Of a stretch of 61,141 nucleotides of DNA, positions 1-61,141 are shown piece after piece (positions within the stretch are counted from its first letter, which is position 1; the number at the start of each line of letters is the position of its first letter). The translations under genes and the position numbers were made by a program. Source of the DNA: Eubacterium sp. (lineage in GTDB: Bacteria; Bacillota; Clostridia; Oscillospirales; Acutalibacteraceae); contig JAFWKC010000048.1 of the NCBI GenBank assembly GCA_017514345.1, positions 1 to 61,141 of the forward strand. The letters are read 5' to 3'. The notes below the pieces were generated by a model. The model ran no database searches and was not told the DNA's origin. It saw only the letters and a list, made by a program, of their open reading frames with translations.

Positions 1-409
1 ATTTGTTTGTGCCGACCTTCCAGTGCTTCTTGTCCTGCGTATCATTGATAAATATATCGCTGATAGGCGCTTTTTCGTCCTTTTTGTTTACGAAGTATAC
101 TTCGTCGTCATCAAAGTTGTACGTTGCCGTAAAGGTATCTGTTGTAGTATCGCTGTAAACCAGAGTCAGCTCGTTACCTTCGGTAAAAACGTCAGGCAAA
201 TTATAATAATTGTACCTGTTATCATCGTCGTCCCATCTTTCTCTGCTGTCGAAGCCCTCTGTATAGGTAAGAGCGTTTGCTTCGTCGAAAAACGTGAAGG
301 AAAAGCTGCTGATTGTCGCTTCAGGGTCAGCAAAGGCTGCAAAATTCACACAGAATACTGACGTTATTGCCATCACGAGCGCGATGGCGAGTGATATTGT
401 TTTTTTCAT
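1..409 (-). CDS. Secreted protein, C-terminus cut by the left window edge
   Basis: The reading frame opens at ATG 409-407 and is still open at base 1, so only the first 136 codons are present. It starts with a typical signal peptide (MKKTISLAIALVMAITSVFC... ending near AAFA, about residues 1-27), so the product is exported. The rest (begins DPEATISSFSFTFFDE) is rich in Asp, Thr and aromatic residues, as in extracellular beta-sandwich proteins. I recognise no family. A purine-rich RBS (AGGAAG) precedes the start by a suitable distance and a promoter lies about 100 bases upstream. A plus-strand frame covering the same bases is a shadow. Confidence 0.75.
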   Translation of the reverse strand, partial: MKKTISLAIALVMAITSVFCVNFAAFADPEATISSFSFTFFDEANALTYTEGFDSRERWDDDDNRYNYYNLPDVFTEGNELTLVYSDTTTDTFTATYNFDDDEVYFVNKKDEKAPISDIFINDTQDKKHWKVGTNK

Positions 410-506
410 AAAAACACTTCCTTTTTGTTAATTATTAATTATTTGTTTTCGTTAACTTCTGTCTGCTGACCGCATATTTAATAATATCAGACAAGCCGTT
501 ACTATT

Positions 507-535
507 ATTTTAATGCTAAATCCGACGATTGTCAA
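507..535 (-). promoter_or_regulatory. Sigma-A-type promoter for the left-edge secreted gene
   Basis: Read on the minus strand, TTGACA (535-530) and TAAAAT (512-507) are separated by 17 bases. The -35 box lies inside a short inverted repeat, GACGATT (524-530) and AATCGTC (538-544), which could be an operator. The leader to the ATG at 409 is about 95 bases. Confidence 0.6.
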
Positions 536-584
536 TTAATCGTCTGTTAGAAATAGACATTGTTTTTTTGTTAAGAATAAACAA

Positions 585-610
585 AAGGAGCTGCCGTCTG
601 GCAGCTCCTT
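585..610 (-). terminator. Intrinsic terminator of the leftward operon 4302-618
   Basis: A perfect 11-bp stem (AAGGAGCTGCC with GGCAGCTCCTT) and a 4-base loop are followed, on the minus strand, by TTTGTTTATTC and then a T-run. It lies directly after the stop codon at 618. Confidence 0.85.
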
Positions 611-617
611 AAAGTTG

Positions 618-2318
618 TTATTTCAGATTTTCCTTTGCCTGCTTAATCAGCGTTTGGTGTTCCTCGTCGACTTTGAATTTCTGTCTTGCCATATACTTTT
701 TCGCTTTTTCATCTGTGTTCTTTTCAAGCTGTGAGAGCCTGTCGGAAACAGACGCGATTTTCTTCAGGCATTCAGTTTGCTTTTCGCTGTCGCCTGTCTT
801 TGAATAATACTCAGACGCTTTCTGACAAAGGTCGATGTAGTTTTCGTAATTGTCCATATCGCGCGGACTCTTTTTGAGCACAAGCTCCATCTGCTCAATC
901 GCTTCGTCATAACGGTCGTTAGCTTCGTAAACGCGCGAAAGCGTATAATTGGCTTCAAAAACGTTATCGTTTATTTCGAGCAAATCGGTTGCAAGTTCAT
1001 ACGCCGCCTGCTGCTCGTTTGTGTTCTGAAGCACAATCAAAAGCGCAGACGTATTTTTGTAATAATACAGCGATTTTACCTGACGTCCCGTATGGTTGAA
1101 ATAACCCGACAGTCCCATAATCACGTTGAAAACAACAAGTGCAATACATATCATAGATGGGAAAAACTTGTTTTGTATTTCAAACGTCTTTTCGCGTTCA
1201 AATTCAAGGCAGAGAACGAGGATAAGAAAAACTGACATAAACTGCAGGTCAAAATCAAAAAATGCGTGAAGCGAAATTGCAGCTAAAACAAATTTACTGA
1301 GTACGTCTGTTTTTCTTGAAACAAAGCTTTTTACAAGCATTACAACAAATGCTATTGTCGGAATGAAGCCTATTTCTACGCACATCTGAATAAAATCATT
1401 ATGTACGTCAATCGCATAATATGACGCTGACTGTATTTCTGGCTGAACGTAATAAAAAGCGTATTCGCCCTTGCCGAACGGGTGATGAAGCGCATATAAA
1501 AAAGCGTCCTTCCAGTATATCTGCCTTTCAACAACCGTGCCGTACGTCATAACGTATGTAAACAGCTTTGATAAAATACCAGTTGCCGCAAGCACAATAA
1601 GCGCAATAACGCCAAGACCTGCAACGGCACATATAAAAACTGTTTTCTTTTTGCGCGTTTTCTGCATCCTGAGTACAAAAACAAACGCAATCATTACGAT
1701 AGTTGCCGCACTCAGCGCAAATACTGCTTTAGATTTTGTCAGATATATTCCTGCCGCACAAACCGCCGCGCAAACTGAATCAAGCGCTATTATTTTTGCG
1801 TTCTTTTTCGGTTTGAGTACGGAAATAATTACTGCAATTAACAGATAAATCGCAAAACCGTTAGCATATTCAAACAAGCCGTGAAAATCACCCGCTTTAT
1901 CAAAAAACACGCTGTGTAGCCTGTCAAGCTGTCCAAGTAAAAGACCGATAACCGTCATCAGCGTTGCCGACGCAGGAAGCGAGTATAAAATTTTCGGTCT
2001 GTCCTCGCTGTCGACCTGCCACAAGTTCAGCGCAAACAGTATCGGTACCATAAATTTTGAAAAGCCGTAAAGGCTCATTGATTTGTCGACTGCCCAGAAC
2101 TTTGTGACAAGATACGATACTGCAAAAAGCGCAAGCACTGCCGCCGATAAGCTGAGGCTTACAGTCAGCTTTTTTGTGCGAAAGACGTTGATTAGCAGTA
2201 ATACAGCAAGCAAAATCGCGCCGAACGCACAGTAAAAGGCATAGTATCCGCCGACAAAATACTGAAACAGCGTAAATATTGCCAAAAGCGAAAAAAAGTG
2301 AAATTTGTCTGTTTTCAT
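618..2318 (-). CDS. O-antigen ligase/polymerase-like membrane protein with C-terminal TPR region
   Basis: A 566-residue protein. The first roughly 400 residues hold about ten to twelve hydrophobic segments. A Wzy_C/WaaL-like segment (FHGLFEYANGFAIYLLIA, near residue 145) resembles the Y-A-N-T-F-A motif of O-antigen ligases. The last roughly 160 residues are soluble, helical and TPR-like, a fusion common in Firmicutes members. The family transfers or polymerises polysaccharide at the outer face of the membrane; the substrate here is unknown. RBS GAGG precedes the ATG. The gene starts 9 bases after rsmE, last in the leftward operon, and is followed by a strong terminator. Confidence 0.7.
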   Translation of the reverse strand: MKTDKFHFFSLLAIFTLFQYFVGGYYAFYCAFGAILLAVLLLINVFRTKKLTVSLSLSAAVLALFAVSYLVTKFWAVDKSMSLYGFSKFMVPILFALNLWQVDSEDRPKILYSLPASATLMTVIGLLLGQLDRLHSVFFDKAGDFHGLFEYANGFAIYLLIAVIISVLKPKKNAKIIALDSVCAAVCAAGIYLTKSKAVFALSAATIVMIAFVFVLRMQKTRKKKTVFICAVAGLGVIALIVLAATGILSKLFTYVMTYGTVVERQIYWKDAFLYALHHPFGKGEYAFYYVQPEIQSASYYAIDVHNDFIQMCVEIGFIPTIAFVVMLVKSFVSRKTDVLSKFVLAAISLHAFFDFDLQFMSVFLILVLCLEFEREKTFEIQNKFFPSMICIALVVFNVIMGLSGYFNHTGRQVKSLYYYKNTSALLIVLQNTNEQQAAYELATDLLEINDNVFEANYTLSRVYEANDRYDEAIEQMELVLKKSPRDMDNYENYIDLCQKASEYYSKTGDSEKQTECLKKIASVSDRLSQLEKNTDEKAKKYMARQKFKVDEEHQTLIKQAKENLK

Positions 2319-2327
2319 TATGTACCT

Positions 2328-3050
2328 CTATTCCAAGTTATCAGTTAACAGCATTATCGCGCTGAGCGCCGCAACGGGCGCCGTCTGGGTGCGCAGAATA
2401 CGCTTGCCGAGAGTTGCGATTTTTGCGCCGCTGTCGCGAAGCAGAGCAACCTCGCCTTCGTCAAAGCCGCCCTCGGGACCTATATAAACCGAAACGCTGT
2501 GAACGTCGCTGTTTACAAGGCTTTTCAGGCTTTCGCCGCCGCCCTCATAAAACAGGATTTTCAGCTCGCTGTCGTCGTTTTTGACAGCCTCGCTTAGTGA
2601 AATCTGCTCGGATATTTCGGGAATTATGCCGCGTCCGCTCTGCTGTGCCGCCTCAAGCGCAATTTTTCTGTAACGCTCGTTTTTTCGTTTTGCGCCCTTT
2701 TCGTCGGGACGGCTGACGCACCGCTTTGTCAGCGTCGGCACAATTTTTGTAACGCCGAGCTCCGTGCATTTTTGTATAATATCCTCGAGCTTGCTGCCCT
2801 TCGGTACGCCCTGATAAATCGTAACCCTGCAGTCAGGCTCGCTTTCGCATACCTGCTTGTAGCAAACGGTCAGCACAACCGCATCCTTGCTGATTTCTTC
2901 AATCTGACAGCCGAAGTCGCTGCCCTGCCCGTCAGTCACCGTCAGCATATCGCCGACCTTCATCCTGAGCGATTTTGCAATATGGCGCGCCTGCTCGCCT
3001 TCGAGTACAATTGACTTGTCGGGAGTGTAATCTATAAATAATTTCTGCAT
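2328..3050 (-). CDS. rsmE: 16S rRNA m3U1498 methyltransferase RsmE
   Basis: A 240-residue SPOUT-class methyltransferase that N3-methylates U1498 of 16S rRNA using S-adenosylmethionine. The knotted C-terminal SAM site is clear: YIGPEGGFDEGEV near residue 190 and LGKRILRTQTAPVAALSAI near 215. The N-terminal PUA-like part begins FIDYTPDKSIVLEGEQARHI. Length is normal. It lies 8 bases after the P1B-ATPase-like gene and 9 bases before the O-antigen-ligase-like gene, so it should be co-transcribed from the metal-responsive promoter at 4362-4390 unless an internal promoter exists. A housekeeping methyltransferase in such an operon is unusual. Confidence 0.95.
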   Translation of the reverse strand: MQKLFIDYTPDKSIVLEGEQARHIAKSLRMKVGDMLTVTDGQGSDFGCQIEEISKDAVVLTVCYKQVCESEPDCRVTIYQGVPKGSKLEDIIQKCTELGVTKIVPTLTKRCVSRPDEKGAKRKNERYRKIALEAAQQSGRGIIPEISEQISLSEAVKNDDSELKILFYEGGGESLKSLVNSDVHSVSVYIGPEGGFDEGEVALLRDSGAKIATLGKRILRTQTAPVAALSAIMLLTDNLE

Positions 3051-3058
3051 AATATATA

Positions 3059-4015
3059 CTATTTAATCCTCAGTGACCTTAGTGAATTAAGTATTGCAAG
3101 TCCTGCTATGCCCACGTCGGAAAAGGCGGCAAGCCACATCGGCAGCTCCTTTTCCATAAACACCGCAAGCACAAGCACTACCGCCTTTACGGTAAGCGCA
3201 AGGATGATATTTTCGCGCGAAATAATGACAGCCTTTGACGCGGCTTTTTTTGCAAAAGCAAGACCGTGCTCGTTCCCGTCGGGAACGATAATTCCCTCGC
3301 CGCTGCCGTTTTTGTGAAGCTTTTCGAGCGCGTTCGTATGATAAATATAGATGCCCTTTCGCGTACACGCGTCAATAGCGCACGAAAACGAAAGCGGAAC
3401 GGAAATCACTATCGCGCAGGGACAGCCGATAACAAGTACAGACAGTCCGCGGTAAATCCATTCCTTCCACTCGCCGCCCATAAAAAGCGGCGGAATTACG
3501 ATAACAAGCAGTGAAATCGCGCAAATTACGGGCGTGTAAATCTTTGCAAAATGCGCTATAAAGCTTTCCGTATCGCCTGATTCGTGGACGTGCTCGCCGT
3601 GGTCGTTATGTTCAATTTCGCGTATCTGCTTTTTGCTCTTTGACAGCGCAAGACCGTGAATATATTCGCCGACAGCGTACAGCAGCATTACTGCACAGCC
3701 CTCGTCAAATTCCTTTATTGCAAACGCGCCGAGCGAAGCAATACTAATCATAAAACACTCGTTGAAAATCTTGCCCTCAAATATGTCCTCGATAGCGTTT
3801 CTGACTACGCCGAAGCCGACGGCAATATACGAAACGCCGAAGCAGATAAGGTGCATAAACGCAGGCAGAGAGGTAAACTCGCCGATTATGTAGCCCGCGG
3901 CAAAGAACACCGCGGAAATTATGATTTTTGTAAGCTCCTCGCGCTTTACCGCTTCAAAATTTTCGTGGTTGTGGGAGTGGTCGTGCGAGTGATTATGTGT
4001 GTGCTCGTGTTCCAT
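3059..4015 (-). CDS. P1B-type heavy-metal ATPase-like membrane protein lacking A, P and N catalytic domains
   Basis: A 318-residue protein (ATG 4015, chosen because GAGGAG at 4029-4024 is ideally placed; the upstream GTG at 4024 overlaps that RBS). It starts with a His-rich tail (about seven His in residues 1-20). It then follows the ZntA/CadA membrane scaffold: paired helices near 31-75, helices near 85-118, IYTPVICAISLLVIVIPP near 159-176, the metal-binding CPC (198-200) in IGCPCAIVISVPLSF, and the last two helices ending LPMWLAAFSDVGIAGLAILNSLR (D300). The actuator domain with TGE is replaced by a His-bearing linker (about 131-150). The phosphorylation and nucleotide domains are gone: there is no DKTGT, and only about 35 residues (225-262) join M4 to M5. 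The frame is intact. It cannot be an ordinary P-type pump; a channel, carrier, metal buffer or sensor are possibilities. It sits directly behind a SmtB-type repressor. Confidence 0.85.
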   Translation of the reverse strand: MEHEHTHNHSHDHSHNHENFEAVKREELTKIIISAVFFAAGYIIGEFTSLPAFMHLICFGVSYIAVGFGVVRNAIEDIFEGKIFNECFMISIASLGAFAIKEFDEGCAVMLLYAVGEYIHGLALSKSKKQIREIEHNDHGEHVHESGDTESFIAHFAKIYTPVICAISLLVIVIPPLFMGGEWKEWIYRGLSVLVIGCPCAIVISVPLSFSCAIDACTRKGIYIYHTNALEKLHKNGSGEGIIVPDGNEHGLAFAKKAASKAVIISRENIILALTVKAVVLVLAVFMEKELPMWLAAFSDVGIAGLAILNSLRSLRIK

Positions 4016-4020
4016 ATGTA

Positions 4021-4302
4021 TCACTCCTCGATATGCTCAATCGCCATATTAATTATCGTTTTTACGTGGTCGTCGGCAAGCGAATAAATCATTCTTTTGC
4101 CGTCGCGGCGGCATTTAACAAGATGATTTTGCTTTAGCGCTCTGAGCTGATGCGAAACAGCCGTCTGTGATGCGCCGATTTTTTCTACAATTTGCGTTAC
4201 GTTAAGCTCGCTTTCAAAAAGCGTAAGCATTATTTTTATCCTCGTAGGGTCGGAAAACATCTTGAAAAGCTCCGCCATTTCGTAGATTTCTTCGTCTATC
4301 AT
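4021..4302 (-). CDS. ArsR/SmtB-family metal-sensing repressor (alpha5 Zn-type)
   Basis: A 93-residue winged-helix repressor. The recognition region is VTQIVEKIGASQTAVSHQLRALK (35-57), followed by a beta-wing. The C-terminal helix carries D77, H79, H90 and E93, the D-x-H-(10)-H-(2)-E spacing of the alpha5 zinc site of SmtB/ZiaR/CzrA sensors. Metal binding in this family releases DNA. Start ATG 4302 follows GAGGTG at 4312-4307; an upstream GTG at 4314 overlaps that RBS and is rejected. Its stop lies 5 bases before the start of the P1B-like gene, so the two are an operon. A perfect palindrome at 4326-4346 in its leader is the likely autoregulatory operator. Confidence 0.9.
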   Translation of the reverse strand: MIDEEIYEMAELFKMFSDPTRIKIMLTLFESELNVTQIVEKIGASQTAVSHQLRALKQNHLVKCRRDGKRMIYSLADDHVKTIINMAIEHIEE

Positions 4303-4325
4303 AATGCACCTCACTTGCAGGTTTT

Positions 4326-4346
4326 ATTCATATGACTCATATGAAT
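4326..4346. promoter_or_regulatory. Palindromic operator for the SmtB-type repressor
   Basis: ATTCATATGA and TCATATGAAT form a perfect 10-1-10 palindrome. The CATATGA unit recurs once more to the right (4347-4353). It lies just downstream of the expected transcription start of the promoter at 4362-4390 and upstream of the repressor RBS. AT-rich ATATGA/TCATAT palindromes are typical of SmtB-family sites. Confidence 0.75.
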
Positions 4347-4361
4347 CATATGAACGAATGC

Positions 4362-4390
4362 ATTATATATCAATTTATATTAAAAGTCAA
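4362..4390 (-). promoter_or_regulatory. Promoter of the metal-responsive operon
   Basis: On the minus strand TTGACT (4390-4385), a 17-base spacer and a consensus TATAAT (4367-4362). The palindrome at 4326-4346 falls in the initially transcribed region, fitting repression by the SmtB-type protein. Confidence 0.8.
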
Positions 4391-4397
4391 ATATTAT

Positions 4398-4871
4398 CTA
4401 AAATACCGTTACCCTGCCGCTTTCGCTGACAACAATCAGCTCCGTTTCGTCAAGCGTATAGCCGCGCGAAGCAAGAAAATCGCGCAGCTTACCCTCGCTG
4501 AGTCCTACGGCGCGAAGCCCCTCGTCGCTTAGCGTTTTGTTCTGATATACGATGTATCCTGCGCCCTCGCGGACGGGTGCAAAGTTGAAATCCTTTGGAT
4601 TAAGACGGCGCTTTTTCGCCTGCGGCAAAAGGCTTATGCTTCCGTCGCGTTCAAGCACGGCAGTATCAATGTCCGCAATATTAAAATAACCCTCGCCCCT
4701 TGCGGCAGCCGCAAGGTCGGAATACGACACGCGGTGCTTTTTCATATTTTCCGTAAGAAATCTGCCCTCGTGCATAAGAAAAACCTCTGATTTTCTTCCC
4801 CGTCCGTTAAGCAAAATTACAATCTGTAATATAATCACAAAAACCAATAACGCGGCGTATAAAAATTCCAT
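4398..4871 (-). CDS. Single-helix membrane protein with a YetF/DUF421-type C-terminal domain
   Basis: A 157-residue protein with one N-terminal membrane helix (about 3-22) and a soluble domain. The stretch VFLMHEGRFLTENMKKHRVSYSDLAAAARGEGYFNIADIDTAVLERDGSISLL resembles the cytoplasmic domain of YetF/DUF421 proteins, where 'left to enable ... G-x-x-x-x-x-x-x-x-x-x-x-L ... L-R-x-x-G-x-x-x-x-x-x-V-x-x-A-x-L-E-x-x-G' is the usual pattern. The usual three-helix membrane part is reduced to one helix. Function is unknown. RBS GGTGATG precedes the ATG. It ends at the promoter of the leftward metal operon. Confidence 0.6.
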   Translation of the reverse strand: MEFLYAALLVFVIILQIVILLNGRGRKSEVFLMHEGRFLTENMKKHRVSYSDLAAAARGEGYFNIADIDTAVLERDGSISLLPQAKKRRLNPKDFNFAPVREGAGYIVYQNKTLSDEGLRAVGLSEGKLRDFLASRGYTLDETELIVVSESGRVTVF

Positions 4872-4915
4872 ATCATCACCGTTTTTATTATGCTCACAGC
4901 CACAAAAAATATGAA

Positions 4916-4944
4916 TTGCAATTTGGAATAAATAATGTTATAAT
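4916..4944 (+). promoter_or_regulatory. Promoter of the CDF-like transporter gene
   Basis: TTGCAA (4916-4921), a 17-base spacer and consensus TATAAT (4939-4944), followed by RBS GAGGAG at 4953-4958 and the ATG at 4964. Confidence 0.75.
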
Positions 4945-4963
4945 CTAAAATAGAGGAGTTTTT

Positions 4964-5572
4964 ATGAAAAAATATTATTTTACGGCAGGAATTGCTGGAA
5001 TTGTCGTTAACTTCCTGCTGTTTGCCGTTAAGCTTTACGTTGGAAACGCTTCGTTTTCGCTGACAATATACTGCGACGCCGTTAACAATCTCGGCGACAC
5101 GTTTTCGTGTATGCTCGCAATGCTCGGCTTTGTGTTTGCAGTAAAGTTCGGCGACGATATACGTTCAAAGCGAACTGAGAGCCTTATAACGTTTGTCATC
5201 AGTATGATTATCGCGTTTACGGGACTGTTTTTCGTATACCGCGGACTCGACAGGCTGATGTATCCGTCGGGCGTAGTTTACGGCAACAAATACGTATTGA
5301 TAATCATAGGAACTATTTTTGCAAAGGCGGCGCTCGGCGCGCTGCTTGTGAGGCTGAACAAAAAATCGCCCTCGCCGATAATTGCGGCGCTGGCGCTCGA
5401 CAGCTTTCTTGACTGTTTTGTAACGGCGTTCACGCTGATGGGAATGACGCTCGTTACAAGGGTGAATTTTGCATTTGACGCTTATTTTGCATTTCTGTGC
5501 GGGGGAATTATTACGGCAGAAGCGATTAAGCGAATCGTAAAAGAAACTAAATTTTTAATTTTCGGAGAGTGA
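4964..5572 (+). CDS. CDF-family-like cation transporter, membrane domain only
   Basis: A 202-residue membrane protein resembling the transmembrane half of cation diffusion facilitators, which exchange Zn, Mn or Fe for protons. Helix 2 carries CDAVNNLGDT (D-x-x-N-N-x-x-D, residues about 38-46). A later helix carries ALALDSFLDC, where CDF proteins place the paired metal ligands. The cytoplasmic dimerisation domain is absent; the protein ends after the last helix. The conserved H-P-x-G-H-G-R loop after helix 2 reads DDIRSKRTES. The substrate cannot be told. The phosphoesterase gene follows 4 bases later. Confidence 0.7.
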   Translation: MKKYYFTAGIAGIVVNFLLFAVKLYVGNASFSLTIYCDAVNNLGDTFSCMLAMLGFVFAVKFGDDIRSKRTESLITFVISMIIAFTGLFFVYRGLDRLMYPSGVVYGNKYVLIIIGTIFAKAALGALLVRLNKKSPSPIIAALALDSFLDCFVTAFTLMGMTLVTRVNFAFDAYFAFLCGGIITAEAIKRIVKETKFLIFGE

Positions 5573-5576
5573 GAAT

Positions 5577-6863
5577 ATGGCTAAAAACAAATCTAACCAT
5601 CATCGACGCAGGCATACGTTAAAGGTTTTGCGTATTATTGCGCTTGTTCTTGTGCTTGTTGTTACTGCTATCGCGGGTAGCACCGCCGTGCTTAACGTTG
5701 TCGGCAACTCGTCGAACTACGCCTTCATAAGAGAAAATATGAAGCCTGTTCAGTATGAGCGGCAGCTCGTTCCAGAGCTTGACAGCAAGGGAAGATACAG
5801 CTTCACCACCGACGGCGATTTTAAGGTGCTTCAGCTTACAGACGTTCATATCGGCGGCGGCGCTCTCAGCTCAAAGAAGGATAATATGGCGCTCAATGCC
5901 GTTGCAACGATGATTACAGCTGAAAAGCCAGACCTTGTTGTCGTAACGGGCGACGTTGCATATCCCGTGCCTTATCAGGCAGGAACGTTCAACAACAAGG
6001 AAAGTGCAAAGCTTTTTGCCGAAATGATGGAAACGCTCGGCGTATACTGGTGTCTTGCCTTCGGTAATCACGACACGGAGGTTTATTCGTACTTTAACCG
6101 TCAGCAGATGGCGGAGATGTATGAGGATAAAGGTAAATACAAGCACTGCCTGCTTCTGTCTGGACCCGAAGAGGTTGACGGCTTAGGCAACTACATAATT
6201 AATGTAAAGAACTCGCAGGGTGCAATCACACAAAGTCTGTTTATCCTTGACTCGCACTCCTACGTTGACGGCGACTATTTTGGAATTAAGTGGAAATACG
6301 ACTGCGTACACAGCAATCAGGTTGCGTGGTACAAGAGCAAGGTTAAGGAGCTTACAAAGGAAAACGGCGGCGTTCAGCCAAAGTCGCTCGCCTTCTTCCA
6401 CATTCCGCCCGCCGAGATGAAGGACGCATATGACGAATACAAAAAAGCAGGCAACGCGGACACCAACGACGTTAAGTACAAGTACGGCAAAATCGCCGAG
6501 GGCGGCGAACTGATTTGCTGCAGTAATTACAACTACGGCATATTTGACGCGTTTAGTGAAAACGGAACGCAGGGCGTATTTTTCGGTCACGACCACCTGA
6601 ACAATATGTCGCTTAACTACAAGGGCGTTCAGCTTACTTACGGCTATTCGATTGACTATCTTGCTTACAGCGGAATTTCGAAATTCGGACTTCAGCGCGG
6701 CTGCACGGTTATCACAATCAAGCCCGACGGCACGTTTGATAACGTAGGCGAAAATTATTATCAGAGCAAGTATAAGTCGTTTGCAGAAAAAGAGTCAGTA
6801 GACCTTGAAAATGAAATGAGCGAGGTAACAGGCGGCATTTCAAACCCGCTTGCAGAGGAATAA
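5577..6863 (+). CDS. Membrane-anchored calcineurin-like metallophosphoesterase
   Basis: A 428-residue protein with a basic N-terminus and one signal-anchor helix (about 15-38). The extracytoplasmic part shows the dinuclear metal motifs of the family in order: LQLTDVHIGGG (about 85), VVTGDVAYP (about 122), AFGNHDTEV (about 160), a His in FFHIPP (about 275) and FFGHDHLNNM (about 338). Such enzymes hydrolyse phosphomono- or diesters; the substrate here is unknown. It lies 4 bases after the transporter gene, so they probably share a transcript ending at the terminator 6874-6904. Confidence 0.85.
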   Translation: MAKNKSNHHRRRHTLKVLRIIALVLVLVVTAIAGSTAVLNVVGNSSNYAFIRENMKPVQYERQLVPELDSKGRYSFTTDGDFKVLQLTDVHIGGGALSSKKDNMALNAVATMITAEKPDLVVVTGDVAYPVPYQAGTFNNKESAKLFAEMMETLGVYWCLAFGNHDTEVYSYFNRQQMAEMYEDKGKYKHCLLLSGPEEVDGLGNYIINVKNSQGAITQSLFILDSHSYVDGDYFGIKWKYDCVHSNQVAWYKSKVKELTKENGGVQPKSLAFFHIPPAEMKDAYDEYKKAGNADTNDVKYKYGKIAEGGELICCSNYNYGIFDAFSENGTQGVFFGHDHLNNMSLNYKGVQLTYGYSIDYLAYSGISKFGLQRGCTVITIKPDGTFDNVGENYYQSKYKSFAEKESVDLENEMSEVTGGISNPLAEE

Positions 6864-6873
6864 TTCATAAGAA

Positions 6874-6904
6874 AACAAAGGGAAGGCGACGCCTTCCCTT
6901 TGTT
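6874..6904 (+). terminator. Intrinsic terminator after the phosphoesterase gene
   Basis: A 14-bp stem AACAAAGGGAAGGC/GCCTTCCCTTTGTT with a 3-base loop. The T-run is short, so efficiency may depend on the long stem. Confidence 0.75.
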
Positions 6905-6926
6905 CTTTATAACCTTAGCCAGAAGC

Positions 6927-6952
6927 AAAAAAGAGCCTGTCGGCTCTTTTTT
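6927..6952 (-). terminator. Intrinsic terminator of the FN3 secreted protein gene
   Basis: AAAAAAGAGCC/GGCTCTTTTTT with loop TGTC. On the minus strand the right arm comes first and the hairpin ends in a T6 run. The gene's stop codon overlaps the base of the stem. Confidence 0.85.
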
Positions 6953-8099
6953 AAACGTATTTTTCAATTGATACAACGCTGCCCTTGAATTCGTCAAGCA
7001 CGCCGTAGTTGCCAAGATTTCTGATTTTTCTCGGCATTTTTGACTTTTCAACGTAGAACTCGATAATATCGCTGTTATTAACTGCGTACTGATGCTTGCT
7101 GTCCGTGTGGCGGTCAGCCTTCTGGTCACAGAGGATAACGTTGATTTCCTTACCCGTTGAAAACGTAATCTTATACTTTGTACCGATTTTTGTACCGTAG
7201 TATGAACCGAGAGCTACGCAATAGCAGCCGTCAACCATTCTGATGCCCGTTTTCTTGTCAGTATAGCACTTCTTTGAACGAAGAAGCTTGTACTGCGGCG
7301 AGCTTTTGAGTGTAACTGCAGTATAAATTGCATAGGTCTTTGTTCTGCCGCTTACAGAAGGAAGTCCCATCTTTTTGAGGGTCTTTGCCTTTGTAGCCTT
7401 AGAATAACCGCTGTTCTTTGTAACGGTCTGGCCGTCCTCTTTGCCCGTTGCTACAGTCTTTGCCTTGTAGTAATAGGTTGTTGCGCCCTTGAGCTTTTTG
7501 TCAGTATACGACGTGTCGTCTGATGAAAGAGTAGCAATTTTCTTGTACTTCTTGCCCTTCTTCTTTCTGTAAAGCTCTACCTTTGCGCCCTTCTGAACGT
7601 TACTTACCTCAAGCTCAACGGAATTGCCGTTGCGCTCGCTGATTTCAATAGTCGGCTTGTTAAGCGCCGTTGTGAACTCCGTAACGCCGAGGAGTTCGTC
7701 TGTTGCTGCATTAATAATGCAATATTTGTAATTAGTATTCTCTTTTAAATCTGTGAGCTTAAGCTCTGTGTTCGGTGTGTAGATAACATCTTCCCATTTG
7801 TTCTGGATGATGTTGAACCTGCAAATTCTGTAGCTGATATAAAGGTCGCTGCTGCTCCAGCTAAGAACTGCGTTTGTTGCGTTTACATTTGATACTTTGA
7901 TTGAAAAATCATTTTTCTCCTGTTCGGCGTTTTCAATTGAAGAAATAATATCAAATTCGCTCTGCACTTCCGCTGCTGTGCCGCCTGGTGCGTTTGCATA
8001 AGAGTTTGTAGGTTCTTCGGCGTATGCAATTGCCGCTCCTGAGAAACAAAACAGAGCCGCGAGCGCTACCGAAACTACTTTAATCTTAAAATGTCTGAT
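6951..8099 (-). CDS. Secreted FN3-repeat protein with an apparent ATC start codon
   Basis: The product is 382 residues if it starts at ATC 8099-8097. A signal peptide (RHFKIKVVSVALAALFCFSG, cut near AYA) is followed by two fibronectin-III-like modules (about 60-145 and 150-240; the second contains AKVELYRKKKGKKYKK and TTYYYKAKTV). A C-terminal domain of about 130 residues contains YCVALGSYYGTKIGTKYKI and a later INVILCDQKAD; it may be a double-psi barrel of the RlpA/3D type, with low certainty. An AAAGGAG RBS lies 8 bases before the ATC. The only upstream in-frame start candidates lie in or ahead of the promoter -35/-10 region and would not be transcribed. No ATG, GTG or TTG occurs in frame between the RBS and the mature protein. 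It is either a rare ATC start or a gene silenced by one base change. Confidence 0.7.
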   Translation of the reverse strand: MRHFKIKVVSVALAALFCFSGAAIAYAEEPTNSYANAPGGTAAEVQSEFDIISSIENAEQEKNDFSIKVSNVNATNAVLSWSSSDLYISYRICRFNIIQNKWEDVIYTPNTELKLTDLKENTNYKYCIINAATDELLGVTEFTTALNKPTIEISERNGNSVELEVSNVQKGAKVELYRKKKGKKYKKIATLSSDDTSYTDKKLKGATTYYYKAKTVATGKEDGQTVTKNSGYSKATKAKTLKKMGLPSVSGRTKTYAIYTAVTLKSSPQYKLLRSKKCYTDKKTGIRMVDGCYCVALGSYYGTKIGTKYKITFSTGKEINVILCDQKADRHTDSKHQYAVNNSDIIEFYVEKSKMPRKIRNLGNYGVLDEFKGSVVSIEKYV

Positions 8100-8114
8100 A
8101 GTATTAACTCCTTT
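8097..8114 (-). promoter_or_regulatory. RBS and non-canonical start of the FN3 protein gene
   Basis: Minus strand AAAGGAG (8114-8108), 8 bases, then ATC (8099-8097). The RBS is near-consensus and fixes initiation here, although the codon is ATC. Confidence 0.6.
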
Positions 8115-8147
8115 GTAATTTTTTGTTACCAATTTGTAACGGTTAGG

Positions 8148-8176
8148 TTTATAACATAATTTCACCTCGTTGTCAA
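8148..8176 (-). promoter_or_regulatory. Promoter of the FN3 secreted protein gene
   Basis: Minus strand TTGACA (8176-8171), a 17-base spacer and TATAAA (8153-8148). It lies inside what would be the N-terminus of a longer reading frame, ruling out the TTG start at 8186. Confidence 0.8.
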
Positions 8177-8310
8177 ATTTTCGCAATTTTATTAGACTGA
8201 TTTAAGCCTTTGTGTCTTTTATTTTCGATTTTTGGCTGACAACTTCGCGTTTGTGTCAGTTTTGCGACATCTGTAGAAAGGAGTAAATGTGTTCAATTGT
8301 TACAAAAACC

Positions 8311-8338
8311 TTGACTTTTTTTGTGCATATACTATAAT
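8311..8338 (+). promoter_or_regulatory. Promoter of the FMN riboswitch-ribU transcript
   Basis: TTGACT (8311-8316), a 16-base spacer and TATAAT (8333-8338), ending about 11 bases before the riboswitch aptamer. The stretch 8187-8310 upstream holds no gene that I can support. Confidence 0.8.
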
Positions 8339-8348
8339 AGTATTGCAA

Positions 8349-8480
8349 ATATTTCGGGGCGGAGTGAAAATCTCCACCGGTGGTACAGTCCACGACTTCC
8401 CTTTGGGAACTGATACGGCGAAATTCCGTAACCGACGGTAATTAGCAAGCTTTTTGCTATAAGTCCGGATGAGAGAAATG
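8349..8480 (+). promoter_or_regulatory. FMN riboswitch (RFN element)
   Basis: Conserved RFN blocks are present in order: ATTTCGGGGCGGAGTGAAAA, TCTCCACCGG, GGTACAGTCCACGA, GAAATTCCGTAACCGAC, GGTAATTAGCAAGC and AAGTCCGGATGAGAGAA. FMN binding normally shuts off riboflavin synthesis or uptake. A terminator at 8508-8533 separates it from ribU, so control is probably by transcription termination. Confidence 0.97.
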
Positions 8481-8507
8481 TATTTATATAGGTATATAAA
8501 TATTAAC

Positions 8508-8533
8508 GCCCCCGAATTTCGGGGGCTTTCTTC
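8508..8533 (+). terminator. Riboswitch-controlled terminator
   Basis: GCCCCCGAA (8508-8516) pairs with TTCGGGGGC (8518-8526), followed by TTTCTTC. It is placed between the FMN aptamer and the ribU RBS as the expression platform. Confidence 0.85.
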
Positions 8534-8560
8534 GTCTTATTTGCAGAGGGAGGAATAAAT

Positions 8561-9166
8561 ATGAAAAACGAAAACAACAAAAAAAGAATAAGCACGCGCG
8601 TGCTTGCTGGCTGCGGTATGCTTTCGGCGGCTGCAATCGTTTTGCAGTATCTTGAAATACCTGTTCCGTTTATACCGAGCTTTATCAAGCTTGACTTTTC
8701 GGATTTGCCCGAGCTTATCGGTGCGTTCGCTTACGGTCCGCTTGCAGGCATATTCATCGCGCTTATCAAAAACGTCATTCACCTTGCCGTCAGCCAGAGC
8801 GGTTATATCGGCGAGCTGTCGAACTTTATTTTAGGCGCTTCGTTTTCTGGCGTCGCTGGCTTAATCTATATGAAAAACAAAACTATGAAGGGCGCGTTTG
8901 TCGGCGGCGTTGTCGGCACACTCGTTATGGCGGCAGTTAGCTTTCCGTCAAATCTCTTTATCGTTTATCCGTTTTATTATAACTTTATGCCCAAGGAGGT
9001 CGTACTGCAGGCATATCAGGCAATCGCTCCGCCAATGAAAAGCATCGAACAGTCGTTACTCGTTTTCAACGTGCCGTTTACTTTTATCAAGGGCATACTG
9101 TGCGTAGTAATATGTATGCTGATTTACAAGCCGCTTTCGCCCATACTTCACGGAAAAAAGCAATAA
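8561..9166 (+). CDS. ribU: Riboflavin ECF-transporter substrate-binding protein RibU
   Basis: A 201-residue S-component that binds riboflavin in the membrane and works with the shared EcfAA'T energising module, which is not in this window. Family features are visible: about six hydrophobic segments, PSFIKLDFSDLPELIGAFAYG near residue 45, GIFIALIKNVIHLAVSQSG near 65, and GELSNFILGASF near 87. Length is typical. GGGAGG precedes the ATG. The FMN riboswitch upstream confirms the substrate and indicates repression when FMN is plentiful. Confidence 0.95.
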   Translation: MKNENNKKRISTRVLAGCGMLSAAAIVLQYLEIPVPFIPSFIKLDFSDLPELIGAFAYGPLAGIFIALIKNVIHLAVSQSGYIGELSNFILGASFSGVAGLIYMKNKTMKGAFVGGVVGTLVMAAVSFPSNLFIVYPFYYNFMPKEVVLQAYQAIAPPMKSIEQSLLVFNVPFTFIKGILCVVICMLIYKPLSPILHGKKQ

Positions 9167-9208
9167 TATAATGTATATAATAATATAATTTATTTAATAC
9201 TTATTTAA

Positions 9209-9245
9209 CCTTCCTGTATATCATCTTGCATACAGGGAGGTTTTT
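9209..9245 (+). terminator. Hairpin with T-run that contains the efflux-operon RBS
   Basis: CCTTCCTGTAT (9209-9219) pairs with ATACAGGGAGG (9230-9240), with one G-T pair, followed by TTTTTATT and the ATG at 9249. It looks like the ribU terminator, but its right arm holds GGGAGG (9235-9240), the RBS of the adaptor gene. Read-through transcripts would have a buried RBS. Confidence 0.65.
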
Positions 9246-9248
9246 ATT

Positions 9249-11195
9249 ATGAAAAAACTGTTCAAAAAACTCAAAGGCTTAAATAAAAAACAAAAAATAC
9301 TCACCACGATTGTTGCACTGATGCTCGTTGCGGCAGTAGCGGCAAGCGCCGTATTTGCATCGGCAGGCAAAAAAAGCAGTCAGTCATACTCCTTCGTACG
9401 CACTACGACGCTTGAAAAGGGTACGCTTGAGGACAGCATTTCCGCAACGGGAACCGTTTCGAGTGCAAAAACGTCAAAGGTAACGACTAACCTGAACTAC
9501 ACGGTCAAGGAGGTTAACGTTTCCGTTGGCGACGAGGTAAAAAAAGGCGACACGCTGATTACGCTCGACTCCTCTGAGCTCGAAAAGCAGATTGAAAAGG
9601 AGGAGGAAAATCTCTCAAAGGCAAAATCCACGGCTCAGACTCAGTATAACAACGCAAGCTCGTCATATAACAAAGCAAAAAGTAAGCTCAGCTCTTACGC
9701 TTCAACGCTCAGCAGCGCTGAATCTGCATACAACACAGCAAAAACTCCATATGACAACGCAGTTGCAAGCCTCAAATCGTATCAGACGGCATACGACAAG
9801 GCGCTTTCTGACTACAACACCGCAGGCTCAAAGTATATCAAAAGGCTGTCGGAATACAACAGCGCGCTTGCAAAATACAAAAACGGAAGCGCTTCTGCTT
9901 CTGAGCTTCTGAAGGCGGCAGGCACGTATATCAACGCCGTACAGAATTATCTTGGCGGCTGTGATGTCGGTACGGTTGACATTTCTGACAGCGCTTCTTC
10001 TGCTCAAAGCAACGCAAGCGACAGCGCAGAGGGCTTCAGCGCGATGGCTTCTTCGCAGAACGCCTTGTCGACAAGCGTAAGCGTTACGCAGAGCGCAGAC
10101 GATATATGCAAAAACGTAATTTCTGAGGTTTACACGCTCACAGGCACGACGCTCGTTGCAAAGAGCGGAAGCAACACGCTTTACAAGCTCGGCATAAAGG
10201 CTCAGGCGCTCCGCGACGCAAAAACGGCGTGCAACTACTCCTCGGTAGAAAGCGCTTACAAATCGGCAAAAACGGCATACGACCAGGCAAAAACTACTAA
10301 TTCGCAGTACAAAACCGAGCTGTCACAGGCAAAAACTCAGCTCACACAGGCAAAGAAGGACCTTGAAAGCGCGTCGTCAAGCGATACGCTTACTGAGCTG
10401 AAATCACAGCTCGACGAGTGCAAGCTAAAGACAGAGCAGGACGGCACCGTTACAGCGCTCAGCGCAACTGTCGGCTCAACGTGCAATATGGACGCGGCGG
10501 CTACCGTTCAGGATTTAAGCTCGCTGCAGGTTGACATCACAATTGCAGAAGCAGACATCAACAACGCAAAAATCGGTCAGACATGCCACATTACCGACGA
10601 CGCTTCTGACGAAACGCTCGACGGAAAACTTACTCAGATTGACCCGACAAGCGATAACGGCTCGTTCGGCGCAACCGTTACAATCAATACTTCCACAAAC
10701 GATTTGCACATCGGTATGAACGCTTCCGTAAGCATTATTGTATCGTCGAGCGAAAACGTTTATCAGGTACCCGTTGACGCAGTTGGCGACGACAACGACA
10801 CAAGCTTTGTATACCGTAAAACCTCAGGAGAGGGTACGGATATGCAGTTTGAAAAGGTTACCGTTACGACGGGTAATTCAAACGACTATTATATCGAAAT
10901 CTCCTCAACAGAGCTTAACGAGGGCGACGTTGTACGCTCAAGCGCAGACCTCAGCGAGGGTATTGAAACGGTAAGCTCCGACAGCGACAGCAGCTCAAAT
11001 GCAGGCGGACTCTTCGGCGGTCTGTTCGGAGGAATGAGCAGCAACAAGGGCGGCGGTGATATGCCTACTCCTCCGTCGGGCGACTTCCCTGGCGGCTCAG
11101 GCTCCAGCTCCAGCTCTGGTTCAGGCTCAAAATCAAGCGGCGATATGCCGAGCCCGCCTTCGGGCGGATTTTCAGGCGGTGGTCAGAATGGCTAA
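9249..11195 (+). CDS. Efflux ABC transporter adaptor (MacA/HlyD-like) with long coiled coil and Ser/Gly tail
   Basis: A 648-residue membrane-fusion-type protein. An N-terminal anchor helix (about 18-40) is followed by a lipoyl-like half motif (GTVSSAKTSKVTTNLNYTVKEVNVSVGDEVKKGDTLITLD, 62-100) and a long coiled coil (about 104-395) rich in Ala, Lys, Ser and Tyr. The second lipoyl half (GTVTALSATVGS) starts near 402, then a beta-barrel region. The last roughly 75 residues are a low-complexity Ser/Gly/Pro tail with repeated P-P-S-G. Such adaptors pair with MacB-like ABC transporters, whose two subunits follow directly. The RBS lies in a hairpin. Cargo is unknown. Confidence 0.85.
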   Translation: MKKLFKKLKGLNKKQKILTTIVALMLVAAVAASAVFASAGKKSSQSYSFVRTTTLEKGTLEDSISATGTVSSAKTSKVTTNLNYTVKEVNVSVGDEVKKGDTLITLDSSELEKQIEKEEENLSKAKSTAQTQYNNASSSYNKAKSKLSSYASTLSSAESAYNTAKTPYDNAVASLKSYQTAYDKALSDYNTAGSKYIKRLSEYNSALAKYKNGSASASELLKAAGTYINAVQNYLGGCDVGTVDISDSASSAQSNASDSAEGFSAMASSQNALSTSVSVTQSADDICKNVISEVYTLTGTTLVAKSGSNTLYKLGIKAQALRDAKTACNYSSVESAYKSAKTAYDQAKTTNSQYKTELSQAKTQLTQAKKDLESASSSDTLTELKSQLDECKLKTEQDGTVTALSATVGSTCNMDAAATVQDLSSLQVDITIAEADINNAKIGQTCHITDDASDETLDGKLTQIDPTSDNGSFGATVTINTSTNDLHIGMNASVSIIVSSSENVYQVPVDAVGDDNDTSFVYRKTSGEGTDMQFEKVTVTTGNSNDYYIEISSTELNEGDVVRSSADLSEGIETVSSDSDSSSNAGGLFGGLFGGMSSNKGGGDMPTPPSGDFPGGSGSSSSSGSGSKSSGDMPSPPSGGFSGGGQNG

Positions 11196-11895
11196 GCCTG
11201 TAATAGAAATGAAAAATATAAAAAAGAGCTTTTTCATCGGCAAGCCCAACGAGCTTGAGGTGCTGCACGGAATAGACCTTACCGTTAACGAGGGCGAATT
11301 TCTCGCAATCGTCGGCGAATCGGGTAGCGGAAAAAGCACGCTTATGAACATTATCGGCGCGCTTGACAAGTGTACCGAGGGCTCATATATCCTCGACGGC
11401 ACGGACATTAACGCCGTAGGCGACAAGGAGCTTTCGGCGATAAGAAACAGAAAAATCGGCTTCGTTTTTCAGACGTTCAACCTTATCGGCAGACAGAATG
11501 CGCTCAAAAACGTAGAGCTTCCTATGCTGTACGGCGGACTGACAAAAAAGGAGCGCACTCAGCGCGCAAAGGAGCTGCTTGACGAGGTAGGAATGCTCGA
11601 CAGAACGAAGCACCGTCCGAACGAGCTTTCTGGCGGTCAGAAGCAGCGCGTCGCAATCGCACGCGCGATGGCTAACGACCCTTCGATAATCCTTGCCGAC
11701 GAGCCGACGGGCGCGCTCGACAGCAAAACCTCTGACAAGGTTATGGATATTTTTAAGCGCCTGAACACCGAAAAAGGCAAGACAATCGTGCTTATTACGC
11801 ACAACGGTGAGCTTGCCGAGCAGTGCGACAGAATTTTAACCCTGCGCGACGGTCATTTTGTTGACGAAAGGAGCGGTAAATATGGCAATATTTGA
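11188..11895 (+). CDS. ABC transporter ATP-binding protein, MacB/LolD type
   Basis: A 235-residue ATPase starting [15 protein letters not shown]. The ATG at 11188 overlaps the adaptor gene's end by 8 bases; upstream codons in this frame lie in the adaptor's Ser/Gly tail and are rejected. Walker [10 protein letters not shown] (about 46), Q-loop VFQTFNLIG (about 96), signature [14 protein letters not shown] (about 149) and Walker [13 protein letters not shown] (about 170) are all intact. It energises the adjacent FtsX/MacB-like permease. The pair probably exports a peptide or drug, or acts on the cell envelope. Confidence 0.95.
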
Positions 11896-13165
11896 AAACG
11901 TTTTGCTCGCTCTTGAGTCGCTGAAGCTTAATAAGCTTCGTTCGGTGCTTACAATGCTCGGCATAATTATCGGTATCGGCTCGGTTATTGCAATAAGCAC
12001 GGTAGGCTCCTCGCTTACGGGCTACGTCAGCGACAGTATGACGGCGCTCGGCGCTTCTTCGATAAACGTTTCGCTGACTCAAAAAAGCAGCGACGACGAA
12101 AACAGCAGTAATAACAATAAGGATTTCAGAGTAAAGATGTTCGCCTCTGAAACTCCCGACGAGTCGGATTTGATTACCGACGAAATGATTGAGGATTACA
12201 AGGCGGCGTTTCCGAACGACGTAAAATACGTTGAAAAAACCTGCTCCGTTGGCACGGCGACGTACGGCAGCGACGAAACAAGCGTCACCGTTACGGGCGT
12301 AGAGGCTGATTACAAGGACGCCGAGGACATCAAGCTTCTTTACGGCAGATTTATCAAGGACAGCGACGGCGAGCGCAAGCTTGCAGTAGTCGCAGACACC
12401 TTTGCCGAAAACACGCTCGGCTTAACTCCAAAAGACGCCGTCGGCGAAGAATTTACCGTTACGGTAAACAACACGCAGCAGAAATTCTATATTTCGGGCG
12501 TTTATAAATACGAAAGCGAAACTGCCTCGTCAGACGAGGAATCCTCGACAGACGAAACGACGGAAATGTATATCCCGCTTTCGACTGCAAGGCATATTAC
12601 AGGCTCAGGCGACGGTTATCAGTCAATCAGCATAAAAACAAGCGTTGACACAGACACATTAACCTTCCTTGACACCACAAATTCCTTCTTTTCTTCCTTT
12701 TATTCAAGTAATGATACCTGGGAAGTTGAAACAACCTCGCTTGAGTCTGTTATTTCTACTCTGACCGACGTTATCAATACCATAAGCTACGCTATCGCGG
12801 CTATTGCGGCCATAAGCCTGCTCGTCGGCGGTATCGGAGTAATGAATATTATGCTCGTATCAATCAGCGAGCGCACTAAGGAAATCGGCACGCGCAAGGC
12901 TCTCGGCGCGACTAACGGCTCAATACGAATGCAGTTTGTAACCGAATCTATGGTGATATGTCTTGTCGGCGGTATTATCGGCATTACGCTCGGTATGGCT
13001 CTCGGCGCGGGGCTCAGCAAGGTGCTTGGCTATTCAGCCTCGCCTAATATTACCTCAATTATTACGGCAGTCGGATTTTCGCTTCTGATTGGCTTAATTT
13101 TCGGCTACGCTCCTGCAAACAAGGCGGCAAAGCTCAATCCTATTGACGCTCTCAGATATGAATAA
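11882..13165 (+). CDS. ABC transporter permease, MacB/FtsX type
   Basis: A 427-residue permease. ATG 11882 is chosen because AAAGGAG lies ideally upstream, and it overlaps the ATPase stop by 14 bases. One helix near residue 18 (NKLRSVLTMLGIIIGIGSVIAIS) leads into a large extracytoplasmic MacB_PCD domain (about 40-290, with acidic Ser/Asp/Glu stretches). Three C-terminal helices follow, with the family segment GGIGVMNIMLVSISERTKEIGTRKALGA (about 318-345). The protein ends in the usual A-x-L-x-P-I-D-A-L-R-Y-E. It is the third gene of the adaptor-ATPase-permease operon. Confidence 0.95.
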   Translation: MAIFENVLLALESLKLNKLRSVLTMLGIIIGIGSVIAISTVGSSLTGYVSDSMTALGASSINVSLTQKSSDDENSSNNNKDFRVKMFASETPDESDLITDEMIEDYKAAFPNDVKYVEKTCSVGTATYGSDETSVTVTGVEADYKDAEDIKLLYGRFIKDSDGERKLAVVADTFAENTLGLTPKDAVGEEFTVTVNNTQQKFYISGVYKYESETASSDEESSTDETTEMYIPLSTARHITGSGDGYQSISIKTSVDTDTLTFLDTTNSFFSSFYSSNDTWEVETTSLESVISTLTDVINTISYAIAAIAAISLLVGGIGVMNIMLVSISERTKEIGTRKALGATNGSIRMQFVTESMVICLVGGIIGITLGMALGAGLSKVLGYSASPNITSIITAVGFSLLIGLIFGYAPANKAAKLNPIDALRYE

Positions 13166-13172
13166 ATAAAGG

Positions 13173-13201
13173 TTGCTATTTCCTTTATTATATAGTATAA
13201 T
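13173..13201 (+). promoter_or_regulatory. Promoter of the fructose-bisphosphate aldolase gene
   Basis: TTGCTA (13173-13178), a 17-base spacer and consensus TATAAT (13196-13201), followed by GGAGGG before the ATG at 13233. Confidence 0.75.
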
Positions 13202-13232
13202 ATATGAGATAAAATTTTAGGAGGGTAATATT

Positions 13233-14174
13233 ATGCCACTTGTAACTACTACCGAAATGTTTAAAAAAGCTTACGACGGCGGCTACGCTATCGGTGCTTT
13301 TAACGTAAACAATATGGAAATTGTACAGGGTATCACAAGAGCTGCAAAGAAGCTCGAGGCTCCAGTTATTCCTCAGTGCTCATCGGGCGCAAGAAAGTAT
13401 GCGAGCCACGATTATCTTGTTGCAATGGTTAAGGCTGCTGCAGAGGAAACGGGGCTTCCGATTGCTCTTCACCTTGACCACGGTCCTGATTTTGAAACAT
13501 GCAAAAGCTGTATCGACGGCGGTTTCACGTCAGTTATGATTGACGGCTCCTCGCTTCCTTACGAGGAAAACGTTAAGCTCACAAAGCAGGTTGTTGAATA
13601 CGCTCACGCTCATGGCGTTGTTGTTGAGGGCGAGCTCGGCACACTTGCAGGCGTTGAGGACGACGTTGTTGTTGAGGCAGGCAACGAATCATACACAAGA
13701 CCAGAAGAGGTTTATGACTTTGCAACACGCACGGGCTGTGATTCGCTTGCTATCGCAATCGGCACAAGCCACGGCGCATACAAGTTTAAGCCAGGTCAGA
13801 AGCCGCAGCTTCGTTTTGACATTCTTGAAGAGGTTGGAAAGCAGCTTCCTGACTTCCCGATAGTTCTTCACGGCGCAAGCTCTGTAAATCAGGAGCACAT
13901 CAAGATGATTAACGAATACGGCGGCTCAATGCCAGACGCTATCGGTATTCCAGAGGATATGCTTCGCCAGGCTGCTTCTATGGCAGTATGTAAGGTTAAC
14001 GTTGACTCGGATATCCGTATTGCAATGACGGCTGCGCTTCGTAAGCACTTTGCAGAAAATCCGACGCACTTTGACCCGCGTCAGTATCTCACACCTGCAA
14101 GAGACCTTATCGAAGAGGTTGTTGCTCACAAGATTGACGTAGTATTTGGTTCATCAGGCCACGCATTTGATTAA
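13233..14174 (+). CDS. fba: Class II fructose-1,6-bisphosphate aldolase
   Basis: A 313-residue zinc aldolase that interconverts fructose-1,6-bisphosphate with DHAP and glyceraldehyde-3-phosphate in glycolysis. Visible motifs: GAFNVNNMEIVQG (21-33), catalytic and metal region ALHLDHGPDFETC (about 78-90), VMIDGSSLPYEENV (about 102), VEGELGTLAGVED (about 134), AIGTSHGAYKF (about 176) and VLHGASSV (about 209). Length and start are typical. It is monocistronic, with its own promoter and a strong terminator. Confidence 0.97.
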   Translation: MPLVTTTEMFKKAYDGGYAIGAFNVNNMEIVQGITRAAKKLEAPVIPQCSSGARKYASHDYLVAMVKAAAEETGLPIALHLDHGPDFETCKSCIDGGFTSVMIDGSSLPYEENVKLTKQVVEYAHAHGVVVEGELGTLAGVEDDVVVEAGNESYTRPEEVYDFATRTGCDSLAIAIGTSHGAYKFKPGQKPQLRFDILEEVGKQLPDFPIVLHGASSVNQEHIKMINEYGGSMPDAIGIPEDMLRQAASMAVCKVNVDSDIRIAMTAALRKHFAENPTHFDPRQYLTPARDLIEEVVAHKIDVVFGSSGHAFD

Positions 14175-14187
14175 TAGAATAATTCAT

Positions 14188-14214
14188 AAGCCACAGACGT
14201 CGAGTCTGTGGCTT
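14188..14214 (+). terminator. Intrinsic terminator after fba
   Basis: AAGCCACAGAC (14188-14198) and GTCTGTGGCTT (14204-14214) with a 5-base loop, followed by TT. Confidence 0.85.
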
Positions 14215-14249
14215 TTCATTTTTTATAGTCTATTTTATTATTAATTATA

Positions 14250-14296
14250 TTATCCGTGCGAAGCGAGTAACCAAAAACGGCTAACGGCTAACGGAA
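14250..14296. repeat. Intergenic repeat with tandem GGCTAAC units
   Basis: GCGAAGCGAG is followed by ACGGCTAACGGCTAACGG. Related arms occur at 28563-28662 (CAGTTAGCAGT and CGGCTAACGGCTTACTGC), and a fragment lies near 31006. This points to a dispersed short-repeat family. Confidence 0.5.
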
Positions 14297-14479
14297 CTAC
14301 ATAAACGACGTTACAGCGTCGATTACGTCTGTGATTTTGTTTGCCGTTTTTTTGATGCTCTTTTTTGTGCCCGACATCGTGTCGGACTTCTTTGCGCTTG
14401 CCATCATCGTTACTGCCGAGCAAACGGCAAGCACGCCGCCCACGCCCTTCATAATATTTTTTGTTGTATTCATTTTCAT
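14297..14479 (-). CDS. Small hydrophobic/basic protein of unknown function
   Basis: A 60-residue protein beginning MKMNTTKNIMKGVGGVLAVC and ending TANKITDVIDAVTSFM. It has one hydrophobic segment (about 10-27) followed by a Lys/Ser/Thr-rich part. A strong RBS (TGGAGG) lies upstream of two nearby ATG codons, which makes the gene credible in spite of its size. The design resembles small membrane-associated proteins often found singly in clostridial genomes, but I recognise no named family. Confidence 0.6.
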   Translation of the reverse strand: MKMNTTKNIMKGVGGVLAVCSAVTMMASAKKSDTMSGTKKSIKKTANKITDVIDAVTSFM

Positions 14480-14566
14480 AAAAAATCCTCCAATACAAAA
14501 TTAATGCCTTTCAGCAATAATATTATTTGTATCAGGAGGAATAATAAAAATGTGAAATTTTGAAAA

Positions 14567-15037
14567 TTAAAGCTGTTTAATTGCCTGCCCCTTAATTCCA
14601 AGCAGGAAATTATTGAATTTTATTCCGTATGCTTCGCCGTCGGGAAACAGCTCAAGCAGCGGAATAAGCACAAATCGGCGTTCGTTATAGCGCGGGTGCG
14701 GCACGGTTAAATTTGACGTGTCGATTTTTACATTTTCGGCAAGTATTACGTCAAGGTCGAGCACACGCGGTCCGTTTTTTATCGTTCTGACTCTGCCGAA
14801 GCCTGCTTCTATTCCAAGGCATACGCCGAGAATTTCATTAGGCTCAAGCGTGCTTTCAATTTCGATACACGCGTTATAAAAGCTGTCCTGCTCAGCGTAG
14901 CCGACGGGCTCAGTTTCGTAAATTTTCGAGCGTCTGAGCACCTCGGTTTTCGGTACTAAATCAAACGCTGAAACGGCGTCCTCGATATTCTGTTTTCTGT
15001 CGCCGATATTAGTTCCGAGTCCTATAATATACTTCAT
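14567..15037 (-). CDS. folK: HPPK, 6-hydroxymethyl-7,8-dihydropterin pyrophosphokinase
   Basis: A 156-residue enzyme that transfers pyrophosphate from ATP to 6-hydroxymethyl-dihydropterin. Motifs: YIIGLGTNIGDRKQNIEDAV (3-22), YETEPVGYAEQDSFYNACIEIES (about 40-62), and the metal/ATP region RVRTIKNGPRVLDLDVILAEN (about 77-97) followed by VPHPRYNERRFVLIPLLEL. Last gene of folE-folP-folB-folK; it starts 5 bases after folB. Confidence 0.97.
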   Translation of the reverse strand: MKYIIGLGTNIGDRKQNIEDAVSAFDLVPKTEVLRRSKIYETEPVGYAEQDSFYNACIEIESTLEPNEILGVCLGIEAGFGRVRTIKNGPRVLDLDVILAENVKIDTSNLTVPHPRYNERRFVLIPLLELFPDGEAYGIKFNNFLLGIKGQAIKQL

Positions 15038-15042
15038 AATTA

Positions 15043-15405
15043 TTATACCCTTGAACGTGAAATTGATACAGCCATATACTCAAAATCGGCTTTTACGGGC
15101 GCTTCTGGCTTTTTTACTGTAACGTCGACGCGCTCTATCGCTTCAAATTCGCTTAAAACTGCGTCAGCGACTGTCTGAGCCGCTTTTTCGATAAGGTCAA
15201 AGCTCTCTGCCGTAAACACTCTGTTTATCAGCTTAACAACCCTTGCATAGCTCACAGTATCGTCTAAATCGTCGCTGTGACACGCTCTTTCAAGGTTTAA
15301 ATAGTAATCAAGGTCAATGTAAAAGCTTTGTCCGTTTTCCTTTTCCTCGGGGTTTACGCCGTGATATGCAAAGATTTTCAGGTTTTTCACGGTAATTTTA
15401 TCCAT
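15043..15405 (-). CDS. folB: Dihydroneopterin aldolase
   Basis: A 120-residue FolB that cleaves 7,8-dihydroneopterin to 6-hydroxymethyl-dihydropterin and glycolaldehyde. Typical features are IFAYHGVNPEEKENGQSFYIDL (11-32), the Tyr in DTVSYARV (about 50) and a C-terminal VTVKKPEAPVKADFEYMAVSI. The gene abuts folP with no gap and precedes folK, so the pathway steps are translated together. Confidence 0.96.
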   Translation of the reverse strand: MDKITVKNLKIFAYHGVNPEEKENGQSFYIDLDYYLNLERACHSDDLDDTVSYARVVKLINRVFTAESFDLIEKAAQTVADAVLSEFEAIERVDVTVKKPEAPVKADFEYMAVSISRSRV

Positions 15406-16200
15406 TTATTTTCTCCTTTTGCTTTTGAGCTCTGACGCCATTAAAATTCCCTGCTTTTCGTTTTTGACGTCGTGCAGGCGGATAATATCCGCGCCGCCGA
15501 AAATTGCCGCCGTATCAGCCGCTATGTTGCCGTACACACGCTCGTCTGGCTTTTCCTGCCCCGAGCCCTTGCCGATAACGCGCTTTCTGCTAACACCGAG
15601 CAGAAGAGGATAGTCGGCTTTTTTGTACAAATCAATATTTGCAATAAGCTCTAAATTTTCCTCGTACGATTTGCCAAAGCCAATTCCCATATCAAAGCAG
15701 AGCTGTTCCTTTTTTATTCCGAACTCATCGCACTTCTGCGCCATATCCTCAAAAAATGCCTTGACCTCGTCAACCGAGCCTGCGCCATTGTGCATTATAA
15801 TCCAGCCTGCGCCGCCGTTTCTGACAATTTCTGCCATATCCGTATTCCAGCTTCCGCTGACGTCGTTAATGATGTCTGCGCCGCATTTAAGGGCAAATTC
15901 GGCGACTTCTGGAAAATACGTATCAACGGATATAGTAATATCAGTTTTCGCGCGCAGAGCCTTTATAACGCCGCTAAGACGCGTTTTTTCCTCGTCGGGC
16001 GATACCTCGCTGTAGCCTGGACGCGTTGACTGAGCGCCTATATCAATAATATCAGCGCCGTCATCAATCAGCATTAATGCGTGACGGACCGCGCTGTCGG
16101 TATCAAAATATTTTCCGCCGTCTGAAAATGAGTCGGGTGTGACGTTCACAATGCCCATAAGCAGCGGACGGTTTTTTATTATACTGTTAAATGAAAACAT
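15406..16200 (-). CDS. folP: Dihydropteroate synthase
   Basis: A 264-residue TIM-barrel enzyme joining p-aminobenzoate to dihydropterin pyrophosphate; it is the sulfonamide target. Signatures: MGIVNVTPDSFSDGGKYF (15-32), DIIDIGAQSTRPGYSEVSPDEE (about 54-75), ISVDTYFPEVAE (about 95), DIINDVSG (about 113), GIGFGKSYEENLELI (about 178) and LLLGVSRKRVIG (about 200). A weak RBS before the ATG may indicate coupling to folE, 17 bases upstream. Confidence 0.97.
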   Translation of the reverse strand: MFSFNSIIKNRPLLMGIVNVTPDSFSDGGKYFDTDSAVRHALMLIDDGADIIDIGAQSTRPGYSEVSPDEEKTRLSGVIKALRAKTDITISVDTYFPEVAEFALKCGADIINDVSGSWNTDMAEIVRNGGAGWIIMHNGAGSVDEVKAFFEDMAQKCDEFGIKKEQLCFDMGIGFGKSYEENLELIANIDLYKKADYPLLLGVSRKRVIGKGSGQEKPDERVYGNIAADTAAIFGGADIIRLHDVKNEKQGILMASELKSKRRK

Positions 16201-16217
16201 TTTTTTATCCCGTTTTA

Positions 16218-16787
16218 TTATTTTGTGAGCAGCGATAATACTTCCGTTCTTGTTCTTTGGTCAGTACGCATAATTCCGCGAAGCGCAGAGGTCTGAGTTA
16301 CTGCACCGAAGGCGCGCGCGCCGCGGATTGACATACACATATGCTCCGCCTCGATAATTACTGCAACGCCCTGCGGCGAAAGATTTTCATTAAGAAAATC
16401 GGCAATATCGTGAGTCAGACGCTCCTGCACCTGCGGCTTTTTTGCAAAGTTTTCAACAATTCTTGCAAGCTTTGACAGACCGATAATTTTGTTGTCGCTT
16501 GGAATATACGCTATGTGAGCCTTGCCGACAAATGGCAGAAGATGATGCTCGCACATTGACGAAAACGGAATATCGCGGACGATAACCATTTCGTCGTTTG
16601 ATTTTTCATCAAACATTTTCAGATGACGCTTAGGGTCCTCGTCAAGTCCGCAGAACATCTCCTCGTACATATTTGCAACACGCTGTGGCGTTTCAACAAG
16701 ACCTGCGCGGTCTGGGTCCTCGCCGACTGCTAAAAGTATATCGCGTACTGCTTTTTTTATAACTTCCTTATTTTCGGGTGAAATCAT
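16218..16787 (-). CDS. folE: GTP cyclohydrolase I
   Basis: A 189-residue enzyme converting GTP to dihydroneopterin triphosphate, the first folate step. The zinc ligands are in [20 protein letters not shown] (about 78-97) and [17 protein letters not shown] (about 147-163). [22 protein letters not shown] is the family's central motif. A good RBS (AGGAGAAA) precedes the ATG. It is the first folate gene and starts 9 bases after the LCP-like gene, so the origin-adjacent promoter may drive the whole run. Confidence 0.97.
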
Positions 16788-16796
16788 ATTTTTCTC

Positions 16797-17717
16797 CTAT
16801 TTGCTGAAATATCCCTTTATTTCCTTAACGCTGTCCTGAGTAATAGTTTTGCCCTCATATTTCGTATCCGCGCTGTAAAGCGTAATGCTCGTGTTAGCCT
16901 TGCAGAATACCATTAGCGCATTTTTGTTATTTTCAAAATTACGAACGGTAACGTTAGTCGTAGCCGATTTAATAAACAATCTGAAAAGCGAATCGCAGTC
17001 CTCATAATTATCGGCATTAAACAGTCTTGTCAGAGAATAGAGAATAATCTCATTTTCTGCTGAATAGTTTTTCTTTTCGTCAGAGTAATATCTGATAAGA
17101 TTTGAAAGCGTCTGGGCGTCAATTTTCTGTTCGCCTTCATTAAGATGAACGGTGTATTTATTATCACCCTTGCCGCCTGTAAACTTAATATCCTCGGAAA
17201 TAGGATAAATAAAGGTGCCGAGCTTCGTCACAAAATTATTAAACGACGTCGTATCAAATTCGGCAAAATAATCAATCTGAATTCCGAGGTATTCGGTCAG
17301 CTTTGTCTGCAACGACGCGCCGCCGCCCGTGGAATAAATATCATAAAGGCTTTTTCCGTCGATTTTCATACCTCTGAAAAGCGAGCACACCTTATATGCC
17401 TTATTTGTCTTATCAGCCTGAACTAAAAATATGAAATTAATAGCAGTTTTGTCCTCGTCGGTTTCAAATACGAGAAAATTTGTTTTACCCTCTATTTCGG
17501 GCAAGATTTCCTCCTGCACCTCATTTTCCGTTACAGTTATTTCGCCCTTGCCGAAAAAGTCGGCAGCCGATGAATAATGCTGTGAAAGAAAAACGATAAA
17601 TGCAACTGTAAAAATGACAATAAAGACGAGAAGAACTCTTAATATCTGAGTTTCTTTACTGCTTTTGTACGTTGATTTCGGGAAATAAATATCCCCTCTG
17701 TTTTTAAAAATTTTCAT
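16797..17717 (-). CDS. LCP (LytR-CpsA-Psr)-like membrane protein with degenerate active site
   Basis: A 306-residue protein with an N-terminal anchor helix (about 25-45) and an extracytoplasmic LCP-like domain. NFLVFETDEDKTAINFIFLV (about 80-99) stands where LCP enzymes have a G-x-D-x-R ... S-D-T-M motif, and VCSLFRGMKIDG stands where they have S-I-P-R-D. The catalytic Asp/Arg residues are largely missing, though the fold pattern (ASLQTKLTEYLGIQIDYFAEFDTTSFNNFVTKLG) remains. True LCP enzymes ligate teichoic acid or polysaccharide to peptidoglycan. This copy is probably non-catalytic or binds a different lipid. It is divergent from dnaA and upstream of folE. Confidence 0.65.
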   Translation of the reverse strand: MKIFKNRGDIYFPKSTYKSSKETQILRVLLVFIVIFTVAFIVFLSQHYSSAADFFGKGEITVTENEVQEEILPEIEGKTNFLVFETDEDKTAINFIFLVQADKTNKAYKVCSLFRGMKIDGKSLYDIYSTGGGASLQTKLTEYLGIQIDYFAEFDTTSFNNFVTKLGTFIYPISEDIKFTGGKGDNKYTVHLNEGEQKIDAQTLSNLIRYYSDEKKNYSAENEIILYSLTRLFNADNYEDCDSLFRLFIKSATTNVTVRNFENNKNALMVFCKANTSITLYSADTKYEGKTITQDSVKEIKGYFSK

Positions 17718-17738
17718 ACATATCTCCTGTCAGATTTT

Positions 17739-17767
17739 ATTATATATTACGATGTATAAAAGTTCAA
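17739..17767 (-). promoter_or_regulatory. Promoter of the LCP-like/folate operon
   Basis: Minus strand TTGAAC (17767-17762), a 17-base spacer and TATAAT (17744-17739), with AGGAGA before the ATG. It fires away from dnaA. Confidence 0.75.
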
Positions 17768-17857
17768 GAAAATAATTTATATTATAAAAAATATACGCAA
17801 TTCTGATAATGGCTAAAATATAGATGTTTTTAATAATTAAAATATTTAAAATATATA

Positions 17858-17886
17858 TTGACTAAAATAATAATTTTTATTATAAT
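17858..17886 (+). promoter_or_regulatory. dnaA promoter
   Basis: TTGACT (17858-17863), a 17-base spacer and TATAAT (17881-17886). The gap 17718-17937 is very AT-rich and holds the two divergent promoters. I see no TTATCCACA-type or TTTTSAACA-type box in it. Confidence 0.75.
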
Positions 17887-17937
17887 AAAGAGTGACGTTT
17901 TATAATCTGAAAATTTAATTTATAAGAAAGGCTATAT

Positions 17938-19284
17938 ATGGATAATTTTACTGATATCTGGGACGGCGTTTTAGCTTACTGCAAGGAACGCACTACAGCC
18001 ACGGCATACAGGCTGTGGATTGAGTCGGCTACTATGGTAGCCTTTGACGGCAGCACCGCTCAGATTTTGTTTTCAAATGATTTTAAAAAGAATACAGTGC
18101 TTTCTCAGTACGAAGGCTTATTTAACGAAGCCTTTGAGGAGGTTTGCGGCTTTCCCGTACATCTTGACTGCTTTTCACCCGAGTCCTTTACTAACGAGGA
18201 AACAAAAAAGAATAACAGTCTGATTGATTTAAAAAATGAAATTTACACCTTTAATAATTTCATTGTGGGAAATTCAAACAAATTTGCATACACGGCGGCG
18301 AGGGCAATAGCTCTTGACCCAGGCGGACAGATTAACCGCGAAAACGGAATTGCAAATTATAATCCTCTTTTTATTTACGGTAATTCAGGACTCGGAAAAA
18401 CTCACCTTTTAAACGCTATTATCAACGAGGTCAGAATTAATTATCCCGAGCTTAAGGTAGTTTACATAACGAGCGAGGATTTTATCAACGAATTTATGGG
18501 AGTTCTCTATAATAAAAAGACTGAGGAATTCCGTGAAAAATACAGAAATATTGACGTATTTCTTGTTGACGATATTCAGTATATCGCAGGTAAGGAATCA
18601 ACGGAGTGGGAATTTTTCCACACCTTTAACGCACTTGTTGATAACGGCAAGCAGGTCGTTCTTACCTCTGACCGCGCGCCGAAGGATATAAAATCAATTA
18701 TTGACCGACTTCGCGGCAGATTTGAAAGCGGACTTATCGTTGATATCCAGAGTCCAGAATACGAAACGCGATGCGCTATCATAAAGCGTAAGGCTGAAAT
18801 GCTCAATTTTGAAATTCCCGAAAACGTAGTTAATTATATCGCAGAACGAATTAAAACTAATATCCGTCAGCTTGAAGGAATTACAAAGAAGCTTCACGCA
18901 ATGTGTACATATGGCGAAGAAATGCCTACTATTGCACTTGCACAGGACGCAATCAAGGACGTTATATATGACGACGTTCCGCCGCTTCCTATTACAATTA
19001 CAAGAATTGTAGACGAGGTAAGCAGAACGACGGGCATATCAGTTGAGGATATCTATAGCAACAAGCATAATGCTGACGTTTCAAACGCGCGAAAGATGTG
19101 CTTTTATATTATCCGCGAGGTAACGAATATCAGCTACAAAGAAATCGGTAAGGAATTTAATCGTAATCATTCGACAGTTATTTATAACGTTGATAATTTT
19201 GCCGATACGCTTAAACAAAATTCAACGCTTAATTCTCAGGTGCTTGATATTATTAATAATATTAAGGATGACCAATACCAATAA
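17938..19284 (+). CDS. dnaA: Chromosomal replication initiator DnaA
   Basis: A 448-residue initiator: domain I (1-75), short linker, AAA+ domain (about 105-325) with Walker A GNSGLGKTH (148-156), Walker B FLVDDIQY (207-214) and sensor/arginine-finger region DRLRGRFESGLIVDI. Domain IV (about 350-448) binds DnaA boxes. Its signature is altered: where most bacteria have G-G-R-D-H-T-T-V it reads FNRNHSTV (407-414), and the basic loop equivalent to E. coli KRRSRS (containing R399) reads NKHNAD. These are base-contact positions. The downstream repeats also differ from the standard DnaA box (see oriC). Confidence 0.98.
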   Translation: MDNFTDIWDGVLAYCKERTTATAYRLWIESATMVAFDGSTAQILFSNDFKKNTVLSQYEGLFNEAFEEVCGFPVHLDCFSPESFTNEETKKNNSLIDLKNEIYTFNNFIVGNSNKFAYTAARAIALDPGGQINRENGIANYNPLFIYGNSGLGKTHLLNAIINEVRINYPELKVVYITSEDFINEFMGVLYNKKTEEFREKYRNIDVFLVDDIQYIAGKESTEWEFFHTFNALVDNGKQVVLTSDRAPKDIKSIIDRLRGRFESGLIVDIQSPEYETRCAIIKRKAEMLNFEIPENVVNYIAERIKTNIRQLEGITKKLHAMCTYGEEMPTIALAQDAIKDVIYDDVPPLPITITRIVDEVSRTTGISVEDIYSNKHNADVSNARKMCFYIIREVTNISYKEIGKEFNRNHSTVIYNVDNFADTLKQNSTLNSQVLDIINNIKDDQYQ

Positions 19285-19439
19285 TTTTCAACATTTTTTT
19301 CATTTTCAACAATAAAGTTTTAAACATAGTGTGTTGAATAAAAAAATTTTGAACAATATCAACAAATTTTGAACATTAAAAATTTTCGATTGTTGATATG
19401 AAAAATGCGGCGCTGTAATGATTTTGAGAGTTTTGAACA
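19285..19439. other. oriC candidate: eight divergent DnaA-box-like 9-mers
   Basis: The dnaA-dnaN gap holds TTTTCAACA at 19285-19293 and 19303-19311; TTTTGAACA at 19347-19355, 19367-19375 and 19431-19439; ATATCAACA at 19356-19364; and, on the minus strand, TATTCAACA at 19340-19332 and ATATCAACA at 19399-19391. The shared form is WWWTSAACA, against the usual TTATCCACA. Boxes 4, 5 and 6 are nearly contiguous. The surrounding sequence is AT-rich and could unwind. Position after dnaA is a common oriC place. No canonical box was found here. Confidence 0.7.
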
Positions 19440-19547
19440 TTTTGCACCGCCTATAATACTATTTCTAAGAGTTAATATTAAAGATGATATGGAAAAAATT
19501 TGAATTTTCGGATAAATTCGGATTTTTTCGAGGAAAGGAATGTCAAT

Positions 19548-20657
19548 ATGAAATTTACGTGTAATACAAAGGAGCTTTCTGTTGCTTGTAATAACGTTAT
19601 GAGAGCAGTCAGCACAAAGGTTACTATCCCTACTATTGAAGGTATACTTATTGAATGCGGCTCAGACACGCTTAGCCTTACTGGATATGATTTTGAATTT
19701 GGTATTAATACAATACTAAGTGTTGACGTTGTTGAAGCAGGAGATATTGTTATTAATGCAAAGGTTTTCAGCAATATTATTAATAAGCTCGACGACGAAA
19801 ACGTTACTATCGAAACTAACGGCACCTCAGTTTCTATTATCAGCGGCGCTGCACAGTATAATATTACGGGTATTGACGCAAACGATTATCCTGAGCTTCC
19901 GTCAGTTAATAACGGTGAAAACTTTAAGTTTAATCAGAATCAACTTCGTTCAATGGTAAATCAGACTATTTTTGCAGTCGCAGACAGCGAAAGCGGAAAT
20001 CCAGTTTATACTGGCTTAAAGTTTAATATCAGCAACGGTATGTTTACGTTAATCGGTGTTGATGGCTTCCGTCTTGCTATCAGAAAGGAAGCTATTGATT
20101 ACAGCGGCGAGGAGCAGGATTTTATTGTACCAAAGAAAACGATAAGAGAGCTTATTAAGCTTATTGACGATGAGGATAACGATATTGACGTCAGCATCGG
20201 CAAAAGACATATTGTTTTTGAAATTGGCAATTATTCAATTATCAGCCGACTTCTTGACGGTGAATTTATTGATTACAGAACTGCTATACCAAAAGCAATT
20301 TCAACAACGGTTCTTATTAATACGGTTGACGCTGTTAATTGTATTAACCGTACGCTTCCCGTTATTGAAAATAATCAGAAAAACCCTATCAGATGTATGT
20401 TTGATAACGACCAGATGAGAGTATCGACAGTATCAAGCCTCGGCAGAGTTGTTGATTATACGCACGCAAATACGTCTGGCGAAAGAGTAGAAATCGGCTT
20501 TAACTCAAAATTTATTCTTGATGCACTTAACGCTGCCGATACTGATGAGGTTAAAATTGAAATTGCAAGCCCGACAAGTCCAGTACAGATTAAACCGATT
20601 AACGGCGAAGGCTTCATTTTCCTCGTGCTTCCTATGAGATTAAGAAATGAAAATTAA
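19548..20657 (+). CDS. dnaN: DNA polymerase III beta subunit (sliding clamp)
   Basis: A 369-residue clamp that encircles DNA and tethers polymerase. ATG 19548 (MKFTCNTKELSVACNNVMRAV) is chosen because AAAGGA lies 8 bases upstream; a frame open from 19500 is rejected. Family features: VSTKVTIPTIEGILIE (about 20-35), LTGYDFEFGI (about 42), the DNA-facing VDGFRLAIR (about 172) and the C-terminal FLVLPMRL binding pocket. A TATAAT at 19452-19457 may be its -10, with a weak -35 that overlaps the last 9-mer repeat. Confidence 0.97.
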   Translation: MKFTCNTKELSVACNNVMRAVSTKVTIPTIEGILIECGSDTLSLTGYDFEFGINTILSVDVVEAGDIVINAKVFSNIINKLDDENVTIETNGTSVSIISGAAQYNITGIDANDYPELPSVNNGENFKFNQNQLRSMVNQTIFAVADSESGNPVYTGLKFNISNGMFTLIGVDGFRLAIRKEAIDYSGEEQDFIVPKKTIRELIKLIDDEDNDIDVSIGKRHIVFEIGNYSIISRLLDGEFIDYRTAIPKAISTTVLINTVDAVNCINRTLPVIENNQKNPIRCMFDNDQMRVSTVSSLGRVVDYTHANTSGERVEIGFNSKFILDALNAADTDEVKIEIASPTSPVQIKPINGEGFIFLVLPMRLRNEN

Positions 20658-20898
20658 CGTTAAAATAAAAGAGCACAGCAAAGAGGTTGTAAAAATCAAT
20701 ACTGATTTTATACAGCTTCAGTCGTTTCTTAAATTTAAGGGAATAAGCGAAACGGGCGGACAGGCAAAGGAATTTATTAACGACGGAATTATCCGCGTTA
20801 ACGGAGAGGTTTGCACGGCTCGCGGAAAAAAACTCAGAAACGGTGATATTGTTACTGCTTTCGGAACAGAATATCAGATTGTAAATGAAAATAAATAA
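20647..20898 (+). CDS. yaaA: S4-domain RNA-binding protein YaaA/RlbA
   Basis: An 83-residue protein made almost entirely of an S4 domain: TDFIQLQSFLKFKGISETGGQAKEFINDGIIRVNGEVCTARGKKLRNGDIV (about 18-68). It normally lies between dnaN and recF in Firmicutes; it is implicated in ribosome or RNA binding but is poorly characterised. Its ATG overlaps the dnaN end by 11 bases and its end overlaps recF by 14 bases, which implies translational coupling. Confidence 0.93.
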   Translation: MKINVKIKEHSKEVVKINTDFIQLQSFLKFKGISETGGQAKEFINDGIIRVNGEVCTARGKKLRNGDIVTAFGTEYQIVNENK

Positions 20899-21973
20899 AA
20901 TTGATATAACAAATTTTCGCAATATTGAAAAGCTGACGGCGGAATTTGACGACGTTAATATTGTTTGGGGCGAAAATGCTCAGGGAAAAACTAATCTCGT
21001 TGAAGCGCTGTATCTTTTTACAGGCGCAAAAAGCTTTCGCGGAGTAAGAGATAGCGAGCTTGTAAAATTTGACGCTGAATTTTCAAAAATCAAAATTGAT
21101 TTTGAAAGCGAAAAAAGACAGCAGAGCGCTGAGCTTGTTATTAAAGGCAGGCGCGAGGCTACGCTTAACGGCGTAAAGAAAAAAAGCGCCGCAGAGCTTG
21201 GGGACAGCATAAAAGCAGTTATCTTTTCACCCGTTCATCTAAGTATGATTAAGGACGGACCGATTGAAAGAAGAAAATTTATTGACGGCGCGCTTTGTCA
21301 GCTCAAAAGCGGATACAAAAATCTTCTTAAGGATTATAACCGTGCGCTCGTTCAGAGAAATAATCTTCTGAAAGACGTTTACTCAAATCCCGAGCTTGAT
21401 TCGCTTTTATATATCTGGAATACAAACCTTGCAAGGTTCGGCGCAAAAATTGTTTATCAGAGATTGAAATATATTGAAACGATTACGCCGTTTATCAAGG
21501 ATATTTACAGCGGAATTAGCGGCGGCAGCGAAGAAATCGAAATTCAGTATATCGGCTCAGCAGAAAAGGTATGCCCTACTGACGAAATTGAAAAAAATAT
21601 TCTGAAGCTGCTTGATGAAAACAAGGTTCAGGATTTGCAGAACAAAACGACCTCGGCAGGCGCGCACCGTGACGATATTGATATTTTGATAAACGGAAAA
21701 TCGGCGCGTAAATTCGGCTCGCAGGGACAGCAGAGAAGCTGCGTGCTTGCGCTTAAGCTTGCAGAAGCGGCGCTGCTTGAACAGATGACGGGCGAAAAGC
21801 CTATTGCACTTCTTGACGACGTTATGAGCGAGCTTGACGAAAAGCGTCAGGATTATATTCTTAACAGAATTAAGGGGCTTCAGGTTTTCATAACCTGCTG
21901 TGACAAGGAGCAGATATTAAGACTTAAAGAAGGTAAAACCTTCAACATTGATAACGGAAAAATAGTTAATTAA
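20885..21973 (+). CDS. recF: DNA replication and repair protein RecF
   Basis: A 362-residue SMC-like ATPase that helps load RecA at gapped DNA and restart forks. Walker A is in NIVWGENAQGKTNLVEALYLF (26-46). The signature region is KFGSQGQQRSCVLALKLAEAALL (about 277-299) and Walker B is PIALLDDVMSELDEKR (about 306-321). N-terminal KINKIDITNFRNIEKL is typical. It overlaps yaaA and ends 1 base before remB. Confidence 0.97.
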   Translation: MKINKIDITNFRNIEKLTAEFDDVNIVWGENAQGKTNLVEALYLFTGAKSFRGVRDSELVKFDAEFSKIKIDFESEKRQQSAELVIKGRREATLNGVKKKSAAELGDSIKAVIFSPVHLSMIKDGPIERRKFIDGALCQLKSGYKNLLKDYNRALVQRNNLLKDVYSNPELDSLLYIWNTNLARFGAKIVYQRLKYIETITPFIKDIYSGISGGSEEIEIQYIGSAEKVCPTDEIEKNILKLLDENKVQDLQNKTTSAGAHRDDIDILINGKSARKFGSQGQQRSCVLALKLAEAALLEQMTGEKPIALLDDVMSELDEKRQDYILNRIKGLQVFITCCDKEQILRLKEGKTFNIDNGKIVN

Positions 21974-21974
21974 G

Positions 21975-22208
21975 ATGTATATTCATTTAGGAGAGGACAC
22001 GGTAATCACCGACAAGGGTATTATTGGTATATTTGATATGGATACCTCGACCGTCAACAAGGCGACGCGTGATTATCTGTCAAAAGCAGAAAAGGACAAA
22101 AAAATAATTTACGTTAATTACGACTTGCCGAAAAGCTTTATTGTAACAGACGAAGCAGTTTTCGTAAGTCCGATTAATACAGGCACTCTTTATAAAAGGA
22201 GTAAATAA
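21975..22208 (+). CDS. remB: DUF370/RemB-family small regulatory protein (YaaB-like)
   Basis: A 77-residue protein beginning MYIHLGEDTVITDKGIIGIF with FDMDTSTVNKATRDYL and later FIVTDEAVFVSPINTGTLYKR. This is the YaaB/RemB (DUF370) pattern and lies in its classic place between recF and gyrB. In Bacillus RemA/RemB help activate extracellular-matrix genes; the role in other Firmicutes is less clear. Confidence 0.9.
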   Translation: MYIHLGEDTVITDKGIIGIFDMDTSTVNKATRDYLSKAEKDKKIIYVNYDLPKSFIVTDEAVFVSPINTGTLYKRSK

Positions 22209-22240
22209 ATCAGTAAATTTAGAATTATCGAAGGAGATAA

Positions 22241-24241
<2,001 letters not shown>

Positions 24242-24259
24242 AGAAAGGAGTGCTTATTA

Positions 24260-26788
24260 ATGAATGAAGAAATTCGCTACGACAACCAAAAAATCGTAGA
24301 TGTTGAAATCAGCGATGAAATTCGTAAGGCGTTCCTTGATTATTCAATGAGCGTAATTGTATCGCGTGCACTGCCTGACGTCCGCGACGGACTTAAGCCC
24401 GTACACAGACGTATTCTTTATGCGATGTACAAAAACAATCTTTATCCCACAAGCCCGTACAGAAAGTGCGCTACCACCGTCGGCGACGTGCTCGGTCACT
24501 ATCATCCGCACGGTGACGCTTCCGTTTACGACGCTATGGTAAGACTTGCCCAGACCTTCTCGATGAGGCACATTCTCGTTGACGGTCACGGTAACTTCGG
24601 CTCAATCGACGGCGACCCGCCTGCTGCTTACCGTTATACTGAAAGCAGGCTCAGCAAAACAGCGCTCAAAATGCTTGACGATATCAAAAAGGATACCGTT
24701 GACTGGGCGCCGAACTTTGACGATACAGAAAACGAGCCAACCGTTTTACCTGCAAGATTTCCTAATCTTCTTGTAAACGGCTCATCGGGTATTGCTGTAG
24801 GTATGGCGACCAATATTCCGCCTCACAATATGCGCGAGGTTGTCGAGGGTATGTGTCACCTCATTGATAACCCCGAAGCTGAGCTTGAGGACCTTATGCA
24901 GTTTATTAAGGGCCCCGACTTCCCGACAGCGGGCATCATTATGGGCGCAAAGGGCATCCGCGAGGCATACGCAACTGGACGTGGAAAGATTTACGTTCGC
25001 GCACGCGCAGAAATTGTAGAAGCGCGCGGCGACCGCTTCAAGATTGTTGTAACTGAAATTCCGTACGGCGTTAACAAGGCGCGTCTTATCACAAGAATTG
25101 CCGACCTTGTTAAAGAAAAGCGCCTTGAAGGCGTTGCCGACGTTCAGGATTATTCCGACAGACGCGGTATGCACATCGAGGTTACCGTAAAGCGCGACGC
25201 AAACGCGCAGGTTGTGCTCAACAATCTTTACAAGCTTACGGATATGCAGGTTACCTTCGGTACAATTCTTCTTGCGCTTGACGACGGCGTGCCGAAGATT
25301 ATGAACCTCAAGCAAATCCTTGAAAAGTACATAACCTTCCAGAAGGATATTATCCGCAGAAGAACGGAGTTTGACCTCAAAAAAGCGCAGGAAAGAGCGC
25401 ATATTTTAGAAGGTCTTGCAAAGGCTATTGATATCGTTGACGAGGTTATCGCAACAATCCGTGCCTGCAAGGGCGGACAGGCTGAGGCAAAGCAGGCAAT
25501 TATGGATAAGTTCGGCTTTGACGACCCGCAGGCAAGCGCTATCGTAGCTTACCGTCTTGGTCAGCTCGCTGGACTTGAGATTGAAAAAATTCTCAATGAA
25601 CTCGAGGATTTACACACAAGAATTAAGGATTATCTTGATATTCTTGCACACGAGGCGAGAATTGCCGACATAATCAAAGAGGAATCACGCGAAATCGCAG
25701 AAAAATTCGGTGACGAAAGACGTACTGAAATTTCTGCATTTACAGGCGACGTTGACGACGAGGACTTAATTCCCGTTGAGGATTGTATCCTTACTCTCAC
25801 AGAGCGCGGATATATGAAGCGCCAGACGGTTGACACCTACAAGGCGCAGAACCGTGGCGGCAAGGGCATTATGGGTATGTCGCGCCGTGAAGAGGATTAC
25901 GCAAAAACAATGTTCACCTGCTCTACGCATGATTTTGTATTTATCTTTACAAACAAGGGCAAGGTGTTTAAGCTCAAGGGCTACCAGATTCCCGAATCCT
26001 CGCGTACAAGCAAGGGAATGAACGTTGTTAACCTTCTTCCTCTTGAGCAGGAGGAAACCGTTTCGGCAATGGTTAAAATTCCCAAGGAAGAGGAAAGAGC
26101 GTATCTTTGTATGGTTACGCGAAACGGTATTATTAAGAGAACGGCTATCAGTCAGTACGACCATATCAGAAAAACAGGTATTATCGCCATAAATCTTGAC
26201 GAGGGCGACGAGCTTTGCTGGGTTGACGTTACTGACGGCGAACGCGAGCTTATTGTTGCAACGCACGACGGTATGGCAATTTGCTTTAAGGAAAGCGACG
26301 CAAGGCTTATCGGCAGAACTGCCCGCGGCGTAAAGGCTATTCAGCTTAAGGAAGGCGACTACGTTGTCGGCTTTGCAGTAGCAGTTGAGGGCAAGCAGCT
26401 TCTTACCGTAAGCGAAACGGGTTACGGACGAAAGAGCGAATTTTCCGACTACCGCGTTCAGTCGAGAGCAGGAAAGGGTCTTATTAACTACCGTACCGAC
26501 CAGTTCGGAAAGGTTGCTATGATTGCGCCCGTTGACGATGAAAACGATGTAATTATGATTACAACCGACGGAATAGTTATCCGTACTCACGCAGAACAGA
26601 TTTCTGCAGTTAAGCGTCCAGGTAAGGGCGTAAAGGTTATGAGAGTTAATGACGGCGAGCGTCTTGCTACTCTTTCTATCGTTGACAGATACGAGGAAGA
26701 GGAATTAGGCGAGGAAGCTGAAACAGAAGCAGAGGTTTCTGAAAACGCAGAAGCCGACGTAAATAGCGAGGCCGAAAACGAGGAATAA
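24260..26788 (+). CDS. gyrA: DNA gyrase subunit A
   Basis: An 842-residue breakage-reunion subunit. Catalytic tyrosine Y126 is in AAYRYTESR (122-130). The quinolone region reads [10 protein letters not shown] (82-91), with Ala at the E. coli Ser83 position and Ser next to it, as also found naturally in mycobacteria. The GyrA-box that marks gyrase rather than topoisomerase IV is present as QNRGGKG (about 530). A six-bladed C-terminal pinwheel follows, and the last roughly 35 residues are acidic. RBS AAAGGAG. The gene ends the dnaA-gyrA run; 26789-26888 holds no clear terminator. Confidence 0.98.
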
Positions 26789-26888
26789 TATTAACAAATT
26801 ATTCACGCCGAATTAAAACCGTAACTAAAAATAACAGCTAATAATATTCATATAACAATTATCCTAAAATCCACCGAGGAGAATAATA

Positions 26889-28550
26889 TTGGACAAGGAT
26901 TACAATATTGACGATATTCTCTCAGAAGTAAAAAAACGAAGAGAAGAACAGAAAGACGAGCTGCTGAATCAGCCGACCGTTGAGGAAGCTCCAAAGGCTC
27001 CGCCGCGTCCGACAGAGGTAACGGCGCCGCCGAAGGAGGAAAAGAAAGCTGAGCCGACTCCAGAGACTGCTCAGCCTCAAACGGAGGAAAAACCGAAAAC
27101 GGAGCCAAAGTCAGAAGCGCCGAAGGAGGAGCCCGAGCTCAGATTTGAGGACGAATCGCAGGCTCCCGACACCGAGTCCGAGGACGACGGCGATATGGTT
27201 AACATTATCGAAATTTCCGAAGAGGAGGATTTGCCTTCTATGCAGGAAATTCCGCCCGCCGAGGAGCCTCAGGACGAGCCCGTTGCAAAAAAGAAAATGT
27301 CAAAAAAGACAAAGAATATCATTATACGCGCTGTTGCTATTATCCTTGCTCTTGTTGTTTGCGCAGGCATCGCGGCTTATGCGATTGCAAACAATATGAT
27401 TAACAACCTGATAAACAACAACAAGGACAACACCGTTGCTACCACTGAAAGCGAATGGACAGGTATGGACAAGCTTGTTGAAAGCTTTGAGCCTATCGAG
27501 GAAACGGAAGCTACCGAGCTTGCCTCGCTTCAGGACGTTATTAAGGACTGGTACTACAACGGCAAGCCGTGCAAATCAACTCACGTATTAAACGTGCTTT
27601 TAATCGGTGAGGACACACGCGGCGAAGAAATTCTTGACGAGGGTACAAGAGCCGACTCCGCAATTATTGTTAGCCTAAACATCGACACAAAGCAGATAAC
27701 GATGACCTCGATTTTGCGCGACGCCTGGGCTTACTGGGAAACAGAAGAGGGCAAAGAGGAAACGGGTCAGTTCGGAAAAATCAACGCAGCTATGTCGACA
27801 GGCAATATTAACGCGTACATCAACTGCCTTGAAAATCTTTACAAGATTTCGATTGACAATTATGCGATAGTTAACTTTGATTCCTTTGAAAACATCGTTA
27901 ACGAGCTCGGCGGCGTTACGCTCGAGATAACAACTGCCGAAATCAACGAGATTAATTCGCACCCGAGGCGTTACGGTCACGTAAAGATTAAGCAGAAGTT
28001 TGAGGGCAACAAGGGTAAGCAGAAGCTTAACGGCAGACAGGCGCTCGCTTACTGCAGAATAAGAAAGCTTGACTCGGACAATATGAGAGCCGACAGACAG
28101 AAAACGTGCCTGATTGAGATTTTCAACCAGACGAAGAACGCAAACAAAGTCACGCTGCTAAAGGTTATCAACACGCTTATACCTTACGTAAAGACGAATT
28201 TCAGCAAAAACGAAATCGTTAAAATCGCAAAATACGCCTTTACTCAGGGCTGGCTCGATTTTGATATTTATATGCAGAATATGCCCGAAAACAATCTTCA
28301 GGGCGGTATATATTACGGCCAGTGGATTTGGCGTCCCGACTACGCGGCGGACGCGTATAAGCTGCAGTCGCTCGTTTACAGCAAATCGAGCATCACGCTT
28401 GCAAGCGTAAGACCCGATACTGCAAAATGTCCAGAAAAGGGCTTTTACAGCGAGGGCAGCAACGCGATGTATTCTACAATAAAGAATAACCATTACGGCG
28501 AAGTAACGGAAATCGAAACAACGACAAAAAAAGAGGAAGCATCTGAATGA
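26889..28550 (+). CDS. LCP-family cell-wall polymer ligase with long acidic cytoplasmic region
   Basis: A 553-residue protein starting at TTG 26889, set by CGAGGAGA just upstream. Residues 1-135 are a disordered Pro/Glu/Lys-rich cytoplasmic stretch. One membrane helix (about 138-162) leads to the LCP domain: NVLLIGEDTRG (about 236), GTRADSAIIVSLN (about 252), MTSILRDAWAYW (about 275), INAAMSTGNINAYINCLENLYKISIDNYAIVNFD (about 297-330) and ALAYCRIRKLDSDNMRADRQ (about 382-401). The key Asp/Arg residues are present, so unlike the copy by dnaA it should be active in attaching anionic polymers to peptidoglycan. Confidence 0.9.
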   Translation: MDKDYNIDDILSEVKKRREEQKDELLNQPTVEEAPKAPPRPTEVTAPPKEEKKAEPTPETAQPQTEEKPKTEPKSEAPKEEPELRFEDESQAPDTESEDDGDMVNIIEISEEEDLPSMQEIPPAEEPQDEPVAKKKMSKKTKNIIIRAVAIILALVVCAGIAAYAIANNMINNLINNNKDNTVATTESEWTGMDKLVESFEPIEETEATELASLQDVIKDWYYNGKPCKSTHVLNVLLIGEDTRGEEILDEGTRADSAIIVSLNIDTKQITMTSILRDAWAYWETEEGKEETGQFGKINAAMSTGNINAYINCLENLYKISIDNYAIVNFDSFENIVNELGGVTLEITTAEINEINSHPRRYGHVKIKQKFEGNKGKQKLNGRQALAYCRIRKLDSDNMRADRQKTCLIEIFNQTKNANKVTLLKVINTLIPYVKTNFSKNEIVKIAKYAFTQGWLDFDIYMQNMPENNLQGGIYYGQWIWRPDYAADAYKLQSLVYSKSSITLASVRPDTAKCPEKGFYSEGSNAMYSTIKNNHYGEVTEIETTTKKEEASE

Positions 28551-28564
28551 TGCTTCCTTTTTCA
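28534..28564 (+). terminator. Intrinsic terminator overlapping the LCP gene end
   Basis: AGGAAGCATC (28534-28543) pairs with GATGCTTCCT (28549-28558), followed by TTTT. The TGA stop (28548-28550) spans the loop and the right arm. Confidence 0.8.
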
Positions 28565-28662
28565 GTTAGCAGTTGTCGGTTGAGCTTCGCTCACACTTAA
28601 ATAATATAATTAGGTGTGGACATAGTCCACCCTAAAACGGCTAACGGCTTACTGCTTACTGA
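28563..28662. repeat. MITE-like inverted repeat
   Basis: Left arm CAGTTAGCAGTTGTCGGTTG, right arm (reverse complement) CAGTAAGCAGTAAGCCGTTAGCC. Two small internal hairpins (GAGCTTCGCTC, and GTGGAC/GTCCAC) lie between. The right arm supplies the last codons and the stop of the phosphatase gene. Related arms occur at 14250-14296. No coding capacity. Confidence 0.5.
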
Positions 28663-29284
28663 TATCCGATAAGCTTTCTGGGGCGAGGTCAACGACCTCG
28701 ATTTTTTTGTTCTGCATCCAAAGCGACGGTGTTATGCGAAGCTTATATCCGTAGCCCGCGTCCATTTGCCAGTGCGCCATAGGCGCTTCGGGCAGACCGT
28801 AGCACGACAGAATTGTCATAAGCACACCTGCGTGGCTGACAATCGCAAAGCTTTGCGTTCCCGTCTTGATGCAGCCGTCAACAACCTTTTCAAATGCGGC
28901 GCAAATGCGGTACGCGAACTCCGCGTTGCTTTCGCCGTGAGGCGGACGCGCCGTTATGTCGCCCGTTAACCATTTTTTGAAATCCTCGTTGTCCTTCAAA
29001 TCCTCCGCGGTAAGCTCCTCAAATTCACCGAAATTGTACTCAATAAATTCATCTATTACAATTTTGTTATTTTTAGGAAACATAATTTCAGCACTCTGTT
29101 TTGCTCTTTTCAGAGGCGAAACAAACACCGCGTCAACCTCGGGATAGTGGTGCTTTTTCTTGATGCTTTTGAGGTCTGATATACCATCTGTAGTTAATGG
29201 ATAGTCAGTATGCCCAATATACTGTGCGTTGATATTTCCCTTCGTCAAGCCGTGACGAAACAGATACAGCGTATATGATTTCAT
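28649..29284 (-). CDS. Histidine phosphatase family protein (phosphoglycerate-mutase-like)
   Basis: A 211-residue member of the histidine phosphatase superfamily. LFRHGLTKGNINAQYIGHTDYPLT (8-31) holds the catalytic His in R-H-G. VFVSPLKRAKQSAEIM (about 53) holds the second Arg, and the phosphate-binding His is in IVSHAGVL (about 147). Such proteins act on diverse phosphoesters; cobalamin-phosphate, sugar phosphates or phosphoserine are possible, and I cannot choose. RBS AGGAGG precedes the ATG. Its C-terminal codons lie inside a MITE-like repeat arm. Confidence 0.85.
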   Translation of the reverse strand: MKSYTLYLFRHGLTKGNINAQYIGHTDYPLTTDGISDLKSIKKKHHYPEVDAVFVSPLKRAKQSAEIMFPKNNKIVIDEFIEYNFGEFEELTAEDLKDNEDFKKWLTGDITARPPHGESNAEFAYRICAAFEKVVDGCIKTGTQSFAIVSHAGVLMTILSCYGLPEAPMAHWQMDAGYGYKLRITPSLWMQNKKIEVVDLAPESLSDISKQ

Positions 29285-29355
29285 TTTGCCAACCTCCTGA
29301 AAAACGGCGTGGTTACTGCATTTTATTACAAAAAATTACAAATGGTGCAGGGTGG

Positions 29356-29384
29356 TTTACTTTAAGTATAATTAGGTCTATAAT
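29356..29384 (+). promoter_or_regulatory. Possible promoter of the XRE regulator gene
   Basis: TTTACT (29356-29361), a 17-base spacer and TATAAT (29379-29384), about 67 bases before the ATG at 29451. The rest of the 29285-29450 gap shows no repeat or gene. Confidence 0.5.
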
Positions 29385-29450
29385 GATAAAAGCATTACTG
29401 AGCGTATAATTTGATACTTAGAATATATATTGACGGACAGAGAGTTTTTT

Positions 29451-30065
29451 ATGAAGAATACGGAAAAGCTGAGCAAGTTTTCCGAGGTATTATCTCAATT
29501 GCGCAAGGAGCGCGGAATCAGTCAGAAAAAAGCGGCAACAGACCTCGGTATTTCACAGGCTCTTTTATCACACTATGAAAAAGGAATAAGAGAATGCGGA
29601 CTTGATTTCGTAATCAAGTGCAGCGAGTATTATAACGTAACGACCGACTATCTTCTCGGCGTCAGCACAAACAGAAACGGCGTCGCAGCAAGCGTTTTTG
29701 ACGACGATGCGGAGTACCGTTCGCTGGCAACCCTGTCGCAGGCGGCAAAGCAGCTGCTCGATACGGCTGTGTCGGTATCGTCTGGCTCAACGGCGCAGCA
29801 GTTTGTGTACGATTATTATATGCTCAGCCTCTACCGCGGAGCGCTCACCCTTGCAAAGACGGGCGCTATCCCGAAGGAGCTGTTCAGAATTGATTACACC
29901 GTAGCGCGCGATCTTGCCTCAGCCGCTATCGCAGTCGAGGACGCAAAGTTTGCACTTATCGAGGACAGGTCGCGTACAGGCTCAGACGGCACGGATTACA
30001 CCGCGACAGCCGACCTGATTGAGCAGGCAGAAGCCTTTATTATGGAAAACTATATTATCGATTAA
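29451..30065 (+). CDS. XRE-family helix-turn-helix regulator
   Basis: A 204-residue protein. ATG 29451 (MKNTEKLSKFSEVL) is chosen over an in-frame TTG at 29430 because AGAGAG sits just before it. The HTH_3 domain (about 10-66) reads LRKERGISQKKAATDLGISQALLSHYEKGIRECGLDFVIKCSEYYNVTTDYLLG. The remaining 130 residues are helical with no recognised ligand domain. The target is unknown. The gene is monocistronic and ends at a strong terminator. Similar single regulators are common in clostridia. Confidence 0.9.
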   Translation: MKNTEKLSKFSEVLSQLRKERGISQKKAATDLGISQALLSHYEKGIRECGLDFVIKCSEYYNVTTDYLLGVSTNRNGVAASVFDDDAEYRSLATLSQAAKQLLDTAVSVSSGSTAQQFVYDYYMLSLYRGALTLAKTGAIPKELFRIDYTVARDLASAAIAVEDAKFALIEDRSRTGSDGTDYTATADLIEQAEAFIMENYIID

Positions 30066-30067
30066 TT

Positions 30068-30092
30068 AAACGGGCAGACGCCCGTTTTTTAT
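30068..30092 (+). terminator. Intrinsic terminator after the XRE gene
   Basis: AAACGGGC (30068-30075), loop AGAC, GCCCGTTT (30080-30087), then a T-run. Confidence 0.88.
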
Positions 30093-30094
30093 TA

Positions 30095-30805
30095 TTATAA
30101 ATTCAGGCTGAGCTGAGCCTTCTGCTTTTTGAGGAGCTTAATAATAATCGAGCTCGAAATGTCAGCGGCAATAATTTTGAACGCGGGATAATCAAGCTGT
30201 ACTTCCTCGTTGCCGCCATCGCTTATGGTACGAAGCACGGCAAACGGAACGTTATTCACAGCGCATACGTGGCCGATTGCGCCGCCCTCCATCTCGCCGC
30301 AGATTGCGCCGAAATCCTCTGACAGCGCGGCTTTCATCGTGCTGCTTGCAATAAACGTATCGCCGCTTGCAACAGTTCCTCGGTGAGTCGTTTTGCCGCA
30401 GCTTTGAGCCGCCCTTACAAGCTCATCGGAAAGAGCAGAGTCCGTCGCAATTTTTACGGTTTCAAGTCCGTTGATAAAGCCCTTCGGCTCGCCGAGCGCA
30501 GTAACGTCAATGTCGTATTCGCAAACGTCAGACGCGATAACGACGTCCTTAATTACAACCTCGTCCGACAGCGAACAGCCAACGCCGACGTTTATTATTC
30601 TCGTTACGCCGAATTTATCTATCATCATCTGGGTGCATAGCGCGGCGTTAACCTTTCCAGGGGAGCACTGCACAACGCAGACGTCAGCGTTTTCGATAGT
30701 GCCGCACACAAATTCCGTACCTGCGGCAGAGGTTGTTTTTTTGTCGTTTACCTTGCTTTTTATCGCGGAAACCTCCGCGTCCATAGCGCCGATTATACCA
30801 AGCAT
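30095..30805 (-). CDS. mtnN: 5'-methylthioadenosine/S-adenosylhomocysteine nucleosidase
   Basis: A 236-residue nucleosidase removing adenine from MTA and SAH, which recycles methionine and feeds LuxS/AI-2 metabolism. ATG 30805 (MLGIIGAMDAEVSAI) follows AAAAGGAG; an in-frame start at 30835 has no such RBS. The catalytic residues are visible: Glu in GAMDAEV (12), Glu in GEMEGGAIGHVC (about 173) and Asp in LRTISDGG (about 196). Length matches the family. Confidence 0.95.
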   Translation of the reverse strand: MLGIIGAMDAEVSAIKSKVNDKKTTSAAGTEFVCGTIENADVCVVQCSPGKVNAALCTQMMIDKFGVTRIINVGVGCSLSDEVVIKDVVIASDVCEYDIDVTALGEPKGFINGLETVKIATDSALSDELVRAAQSCGKTTHRGTVASGDTFIASSTMKAALSEDFGAICGEMEGGAIGHVCAVNNVPFAVLRTISDGGNEEVQLDYPAFKIIAADISSSIIIKLLKKQKAQLSLNL

Positions 30806-30934
30806 AGCTTCTCCTTTTACGCCAAAGCGAAACAAATCGTCGGCGTATTTTACTAAGGGGTTGTGTGTCGTTTTGCATTTTACCTCAATATATAGAGTAT
30901 TATAATATAAATAATAAATAAATACAAGTTTTAG

Positions 30935-30963
30935 TTGACAAATTGTATTATATTTAATATAAT
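30935..30963 (+). promoter_or_regulatory. rpmH promoter
   Basis: Consensus TTGACA (30935-30940), a 17-base spacer and consensus TATAAT (30958-30963). The leader of about 115 bases holds two small hairpins (CTATGC...GCATAG near 31022; AGATTAA...TTTAATCT near 31048) and a CAGTTAGCA fragment of the dispersed repeat. Confidence 0.88.
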
Positions 30964-31087
30964 ATCTAACGCTATAAGTGAAAGTTTGCCTGTCGGCAGC
31001 GCTTATCAGTTAGCAATTGCCTATGCTATACCGCATAGAGAAAACATAGATTAAGACAAGTTTAATCTTGGATAAGGAGTGAAAAAG

Positions 31088-31222
31088 ATGAAAAGAACCT
31101 TCCAGCCAAAGAAAAGACACGCAAAGAAGGAGCACGGCTTCAGAAAGAGAATGTCAACAAGAAACGGAAGAAAGGTACTTGCCCGCCGCAGAGCTAAGGG
31201 CAGAAAAAAGCTTTCTTACTAA
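31088..31222 (+). CDS. rpmH: 50S ribosomal protein L34
   Basis: A 44-residue, highly basic ribosomal protein. The translation begins [18 protein letters not shown], continues [20 protein letters not shown] and ends RKKLSY, the full and almost invariant L34 pattern. It is preceded by AAGGAGTG and a consensus promoter. It lies 18 bases before rnpA, the classic rpmH-rnpA pairing. Confidence 0.98.
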
Positions 31223-31240
31223 TTAATTTGGGGTGAATTT

Positions 31241-31576
31241 GTGAAAAGTCAGACCCTGAAAATGAACAAGGATTTTCGCAGGCTTTATTACAGGGGCAAA
31301 AGCGTTGCTACGCCCTGCCTTGTGACGTATGCGATGAAATCGCGCGAGGGTGAAAGCCGCTACGGTATTACCACGTCTAAGAAAATCGGCGGCGCAGTTG
31401 AGCGCAACCGTTCAAGACGCGTTATCAGAGCCGCATTTGAACAGCTCGAGGACGAAATCAGCGGAAGCTGGGATATCGTTTTTGTCGCGAGAACTAAAAC
31501 GAGCAAGGTAAAAATGCAGAGAGTAAAGAGCGAAATGACAGAGCATTTTAAAAAGCTGGGTATTATCAATGAGTAA
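31241..31576 (+). CDS. rnpA: Ribonuclease P protein component
   Basis: A 111-residue protein subunit of RNase P, which matures tRNA 5' ends. GTG start, RBS GGGGTG. The RNR box [16 protein letters not shown] (54-69) and the N-terminal [14 protein letters not shown] (8-21) mark the family. Its stop overlaps the yidD start by 8 bases. Confidence 0.96.
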
Positions 31577-31829
31577 AATCAAGGAGCTTGCAAAAAAGCT
31601 GATTGTATTTTTAATCCGCACTTATCAGCTTACGCTGTCGCCGCGTTTTTCGCACGGCGCGTGCAGATATACGCCCACTTGCTCTCAGTACGCTCTCGAG
31701 GCCGTTGAAATACACGGCGTAATTAAGGGCTCGCTTCTTGCGGTACTCCGTATTATGAGATGCAATCCGTTGTTCAAGGGCGGTTACGACCCCGTTCCCC
31801 CGAAAAAAGAAAAACAGAGGAAAAAGTAA
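31569..31829 (+). CDS. yidD: Membrane protein insertion efficiency factor YidD
   Basis: An 86-residue protein with an amphipathic N-terminus. [57 protein letters not shown] (about 22-78) is the full family signature, including Cys in TCSQY and RCNP. It assists YidC in inserting membrane proteins. Ends 1 base before yidC. Confidence 0.97.
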
Positions 31830-31830
31830 A

Positions 31831-32841
31831 GTGTATTTTGATTTTATTACTATGGCAGCAAAAAGCGTCAACAGCGGAATGGCGTTTTTGAAGCCGCTTT
31901 ACTGGGTTTTCGGCAGATGTATGGAAGCCCTGCTCATTGTATTTAATGACAGGTATTTCCTTGCGCTTATCGTTTTTACAATTCTTACAAGACTCGTGCT
32001 GTTTCCGTTTAACCTCAAGCAGCAGAAAACTATGGCGAAGACAAACCGTATTCAGCCGAAAATTCAAAAAATTCAGAAAAAATACAATGTCAACGCAATA
32101 ACCGACCCGAAGCAGCGCCAGAAGGCTAACGCCGCTATGCAGGAGGAAATGCAGGCGCTTTATGCGCGCGAGGGACACAACCCGATGAATATGGGCTGCG
32201 GACCGATGGCGTTTCAGATGGTATTCCTGATGGGTATTATCGGTATTATCTACTATCCTATCGAGTATATTCTCAACGTTGATATTGCAAGCAACGCCGA
32301 CGCAATTGCAAAGGCGATTAATTTTGACGGCAGATATTTTCAGATTGAAATGCTTCAGAATTTTGACAAGTACAAGGACATCCTTGCTACCGAATTCCCG
32401 AAGCTCTTTACAGCTGAAAAAATTACGGCTATCGAAAACTACAAGCAGCATATGTATATCGGCTCGATTGATATGACGCAGGTTCCGCATTGGAAGGACG
32501 GTATTATCGTAATAATTCCTATTCTGTGTCTTATTACCTCAATCGGCTCAACAATTATGTCAACACTTATTCAGAAGAAGAACAATCCTGCAATGGGACA
32601 GCAGCAGGGCCAGATGATGGTTATGATGCTGATGATGCCGCTCTTCTCGTTTTACATCGCGTTCCAGGTATCGGCAGCAGTAGGTTTCTATTGGTGCATC
32701 TCAAACGTAGTGGCAATCGTTCAGCAGCTTGTAATGGCTAAGTTCTTCCCGCCAAAGAAAAACATCGCGCGCCAGATGGTAGAAAATACTATCGAAAGAC
32801 GCTCCAGGGAAGAAAGCATCAAAATGGCAAAAAGTAAATAA
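31831..32841 (+). CDS. yidC: Membrane protein insertase YidC/Oxa1
   Basis: A 336-residue insertase starting at GTG 31831. Five membrane helices are present. TILTRLVLFPFNLKQQKTMAKTNRIQPKIQKIQKKY (about 50-85) has the substrate-contacting Arg in the groove and the C1 cytoplasmic hairpin. The family's central segment appears as MNMGCGPMAFQMVFLMGIIGIIYYPI. A large loop between helices (about 150-220) is longer than in SpoIIIJ. The C-terminus is basic. It works with YidD and SecYEG. Confidence 0.93.
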   Translation: MYFDFITMAAKSVNSGMAFLKPLYWVFGRCMEALLIVFNDRYFLALIVFTILTRLVLFPFNLKQQKTMAKTNRIQPKIQKIQKKYNVNAITDPKQRQKANAAMQEEMQALYAREGHNPMNMGCGPMAFQMVFLMGIIGIIYYPIEYILNVDIASNADAIAKAINFDGRYFQIEMLQNFDKYKDILATEFPKLFTAEKITAIENYKQHMYIGSIDMTQVPHWKDGIIVIIPILCLITSIGSTIMSTLIQKKNNPAMGQQQGQMMVMMLMMPLFSFYIAFQVSAAVGFYWCISNVVAIVQQLVMAKFFPPKKNIARQMVENTIERRSREESIKMAKSK

Positions 32842-32865
32842 CCAGTATAGTTTTACGGAGGATTT

Positions 32866-33831
32866 ATGATAAAGGAATTTATCGCAGTCGGCAAAACGGT
32901 TGAAGAAGCAATCGAAAGCGCAAAAGTCGGACTGAATGCTCCTGCGAAGTTTTCACTCGACGTTCATACCGAGGTATTAGAGTATCCGCGCAAAAAGATT
33001 TTAGGTCTTTTCGGCGGCGCTGACGCTAAGGTAAGAGCGTATTATGACGACGGAGTGAAGGAAAAGAAGGCTTCAAAGAAGCAGAATAAAAAGAACAACA
33101 ACAAGCAGCAGCCCGCACAGAAAAAAGCGGACGGCAACAAAAAGGCAGAGCAGCCGAAGAAGGCACAGAAGCCTGCGGCTCCAAAGGCTCAGCCAAAGAA
33201 GGAAGAGGAAACAAAAAAGGATTTCCCAAAGAGCGTAGACCTTGAATACGCAAAGAGCTATCTTGCAGAGATTGTCAAGGGGCTCGACATCAAAGATGCA
33301 ACTATCAATGCTTCCTATGAGGACGGCGTTGTTACAATTGATTTAGAGTGTGATGATTATGGTATCATCATCGGCAGAAGAGGCGAAACGCTTGATTCAA
33401 TTCAGTATCTCCTCTCCCTTGCTATGAAGAAGAACTCTAACGGTTATGTAAGAGTTTCCATCAACGTAGGCAACTACCGCGAAAAGAGAAACGAAACACT
33501 CAGGCATCTTGCACAGAAGAATTCTCAGTACGTTCTCAGAACGGGAAGAAGATACACCTTCGAGCCGATGAACCCGTACGAAAGAAGAATTATCCACACT
33601 GCAATTCAGGAGATTGAGGGCGTTGAGTCGCGTTCAATCGGTTACAATCAGGACAGACGCGTTGTTATCGAGCCCGTTGGCGGAGTTAAGCCGCGCCAGA
33701 ACAGAGGCAGAGGCGGCTCAAAGCCAGCTCAGAAAACAGCGACTACTACTAAGCCTGAGGACTACACACCAAAAAAGGACAGAGCAGATTTGCCAAAATA
33801 CGGCAAGATTGAAGTAGAACCAAAAGACTAA
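32866..33831 (+). CDS. jag: Jag/KhpB RNA-binding protein (Jag-N, KH, R3H)
   Basis: A 321-residue protein. The Jag-N domain (1-50) reads IKEFIAVGKTVEEAIESAKVGL and FSLDVHTEVLEYPRKKILGLFGG. A long Lys/Ala/Gln/Pro-rich linker follows (about 65-125). The KH domain (about 135-205) has IDLECDDYGIIIGRRGETLDSIQYLLSLAM, and the R3H domain (about 215-270) has NETLRHLAQKN and MNPYERRIIHTAIQEIEGVESRSIG. KhpB homologues bind RNA and affect division and cell elongation. The C-terminal tail is a further basic extension. Confidence 0.94.
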   Translation: MIKEFIAVGKTVEEAIESAKVGLNAPAKFSLDVHTEVLEYPRKKILGLFGGADAKVRAYYDDGVKEKKASKKQNKKNNNKQQPAQKKADGNKKAEQPKKAQKPAAPKAQPKKEEETKKDFPKSVDLEYAKSYLAEIVKGLDIKDATINASYEDGVVTIDLECDDYGIIIGRRGETLDSIQYLLSLAMKKNSNGYVRVSINVGNYREKRNETLRHLAQKNSQYVLRTGRRYTFEPMNPYERRIIHTAIQEIEGVESRSIGYNQDRRVVIEPVGGVKPRQNRGRGGSKPAQKTATTTKPEDYTPKKDRADLPKYGKIEVEPKD

Positions 33832-33836
33832 AAGCC

Positions 33837-33870
33837 ACAGCTTGCCCGTATTGGGCAGGCTGTATTATTT
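33837..33870 (+). terminator. Hairpin between jag and mnmE
   Basis: ACAGCTTGCCC (33837-33847) and GGGCAGGCTGT (33853-33863) with one G-T pair, followed by ATTATTTTT. It is probably a partial terminator that splits the block. Confidence 0.75.
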
Positions 33871-33885
33871 TTAAAGAAGAAAGCT

Positions 33886-35247
33886 ATGACTACTATCGCT
33901 GCAATTTCCACGGGCAACGCACCTGGCGGAATAGGCGTTATCCGTATCAGCGGAGAGGACGCCGTAAAAATTGCAAATAAGGTTTTTGAGTGCAAGGACA
34001 AAACGAGTCTTACCGAGCTCGGCGGCTACCGCGCGAAGTTCGGTAGCATCGTTATTGACGGCAAGCGTCAGGACGACGCTGTTGCGCTCGTTTTCCGTGC
34101 GCCGAAAAGCTACACGGGCGAGGACGTTGCCGAGCTATCCGTTCACGGCGGAATGCTCAGCGTTCAGAAAACGCTTGAAGCCGTTTTTGCCGCAGGCGCT
34201 GTTCCTGCAGGCGCGGGCGAATTTACAAAGCGCGCTTTTTTAAACGGCAAGATGGATTTAACTCAGGCTGAATCGGTAGCCGACATAATTTCAGCAGAGG
34301 GCGAGGAGGAGCTGAAAGCCTCGTTCGGTGCGCTCCACGGCAGGCTCAGCAGAAGCATTAATGCCGTGCTCGATAAGCTGCTTGACGCGTCGGCGACGAT
34401 GGCGGCGTGGGTGGATTATCCCGACGAGGAAATCCCCGAGCTTGAGGAAAGCGAGCTTGAGGAAACGCTCACCTTCTGCAAAAACGAGCTGTCTGCTCTG
34501 CTTGACGGCTACGACAAGGGACAGACGATAAAAAGCGGCGTGAACACCGTAATCGCAGGCCGTCCGAACGTCGGAAAATCAAGCCTTATGAATATGCTGA
34601 CGGGTACGGACAAGAGCATAGTAACTCATATTGAGGGCACCACGCGCGACATAGTTGAGGAAAGCGTGCGCCTTGGCGGAATCGTGCTTCATCTTAAGGA
34701 TACGGCAGGGCTTCGCGAGTCGGGCGACGTGGTGGAAAATATTGGAATTGAAAAGGCGTACAAGGCGCTTGACGGCGCACAGCTTGTGCTTGCCGTGTTC
34801 GACAGCTCGGCAGAGCTTACGGACGAGGACAGACGGCTGATTGAAAAATGCAAAGATAAGCTGTCGGTTGCAGTCATTAACAAAACCGACCTTGTGCAGA
34901 GCGCCGATACTGATATAATAGAAAAGGCGTTTGACAAAACCGTGTACATCAGCGCGAAAAACGACGAGGGACTTGACGCGCTTGAAGGCGCGGTGACTGA
35001 GCTTCTCGGCGTTGCAGATTTTGACAGCAACGCTCCCTTGCTTGCAAATTTAAGGCAGAAGCAGCACTGCGAAAACGCGCTTGCCTCAGTTAACGAGGCG
35101 CTTGACGGCGTAACGCTCGGCGTAACGTATGACGCTGTTAACGTAATGATTGACGCGGCGGCGGACGAGCTGCTGTCGCTCACGGGCAAGAAAGCAAACG
35201 CAGAGGTTGTGAATAATATCTTCTCAAAATTCTGTGTAGGAAAATAA
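33886..35247 (+). CDS. mnmE: tRNA-modifying GTPase MnmE (TrmE)
   Basis: A 453-residue GTPase acting with MnmG to make the 5-carboxymethylaminomethyl modification on wobble uridines. The N-terminal tetrahydrofolate-binding domain starts TIAAISTGNAPGGIGVIRISG. G-domain motifs: G1 GRPNVGKSS (about 226), G2 T in IEGTTRDIV (about 250), G3 DTAG (about 271) and G4 NKTD (about 337). The protein ends in the essential C-[LIV]-G-K (CVGK). Full length; 36 bases before mnmG. Confidence 0.97.
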   Translation: MTTIAAISTGNAPGGIGVIRISGEDAVKIANKVFECKDKTSLTELGGYRAKFGSIVIDGKRQDDAVALVFRAPKSYTGEDVAELSVHGGMLSVQKTLEAVFAAGAVPAGAGEFTKRAFLNGKMDLTQAESVADIISAEGEEELKASFGALHGRLSRSINAVLDKLLDASATMAAWVDYPDEEIPELEESELEETLTFCKNELSALLDGYDKGQTIKSGVNTVIAGRPNVGKSSLMNMLTGTDKSIVTHIEGTTRDIVEESVRLGGIVLHLKDTAGLRESGDVVENIGIEKAYKALDGAQLVLAVFDSSAELTDEDRRLIEKCKDKLSVAVINKTDLVQSADTDIIEKAFDKTVYISAKNDEGLDALEGAVTELLGVADFDSNAPLLANLRQKQHCENALASVNEALDGVTLGVTYDAVNVMIDAAADELLSLTGKKANAEVVNNIFSKFCVGK

Positions 35248-35283
35248 TTCAGCATTTCGCTGCACGAAATAACAGGTAAAAAT

Positions 35284-37146
35284 ATGTATTTTGCAGGACA
35301 TTATGATGTAATAGTAATAGGCGCGGGGCACGCAGGAATTGAAGCTGCCCTTGCTTCGGCGCGTCTTGGCGTGAGCACGGCTGTGTTCACGATAAACCTT
35401 GACTGGGTCGGAAATATGCCCTGCAATCCGTCAATCGGCGGTACTTCAAAGGGACATCTTGTCCGCGAAATTGACGCGCTCGGCGGCGAAATGGGAAAGG
35501 CGGCTGACAAATACTGCCTTCAGTCGAGGATGCTCAATCTCGGCAAGGGACCTGCCGTTCATTCGCTCCGCGCACAGATTGACAGACGCGAATATTCGGC
35601 AGGAATGAAACACACGCTTGAGCTTCAGGAAAACCTCGACATTCGTCAGGGCGAAATCTGCGATTTATATAAGGACGACAAAAATTTGTGGCACGCCGTT
35701 ACAAGACTTGACGCCGAGTTTACGGCAAAAGCCGTGATTATCGCGACGGGCACCTTCCTCGGCGGACGCGTATATATCGGCGACGTTTCATATGAAAGCG
35801 GACCTGACGGGATGTTTCCGTCAACGGCGCTTGCAAAGGCGCTCAAAAAGCTTAACCTTCCGCTTCGCCGTTTTAAAACAGGAACACCGAGCCGTGTTAA
35901 CAGACGGTTTGTTGATTTTGAAAAGCTCGAGGTTCAGGAGGGCGACGAGCGCACGGTTCCCTTTTCGTTTGAAACAGAAACGCCGCCCGAAAACAAGGTC
36001 GTTTGTCACATAACGTACACTAACGAAAAAACAAAACAAATCATTCTTGACAATCTTCACCGTTCGCCGATGTACAGCGGCAAAATTGAAGGCAAGGGTC
36101 CGCGCTATTGTCCGAGCTTTGAGGATAAAATTGTCCGCTTTGCCGACAAGGAACGTCACCAGCTCTTTATTGAGCCGTGCGGCGAAAACACGGAGGAAAT
36201 GTATCTTCAGGGGCTTTCCTCCTCGCTGCCCGAGGACGTTCAGCTTGCGTTTATCCATACAATACCCGGGCTTGAAAACGCCGTTGTTATGCGAACGGCG
36301 TATGCAATTGAGTACGATTGCGTCGACCCGACTGCGCTTAAAGCAACGCTTGAATTTAATGATATTGAAGGGCTTTACGGTGCGGGACAGTTCAACGGCT
36401 CGAGCGGATATGAGGAAGCGGCGGCGCAGGGCTTGGTTGCAGGTATTAATGCCGCGCTCAAAATCAAGGGCGAGGACGAGCTTATACTCGACAGAGGCGG
36501 CTCATATATCGGAACGCTCATTGACGATTTGATTACAAAGGGTTGTACCGACCCGTACAGAATGATGACCTCGCGAAGCGAGTACAGGCTTGTGCTCAGG
36601 CAGGACAACGCTGATATCAGGCTTACGCCGACGGGTTACAAAATCGGACTTATCAGCGAGGAGCGATATAACAAGTTCTTAAAAAAGCAAGAACAGATTA
36701 AGGCGGAAACGACGCGCGTAAAAAAGACGTCGATACCGCTTTCCAACGAGCTGCAGCAAATGCTCGTTTCTCGTGGAACGGCTGAGCTGAAAACTGGCTG
36801 CAAGATGATTGAGCTGCTTCGCAGACCGCAGATAACGTACGATGACCTTGCGCCGTTCGATAAGGAACGCCCCAACCTGCCGTACGAGGTGTTTGAGCAG
36901 GTACAGATTTCCATAAAGTATGAGGGATATATCAAAAAGCAGGAAGCGCAGATAGCTGAAATGCGCCGAATTGAATGCAAGAAAATCCCCGACGATATAG
37001 ATTACAAGGTTTTGAAGGGACTGCGCCTTGAAGCAGTCGAGAAGCTTGACAAAATAAGACCGCAGAATCTCGGCCAGGCAAGCCGAATCAGTGGCGTAAA
37101 TCCAGCCGACATAACGGCGCTTAATATAATACTTGAAGCATTATGA
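35284..37146 (+). CDS. mnmG: tRNA uridine-5-carboxymethylaminomethyl modification enzyme MnmG (GidA)
   Basis: A 620-residue FAD protein. The dinucleotide site is [21 protein letters not shown] (about 10-30). [24 protein letters not shown] (about 45-68), [19 protein letters not shown] (about 199) and [29 protein letters not shown] (about 364-392) are family signatures. It needs MnmE, which is encoded just upstream. Its end overlaps the rsmG ATG by 4 bases. Confidence 0.97.
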
Positions 37147-37847
37147 TTAATAAAGTTTTACTGAAACAGCTCGCAGATGATATTGGCGTTGCGCTTGATG
37201 GCGCCGCGCTTTCACGCTTTGACACTTACGCCGAAATGCTTGTTGAAACAAATAAGGTTATGAATCTTACGGGCATAACGGAGCCCGACGAAATTGTTAT
37301 AAAGCATTTTATTGATAGTCTGGAGCTTCTGAAATACGCTGTGCTTCCCGACGGGGCAAGCGTAATAGACGTTGGTACGGGCGCAGGCTTTCCAGGGCTT
37401 CCCCTTCTGATTGCGCGGCCCGATATAAAGCTCACGCTTCTTGATTCGCTTAATAAAAGGCTCAGCTTTCTTCAAGGCGTGCTTGATGAGTGCGGACTTA
37501 GCGCACAAATAGTTCACGCGCGCGCCGAGGACGGCGGGCAAAGCAAGGAGCTAAGAGAGCGGTTTGATATAGCTACGGCAAGAGCCGTCGCACCTCTGAA
37601 CGTGCTGAGCGAATATCTGCTTCCTTTCGTAAAGGTTGGCGGAAGTATGTACGCGCTGAAAGGCACGGGCGAGGATATAGCGTCGTCGGCTAACGCAATA
37701 GCAACGCTTGGCGGCAAGCATATAAAGGATTATTCGTACAGCTTACCAAACGGCGACGGAAGAATTATTGTTTATGTGAAAAAGATATCGCAAAGTCCGA
37801 CACAATATCCCAGAAAAGCAAAGAAGATTACGGCAAATCCGCTTTAG
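37143..37847 (+). CDS. rsmG: 16S rRNA m7G527 methyltransferase RsmG (GidB)
   Basis: A 234-residue SAM methyltransferase modifying G527 of 16S rRNA; loss in other bacteria gives low-level streptomycin resistance. Visible motifs: [26 protein letters not shown] (about 37-62), the SAM loop [37 protein letters not shown] (about 75-111) and [24 protein letters not shown] (about 142-165). Overlaps mnmG by 4 bases. Confidence 0.97.
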
Positions 37848-37870
37848 CGATATATGTTTATGTCGAAAAA

Positions 37871-37906
37871 CAAGGCTTTCTCACGATGAGAAAACCTTGT
37901 TTTTTT
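37871..37906 (+). terminator. Intrinsic terminator after rsmG
   Basis: CAAGGCTTTCTCA (37871-37883) pairs with TGAGAAAACCTTG (37887-37899) with one mismatch, followed by a T-run. The noc-like gene therefore needs its own promoter or read-through. Confidence 0.82.
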
Positions 37907-37950
37907 CTTATGTTTATGTTAATATCATAGCTGTAAGGAGGTTGTCCCCT

Positions 37951-38769
37951 TTGAATGACATAAGACATATTAAAACAGAGCAACTCCTGCCGAATCCATA
38001 TCAGCCGCGCCATAAATTTGAAAGCGACCAGATGCTTTCGCTCGCGGACTCAATCAAAGAAAACGGAATACTTCAGCCGCTTCTGATACGGCGCATTAAT
38101 AATTCCGATTATTTTGAAATAATTGCAGGCGAGCGCAGATTAAGAGCGGCAATCCTCGCAGGAGTACCAGAGGTGCCGTGCGTAGAGGTTGATTGCGACT
38201 ATGAGCACAGCGCTGTGCTTTCTATTCTTGAAAATGTACAGCGAAGTGATTTGAGCTTTTTTGAGGAAGCGGCGGCTATCGGACAGCTTGTCGAGCATTT
38301 TGGTATGAGTCAGTCGGAAATAGCAAAAAGACTGTCAAAAAGTCAAAGCGCGCTGTCAAATAAGCTCAGATTACTGAAGCTTCCTGCCGATGTGCGGTAT
38401 TTTATAGAAAAAGAAGGCTTAACTGAGCGGCACGCGAGAGCGCTGCTGCGCCTTGAAAGCGAAAAAGACATCTGGGCGGCGCTCAATATTATAAAAGAAA
38501 AGGGCTTAAATGTCGAAAACACAGAAAAATTGATAGATTCTATGTGCGCCGACAAGCCCAAGACAAAACCAAAGCGTATAAAGGTATTTAAAGACGTGCG
38601 AATTTTCGTAAATACTGTCAGCAAAGCAATAGAAACTATGAAGGCTTCGGGAATTGACGCCGAAACTGACAGAACGGAAACCGATGATTATATAGAATTC
38701 AGGGTTAAAATCCCAAAGAAAAGTATTAACGAGCCAACCCTAAAGGTGCTCAAAGCTAATTCGGCTTAA
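37951..38769 (+). CDS. noc: ParB-family DNA-binding protein, probable nucleoid occlusion factor Noc
   Basis: A 272-residue ParB/Noc protein. TTG start at 37951, chosen because AAGGAGG lies 9 bases upstream; the frame continues further upstream but lacks an RBS. The N-terminal CTPase/ParB domain has LLPNPYQPRHKF (about 12-23), IKENGILQPLLIRRI (about 35) and IIAGERRLRAAILAGV (about 57, GERRLRA). The central HTH is GMSQSEIAKRLSKSQSALSNKLRLLKL (about 119-145). Place between rsmG and parA is that of Noc in Firmicutes. I saw no Noc site of the ATTTCCCGGGAAAT type. Confidence 0.85.
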   Translation: MNDIRHIKTEQLLPNPYQPRHKFESDQMLSLADSIKENGILQPLLIRRINNSDYFEIIAGERRLRAAILAGVPEVPCVEVDCDYEHSAVLSILENVQRSDLSFFEEAAAIGQLVEHFGMSQSEIAKRLSKSQSALSNKLRLLKLPADVRYFIEKEGLTERHARALLRLESEKDIWAALNIIKEKGLNVENTEKLIDSMCADKPKTKPKRIKVFKDVRIFVNTVSKAIETMKASGIDAETDRTETDDYIEFRVKIPKKSINEPTLKVLKANSA

Positions 38770-38787
38770 AACGGGCAACCGTTTTAA
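38766..38787 (+). terminator. Hairpin at the noc stop codon
   Basis: TTAAAACGG (38766-38774), loop GCAA, CCGTTTTAA (38779-38787). A second GC-rich hairpin (AGCAGGCGGAC/GTCCGCCTGTT, 38815-38843) follows, ending in TCGTTTT. Together they probably terminate noc transcription. Confidence 0.6.
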
Positions 38788-38854
38788 ACATATTCTCCTC
38801 TTTTCATCACGCGGAGCAGGCGGACTACGGTCCGCCTGTTCTGTCGTTTTGCGA

Positions 38855-38870
38855 TGTTTCACGTGAAACG
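38855..38870. promoter_or_regulatory. parS site 1
   Basis: TGTTTCACGTGAAACG matches the Firmicutes parS palindrome TGTTNCACGTGAAACA at 15 of 16 positions. ParB loads here and spreads; the site is upstream of parA. Confidence 0.95.
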
Positions 38871-38896
38871 TCGCATTCTGTTTAACACATTTCAAA

Positions 38897-38912
38897 AGTT
38901 TCACGTGAAACA
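38897..38912. promoter_or_regulatory. parS site 2
   Basis: AGTTTCACGTGAAACA, 15 of 16 match to the parS palindrome, 42 bases from site 1 and about 24 bases before the -35 of the parA promoter. Binding there could also autoregulate parA. Confidence 0.95.
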
Positions 38913-38935
38913 TTAAACTATATGCTTATTTTTAC

Positions 38936-38964
38936 TTGATATCCTATAAATAATATAGTATAAT
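38936..38964 (+). promoter_or_regulatory. parA promoter
   Basis: TTGATA (38936-38941), a 17-base spacer and TATAAT (38959-38964). RBS AGAGGTG precedes the ATG at 38994. Confidence 0.8.
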
Positions 38965-38993
38965 CAATATATCTTATTACAAGAGGTGCTCAT

Positions 38994-39755
38994 ATGGGAA
39001 AAACAGTTGCAATTTTTAACCAAAAAGGCGGCGTCGGCAAGACAACGACTTGCGTAAATATGGCTGCTGCGCTTGGCGCAAAGGGCAAAAAAACACTACT
39101 TGTAGACGTTGACCCTCAGGGAAACTCAACATCGGGTGTAGGCATAGACAAAAGCGACGTAGAATACTCCAATTACGACATACTTATCAACGACGTTTCT
39201 GCAAGAGCCATTATGGTCGAAACTGAGTTTAAGAATTTGTGGCTTCTTCCTGCTAATATGAACCTCGCTGGGGCTGAGTTAGAGCTTGCAGAGCAGGACG
39301 GCAGAAATAAAGCGCTAAAAAAGGCGCTAGCAACTATCGTAATGGAATTTGATTATATTATTATCGACTGCCCGCCGAGCCTCGGTTTGCTTTCCATTAA
39401 CGCTCTTGTTGCTGCAGATACGCTTATTGTTCCGCTTCAATGCGAATACTATGCGCTTGAAGGGCTCAGTCAGCTTATCAGCACGGTAAGAACTATTAAG
39501 CAACACTATAATGAGCATCTTGAGCTTGAGGGCGTACTATTTACTATGTATGACAGCAGATTAAAGCTAACACAGCAGGTTATCGACGAGGTTAACAAGT
39601 ATTTTCCGAACAAGTCGTACAAAACGATGATACCGCGAAGCGTTAAGATAGCAGAGGCGCCGTCCTTCGGCGAGCCCGTAATTTATTACGAAAAATATTC
39701 CAAGCCGTCCTTTGCATACAAAAAATTTGCAGATGAATTCCTTAAAGCGCAGTAA
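38994..39755 (+). CDS. parA: Chromosome-partitioning ATPase ParA (Soj)
   Basis: A 253-residue ParA that binds DNA as an ATP dimer, moves ParB-parS complexes and regulates DnaA. Deviant Walker A is FNQKGGVGKTTTCVN (8-22) with the signature Lys in KGGVGKT. Switch I region DVDPQGNSTSGVG (about 39-51) and Walker B YIIIDCPPSLGLLSINAL (about 118-135) are intact. The C-terminus has EAPSFGEPVIYYEKYSKPSFAYKKFADEF. Confidence 0.97.
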   Translation: MGKTVAIFNQKGGVGKTTTCVNMAAALGAKGKKTLLVDVDPQGNSTSGVGIDKSDVEYSNYDILINDVSARAIMVETEFKNLWLLPANMNLAGAELELAEQDGRNKALKKALATIVMEFDYIIIDCPPSLGLLSINALVAADTLIVPLQCEYYALEGLSQLISTVRTIKQHYNEHLELEGVLFTMYDSRLKLTQQVIDEVNKYFPNKSYKTMIPRSVKIAEAPSFGEPVIYYEKYSKPSFAYKKFADEFLKAQ

Positions 39756-39784
39756 AGATTATCTGAAACCTATTGGTGAACTAA

Positions 39785-40336
39785 ATGGATTATTCAAGTA
39801 ACATTATTTCGGAAAAAATAGCGCCGATGCTTTTGCCCGCAGTATTTATTGTGTTCGTAATCGGTGAAGGCGTTTTGTTCTGGAAATACTATCAAAGAGT
39901 CGGTGACAGCTCGGAAAAGGGTTTTTCCTTCAGAAGAAACGCGCGGCGCATTTTTAACGCCTTTTCCTTCATAACTGCAGGCGCGTGCGATTTCTTTACG
40001 TACAGGCTTGTAAGCAACGTCGACGGCGAAGGACTCCTTCCGCTTATTATGGCGCCCGTATATCTGATAAAGCTCTTAGGCGTCGGCATAATGCTCAGCA
40101 TTGTATACTCGCTCGGCGAAAAAAAGATTGACTACAATGCGCGGATAAAATCGTATTTATATATCGGCGTGTCGGTTGTTATTAATATACTCTTTTCTTT
40201 AGTAATGCTTACAGTAGCGCGCGAGGTCGGTAGTCTTGCGCCGGGCGGAAAGCTTGCGCCGATAATCATAGTTAATTTAATTGTATATGCGATTCAGGCG
40301 CTTGCAGTATATCTGGAAACAGAAGAAACAGAGTAA
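39785..40336 (+). CDS. Unknown membrane protein encoded between parA and parB
   Basis: A 183-residue protein with about five hydrophobic segments (about 14-33, 50-75, 85-110, 123-145 and 153-175) and short basic loops (SFRRNARRIFNAFS). I recognise no family or catalytic motif. It lies 29 bases after parA and 48 bases before parB, on the same strand, and so is probably co-transcribed. Most Firmicutes have parA and parB adjacent, so this insertion is unusual. A membrane tether for the segregation machinery is possible but is only suggested by position. Confidence 0.75.
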   Translation: MDYSSNIISEKIAPMLLPAVFIVFVIGEGVLFWKYYQRVGDSSEKGFSFRRNARRIFNAFSFITAGACDFFTYRLVSNVDGEGLLPLIMAPVYLIKLLGVGIMLSIVYSLGEKKIDYNARIKSYLYIGVSVVINILFSLVMLTVAREVGSLAPGGKLAPIIIVNLIVYAIQALAVYLETEETE

Positions 40337-40384
40337 AGTTTAAGATAAACATTACAATAACGAAAATATTTAACGGAGGAGAAT

Positions 40385-41230
40385 ATGGCTAAGAAAAACG
40401 GACTTGGCAAGGGGCTTGGAGCGCTTATGCTCGAAAACAGCGTTGACGATTCGCTGTCAACAAGCACCCTGCCGATAAACGACATTATCCCGAACAAGGA
40501 CCAGCCGCGAAAAACGTTTGACGAGGCGGCTCTTGAGGAGCTTGCCGACTCAATTCGTCTTCACGGCGTGCTTCAGCCGCTGCTTGTTCGTCCGCTTACA
40601 ACGGGCGGTTATCAGCTTGTAGCAGGCGAACGCCGTCTGCGCGCGTCGCGTATGGCAGAGCTTAAGGAGGTACCCGTTATCGTCAAGGAGCTTGACGATA
40701 CAGAGGCGATGCAGATTGCGATTATCGAAAACCTGCAGCGCGAGGACCTCAACCCGATTGAAGAAGCGGAGGGCTTGCAGGCGCTTATTGACAAATGCGG
40801 CTTTACGCAGGAGGAGGCTGCTGCTTCCGTCGGCAAATCGCGTCCTGCAATTACAAATTCGCTCAGGCTTCTCCGTCTGCCCGAAGAGGTGCGCGAAATG
40901 ACGAAGAACGGCACAATCAGCGCAGGTCACGCGCGTGCGCTTCTTGCGTTTGAGAGCGACGCGCTTATGCTTGAGGTTGCCGAGCAGATTGTACCGAAGA
41001 AGCTGACGGTCCGCGACGTTGAAAAAATGGCAAAGCGTCCCGTTTCACGCACGGTGCAAAAGAGCGCAAAGCGCCGCGACAGCTTTTTTGACGAGGTTGA
41101 GCTTGCGCTTTCGGAGGCTCTCGGAACTAAGGTGCGCGTAAATAACGGCAGAAACAAGGGCACGCTTGAAATTGAATTTTATACCGTTGACGATTTGAAA
41201 AATATCGCTAACGCCATATATAAGGATTAG
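40385..41230 (+). CDS. parB: Chromosome-partitioning protein ParB (Spo0J)
   Basis: A 281-residue ParB CTPase clamp that loads at parS. The N-terminus KKNGLGKGLGALM is the ParA-activating tail. The ParB domain (about 28-120) has IIPNKDQPRKTFDEAAL, LHGVLQPLLVRPL, LVAGERRLRASRMAEL (GERRLRA) and IAIIENLQREDLNPIEEAEG. The HTH is GFTQEEAAASVGKSRPAITNSLRLLRL. RBS GGAGGA precedes the ATG. Two parS sites lie about 1.5 kb upstream. Confidence 0.97.
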   Translation: MAKKNGLGKGLGALMLENSVDDSLSTSTLPINDIIPNKDQPRKTFDEAALEELADSIRLHGVLQPLLVRPLTTGGYQLVAGERRLRASRMAELKEVPVIVKELDDTEAMQIAIIENLQREDLNPIEEAEGLQALIDKCGFTQEEAAASVGKSRPAITNSLRLLRLPEEVREMTKNGTISAGHARALLAFESDALMLEVAEQIVPKKLTVRDVEKMAKRPVSRTVQKSAKRRDSFFDEVELALSEALGTKVRVNNGRNKGTLEIEFYTVDDLKNIANAIYKD

Positions 41231-41241
41231 GAGGACAAAAA

Positions 41242-42528
41242 ATGCTTGATATTAAATTTGTAAGGGAAAATCCCGAAGTTGTAAAAGAGAACATCAAAAA
41301 GAAGTTTCAGGAGCACAAGCTCGAGCTTGTAGACAAGGTAATCGCTCTTGACGAGGAGCGCCGCAATACGATTGTCCGCGCTGACGAGCTTCGCGCAAAC
41401 AGAAATAAGATTTCTAAGGAAATCGGCGCGCTTATGTCGCAGGGCAAGCGCGAGGAGGGAATGGCGCTTAAGGAAAAGGTTACTGCTCAGGCAAAGGAGC
41501 TTGAGGAGCTCGGCAAAAAAGAAACTGAGCTTACCGAAAAGGTTACTCAGCTTATGATGTCTATTCCGAATATCATCGACGACAGCGTTCCGATTGGTAA
41601 GGACGACAGCGAAAACGTTGAGGTTAAGCGTTACGGTGAGCCCGTCGTTCCCGAGTGGGATATTCCGTACCACACGGATATTATGGAAAGCTTTGACGGA
41701 ATTGATATGGACGCCGCAGGCAGAGTTGCGGGCAACGGCTTTTACTATCTTATGGGCGACATCGCGCGTCTTCACAGCGCTGTAATCAGCTACGCGCGTG
41801 ACTTTATGATTGACCGCGGCTTTACGTACTGTGTACCTCCGTTTATGATTCGTTCAAACGTCGTTACGGGCGTTATGAGCTTTGAGGAAATGGACGCTAT
41901 GATGTACAAAATCGAGGGCGAGGACTTGTATCTTATCGGTACGTCGGAGCACTCGATGATTGGCAAGTTCATCGACACAATCACACCAGAAGAAAAGCTT
42001 CCACTCACGCTCACCTCATATTCACCCTGCTTCCGCAAGGAAAAGGGCGCGCACGGAATTGAGGAGCGCGGCGTTTACCGTATTCATCAGTTTGAAAAGC
42101 AGGAAATGGTTGTTGTCTGCAAGCCTGAGGAGTCAAAATACTGGTTTGACCAGCTCTGGCAGAACACGGTTGACCTTTTCAGAAGCCTTGATATTCCCGT
42201 TCGTACTCTTGAATGCTGCTCGGGCGACCTTGCAGACCTAAAGGTAAAGAGCGTAGACGTTGAGGCGTGGTCGCCAAGACAGCAGAAATATTTTGAGGTA
42301 GGCTCCTGCTCAAATCTTACTGACGCGCAGGCGCGCAGACTCAAAATCAGAGTTCGCGGCAAGGACGGAATATACCTTGCACACACGCTCAACAACACAG
42401 TTGTTGCGCCGCCGAGAATGCTTATCGCCTTCCTTGAAAACAACCTTAACGCTGACGGTACCGTTTCTATCCCCGAAGCACTCAGAATGTATATGGGCGG
42501 CAAGGACAAAATTGTTCCAACGAAGTAA
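41242..42528 (+). CDS. serS: Seryl-tRNA synthetase
   Basis: A 428-residue class II synthetase. The N-terminal coiled-coil arm (about 28-105) binds the tRNA-Ser long variable arm. Motif 2 is FRKEKGAHGIEERGVYRIHQFEKQEMV (about 257-283), and EVGSCSNLTDAQARRLKIR follows. Motif 3 reads LNNTVVAPPRMLIAFLENN (about 386-404); most SerRS have a Gly-rich L-N-G-S-x-L-A-x-G-R there, so this belongs to a variant group. The catalytic Arg remains. It lies 11 bases after parB. Confidence 0.95.
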   Translation: MLDIKFVRENPEVVKENIKKKFQEHKLELVDKVIALDEERRNTIVRADELRANRNKISKEIGALMSQGKREEGMALKEKVTAQAKELEELGKKETELTEKVTQLMMSIPNIIDDSVPIGKDDSENVEVKRYGEPVVPEWDIPYHTDIMESFDGIDMDAAGRVAGNGFYYLMGDIARLHSAVISYARDFMIDRGFTYCVPPFMIRSNVVTGVMSFEEMDAMMYKIEGEDLYLIGTSEHSMIGKFIDTITPEEKLPLTLTSYSPCFRKEKGAHGIEERGVYRIHQFEKQEMVVVCKPEESKYWFDQLWQNTVDLFRSLDIPVRTLECCSGDLADLKVKSVDVEAWSPRQQKYFEVGSCSNLTDAQARRLKIRVRGKDGIYLAHTLNNTVVAPPRMLIAFLENNLNADGTVSIPEALRMYMGGKDKIVPTK

Positions 42529-42531
42529 ATT

Positions 42532-42562
42532 AAAATGCGGATGACGTCGTCATCCGCATTTT
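42532..42562 (+). terminator. Terminator after serS
   Basis: A 14-bp stem AAAATGCGGATGAC/GTCATCCGCATTTT with a 3-base loop. It is symmetric, with A- and T-runs, so it can stop transcription from both sides. Confidence 0.88.
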
Positions 42563-42586
42563 GCTTCAAGCTTATAAGCGAGCTTA

Positions 42587-43732
42587 TTATTTATCCTTTG
42601 CCTTTAATTTAGGTCTGATTTTCAGCGTATAAATATCATAGAATATTGACACGACGGGAACGGCGCAGATAAGACCGACGAGTCCGAACTGCTTGCCGCC
42701 AAGACAGATAACGATAAACGTGAGAAGTCCAGGCATTTCAAGCTCCTTACCCATAAGGTGAGGATTAATCAGCTTTTCTACAAGCTGCTGAACAAGGATG
42801 CACAGCACGACGAAAACAATAGCTTTTATCGGGCTTACTGCCGCAATCAGTATTGCCGACACAACCGTACCGACAATCGCACCGATAATCGGGATAAGCT
42901 GAGTTACCGTTATCAGAAGCGTAATTGAAATCTTGTACGGCATATTTGTTACAAGCATAAACAGCAGCGTACCTGCGCCCGTAATTAACGCCTGAATAAC
43001 GTTGTATTTTAGGAAAATCTGGAACTTTTTGTTTGCAAGGCCCTGTACGTAGCAGAAATAACCGTAATACTTCGTTGGAAGAAGGCGGCGCATAATCATA
43101 TACACCTCGCGTACAAGCAACTCCTTGTAAAGCAGCATACCAAACGCGATAACTGCGCCGAGTGCAAGGTTAACAACAACATTTCCTGCGCTCTTGAGCT
43201 TTGACAGCGCCGAGGTAACGAGGTCAGACCAGTTGTTCTTAAACCAGCCCGTCAGCTTATCAAAGTAAGAGCCGATGCTCGTTTCAAGCTTTGTGATAAT
43301 CGGTTCAAGCTTTGGCTGTTTGAGCTTAAAGCTGTCAAGGAACGCTAAAACCTTATCCCAAAGCTCAGGCGCCTGCTTGTACAGGCTTGAAATCGTGTTC
43401 TTAAGATTTGGAATAATCATTCCTATTGTCAGCGCCGCAAACAGTACGAAAACGAGTAAAGAAAGAATTATCGCCCATACTCTTTTTGTTTTCGGTTTAG
43501 ATTCTTTGCCGCGCTTTTTATCAAGCTTGTTAAACAAAGGCTCGATTTGTTTTACTAAAAGATTGAGCACGTACGCTATACAAAAGCCATAAATAAACGG
43601 TGTAAGTATTGTAAGCACGTAGCTGACAAGCTTCTTTGCCTCTGACGTATTTAGCGCAACAAAAAGCACGCCTGCGATTATAACAATACCGACTAAGTAT
43701 TCAGCAATTCGCCGCTTATCGATGCTTTTCAT
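42587..43732 (-). CDS. AI-2E family transporter (PF01594-type membrane protein)
   Basis: A 381-residue protein with about eight hydrophobic segments: a pair at 13-60, one at about 85-110, an extracytoplasmic region with FDKLTGWFKNNW, and five in the C-terminal half. VTQLIPIIGAIVGTVVSAILIAAVSP (about 285-310) and NPHLMGKELEMPGLLTFIVICLGGKQFGLVGLICAVP (about 327-363) are the family's conserved segments. Members export small molecules, Na+ or signalling compounds; the substrate here is unknown. RBS TAGGAGAG. Confidence 0.88.
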   Translation of the reverse strand: MKSIDKRRIAEYLVGIVIIAGVLFVALNTSEAKKLVSYVLTILTPFIYGFCIAYVLNLLVKQIEPLFNKLDKKRGKESKPKTKRVWAIILSLLVFVLFAALTIGMIIPNLKNTISSLYKQAPELWDKVLAFLDSFKLKQPKLEPIITKLETSIGSYFDKLTGWFKNNWSDLVTSALSKLKSAGNVVVNLALGAVIAFGMLLYKELLVREVYMIMRRLLPTKYYGYFCYVQGLANKKFQIFLKYNVIQALITGAGTLLFMLVTNMPYKISITLLITVTQLIPIIGAIVGTVVSAILIAAVSPIKAIVFVVLCILVQQLVEKLINPHLMGKELEMPGLLTFIVICLGGKQFGLVGLICAVPVVSIFYDIYTLKIRPKLKAKDK

Positions 43733-43833
43733 AACAACTCTCCTATAATATACTGATTACATTATAAAAGCATTTTCGCATTTAGTCAATATTTCTGTTC
43801 TAAAATAATAATTCCTATCCTTTTTAAAGTATT

Positions 43834-44637
43834 CTAAGATTCCTCATGTTTATTAAACACATATTTATTATCCGTTGTTGAAATAATAGGTTGTCGATTA
43901 TGCGTGAAAACAATTCCAATGTCGCTTCTGCTAAACTTAACGTTATCTATTACAATAATGTTACATTTTCCGTAATGTGACAGCAGTTTTTCTTTTTTGC
44001 TTTTAAAAGAATAATAGTTTTCATTTTCTGTACGGTTCCATCCTAAGCTATCAAATTTTGCATAAAAATCCAAATCCTTCGCTTCATAGAACACACTTAA
44101 ACCAGCGTCCCCCTGTTGAAAGTTTATTTTGCTCATTGTTCCAAGTATGGCTTTTGCATCATTTTTATTAAAAACTTTGTTTGGTCCCCAAGGTAAAGCA
44201 TAATCAAAATCATATTTCGGCGAGTGGTAGATTATGTCCGAGTAAACCTTAACGCCAACAATGTCCTTGTCATAGTTTTCTTGTAGATACTCAGTACACC
44301 AGTTAAAAATGTCCTCCAGCTGGTAATCGTCCATATATTTAAGATTGAAATATTCAACAACAAACTGTCTGCCCTCGTATTCGCATTGCCATTTACGATT
44401 GATATAATTAATTGTATTCGATGCGTCCAAGCCTAAAAATCCAAAATCTGTATCAAAATGAGAAGGCTTGTATTCAAGCACAGTTATTTTATTCTCGTCA
44501 ATTCCGTACTTGTGACTGATATGCGCCTTCATCAAACCTTCACTGTTTGTGCAAAGGTTAATCACAATTAATGCAACTGCTACAACGAGGGTTAATAGCA
44601 TTAACAGCGCAAACCTTGTTCGGTGTTGCTTTTTCAT
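43834..44637 (-). CDS. Membrane-anchored or secreted protein of unknown function
   Basis: A 267-residue protein. ATG 44637 (MKKQHRTRFALLMLLTLV) follows AGGTGAT; an upstream start at 44652 is rejected. One N-terminal hydrophobic helix (about 8-28) is followed by an extracytoplasmic domain rich in Tyr, Asp and Asn, for example KWQCEYEGRQFVVEYFNL and YHSPKYDFDYALPW. I recognise no family. The base composition is slightly more AT-rich than the origin block. The neighbouring genes on the same strand are unrelated. Confidence 0.65.
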   Translation of the reverse strand: MKKQHRTRFALLMLLTLVVAVALIVINLCTNSEGLMKAHISHKYGIDENKITVLEYKPSHFDTDFGFLGLDASNTINYINRKWQCEYEGRQFVVEYFNLKYMDDYQLEDIFNWCTEYLQENYDKDIVGVKVYSDIIYHSPKYDFDYALPWGPNKVFNKNDAKAILGTMSKINFQQGDAGLSVFYEAKDLDFYAKFDSLGWNRTENENYYSFKSKKEKLLSHYGKCNIIVIDNVKFSRSDIGIVFTHNRQPIISTTDNKYVFNKHEES

Positions 44638-44752
44638 AATATCACCTATCAATATAATTATGCTTTACTAATGTCCTAAAACGATGCGTTTTTTATCAAA
44701 AATTTAGCTTTAAAGCTCACTATTGCGAGAACGGCTTAGTCTATATGTATTG

Positions 44753-45373
44753 TTATTCGTGTATTTCAAATTCGCGAAGAAGACAGGAAAGCTTCCACCA
44801 CGCGCTTATTATGGCTGCAGGTGCAAGCAGAGAAAAAAAGGAAAAATCTCCGAACATTAACGAAACGAGCGCGCACAATAAAATAATTACCGCAACGGCG
44901 AACGCCATAACGGTTATGACGATTTTCAAAAAAGCGGTTTTGTGCTCCTTTACTACGTCGTAAAGCGCGAACGCGAGCGGTAAAATACAGATGGCATAGC
45001 CTATAGCAATAGTCACTAACGGCACGGCGCATACAAACGTTAAAATCAGCGACTGCATATCGTCAACCAAAAGCTCAAGTATATATAGTTCAAACGAGCC
45101 GAGAACAACAAAATAAATAGAAAAGAAAACGAGCTCGGGCGTTCTTTTCCTCTTGCTCATATGAAACACGAGCGAAAGAGCCAACAATATAACCGTTGCT
45201 ATAAATAATTCGGGCACGCCTTCTTCCAGGTCGAAAAGACTGAGCCTCTGACCGTTTACAATATACCGACCCGTGGTGTCATAAAACAGCCACAGCAAAA
45301 ACGCAAGCGAAAGCAGTGTAGCAATTACTGTCGGCACATCAAGGCGCAAGCGTTTTATCATATTGCTTTTCAC
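44753..45373 (-). CDS. Unknown integral membrane protein
   Basis: A 206-residue protein starting at GTG 45373 (RBS GGGGTGAT). Five to six hydrophobic segments are visible: about 13-33, 52-70, 80-102, 108-135, 145-170 and 175-193. No charged catalytic motif is seen. An earlier ATG is not available. Function unknown. Confidence 0.6.
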   Translation of the reverse strand: MKSNMIKRLRLDVPTVIATLLSLAFLLWLFYDTTGRYIVNGQRLSLFDLEEGVPELFIATVILLALSLVFHMSKRKRTPELVFFSIYFVVLGSFELYILELLVDDMQSLILTFVCAVPLVTIAIGYAICILPLAFALYDVVKEHKTAFLKIVITVMAFAVAVIILLCALVSLMFGDFSFFSLLAPAAIISAWWKLSCLLREFEIHE

Positions 45374-45571
45374 GTTATCACCCCTTTTGTTTCGGCGATA
45401 TGTTTTCTTAATTTATTTTTGCATATCATAAATCTAAAATCAATAGAATTCAATAATTATAAACAAAATTTAATATTCTACCGATAATGGACTATGCAGA
45501 ACGTCGTAATAATGACGCGCACCATTAAATGAAAAACACTTAGATTTCTTTAAAAATCGACATATTTAGCC

Positions 45572-45609
45572 GTTTTGCACAAAAAAACGCTTCTCAATTT
45601 GTGCAAAAC
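45572..45609. promoter_or_regulatory. Long inverted repeat upstream of the SPFH gene
   Basis: GTTTTGCACAAA (45572-45583) and TTTGTGCAAAAC (45598-45609) are a perfect 12-bp inverted repeat with a 14-base centre. It ends about 16 bases before the -35 of the SPFH promoter, as an operator would. The rest of the gap 45374-45702 shows no gene. Confidence 0.6.
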
Positions 45610-45625
45610 ACAGGGCGTTGTTTCG

Positions 45626-45654
45626 TTGAAAAATTAATTGGAATAATATATAAT
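45626..45654 (+). promoter_or_regulatory. Promoter of the SPFH/zinc-ribbon/TPM operon
   Basis: TTGAAA (45626-45631), a 17-base spacer and TATAAT (45649-45654). RBS AAAGGAG precedes the ATG at 45703. Confidence 0.75.
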
Positions 45655-45702
45655 TAAAATGAGTTCAATCAAAAATTTTATAAGTTCGAAAGGAGTAAAA
45701 TT

Positions 45703-46935
45703 ATGGGACTTATTAAAGCAGGCGTCGGCGCACTCGGCGGCGCAACAGCTGACCAGTGGAGAGAATTTTTCTACTGCGACGCTATCGACAAGGACGTTCT
45801 TGTTGTCAAAGGACAGAAAAGAACAACCTCGCGCACATCAAACACAAAGGGCAACGACAATATCATTTCTAACGGCTCTATCGTTGCAGTAGCAGACGGC
45901 CAGTGTATGATTATTGTTGAGCAGGGCAAAATCGTTGAGGTTTGCGCCGAGCCAGGCGAATTTACATACGATACCTCAACCGAGCCTTCAATCTTCTACG
46001 GCAGCTTAGGCGAAAACATCAAAAAGACGTTCCAGACAATCGGTAAGCGTTTCACCTTCGGTGGCGACACGGCTAAGGACCAGCGCGTTTATTACTTCAA
46101 CACGAAAGAGCTTGTTGATAATAAATTCGGCACTCCAAACCCGATTCCGTTCAGAGTTGTTGACAAGAATATCGGTCTTGATATCGACGTTTCTATCCGC
46201 TGCAGTGGTATTTACTCATACAAGATTACTGACCCGCTTCTTTTCTATACGAACGTATGCGGTAATATTGAGCAGGAATATACGCGCGAAGAAATCGACA
46301 ATCAGCTCAAAACTGAATTTGTCAGCGCGCTTCAGCCAGCTTTCGGTCAGCTCAGCGAGCTTGAAATCAGACCTAATCAGTTAGCTTCGCACTCAAGCGA
46401 GCTCGAGGTTGCTATGAACCAGGCACTTACAAGCAAGTGGTCACAGCTTCGCGGCCTTTCGGTAGTATCAATTGCGCTTAACCCGATTACGCTTCCAGAG
46501 GAAGACGCAGAGCTTATCAAGCAGGCACAGAGAACTGCAATTATGCGCGATCCTACTATGGCAGGCGCAACGCTCGTCGGCGCTCAGGCAGACGCTATGA
46601 GGGCTGCAGCAGCAAACGAAGGCGGCGCTATGAACGGCTTTATCGGTATGGGTATGGCTATGAACGCAGGCGGCGGAATGGGCCAGGCACAGAATCTCTT
46701 TGCTATGGGTCAGCAGCAGCCTCAGCAGCAACAGCCTCAGGCACAGCCACAGCAGCAGGCTCCTGCAGCAGGCGGCTGGACCTGTGAATGCGGAGCACAG
46801 AACACAGGTAAGTTCTGTACAAACTGCGGAAAGCCTGCACCAGCTCCTGCACCAGCAAGCGACAAGTGGTTCTGCCCTGACTGCGGCACAGAAAACCACG
46901 GAAAATTCTGCACAAACTGCGGCAAGCCGCGCTAA
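45703..46935 (+). CDS. SPFH-domain protein with two C-terminal zinc ribbons (YdjI-like)
   Basis: A 410-residue protein. Residues 1-290 resemble the SPFH/virion-core fold of B. subtilis YdjI (MIIVEQGKIVEVCAEPGEFTYDTSTEPSIFYG near 70-101; VSIRCSGIYSYKITDPLLFYTNV near 166-188). A Gly/Met/Gln/Ala-rich linker (about 305-355) follows. Two zinc ribbons end the protein: WTCECGAQNTGKFCTNCGKP (about 360-379) and WFCPDCGTENHGKFCTNCGKP (about 389-409), each with four Cys. The following genes encode a zinc-ribbon protein and a TPM protein, so this looks like the YdjGHI set that recruits PspA to stressed membranes in B. subtilis. Confidence 0.82.
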   Translation: MGLIKAGVGALGGATADQWREFFYCDAIDKDVLVVKGQKRTTSRTSNTKGNDNIISNGSIVAVADGQCMIIVEQGKIVEVCAEPGEFTYDTSTEPSIFYGSLGENIKKTFQTIGKRFTFGGDTAKDQRVYYFNTKELVDNKFGTPNPIPFRVVDKNIGLDIDVSIRCSGIYSYKITDPLLFYTNVCGNIEQEYTREEIDNQLKTEFVSALQPAFGQLSELEIRPNQLASHSSELEVAMNQALTSKWSQLRGLSVVSIALNPITLPEEDAELIKQAQRTAIMRDPTMAGATLVGAQADAMRAAAANEGGAMNGFIGMGMAMNAGGGMGQAQNLFAMGQQQPQQQQPQAQPQQQAPAAGGWTCECGAQNTGKFCTNCGKPAPAPAPASDKWFCPDCGTENHGKFCTNCGKPR

Positions 46936-46950
46936 ATTATAGGCAGATTA

Positions 46951-46990
46951 ACGGTGTGGTCTTAGAGTAAAAGGCTCTGGACCGCATCGT
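46951..46990 (+). other. Intercistronic hairpin
   Basis: ACGGTGTGGTC (from 46951) and GGACCGCATCGT (ending 46990) form an imperfect stem of about 15 bp with several G-U pairs and a short A-rich loop. There is no T-run, so it is more likely a stabiliser or attenuator than a terminator. Confidence 0.4.
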
Positions 46991-47018
46991 TCACACTAAA
47001 ATTTACAAGGAGAAAAAT

Positions 47019-48101
47019 ATGTCCGATTTATTCGAATATAAATGTCCGAACTGCGGCGGCGCGATAGAATTTGACACCGCCACACAGAAGATGAAATGTC
47101 CGTATTGTGACAGCGAATTCGACGTTGAAACTCTGAAAAATATGGACTCGCGTCTTGACGAAATGCAGCCCGACGAGTTCAAGTGGGACTCCTCGTGCGG
47201 AGAGGCTGAGTGGAGCGAAAGCGACGGAATGTCTGTGTTTGTCTGCAAATCCTGCGGCGGACAGATTGTCGGCGACGCAAACACGGCGGCTACCTCCTGC
47301 CCATACTGTAACAACCCTGTTGTTATGTCGGGCAGACTTTCGGGCGACCTTAAGCCTGATTTTGTAATCCCATTTAAGTATGACAAGAAGGGCGCAAAGG
47401 ACGCGCTCAAGGCATACGTTGCAAAGAAAAAATTTGCGCCCAACACCTTCAAGAGTGAAAACAGACTTGACGAGGTTAAGGGAATTTACGTTCCGTTCTG
47501 GCTGTTTGACAGTGACGCTAACGCAAGCGTTTCATATGATGCAACGCGCACACGTCATTGGAGCGACAGCAAATACGAATACACCGAAACGAGCCACTAT
47601 GATGTTTTCAGAGCTGGTAATATGAGCTTCCAGAACATCCCCGTTGACGGCTCGAGCAAAATGCCCGACGACCTTATGGAAAGCATTGAGCCGTTCAACT
47701 TTAACGACGCTACTGATTTCCAGACGGCGTATCTTGCAGGCTATCTTGCTGACAAGTACGACGTTACTATGGAGCAGAGCATTGACAGAGCTAATCAGCG
47801 AGTTAAGGCAAGCTGTGAGGACGCGCTCAGAAGCACCGTTTCGGGCTTTGAAACGGTTACCACAAAGGACAGCTACGTTCAGACCTCAAACGGTGTTGCG
47901 AAATACGCTCTTTATCCAGTATGGATTCTTAATACAAGCTACAAGGGCGAAACGCTCACCTTCGGTATGAACGGTCAGACTGGTAAAATTGTCGGCAACA
48001 TTCCTGTCAGCAAGGCAAAGCTTGCGGGCCTTTTTGCAGCAGTAACAGCAATCGGCACGCCGCTTATTTTTGCTATCGGCAGATTGTTTGACTTTTTCTA
48101 A
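47019..48101 (+). CDS. Zinc-ribbon membrane protein (YdjG-like)
   Basis: A 360-residue protein. The first Cys4 ribbon is YKCPNCGGAIEFDTATQKMKCPYC (7-30) and the second is FVCKSCGGQIV...SCPYCNNPV (about 74-100). The middle region (about 115-310), with PFKYDKKGAKDALKAYVAKKKFAPN and KGIYVPFWLFD, resembles YdjG/YdjH-type proteins. A C-terminal hydrophobic helix follows (about 330-355). RBS CAAGGAGA. It is the second gene of the membrane-stress-like operon. Confidence 0.78.
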   Translation: MSDLFEYKCPNCGGAIEFDTATQKMKCPYCDSEFDVETLKNMDSRLDEMQPDEFKWDSSCGEAEWSESDGMSVFVCKSCGGQIVGDANTAATSCPYCNNPVVMSGRLSGDLKPDFVIPFKYDKKGAKDALKAYVAKKKFAPNTFKSENRLDEVKGIYVPFWLFDSDANASVSYDATRTRHWSDSKYEYTETSHYDVFRAGNMSFQNIPVDGSSKMPDDLMESIEPFNFNDATDFQTAYLAGYLADKYDVTMEQSIDRANQRVKASCEDALRSTVSGFETVTTKDSYVQTSNGVAKYALYPVWILNTSYKGETLTFGMNGQTGKIVGNIPVSKAKLAGLFAAVTAIGTPLIFAIGRLFDFF

Positions 48102-48114
48102 GGAGGTAAACGGT

Positions 48115-48930
48115 ATGAAAAAATTATCATTAATTTTTGCACTCATATGCGTGCTTGTAATGTCCGTGCCGTTTTCCGCTTTTGCCGAAGGCAAGGATTA
48201 CGTTGTTGATAACGCAGATATTATTTTTGACGCTAACGAAGAGGAGCTTGAAGCAGAATATGCAGCTCTCAGCGCAACTATCGGTATGGACGTTGTCGTA
48301 GTTACGACAAACACGCTTGACGGAAAAACTGCCGAAGCGTACGCCGACGATTATTATGATTACAACGGCTATGCCGACGACGGCTGCCTTTTCCTCGTTA
48401 GTATGGAGGACCGCGACTGGCACGTTTCAACAAAGGGATATGCAATAACCTGCATTACCGATTACGGCATCAAGGTTATTGAGTCCGAGTGCGTTGGCAG
48501 TCTTAGCAACGGCGATTACGTAGTTGCTTTCAATAAATTTGCTAACATAGTTCAGCAGTTCTACAACGAGGCTAAAACGAACAAGCCTTACGACACGAAC
48601 AATAAATACACTAATGAATACGGCGAAACAATCGGAAGCCAGGCTACAAAGGAAAACTTTAAGGGCGTAGCAATTTCGCTTATTGTTATGCTCGTTATTG
48701 CGCTTGTGGTTATTTCGGGCGTTAAGAAGAGCTACAAGCCCGTTCAGTTTAACCGCAGCGCGGCTAACTATCTCGTTGACGGAAGCCTTAACGTAACCCA
48801 GAGCTACGAGCACTTCCTGTATTCAAACGTATCAAAGACGGCGAAAAGCGATAGCTCAAGCGGCGGCGGAAGCTCGACTCATACCTCGTCCTCTGGCTCA
48901 ACGCACGGCGGCGGCGGAGGTAAATTCTGA
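48115..48930 (+). CDS. Secreted TPM-domain protein (YgcG/YdjH-like)
   Basis: A 271-residue protein. ATG 48115 is set by AAGGAGG. Signal peptide (1-24, ending SAFA). The TPM domain (about 28-165) has VDNADIIFDANEEELEAEYAALSATIGMDVVVVTTNTLDGKTAEAYADDYYDYNGYADDGCLFLV. A membrane helix (about 185-203) is followed by a Ser/Gly/His-rich tail. TPM proteins contribute to photosystem repair in plants; the bacterial role is membrane-associated and unclear. Its end overlaps the next start by 1 base. Confidence 0.85.
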   Translation: MKKLSLIFALICVLVMSVPFSAFAEGKDYVVDNADIIFDANEEELEAEYAALSATIGMDVVVVTTNTLDGKTAEAYADDYYDYNGYADDGCLFLVSMEDRDWHVSTKGYAITCITDYGIKVIESECVGSLSNGDYVVAFNKFANIVQQFYNEAKTNKPYDTNNKYTNEYGETIGSQATKENFKGVAISLIVMLVIALVVISGVKKSYKPVQFNRSAANYLVDGSLNVTQSYEHFLYSNVSKTAKSDSSSGGGSSTHTSSSGSTHGGGGGKF

Positions 48931-49433
48931 TGAATAAAACAGAGATTATTACCTTTGACACGCTCCCGAAAAACGTTGACGAGCTAAAGGCGATGTCCGC
49001 TGACTGCTTTAAGTCGCCGTTCAAAATGGCGGCGCTTTCGGTTGCCGTGCTTATGAATTACGAAAACGACCGCGACGCAACAATCGAAATGATGAATTAC
49101 ATCAAAGGGCCGCGTCCGCTTTCACCGTTTGAAATTCAGTTTCTGCGCGACAGGCTCGGCGGAAAAATGTACGTTGTCCGCTCATATTTTGAGGGAACGA
49201 GCGTGGCAAACGATTATACCGTTCCGCCCGCACCGTACAAAATCGAGGTGAGCGACAATCCGTATTCGTACCAGAACGACGATTACGCAACGCTTTATCT
49301 GAAATCCTCGGGAGCAGACAGTCTGCGACCCGTGACGCTCCGTCACAAGCCGAGCACGGACGAGTGGTTCCTTTGGGAGCACACCTTCCTTGCCGACATA
49401 AGACAGCCGCAGTCGCAGGACCCCTGGGCATAA
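48930..49433 (+). CDS. Small cytoplasmic protein of unknown function
   Basis: A 167-residue soluble protein beginning MNKTEIITFDTLPKNVDELKAM and including MMNYIKGPRPLSPFEIQFLRDR and LRPVTLRHKPSTDEWFLWEHTFL. I have seen this pattern only as an uncharacterised domain (possibly the DUF6935 type; not certain). ATG overlaps the TPM stop (A of TGA/ATG), implying translational coupling and a shared role in the SPFH/TPM module. Terminator follows. Confidence 0.7.
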   Translation: MNKTEIITFDTLPKNVDELKAMSADCFKSPFKMAALSVAVLMNYENDRDATIEMMNYIKGPRPLSPFEIQFLRDRLGGKMYVVRSYFEGTSVANDYTVPPAPYKIEVSDNPYSYQNDDYATLYLKSSGADSLRPVTLRHKPSTDEWFLWEHTFLADIRQPQSQDPWA

Positions 49434-49440
49434 TAATTTT

Positions 49441-49476
49441 CAGCATCATAGATTTTTCTATGGTGCTGTTTTTTTA
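49441..49476 (+). terminator. Terminator of the SPFH/TPM operon
   Basis: CAGCATCATAGA (49441-49452), loop TTTT, TCTATGGTGCTG (49457-49468), then TTTTTTT. Confidence 0.9.
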
Positions 49477-49542
49477 TTTCCGTATTAAAATGAATTGTCG
49501 TTAAATACTATTGACATAACGAAATAATCGGAGCGAGGCTGT

Positions 49543-50433
49543 ATGAAAAACATCAAAAAGGATTTCAAAACGTATGCCGTTATGTCAATTTTTATTCTTT
49601 TTGGCAACGCGCTTCTTGCATTTGCAGTAACGGCGTTCATTATGCCGCACGACATAGTAATGGGCGGCACGACGGGAATTGCGATAATGCTCAACAGACT
49701 TTTCGGTGTAAATACGGCGCTTACCGTTTTCGTGCTTAATACAATTCTTCTATTTATAGGCTTATTAATTATAGGAAAAAAGCTGTTTTTTTCAAGTATT
49801 GCAAGCACGCTGCTTTATCCGTCGTTCCTTGCGCTTATGCAAAAAATACCGAACGTCGACAGCTTTACGGACAACCCTCTGCTGTCGGCGCTGTTTGCTG
49901 GCGTGCTGATGGGGCTTGCAATCGGGCTTGTGATGCGCGTCGGCTCGTCAACGGGCGGAATGGATATTGCAAATCTCGTTGCCGCAAAGCTTTTTCACAA
50001 GCCCGTTGCGGTATTCGTTTACGTTTTTGATTTTTCCGTAATCGGCGCGCAGGCAGCCATAAACGCGCCCGAACAGATAATGCTCGGAATTGTAGTTATC
50101 GCGCTCGAAAGCTTTATGCTCGACAAGGCGCTTCTTTACGGTCAGTCGCAGCTGCAGGTTTTCGTCGTGTCGCCAAGGTACAGGGAAATCAGACTCAGAT
50201 TCTTAAAGGAGCTAAAGGCAGGCGTAACGCTCAGCTATATCCAGACGGGCGCGCTCGGCGAAAAGGAAATGGCAGTCGTTTGCGTAATACCGACGCGCAA
50301 GCTGTACTACGCAAACGAAATCGTTCGTAACACCGACCCCGAAGCGTTCATTACGATTACGAAAATCAAGGAAGTGCGCGGCAGAGGCTTTACGTCCGAG
50401 CGCACGTCAGCCGATATAAAGGAAATATCATAA
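49543..50433 (+). CDS. YitT-family membrane protein (DUF161 plus DUF2179)
   Basis: A 296-residue protein. Five membrane helices (about 12-190) carry YitT features such as PHDIVMGGTTGIAIMLNRLFG (about 37-57) and GLVMRVGSSTGGMDIANLVAAKLF (about 126-150). The C-terminal soluble domain (about 205-290) is DUF2179: GVTLSYIQTGALGEKEMAVVCVIPTRKLYY and EAFITITKIKEVRGRGF. Function is unknown in general. RBS GGAGCGAGG. Confidence 0.9.
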   Translation: MKNIKKDFKTYAVMSIFILFGNALLAFAVTAFIMPHDIVMGGTTGIAIMLNRLFGVNTALTVFVLNTILLFIGLLIIGKKLFFSSIASTLLYPSFLALMQKIPNVDSFTDNPLLSALFAGVLMGLAIGLVMRVGSSTGGMDIANLVAAKLFHKPVAVFVYVFDFSVIGAQAAINAPEQIMLGIVVIALESFMLDKALLYGQSQLQVFVVSPRYREIRLRFLKELKAGVTLSYIQTGALGEKEMAVVCVIPTRKLYYANEIVRNTDPEAFITITKIKEVRGRGFTSERTSADIKEIS

Positions 50434-50440
50434 AACGCCC

Positions 50441-50469
50441 TTGCCCGCTGTGAACATATATGATATACT
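50441..50469 (+). promoter_or_regulatory. Possible promoter for a leaderless azlC transcript
   Basis: TTGCCC (50441-50446), a 17-base spacer and TATACT (50464-50469). The azlC ATG begins at 50477, 7 bases after the -10, and no SD-like sequence is present, so the transcript would start at or near the ATG. Confidence 0.5.
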
Positions 50470-50476
50470 GATTATT

Positions 50477-51211
50477 ATGAAAGAGCAGCACATCAGGGAA
50501 AACACATTTGCAAAAGGAATTGTTGACGGAATACCAATTTGCCTCGGCTACTTGTCGGTAGCCTTTGCATTTGGTATTTTTTCTGTGTCCAACGGTCTGA
50601 CCTCGATAGAAGCGCTTCTGATTTCGATGACTAACGTAACCTCAGCTGGACAGCTTGCGGCGGTGCCGATTATGGTGTCGGGCGGAACGCTTTTTGAGCT
50701 TGCGCTGTCACAGCTCGTTATTAATCTTCGCTATGCGCTTATGAGCGTTTCGCTGTCGCAGAAGCTCGACAGCAGCGTTACGCTTTTTGACAGATTTATT
50801 ATTGCTTTTATCAACACCGACGAGGTGTTCGCCGTCGCGTCCTCGAAAAAAGAGGTCGGACGTACGTATATGTTCGGTCTAATACTAACGCCGTATATCG
50901 GCTGGTCGCTCGGCACGGTTATCGGCGCCGTCGCAGGAAGCGTGCTTCCCGAGCTTGTTATTTCGGCGCTCGGCGTTGCGATTTACGGTATGTTTATCGC
51001 GATTGTAGTACCCGCGGCGAAGGACGACAAAAACGTATTGATGTGCGTCGTTATTGCGATTGCGCTTAGCTGTGCGTTTCGTTTTGTTCCGCTTTTGTCA
51101 AAGGTGCAGACGGGCTTTGTTATCATTATCTGCTCTGTAATCGCAAGCGCTATAGCTGCCGTTCTTCACCCGATTGATACAGAAAAGGAGGGCGCTACTG
51201 ATGAGCTTTAA
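50477..51211 (+). CDS. azlC: AzlC-family branched-chain amino acid exporter subunit
   Basis: A 244-residue membrane protein beginning MKEQHIRENTFAKGIVDGIPICLGYLSVAFAFGIFS. The conserved pair MTNVTSAGQLAAVPIM (about 55-70) and NLRYALMSVSLSQKL (about 86-100) identifies AzlC, and INTDEVFAVASS (about 115) is also typical. AzlC and AzlD together export branched-chain amino acids or their analogues. A longer frame from 50441 would start inside the promoter. Its end overlaps azlD by 11 bases. Confidence 0.92.
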   Translation: MKEQHIRENTFAKGIVDGIPICLGYLSVAFAFGIFSVSNGLTSIEALLISMTNVTSAGQLAAVPIMVSGGTLFELALSQLVINLRYALMSVSLSQKLDSSVTLFDRFIIAFINTDEVFAVASSKKEVGRTYMFGLILTPYIGWSLGTVIGAVAGSVLPELVISALGVAIYGMFIAIVVPAAKDDKNVLMCVVIAIALSCAFRFVPLLSKVQTGFVIIICSVIASAIAAVLHPIDTEKEGATDEL

Positions 51212-51518
51212 CGCATTTCTTCCTTATCTTTTCACAATGGCGGCGGTGACGTATCTTGTGCGCGCCGTTCCGCTTATCGCAATAAAAAAGAAAATTGAAA
51301 ACACGTTTATACTTTCGTTTTTGTACTATATGCCGTACGCCGTGCTCAGCGTTATGACCGTTCCCGCAGTATTTTTCGCGACAAATCATATTGTCACCGC
51401 GGCGGCGGGAGTAGCAGTAGCGCTCGTGCTCGGGTACTTCAAAAAAGGACTTCTAACAGTTGCTATCGGCGCTTCGTGCGCCGTGTTCGCGGCAGAGCTG
51501 ATAATCAGCCTTTGTTGA
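51201..51518 (+). CDS. azlD: AzlD-family branched-chain amino acid exporter small subunit
   Basis: A 105-residue, three-helix protein. ATG 51201 is set by AAGGAGGG and overlaps azlC by 11 bases. FLPYLFTMAAVTYLVRAVPLI (about 6-26) and FLYYMPYAVLSVMTVPAVF (about 39-57) are family segments. It forms the exporter with AzlC. Confidence 0.92.
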   Translation: MSFNAFLPYLFTMAAVTYLVRAVPLIAIKKKIENTFILSFLYYMPYAVLSVMTVPAVFFATNHIVTAAAGVAVALVLGYFKKGLLTVAIGASCAVFAAELIISLC

Positions 51519-51543
51519 CTTTTATAAGGCCGTATGATATTAT
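51515..51543 (+). promoter_or_regulatory. Promoter of the GtrA-family gene
   Basis: TTGACT (51515-51520), a 17-base spacer and TATTAT (51538-51543). The -35 overlaps the azlD stop. Confidence 0.6.
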
Positions 51544-51572
51544 AATATGTAATAACACAGGGGAATTTTGTT

Positions 51573-52109
51573 ATGAAAAAGATATTCAAAAACGATAAAG
51601 TCAGAGAAATTGTAACGTACCTGATTGCAGGCGTTCTTACAACAATCATAAGCTGGGGCGCGTACCCCGTTTTCAAAAACCTTCTGCATTGCTCGGTATT
51701 TATTTCGAGCCTGCTGAGCTGGGTTGTCGCCTTCCTGTTTGCGTTTGTAATAAACAAGCTGTGGGTGTTCGAGTCAAAAAGCTGGGAGCCAAAGCTCGCA
51801 ACAAAGGAATTTATCGGCTTCCTTTCGTCCCGCGCATTTACGGGCGCGCTCGAGGTGTTCCTTGTTCCAGGCTTTGTAAAAGTCGGCATTGATACGTTTT
51901 TTGTCAACATCATCAAGGCTTTCCCGATAGCGCTTCCCGAAAAAATCACTGGCATTTTGTCAACGGAGGGAATGTGCTCAAAGATTTCTGTTTCGGTTAT
52001 CGTAATCGTACTTAACTACGTTTTTTCAAAGCTTTTCGTTTTCAAAAACAAAAAGAACCCTGTCCCCAAAGCAGAGGCAGAGAACGCAGAGCAAACCGAG
52101 CAAAGCTGA
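51573..52109 (+). CDS. GtrA-family membrane protein
   Basis: A 178-residue protein with four helices. VREIVTYLIAGVLTTIISWGAYPVF (about 11-35) and LLSWVVAFLFAFVINKLWVFES (about 48-69) are the GtrA signatures; KEFIGFLSSRAFTGALEVF follows. GtrA-like proteins are thought to move lipid-linked sugars for wall or polysaccharide glycosylation. No glycosyltransferase gene adjoins it. The C-terminus is a polar tail (KNKKNPVPKAEAENAEQTEQS). Confidence 0.85.
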   Translation: MKKIFKNDKVREIVTYLIAGVLTTIISWGAYPVFKNLLHCSVFISSLLSWVVAFLFAFVINKLWVFESKSWEPKLATKEFIGFLSSRAFTGALEVFLVPGFVKVGIDTFFVNIIKAFPIALPEKITGILSTEGMCSKISVSVIVIVLNYVFSKLFVFKNKKNPVPKAEAENAEQTEQS

Positions 52110-52121
52110 ATAAAGAAAAAC

Positions 52122-52154
52122 AAAAAAGAGTTGTCGCTAAGACAACTCTTTTTT
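52122..52154. terminator. Bidirectional terminator between the GtrA-family gene and hypB
   Basis: AAAAAAGAGTTGTC (52122-52135), loop GCTAA, GACAACTCTTTTTT (52141-52154). A- and T-runs on both sides let it serve both convergent genes. Confidence 0.92.
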
Positions 52155-52163
52155 GTTGTACAA

Positions 52164-52832
52164 TTATTTATTCCACTCGTTGATTTCTTTTCTCAGCCAG
52201 TCGCACCACGCGTCAACGCCTTCGCCAGTTTTTGCCGAAAGGAAAAAGATTTCAGCCTTCGGGTTGAGCTTTTTGATACGCTCAACAACTGCGTCGTCGT
52301 CAAAATCAAATACGCCTTTTGTATCAATTTTGTTGATGATAACCGCATCGCTGATTGTGAACATAAGCGGGTATTTAAGAGGCTTGTCGTCGCCCTCGGG
52401 AACGGAAAGAATCATCGCGTTTTTGCTTGCGCCCGTGTCAAATTCGGCGGGGCAGACGAGGTTGCCGACGTTTTCAAGCACGATAAAATCAAAATCGTCG
52501 GCGTTGATGTTATCAAGTCCCTGCTTTGTCATTCCCGCGTCAAGGTGGCACATTCCGCCCGTGTGAAGCTGAATTGACTGAACGCCCGTGTCGGCGATAG
52601 TTCTTGCGTCAACGTCGCTGTCGATGTCAGCCTCCATAACGCCCATCTTGTATTCGTCCTTAAGTCGCGCGATAGTCTGTTTCAGCGTCGTAGTTTTGCC
52701 GCTTCCAGGTGAGGACATCAGGTTTAGCAGAAACGTTTTGTCCTTCTTTAACCCTTCGCGTAGCTTGTCAGCCTCGCGGTCGTTGTTTTCAAATACTGAT
52801 TTTTTTATTTCTATTACCTTAAATTCTGCCAT
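52164..52832 (-). CDS. hypB: Hydrogenase/urease nickel-insertion GTPase HypB
   Basis: A 222-residue SIMIBI GTPase. ATG 52832 (MAEFKVIEIKKSVF) follows CAGGAGAA; an upstream start at 52859 is rejected. G1 is NLMSSPGSGKTTTLKQTI (about 36-53). Metal/nucleotide features DIDSDVDARTIADTGVQSIQLHTGGMCHLDA (about 69-99) and VCPAEFDTGA (about 123) are typical; NKID (about 165) is the G4 motif. HypB delivers nickel to hydrogenase with HypA, but neither hypA nor hydrogenase genes lie nearby. Confidence 0.95.
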   Translation of the reverse strand: MAEFKVIEIKKSVFENNDREADKLREGLKKDKTFLLNLMSSPGSGKTTTLKQTIARLKDEYKMGVMEADIDSDVDARTIADTGVQSIQLHTGGMCHLDAGMTKQGLDNINADDFDFIVLENVGNLVCPAEFDTGASKNAMILSVPEGDDKPLKYPLMFTISDAVIINKIDTKGVFDFDDDAVVERIKKLNPKAEIFFLSAKTGEGVDAWCDWLRKEINEWNK

Positions 52833-52848
52833 ACTGTTTCTCCTGTGA

Positions 52849-53766
52849 TTATTTTTCAAGTGTGAATTTCAGTTTTATCGGAAAATGGTCGCTCGGGTAA
52901 ACGTCCTGATATGTAGTAGTGATAATCTTGTATTCGCTGACCTTAATTCCTTTTTTTGAAATCATAAAATAGTCGATGTTTTCATCGTCAAGGTGCCTGC
53001 CCCAGGATTGGTACGTAGCGCCCTTGACGGTGTTTTCCGTCTGGTACTTTGCGTCGAGGAAAAGCTCTGTCGCTGCCTTGTACGTTTCGCTTGACTCGTC
53101 GGCGTTGAAGTCGCCCATAATTATGCTCGGCAGGGAGCCAAACTGCTGAATTTTGTCAAGCACGACGTTAATTCCGTTAATCCGCGCCTCGTCGCTGATG
53201 TGGTCAAGGTGAGTGTTAAAAACGACAAAATCCTGCTTGCTGCTTTTATCCGTCAGCACGACGTACGAGCATATACGGTAGCACGCCGAGCCCCAGTCCT
53301 TGCTCATAACCTCAGGCGTTTCGCTGAGCCAGAAGGAGCCCTTGTCCTTAAGCTCAAATCTGTCGCTACGATAAAATATCGGACACGCCTCGGAAAAAAT
53401 TCCGTCATTGCGGTACTGAATAACGTTGTCATATCCCAGCAGCGCGTCGGTCAAAAACTTATAATGCATAGCTGTGGCTTCCTGAAAGCCGATGATATCG
53501 GGCGCGTTATTATTGATGTTGCTTATTTGCAAATCTGCTCTGTAAAACCAGCTTCGCTTGCCGATATCAAGCGGGCTCCAGGTGCGAAGATTAACGCTCA
53601 TCGCCGTTATTTCGTCAGTCGTTTCCACGCGCGAAATATCATACTCGGATACCGACTTGAAGTATTTATAGCAATATCTGAAATTGCCAATCAAAACAAA
53701 AACGAAAACCGCAAGCAGCACCCAGCCGATAACGATAAATGTTTTTTTAACCCTTTTGTTTTTCAA
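52849..53766 (-). CDS. Membrane-anchored endonuclease/exonuclease/phosphatase-family protein
   Basis: A 305-residue protein. TTG start at 53766, fixed by GAGGAG at 53779-53774; a longer frame lacks an RBS. One N-terminal anchor helix (about 9-28) precedes an extracytoplasmic EEP domain: SVNLRTWSPLD (about 50), IIGFQEATAMHYKFLTDALL (Glu, about 82), NTHLDHISDEARINGI (about 182), IIMGDFNADESS (Asp/Asn, about 206) and VYPSDHFPIKLKF (Asp-His, about 288-300). It may hydrolyse nucleic acid or phospholipid outside the cell; the substrate is unknown. Confidence 0.85.
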   Translation of the reverse strand: MKNKRVKKTFIVIGWVLLAVFVFVLIGNFRYCYKYFKSVSEYDISRVETTDEITAMSVNLRTWSPLDIGKRSWFYRADLQISNINNNAPDIIGFQEATAMHYKFLTDALLGYDNVIQYRNDGIFSEACPIFYRSDRFELKDKGSFWLSETPEVMSKDWGSACYRICSYVVLTDKSSKQDFVVFNTHLDHISDEARINGINVVLDKIQQFGSLPSIIMGDFNADESSETYKAATELFLDAKYQTENTVKGATYQSWGRHLDDENIDYFMISKKGIKVSEYKIITTTYQDVYPSDHFPIKLKFTLEK

Positions 53767-53826
53767 AAAATCACTCCTCAAAGCATAGTATAAATTATTT
53801 TGCCGTTTATTGCAAGTGCTGTGTTG

Positions 53827-53855
53827 TTGACTTGATTTCAATTGAATGGTAAAAT
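53827..53855 (+). promoter_or_regulatory. Promoter of the broken secreted-protein gene
   Basis: TTGACT (53827-53832), a 17-base spacer and TAAAAT (53850-53855). RBS AAGGAGAG precedes the ATG at 53892. Confidence 0.7.
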
Positions 53856-53891
53856 ATAATTGGTTAATTCTATTTTTGAAGGAGAGTTTTT

Positions 53892-54217
53892 ATGAAAACA
53901 TATAAAAGAGTTATTTCAATAATTCTATCAGCTCTTATGATGCTGTCAGTATCTGCAGGTCTTGACCTTACTGTGTTTGCGGCTGACCCGATGCGCGCAA
54001 AAACGCAATCACCCTGACAAATCCCGTCGGCAAGGTTACCTACAAAAAGAAGAGTGGCAACAAAAATATTACCGTAAACTCAAAGAACGGAAACATTACC
54101 GTCAAAAAGGGACTCAAAAAGGGTAATTATAAAATCAAGGTAAGCGTTACTGCGTCAGGTGACAAAACCACCAAAAAGGCAACGAAAACAGTAAAGCTTG
54201 TTATAAAAGTAAAATAG
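53892..54217 (+). pseudogene. Frameshifted secreted Ig-like protein remnant
   Basis: Frame 1 (53892-54017) encodes a signal peptide (MKTYKRVISIILSALMMLSV ... VFAADP) but stops at TGA 54015-54017 after 41 residues. A second frame, from about 53990 to the stop at 54217, continues with KNAITLTNPVGKVTYKKKSG and then IKVSVTASGDKTTKKATKTVK, a bacterial Ig/cadherin-like C-terminus with Lys-rich style. A one-base frame change near 53987-54003 joins the two, so the gene is broken or uses frameshifting; a run of five A lies there. The body of a normal member of this family would be much longer, so a large internal deletion is likely too. Promoter and RBS are intact. Confidence 0.7.
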
Positions 54218-54256
54218 CGCACAAAGCACATAATAAAGTAAAAAACGAGGTGCAAG

Positions 54257-54550
54257 ATGATTTGGATTGTTTTTGTTATCGGCAGCATAGCGGGCGGCGT
54301 GCTGAGTGCGCTTTCACGCAAGAACAGATACAGCGTGCTTTTGCGTCTGTTCAGCTTTATTGTCCCCATATCCTTCGGCGCGCTGTTCTGGTATATGCAG
54401 TATAAGTCGGGACAGCTGACGTTTTCCATTTCAAATCTTGACGGCATTAGGTCAAACGTATTAAATGTGCTTTTTACTACCATATTCTGTACGCTTGTCA
54501 GCAAAGGTATCGGCGTGCTGATAGTGAAGTACATCGAAATAAAAAGATGA
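54257..54550 (+). CDS. Small three-helix membrane protein of unknown function
   Basis: A 97-residue protein with hydrophobic stretches at about 2-20, 28-46 and 66-90, separated by short loops (SRKNRYSVLLR). RBS CGAGGTG precedes the ATG. No family recognised. It may be co-transcribed with the broken gene upstream. Confidence 0.6.
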   Translation: MIWIVFVIGSIAGGVLSALSRKNRYSVLLRLFSFIVPISFGALFWYMQYKSGQLTFSISNLDGIRSNVLNVLFTTIFCTLVSKGIGVLIVKYIEIKR

Positions 54551-54614
54551 TAGAACAAATAATAAAGCTGTCTTCAAAACGCACAAATCCAGTAAGAATG
54601 GATAACGGCGCCTC

Positions 54615-54643
54615 TTGAATTAACTATATTGTTGTGATATACT
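54615..54643 (+). promoter_or_regulatory. Promoter of the LRR/Ig surface protein gene
   Basis: TTGAAT (54615-54620), a 17-base spacer and TATACT (54638-54643). RBS AAAGGAAG precedes the ATG at 54717. Confidence 0.6.
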
Positions 54644-54716
54644 TTTTTAACACAAGCCCGACGCAAAGCGTTATGGCTTTTATGGAAAAAGGCAAAATCG
54701 AAAGGAAGTAACTATT

Positions 54717-56180
54717 ATGAAAACAATCAGTAAAAAGCGTTCATTAATTGCTATAATACTTATGGCGGTATTGTTAATTATGCCGCTTGATATGACGACT
54801 TTCGCTGCGGGCGAGCCCTATAGGGTAGAACAGGACGGCTTTGTTTATGACGTCTATACCGACGGCTCAAACGAGCTTCACAGCGTATTTTTAGTTGAAT
54901 ACAAGGGCACGGCGACGGAGGTAGAGCTGCCAAAACCGAAATCGCTTGTTATTGACGGCAAAACATATCCCGCAATCAGCGGCACATCATATATTGCAGG
55001 CGGCGGAACAAGCTCTGTATTTCCATCAAATCAGGTAACTAAGGTTGCCATTCCCAACGGATACGAAGCTGTTTCGGGCAACGCTTTCGTAAACTGCACT
55101 TCGCTTACCGAGGTTGCAATCGCAGGTAGCGTTGAATATGTTGGTGGCGACGCCTTTGCAGGCTGTTCCAATCTTACAAATTATTATCTTGAGTCTAATG
55201 CCGTGCTGACAACGGGAGGCTCGTCAGACCCGAAAATTGCTCAGACCACAGGCGGAAGCATAAACCCGAAGCAGGTAACAATTTATACAAAAAGCGATAA
55301 CGATAAGATAATTAAGTACGTTACCGACACAAACAATCAGCGTCAGGCAGGCGACCCAGAAATACTGCTCAAATATACAGACGACCCGTACAGCTTGACT
55401 TCGGTAAAGCCAGGTAGCGGCAGCAACTCAGCGGGAACTCAGCAGGGCGGCGGCTCGACAGGAAGCAATCAGCAGAACGGCACAAACGCAAACAGCAGCA
55501 ACACAGCAGAACAAAAGGGCGTTGACGGAACCGCTCTCGGCGCAGGCGCCTCAGAAAGTGTTGCCGACAGCTTTTTGGTTAATTATTCCTCAGAAAGCGA
55601 CCCTGCAGGAACGGTATTCTCAACACTTCAGCTTAAGGCGGCGAAAGCAACAAAGAATAGCATCAAGCTTTCGTGGAAGAAAGCGCCGAGCGCAGTACGT
55701 TTTGTAATATACGGAAACAAATGCGGAAAAGGAAACCGCTATGTTAAGCAGGCGCAGACAAAGTCAAGCTCAATAACGATTAAGAAAATCGGCAACACCG
55801 CAGTTAAAAAAGGAACCTACTACAAGTTTATTGTTGTCGCTCTTGACAGCAAGGGAAACGTAGTATCGACCTCAAAGACAGTTCACGTTGCTACATTAGG
55901 CGGAAAGGTTGGAAACTCAAAGCAGCTGACAACCGCCGCAAAGAAGGACAAAGTCAGCGTTAAAGCGAAGAAAACCTTTAAGCTTAAAGCGAAAGCAAAG
56001 CCTGCATCTGCAAAGCTTAAGGTTAAACAGCACCGCTCAATTCTCTATGAATCAACCAATAATAAGATTGCAACCGTCAACAAAAAGGGCGTAATCAAAG
56101 GCATCAAAAAGGGAACCTGCTACGTTTACGCGTATGCACAAAACGGCATTTGCAAGAGAATTAAGGTAACGGTTAAATAG
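54717..56180 (+). CDS. Secreted BspA-like LRR / FN3 / Ig-like surface protein
   Basis: A 487-residue exported protein. Signal peptide about 1-31 (ends MTTFAA). A leucine-rich LRR_5/BspA-type segment (about 95-160) shows NQVTKVAIPNGYEAVSGNAFVNCTSLTEVAI and EYVGGDAFAGCSNLTNYYL. A Ser/Gly/Gln/Asn-rich linker (about 225-275) follows, then an FN3-like module (about 303-395). A Lys-rich bacterial Ig-like domain ends the protein (NKIATVNKKGVIKGIKKGTCYVYAYA near 452-477). There is no LPXTG or membrane helix. It is probably cell-surface or secreted and may bind host or glycan ligands. Confidence 0.75.
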   Translation: MKTISKKRSLIAIILMAVLLIMPLDMTTFAAGEPYRVEQDGFVYDVYTDGSNELHSVFLVEYKGTATEVELPKPKSLVIDGKTYPAISGTSYIAGGGTSSVFPSNQVTKVAIPNGYEAVSGNAFVNCTSLTEVAIAGSVEYVGGDAFAGCSNLTNYYLESNAVLTTGGSSDPKIAQTTGGSINPKQVTIYTKSDNDKIIKYVTDTNNQRQAGDPEILLKYTDDPYSLTSVKPGSGSNSAGTQQGGGSTGSNQQNGTNANSSNTAEQKGVDGTALGAGASESVADSFLVNYSSESDPAGTVFSTLQLKAAKATKNSIKLSWKKAPSAVRFVIYGNKCGKGNRYVKQAQTKSSSITIKKIGNTAVKKGTYYKFIVVALDSKGNVVSTSKTVHVATLGGKVGNSKQLTTAAKKDKVSVKAKKTFKLKAKAKPASAKLKVKQHRSILYESTNNKIATVNKKGVIKGIKKGTCYVYAYAQNGICKRIKVTVK

Positions 56181-56210
56181 CAATTCATTATTAAGCTGTA
56201 TATATGACAC

Positions 56211-56314
56211 GGACGGGAATTTCCTCTCAACTACGAAACAGTCCACTGGACTGTTTCTCCCGCTTCTCGCCCACTTGCGCGGCGACAAACGGAGTTTCGT
56301 TTCAATTCCCATCC
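56211..56314 (+). repeat. Hairpin-rich structured element
   Basis: Outer arms GGACGGGAATT (56211-56221) and AATTCCCATCC (56304-56314) pair with one mismatch. Inside, GAAACAGTCC (56235-56244) and GGACTGTTTC (56248-56257) form a perfect 10-bp hairpin. The fold looks like a cloverleaf-type or mobile repeat. No support for a coding frame on either strand. Confidence 0.5.
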
Positions 56315-56329
56315 TGCCCAAATGAAATA

Positions 56330-56358
56330 AAAACAGACACCGTGAAGGTGTCTGTTTT
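56330..56358 (+). terminator. Terminator before the integrated element
   Basis: AAAACAGACACC (56330-56341), loop GTGAA, GGTGTCTGTTTT (56347-56358). Outer bases CAAATGAAA and TTTCATTTG extend the stem. It is also close to the proposed att site. Confidence 0.8.
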
Positions 56359-56360
56359 CA

Positions 56361-56379
56361 TTTGGTGACCCGGACAGGA
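56361..56379 (-). other. Possible attachment site: tRNA 3'-end-like fragment
   Basis: On the minus strand this reads TCCTGTCCGGGTCACCA followed by A: a T-stem-like strand, a 7-base acceptor strand CCGGGTC, a discriminator and CCA. The rest of a tRNA is not present. It lies between the terminator and the integrase gene, where an element that integrates at a tRNA 3' end leaves a short att copy. The intact tRNA would be at the other end, outside the window. Confidence 0.45.
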
Positions 56380-56433
56380 CGCAAACACTATGCTTGTGTC
56401 CTGAAAACCGTGTGTTTAAGCCATTTTTGAGCT

Positions 56434-57642
56434 TTATGTAGTTAAAGAATTATCGTTTTGGTGCGATTTTGGTGCAACAAGATTATGGTTACAGTAGTTA
56501 GTAAACTTTTCCATTTCTTTGTTTTGAAATTTTTTAAAGACATCACAGTATTTGTTTACTGTGACAGAAATGTCCTTGTGTCCCATCCATCGCATTAATA
56601 CTTCAGCGGGCACGCCAGATTCTATACACCTTGTGGCAAATGTGTGGCGCAACAAGTGTTGACCGCCCTTAGGTTCAATTTCAGCTTTTTCACAAACACG
56701 CTTAAAGTAGTCGTTTACCTGCTGAGTTGAAACGGGTCTGTCCATTTTTTTATTATAGAATATTAATCCGTCTTTATTTGGAGTAACATTTTTCAAAACA
56801 GCTTCGAGAACTGGCTTTAATAAAGGATTGATGGGTATAGTACGCTCCCCATTTTCGGTTTTTGTGGTATCTCCAACAACAGGATGATATTCTTTATCAC
56901 GCGTTATTGTTTTAGCAACGCGAATAAAGTTTTGTTTTAAATTAATATCCTCAGGGGTTAATGCTGAGACTTCTCCCATTCTTAAACCAGCAAACAGCTC
57001 TATTAAAAGCATTGAGTCGTAATCAATATAGTCGGTTTGAAAACGTTTTTCTTTTAATTGTTCTATAAACGCGTTTTGTTCGTCTATGGTAAACGCTGTT
57101 ACCTTTGTATCTTTCCGATAAGACTTGGGCTTTTTAATATTTGTGGAGTTAATCGGATTGTAGTAAACAATGTTTTTATTGATTGCAAGCTTATACGCCT
57201 TGCTTAAAGCACTGTAAACCTTACTGATAACGCTATTTGAATAGTGGCTTTTTATATTTATTAGAAATTGTTTTATTTCTTCATCGGTGAGTTTTGAAAT
57301 CGGTATTTGTCCGATTTCAGAGCGTTCAATAATCTGATTGGTAAAAACCCTTCGAATATATGCGTCATCTTTAATTATCCCGTTCTCATAATCGTATTCT
57401 ATATCCTCGTTCAATAAATCAGGAATAGTGAGCGTTGATGGTACTACAACCTTATTTAATGCAAGCTCTCGTTCAAACTGCTTTTTCTGGTTGCGTACCT
57501 CTGTTTTAGTGTCTCCGCTAAAACTTTTGCGCCTTAGTTTTCCGTCAGATAAACGAAATGAAATCTGCATTCTCCATTTTTTTCGACCTTCGTCAAAATA
57601 CATACTACCTTCGCCATTGGCGTTTCGCTTTTCTTTAATCAT
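56434..57642 (-). CDS. int: Tyrosine recombinase (integrase) of an integrative element
   Basis: A 402-residue integrase. N-terminal AP2-like arm-binding region (GEGSMYFDEGRKKWRMQISFRL, 11-32), SAM-like core-binding domain (about 70-175), catalytic domain (about 185-375). The catalytic set is complete: R221 in GLRMGE, H329 and R332 in QHLLRHTFATR, H355 in MGHKDISVT and nucleophile Y365 in NKYCDV. It is closest in style to Tn916/ICE-type integrases. It is transcribed toward the proposed att site and is preceded by an excisionase-like gene. Confidence 0.95.
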   Translation of the reverse strand: MIKEKRNANGEGSMYFDEGRKKWRMQISFRLSDGKLRRKSFSGDTKTEVRNQKKQFERELALNKVVVPSTLTIPDLLNEDIEYDYENGIIKDDAYIRRVFTNQIIERSEIGQIPISKLTDEEIKQFLINIKSHYSNSVISKVYSALSKAYKLAINKNIVYYNPINSTNIKKPKSYRKDTKVTAFTIDEQNAFIEQLKEKRFQTDYIDYDSMLLIELFAGLRMGEVSALTPEDINLKQNFIRVAKTITRDKEYHPVVGDTTKTENGERTIPINPLLKPVLEAVLKNVTPNKDGLIFYNKKMDRPVSTQQVNDYFKRVCEKAEIEPKGGQHLLRHTFATRCIESGVPAEVLMRWMGHKDISVTVNKYCDVFKKFQNKEMEKFTNYCNHNLVAPKSHQNDNSLTT

Positions 57643-57677
57643 AGCATTACCTCGATATATTTAATTTTCAAGGTTCA

Positions 57678-57983
57678 CTATGCAACAAAATGCCAATAAT
57701 CTTTTTCATCACGGCAGCGCCTTTGCATAAAAAACTTAATAAACGCTACCTTTAACACAAGTTTTCTTTTTCCTAAATCTGTGCAAGGAAAATCAGGATG
57801 ATTGAACAAGTCTTCTACAGTCTTTTTCGACCATCCTGTTATTTTTTGAACACTTGCGATATCTAAAAATAGTATATTTTCATCAATTAGTTTTTCTGAG
57901 TTATTACAAAATCTTTCAATTTCTTCATTGAGTTGTTTTAACTCGTCCAATGAAAACGAGTAATCGTTCAATTTATATATCAT
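57678..57983 (-). CDS. Excisionase-like helix-turn-helix protein
   Basis: A 101-residue protein. The C-terminal half is a MerR/Xis-type winged HTH: DIASVQKITGWSKKTVEDLFNHPDFPCTDLGKRKLVLKVAFIKFF (about 46-90). The N-terminal half is an acidic helix. Position just upstream of the integrase gene, on the same strand, is typical of xis. It probably directs excision and integrase expression. Confidence 0.75.
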   Translation of the reverse strand: MIYKLNDYSFSLDELKQLNEEIERFCNNSEKLIDENILFLDIASVQKITGWSKKTVEDLFNHPDFPCTDLGKRKLVLKVAFIKFFMQRRCRDEKDYWHFVA

Positions 57984-58244
57984 ATATTTTACCTCATTTC
58001 TATTAATTTGTTATAGAGTGATTATGAATTTTTTATTTAAAGTATTAATATTTTGTTTTGCTTTTTGACGAAATACACCTTGTATCAGATTTACACAAAC
58101 AACAGAGTGTAAGAAAATACTTGTTTTTTTAAAGAAATCGTGTTCTTTTTTACTGTCATTTACTATATACAAGCGATGACAGAAAAAAGAAGAAAAAGGA
58201 GGATAGTTTATTATAAGAATTTGTCATCAGAAAGGATAATTATA

Positions 58245-59384
58245 ATGAAAAAGATATTAAGATGTTCAAAGTGCGGAGAGGAGTATAACGAACTTCCATT
58301 ACCATCGCAAATTAATGGCGAGCCTGTTTGCTTGTCCTGCTACAGAAAGTACATCGATTCGATGAATAGTTTTCTTTATTCAACCCCAAAAGAAATGTTT
58401 CCATATGAAATAAAAGCACAACTCGATGAGTATGTTATAGGGCAAGAAGCCGCCAAACGTACTCTCTCGGTAGCCCTCTACCAACACTTGTTCAGATGCA
58501 CACATCCTGAGCTTAATTTAAGTAAATCAAATGTTATTCTTGTTGGTCCAACAGGTTGCGGAAAGACACTTCTTGTTGAAACTTTAGCCGAAATTGCAGG
58601 CGTTCCGGTTTCAATTAATTCAGCTACCTCTTTAACCGAATCTGGTTATGTAGGTGATGATGTTGAAAATGTGTTGCGAAGGCTCTATGAAGATTCTGGA
58701 ATGGACATTTCTCTCACAGAGTATGGAATAGTATATATTGATGAAATTGATAAAATCGCCAGAAAAACTGGAGTCAATAATTCAATAACACGGGACGTAG
58801 GAGGCGAAGGTGTTCAGCAGGCGTTATTAAAAATGATCGACGGAGCTGATATAAATGTTCCTCTCGAAGGTGGGAGAAAACATCCAAATGGTGAAAATAT
58901 ACTTATTAACACCGATGACATTCTTTTTATTTTCAGTGGCGCTTTTGAAGGCCTGACAATGGGCTTAAAGGAAGAAAAAAGCATAGGTTTTAACTCTGTG
59001 ATAAAAAGGCAAAATTCTTCGGAAGTAACACCAGAGGGTTTAATTGAATATGGTTTGATTCCTGAATTTGTTGGTCGTACGCCAATTGTTGCACAAGTTG
59101 AGCAATTAGATGTTAACGCGCTAAAACACATTCTTACGGAGCCCAAAGGAGCCATAATCGAGCAATATAAACAATTGTTTAATGCTTATAACATTGACCT
59201 TATATTTACAGATTTTGCAATTCAAAAAATCGCTTGTATGGCTTATGAAAGGAATGTTGGCGCACGCGGACTACGGTCTTATGTTGAAAAATTACTTGAG
59301 CCGTATATTTTTAAAATAAAAAAATATAAAAGCAAAAAAACTATAATAATTGATGTGGACGATCTATTAAAGATCGCAGCGTAG
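58245..59384 (+). CDS. ClpX-like AAA+ unfoldase encoded on the integrated element
   Basis: A 379-residue ClpX homologue. ATG 58245 is set by AAAGGA; the upstream part of the frame lies outside. It has a Cys4 zinc domain (C7, C10, C29, C32) with a spacing like ClpX, Walker A GPTGCGKT (101-108), pore loop GYVG (134-137), Walker B IVYIDEID (162-169), RKH loop GGRKHP (209-214), ClpP-docking IGF (247-249), Arg finger R278 in PEFVGRTP, and sensor-2 NVGARGLRS. Every functional motif is present, so it should be an active unfoldase able to dock ClpP. Its codon use is more AT-rich than the chromosome, and its zinc domain diverges from typical ClpX. The next gene starts 14 bases later. Confidence 0.93.
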   Translation: MKKILRCSKCGEEYNELPLPSQINGEPVCLSCYRKYIDSMNSFLYSTPKEMFPYEIKAQLDEYVIGQEAAKRTLSVALYQHLFRCTHPELNLSKSNVILVGPTGCGKTLLVETLAEIAGVPVSINSATSLTESGYVGDDVENVLRRLYEDSGMDISLTEYGIVYIDEIDKIARKTGVNNSITRDVGGEGVQQALLKMIDGADINVPLEGGRKHPNGENILINTDDILFIFSGAFEGLTMGLKEEKSIGFNSVIKRQNSSEVTPEGLIEYGLIPEFVGRTPIVAQVEQLDVNALKHILTEPKGAIIEQYKQLFNAYNIDLIFTDFAIQKIACMAYERNVGARGLRSYVEKLLEPYIFKIKKYKSKKTIIIDVDDLLKIAA

Positions 59385-59398
59385 AAGGAGGAACAAAA

Positions 59399-60025
59399 AT
59401 GAGTAATAATGACACCCTATATGAAGATGCATATGATTTTTTAATATCAGTTAAATTCTTTGACGATTTATTAAAATTCGTTTGCTACGAAAAAGATGCA
59501 ATTTTAAAGCTTTTCAACAGTTTTACTGCATACAACGATTTTATTTTCCAAAGAATCATCTGGACAACAAAAACCGATTCTGGCGCCTGGTCTTTTGCGG
59601 TTCGGGGCATAAGTCCAACAGAGGGTTTGGTTCAAATTGTTTTATTATTCTTTTCAGATTATAACGAGAAAGAGATAAAATTTTTATCTGATAAATGTTG
59701 CTTTAATGAATATGACTCTGTTTATTGCGTTTGTTTAATAAATGACAACGAAAGCGTTTATGATGATCTTTTGGATTTAACAGATTCATATTTTGTTGAA
59801 AAAATGAATGACAGCATGGTTTGCGAAACATCAGCGATAAACATCACCAAATCACCAATAAGCATTTTAATGCGATTGTTGCATGATTTTATTACAACAG
59901 ATCCAAGGCACATGTATTTTAAACTGTTGTCAAACGGCTTAGATTATTATTTAAGCACGAAGGAGGGGCAAACAGAGCTTATTGAATACTTAAAAATGCT
60001 TAATTCATCGACAAAAGAGAAATAA
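59399..60025 (+). CDS. Unknown protein paired with the element's ClpX
   Basis: A 208-residue soluble, acidic protein rich in Asp, Phe, Tyr and Leu, starting MSNNDTLYEDAYDFLISVKFFDD. No membrane helix, Cys cluster or catalytic motif is seen. RBS GAAGGAGG lies 8 bases before the ATG, and the gene is 14 bases after clpX, so they share a transcript that ends at the terminator 60043-60077. It could be an adaptor or substrate for the ClpX, or a phage/ICE regulator. No family recognised. Confidence 0.75.
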   Translation: MSNNDTLYEDAYDFLISVKFFDDLLKFVCYEKDAILKLFNSFTAYNDFIFQRIIWTTKTDSGAWSFAVRGISPTEGLVQIVLLFFSDYNEKEIKFLSDKCCFNEYDSVYCVCLINDNESVYDDLLDLTDSYFVEKMNDSMVCETSAINITKSPISILMRLLHDFITTDPRHMYFKLLSNGLDYYLSTKEGQTELIEYLKMLNSSTKEK

Positions 60026-60042
60026 ATCTGCAATAATACTCA

Positions 60043-60077
60043 GCTGTCGTTGTCTATGGCAACGACAGCATTTTTTC
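60043..60077 (+). terminator. Terminator of the clpX-like operon
   Basis: GCTGTCGTTG (60043-60052), a 7-base loop, CAACGACAGC (60060-60069), then ATTTTTTC. The end of the convergent gene lies in its loop. Confidence 0.88.
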
Positions 60078-61141
60078 ATCAAGAACTCGAATTCCTATAT
60101 TATCTAAATTGGAAAAAACATAAAGCAAAGTTGCCGCTACACTATAATATGTATAAATGACTCTATTTTTTGAATCGGTTAATGATGCGACATAAAAGTT
60201 GTTAATTGTCTCCAAAAAAGGAAGAGGTAGAGGAATTGCTGTTATAGGATGTTTAATTTCACTCCCATAAAAATAATTCATACCCTCTTTTTCACATATT
60301 AATTTAACTTCTTCGTTAAAGGCTTCCTTCTCTTTAATAAAACAAGGCAGTAGTGGGATAATTTCATTATTATTGCTCTTTAAAGTAAACAACATAGTTC
60401 TTGTGTTTGAGTTTTTTTCGTTTTTATTAAAAATCATTTTACTACTACTGTTATAGTAACGGTTTTCGTTAAGTATGAGTTTTTTTAAAACCTTTTCATC
60501 ATCAGCTAATAGAATCCTATAAAACGTATGTGTAATAAAGCCAGCATCGTCATTAATAATACTAAAAAACTTTTTTTCGCTCCTATTATTACAAATAATA
60601 TTATTATTTTTAATATAGTAAACGGGAACAAAGCCAGCCTCTGTTAATACAGCCCCGTGAAATCGGAGGCTTTTAAATTCATCAGACACTTGGCCTCCAT
60701 AAAGCTCTTCGTAAAGCGAGAAAACTTCATGTCGGGTGAAATATTTTGATTTTAAAAGGCTTGAAAATAAAAAATTCACTGTCGAAATGCGGCAAAAAAA
60801 ATCATATCTATCTTTTGAGATGTACTCAGGCGTTTCTTTTTTGTATAAATAAAAACCGAATTTTCCAGCACAATTTTCAAGTGAAATCCGTCCATCCCTA
60901 CTAATTACATAAGCATCTTTTTTGTTATTTAAGCACTTGTCTTTATAATTATAGATTTTTATCATTTTAATTAAGTCAGCATCTTTTAGCTTTTTGAGTG
61001 CGTTATCTATAAAAATAATGTTTTTATAATCAACTTCCTTGACCTTAAAAACTTTATTTATTAGTGCTGAATTTGCAGGAACGACACCATTATCATAGAT
61101 AAGTTTTAATAGCAATGCTCGGTTTTTTGATTTAATATTTA
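60054..61141 (-). CDS. Element protein with N-terminal winged-helix-like region, cut by the right edge
   Basis: At least 362 codons; the frame is still open at base 61141, with NIKSKNRA upstream of the first LLLKLIYD, so the true start lies outside. The region RALLLKLIYDNGVVPANSALINKVFKVKEVDYKNIIFIDNALKKLKDADLIKM looks like a winged helix, and the overall layout is reminiscent of replication-relaxation-type proteins of mobile elements; that is a guess. No catalytic motif is seen. The sequence is AT-rich. Confidence 0.55.
   Translation of the reverse strand, partial: NIKSKNRALLLKLIYDNGVVPANSALINKVFKVKEVDYKNIIFIDNALKKLKDADLIKMIKIYNYKDKCLNNKKDAYVISRDGRISLENCAGKFGFYLYKKETPEYISKDRYDFFCRISTVNFLFSSLLKSKYFTRHEVFSLYEELYGGQVSDEFKSLRFHGAVLTEAGFVPVYYIKNNNIICNNRSEKKFFSIINDDAGFITHTFYRILLADDEKVLKKLILNENRYYNSSSKMIFNKNEKNSNTRTMLFTLKSNNNEIIPLLPCFIKEKEAFNEEVKLICEKEGMNYFYGSEIKHPITAIPLPLPFLETINNFYVASLTDSKNRVIYTYYSVAATLLYVFSNLDNIGIRVLDEKMLSLP

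Follow-up and report, generated by a model that had tools for sequence, protein, structure and literature searches.

The window, by which we mean the whole 61,141-nucleotide stretch analysed (contig JAFWKC010000048.1 of the Eubacterium sp. assembly GCA_017514345.1), encodes a protein that is the membrane half of a zinc-type (ZntA/CadA, PIB-2) pump with all of its ATP-using domains removed. A PIB-2 zinc-type pump at this same locus is the ancestor of the stripped protein, and the catalytic domains seem to have been lost at least twice. P-type ATPases have been understood as an inseparable motor and pathway, and here a conserved natural protein is the pathway alone, which allows us to ask what the bundle itself does, whether it conducts, exchanges, occludes or just binds. 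We found no description of a membrane-only P-type ATPase among the matches listed in open-licence PMC, as far as their titles and abstract openings extend, or by a term search of PMC10654040.

Our preferred reading, which we hold tentatively and at slightly less than even confidence, is that the stripped protein acts as an ATP-free metal carrier derived from the pump and induced by excess metal. The actuator, phosphorylation and nucleotide domains were lost in frame, the metal pathway and a metal-sensing repressor were kept, and a transition metal, probably Zn(II), may still cross the membrane bundle without ATP. Since the membrane potential, negative inside, would draw cations inward, export could be useful only if it were coupled, for instance to protons. 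A conduit that lacked coupling and was induced by excess metal would harm the cell, and it counts against this reading that the coupling step must be assumed. The analysis shows the anatomy of the protein, its conservation and ancestry, the selection on it and the survival of the pathway residues; we infer the identity of the metal, its transport, direction and coupling, and control of the gene by the neighbouring repressor.

Anatomy, locus and conservation of the stripped protein

The gene and the parts of its product lie as follows.

3059..4024, minus strand: gene for the domain-stripped PIB-2 ATPase homologue, 318 aa from the ATG at 4015 or 321 aa from the GTG at 4024; CPC at residues 201-203, K280, D303, E108 and E120
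3569..3622, minus strand: short M2-M3 loop, residues 135-152, where the actuator domain sits in full-length orthologues
3236..3322, minus strand: short M4-M5 loop, residues 235-263, where the P and N domains sit in full-length orthologues
3947..4015, minus strand: His-rich N-terminus, residues 4-26, with 8 His and no Cys

The eight-helix bundle of the PIB-2 membrane domain, including MA and MB, is present, and structure prediction, compared with ZntA, gave a bundle that matches ZntA minus its catalytic domains. The M2-M3 loop has 18 residues as against 114-115 in full-length orthologues, the M4-M5 loop 29 as against 255-257, and Pfam returned no HAD-type match in the window protein. The phosphorylated Asp of DKTGT, the actuator with its TGE and the P and N domains, by which a P-type ATPase is recognized, are all missing. 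The protein is thus a PIB-2 pump descendant that fails the defining features of P-type ATPases, and it cannot carry out ATP-driven pumping. The E1-E2_ATPase model alone can label such proteins as pumps, a warning for annotation.

We refer to the contiguous stripped form in the genus of the window as class A. The following features surround the gene.

4021..4314, minus strand: ArsR/SmtB-family repressor with the alpha5 site DxHx10Hx2E (D81, H83, H94, E97)
4326..4346: perfect 10-1-10 palindrome, the presumed operator, with a second, overlapping CATATGA unit reaching to 4354
4362..4390, minus strand: TTGACT-17-TATAAT, promoter-like by consensus match only, immediately upstream of the palindrome
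2328..3050, minus strand: rsmE-type 16S rRNA methyltransferase gene
4398..4871, minus strand: upstream DUF421/YetF-type gene, found in 11/14 class A and 16/20 full-length loci
4964..5572, plus strand: divergent gene for a 202-aa Cation_efflux (CDF) membrane domain, present at 11/14 class A and 10/20 full-length loci

The class A gene lies directly behind the ArsR gene and directly ahead of rsmE in all 14 loci, and in the window the repressor stop overlaps the GTG of the stripped-protein gene. The repressor exceeded the cut-offs of the HTH_5 and NF033788 profiles, consistent with the winged helix of the family, and D81, H83, H94 and E97 were unchanged in 18 of 18 aligned rows. In the excerpts of PMC8790569 used here, DxHx10Hx2E is the alpha5 metal-site motif. 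Sensing of Zn, Co or Ni is reported for repressors that carry it. An exact copy of the 19-base core of the palindrome occurs in the window's genome only at its own locus. We infer that the adjacent repressor would bind this palindrome and regulate the stripped gene. A perfect repeat of at least 8-1-8 was present in half of the class A leaders (7/14), the known ArsR/SmtB type being 12-2-12, and the same test found none in the remaining 7. The promoter/operator region of three class A loci (L070, L071, L075) looks swapped for other, partly shared sequence. In the 202-aa CDF protein there is no space for the usual C-terminal domain.

These results bear out the sequence-only reading, which had described a ZntA/CadA eight-helix plan with CPC, a final Asp helix and a His-rich N-terminus, lacking the TGE actuator, DKTGT and the nucleotide domain, in an operon with an alpha5-type SmtB repressor and with a perfect 10-1-10 palindrome in the leader. 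It had also proposed that structure prediction should give a P1B bundle without cytoplasmic catalytic domains, as was obtained.

We identified 31 non-catalytic proteins, which fall into five classes: 14 in class A; five in class B (L078-L082; 395-406 aa, actuator gone, 84 residues of the P/N stretch left); six in class S, the stripped form of a second lineage that includes genome G660; five, from four genomes, in class D (L154-L158; 567-578 aa, without actuator, P/N stretches with decayed motifs); and the single protein of genome G999 (L140), class T. In the genus sample class A was present in 14 of 80 genomes and class B in five. Three of the 14 class A members, which also occur in a named collection, were 83, 81 and 68% identical to the window protein, and class B members were 72-84% identical to L080. 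Among the matches listed, the family sample (398 genomes) held the window's own form and one of class B, the order sample (394 genomes) one further stripped form, that of G660, and the sample of the taxonomic class (391 genomes) one more, that of G999. In the phylum sample (398 genomes, E <= 1e-40, a cut-off that diverged forms may escape) the contiguous form was found solely in the window's genome, and the second genome past the cut-off matched only in part, within a frame of 655 aa. In none of 1593 matching plasmid records did a single place cover 80% of the protein. The homologue search suggested by the sequence-only reading therefore yielded proteins of the same length in 14/80 genus genomes, every one behind a repressor gene, and others in another family.

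In ratios that are rough because synonymous sites are near saturation, dN/dS between the class A gene of the window and those of six relatives was 0.059-0.183, a seventh pair being saturated; for rsmE the same six pairs gave 0.079-0.144 and the seventh 0.165, and the repressor gave 0.012-0.060 and the DUF421 gene 0.18-0.35 where computable. Class B gave 0.03-0.10 in nine of ten pairs, the tenth being saturated, and 0.10-0.14 over its P-domain remnant (four pairs); class D pairs gave 0.10 and 0.16, and the single S pair examined was saturated. The stripped proteins of classes A and B are kept under purifying selection. A non-functional relic, which the sequence-only reading had listed as an alternative, is contradicted by the class A ratios of 0.06-0.18. 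The loss of the catalytic domains and the usual presence of a second pump in the cell are what one might expect of a relic, but the frames are open and the junctions at the same place in 14 genomes and a second lineage exists, and we regard a relic or an assembly artefact as highly improbable.

Descent from a full-length pump and a second stripped lineage

Full-length orthologues occupy the same locus in sister species (for example L083 and L090), and their best aligned segments are 41-63% identical to the stripped protein. We compared 20 such loci, one from another genus and 19 from the genus of the window, in which 42 genomes have a full-length form. An ArsR homologue was upstream in 17 of the 20; rsmE lay within the stretch yet was non-adjacent in four. 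Unlike the stripped protein, these orthologues are 649-703 aa long, and DKTGT, GDGxND and TGD were found in 20/20 and LTGE[SP] in 19/20, while DKTGT, LTGE[SP] and GDGxND were found in none of the 31 non-catalytic proteins. Two rows were left out, L016 (wrong frame) and L117 (longest frame without DKTGT). L018 and L029 looked contiguous in the hit table and are actually ordinary full-length pumps. A contig-edge piece, L103, was left out of all trees, and the larger tree also omits L110 and L113, whose long branches had come together, and L142, whose retained columns are identical to those of L018.

Classes A and B group as a single clade, with support of 100/97 in the smaller and 99/96 in the larger tree, and this clade sits among the full-length orthologues (98/94 and 93/94, respectively). 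Class B genes lie elsewhere in the genome than the class A locus, and no ArsR-like gene was found near any of the five, the upstream stretch being ended by contig ends in L080 and L082. A part of the P domain is conserved in class B, in which GDGxND has become GKGxND and DKTGT is gone. The AlphaFold model of class B (pLDDT 43, pTM 0.39) was set aside as evidence.

A survey of 220 genomes from the same family as G660 yielded five more stripped proteins from three further genera, 47-57% identical to that of G660 by BLAST, and also the five class D proteins. For one of the class S proteins, from G1643, the initial match holds a TAA, and the frame taken is open for 383 codons. The M2-M3 and M4-M5 loops have 13-19 and 51-55 residues in class S, 27-30 and 253-255 in class D, and 16 and 37 in class T; a loop of 13-30 residues cannot accommodate an actuator domain. 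In two class S proteins (L106, L159) LTGE occurs in M2-M3 loops of 19 and 15 residues, where the actuator once sat. These strings could be actuator remnants or chance; TGE occurs in 7 of the 31 non-catalytic proteins, as LTGE in those two, and TGD in 4 of the 31.

Classes S and D group together (100/99), apart from A and B. Trees joining A and B with S were rejected (AU p 0.0005), as were trees joining A and B with S and D (AU p 0.006). G999 groups beside S and D with modest support (92/81). We had considered G660 and G999 as separate losses, but the larger tree puts G999 beside the G660 lineage, and for this reason we claim at least two losses and not three. The series of loops and motifs across classes S and D suggests an order in which the actuator was lost first, the catalytic motifs then decayed, and the P and N domains were excised last. 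Because intact, decayed and stripped forms exist in related species, this order is testable.

Half of the class S genes (3/6) immediately follow an ArsR-type gene whose end they overlap, and two of the six come after a gene that we take to be TetR-like. The stripped gene of G660 has no ArsR-like gene within its 10 kb, and none was found near the five class D genes or the class T gene. The absence of an ArsR-like gene near all these D and T genes, 3/6 S genes and, with the contig ends noted above, the five B genes counts against a carrier induced by excess metal. All three S-linked repressors have an LCVCE box and only one has the full alpha5 motif, so the inducer may differ there. The gene before all five class D genes (in G1716, G1660, G1761 and G1607) presumably encodes a class II fructose-bisphosphate aldolase, a metal enzyme. 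Near the stripped gene of G999 (2261-7209 of L140) are what we take to be a gene for a COG0523-like GTPase that contains a run of His, and genes resembling those of methanol methyltransferases.

A conserved form without its motor, arising through at least two losses, suggests that the metal pathway is useful without ATP. We can envisage, with somewhat less confidence than the carrier itself, a wider pattern in which membrane domains of P-type pumps persist as autonomous ATP-free carriers. Primary transport would then have reverted repeatedly, at least twice, to secondary or facilitated transport, via graded losses (of the actuator, of the catalytic motifs, then of the remaining domains) and often beside a metal-sensor gene.

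Residues of the metal pathway

CPC, DxG(x)7N and N(x)7K, which are PIB-2 signatures in the excerpts of PMC6305203, were present in 31 of 31 non-catalytic proteins. In ZntA, according to excerpts of PMC6305203 and PMC8880997, E202 is the exit Glu, C392, C394 and D714 make up the metal site and K693 is a built-in counter-ion. Mapped via structure 4umv, the equivalents of all five residues were found in every one of the 31 proteins (14 A, 5 B, 6 S, 5 D, 1 T). They survive every loss seen, which marks them as the set required for whatever function the bundle retains. Among a channel, a carrier, a buffer and a sensor, the conservation of the exit Glu and counter-ion Lys favours a carrier, as far as sequence can indicate. 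Other positions count against this reading: those of the ZntA funnel residues E184 and D348 are not Glu or Asp in the stripped proteins, nor in the full-length orthologues, and that of E214 is Glu in 3/6 class S proteins only and Met in class T.

Class A has fixed residues of its own, C90 (14/14), H123 (13/14), H229 (13/14) and D218 (13-14/14); at the positions of C90, H123, D218 and H229 the 20 full-length proteins have N, Q, G and G. C90, H123 and H229 are potential new ligands, and would lie at the cytosolic end; we count them in favour of the carrier. An alternative is a membrane-tethered metal buffer or sensor, in which the His-rich tail together with the CPC/Asp site would hold metal without net transport. 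The 8 His within residues 4-26 of the window protein fit this idea, as does the control of metallothioneins by SmtB-type repressors described in excerpts of PMC8790569. The exit Glu and the counter-ion Lys have their roles in release, not in binding, and are not obviously needed by a pure buffer. The full-length orthologues have 3-16 N-terminal Cys in 20/20, and 13 of 14 class A proteins have lost them. We consider a buffer or sensor unlikely.

With PIB-2 ATPases such as ZntA and CadA the stripped protein shares the membrane bundle, the three signature motifs and a neighbouring ArsR/SmtB-type gene; it differs in the absence of the actuator, phosphorylation and nucleotide domains. Pseudoenzymes are likewise conserved enzyme descendants without catalytic residues, but here entire catalytic domains are missing and a transport path is left. 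ArsB with or without ArsA, and solitary BioY, are membrane transporters that work with or without an ATPase partner; they have other folds and their ATPase is a separate subunit, whereas here it was formerly part of the same chain. KdpFABC is also a P-type system, with conduction and energy use split among subunits. KdpB retains its catalytic domains, unlike the stripped protein.

Missing domains and other pumps in the cell

If the missing domains were supplied in trans by a separate gene, the protein would be half of a split pump. We searched 21 genomes with one full-length query at E <= 1e-5 and found no separate gene for an A, P or N domain; the matches were only stripped genes, long ATPase frames and contig-edge ATPase pieces. 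Even the class D proteins, with P/N stretches still in place, no longer have DKTGT or GDGxND, and a split pump is very unlikely. The sequence-only reading had named two findings as fatal to its proposal, a lack of homologues of this length elsewhere, or missing domains that turned up in an adjacent gene or had been lost in assembly. Neither was encountered: such homologues exist, the search of the 21 genomes gave no domain gene, and 14 genomes agree.

A second CadA-type pump, counted at >= 61% identity to that of the window's genome, was present in 17 of the 19 genus genomes with class A or B (in G450 and G458 as contig-edge pieces) and in 8 of the 42 with a full-length orthologue (Fisher p 2.4e-7, kinship among genomes being ignored). 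The two genomes that lack it, both with class A, have a completeness of 74% and 84%. Sixteen of the remaining genus genomes have the CadA-type pump without either form and three have none of these; no genome of the 80 has both the stripped and the full-length form. The frequency of the second pump in stripped-form genomes suggests that stripping may have followed its take-over of pumping.

This distribution suits equally well an accessory or regulatory subunit that would associate with the cell's complete CadA-type pump, tuning it or delivering metal to it, and to that extent it counts against the carrier. A partner of a full ATPase encoded elsewhere was among the alternatives of the sequence-only reading. 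The 16 genomes with the CadA-type pump and neither form speak against such a partner, as does G999 (96% complete), which has a stripped protein but otherwise only weak matches to the P1B query (<= 35% identity, in frames of 908-959 aa that presumably belong to other P-type classes). In the window's genome the CadA-type gene is on another contig, where no copy of the palindrome was found within 3 mismatches. We regard a subunit role as rather unlikely, though the best of the alternatives to an ATP-free carrier. The gene before the CadA-type gene in the window's genome is one that we take to encode a small HMA-like protein.
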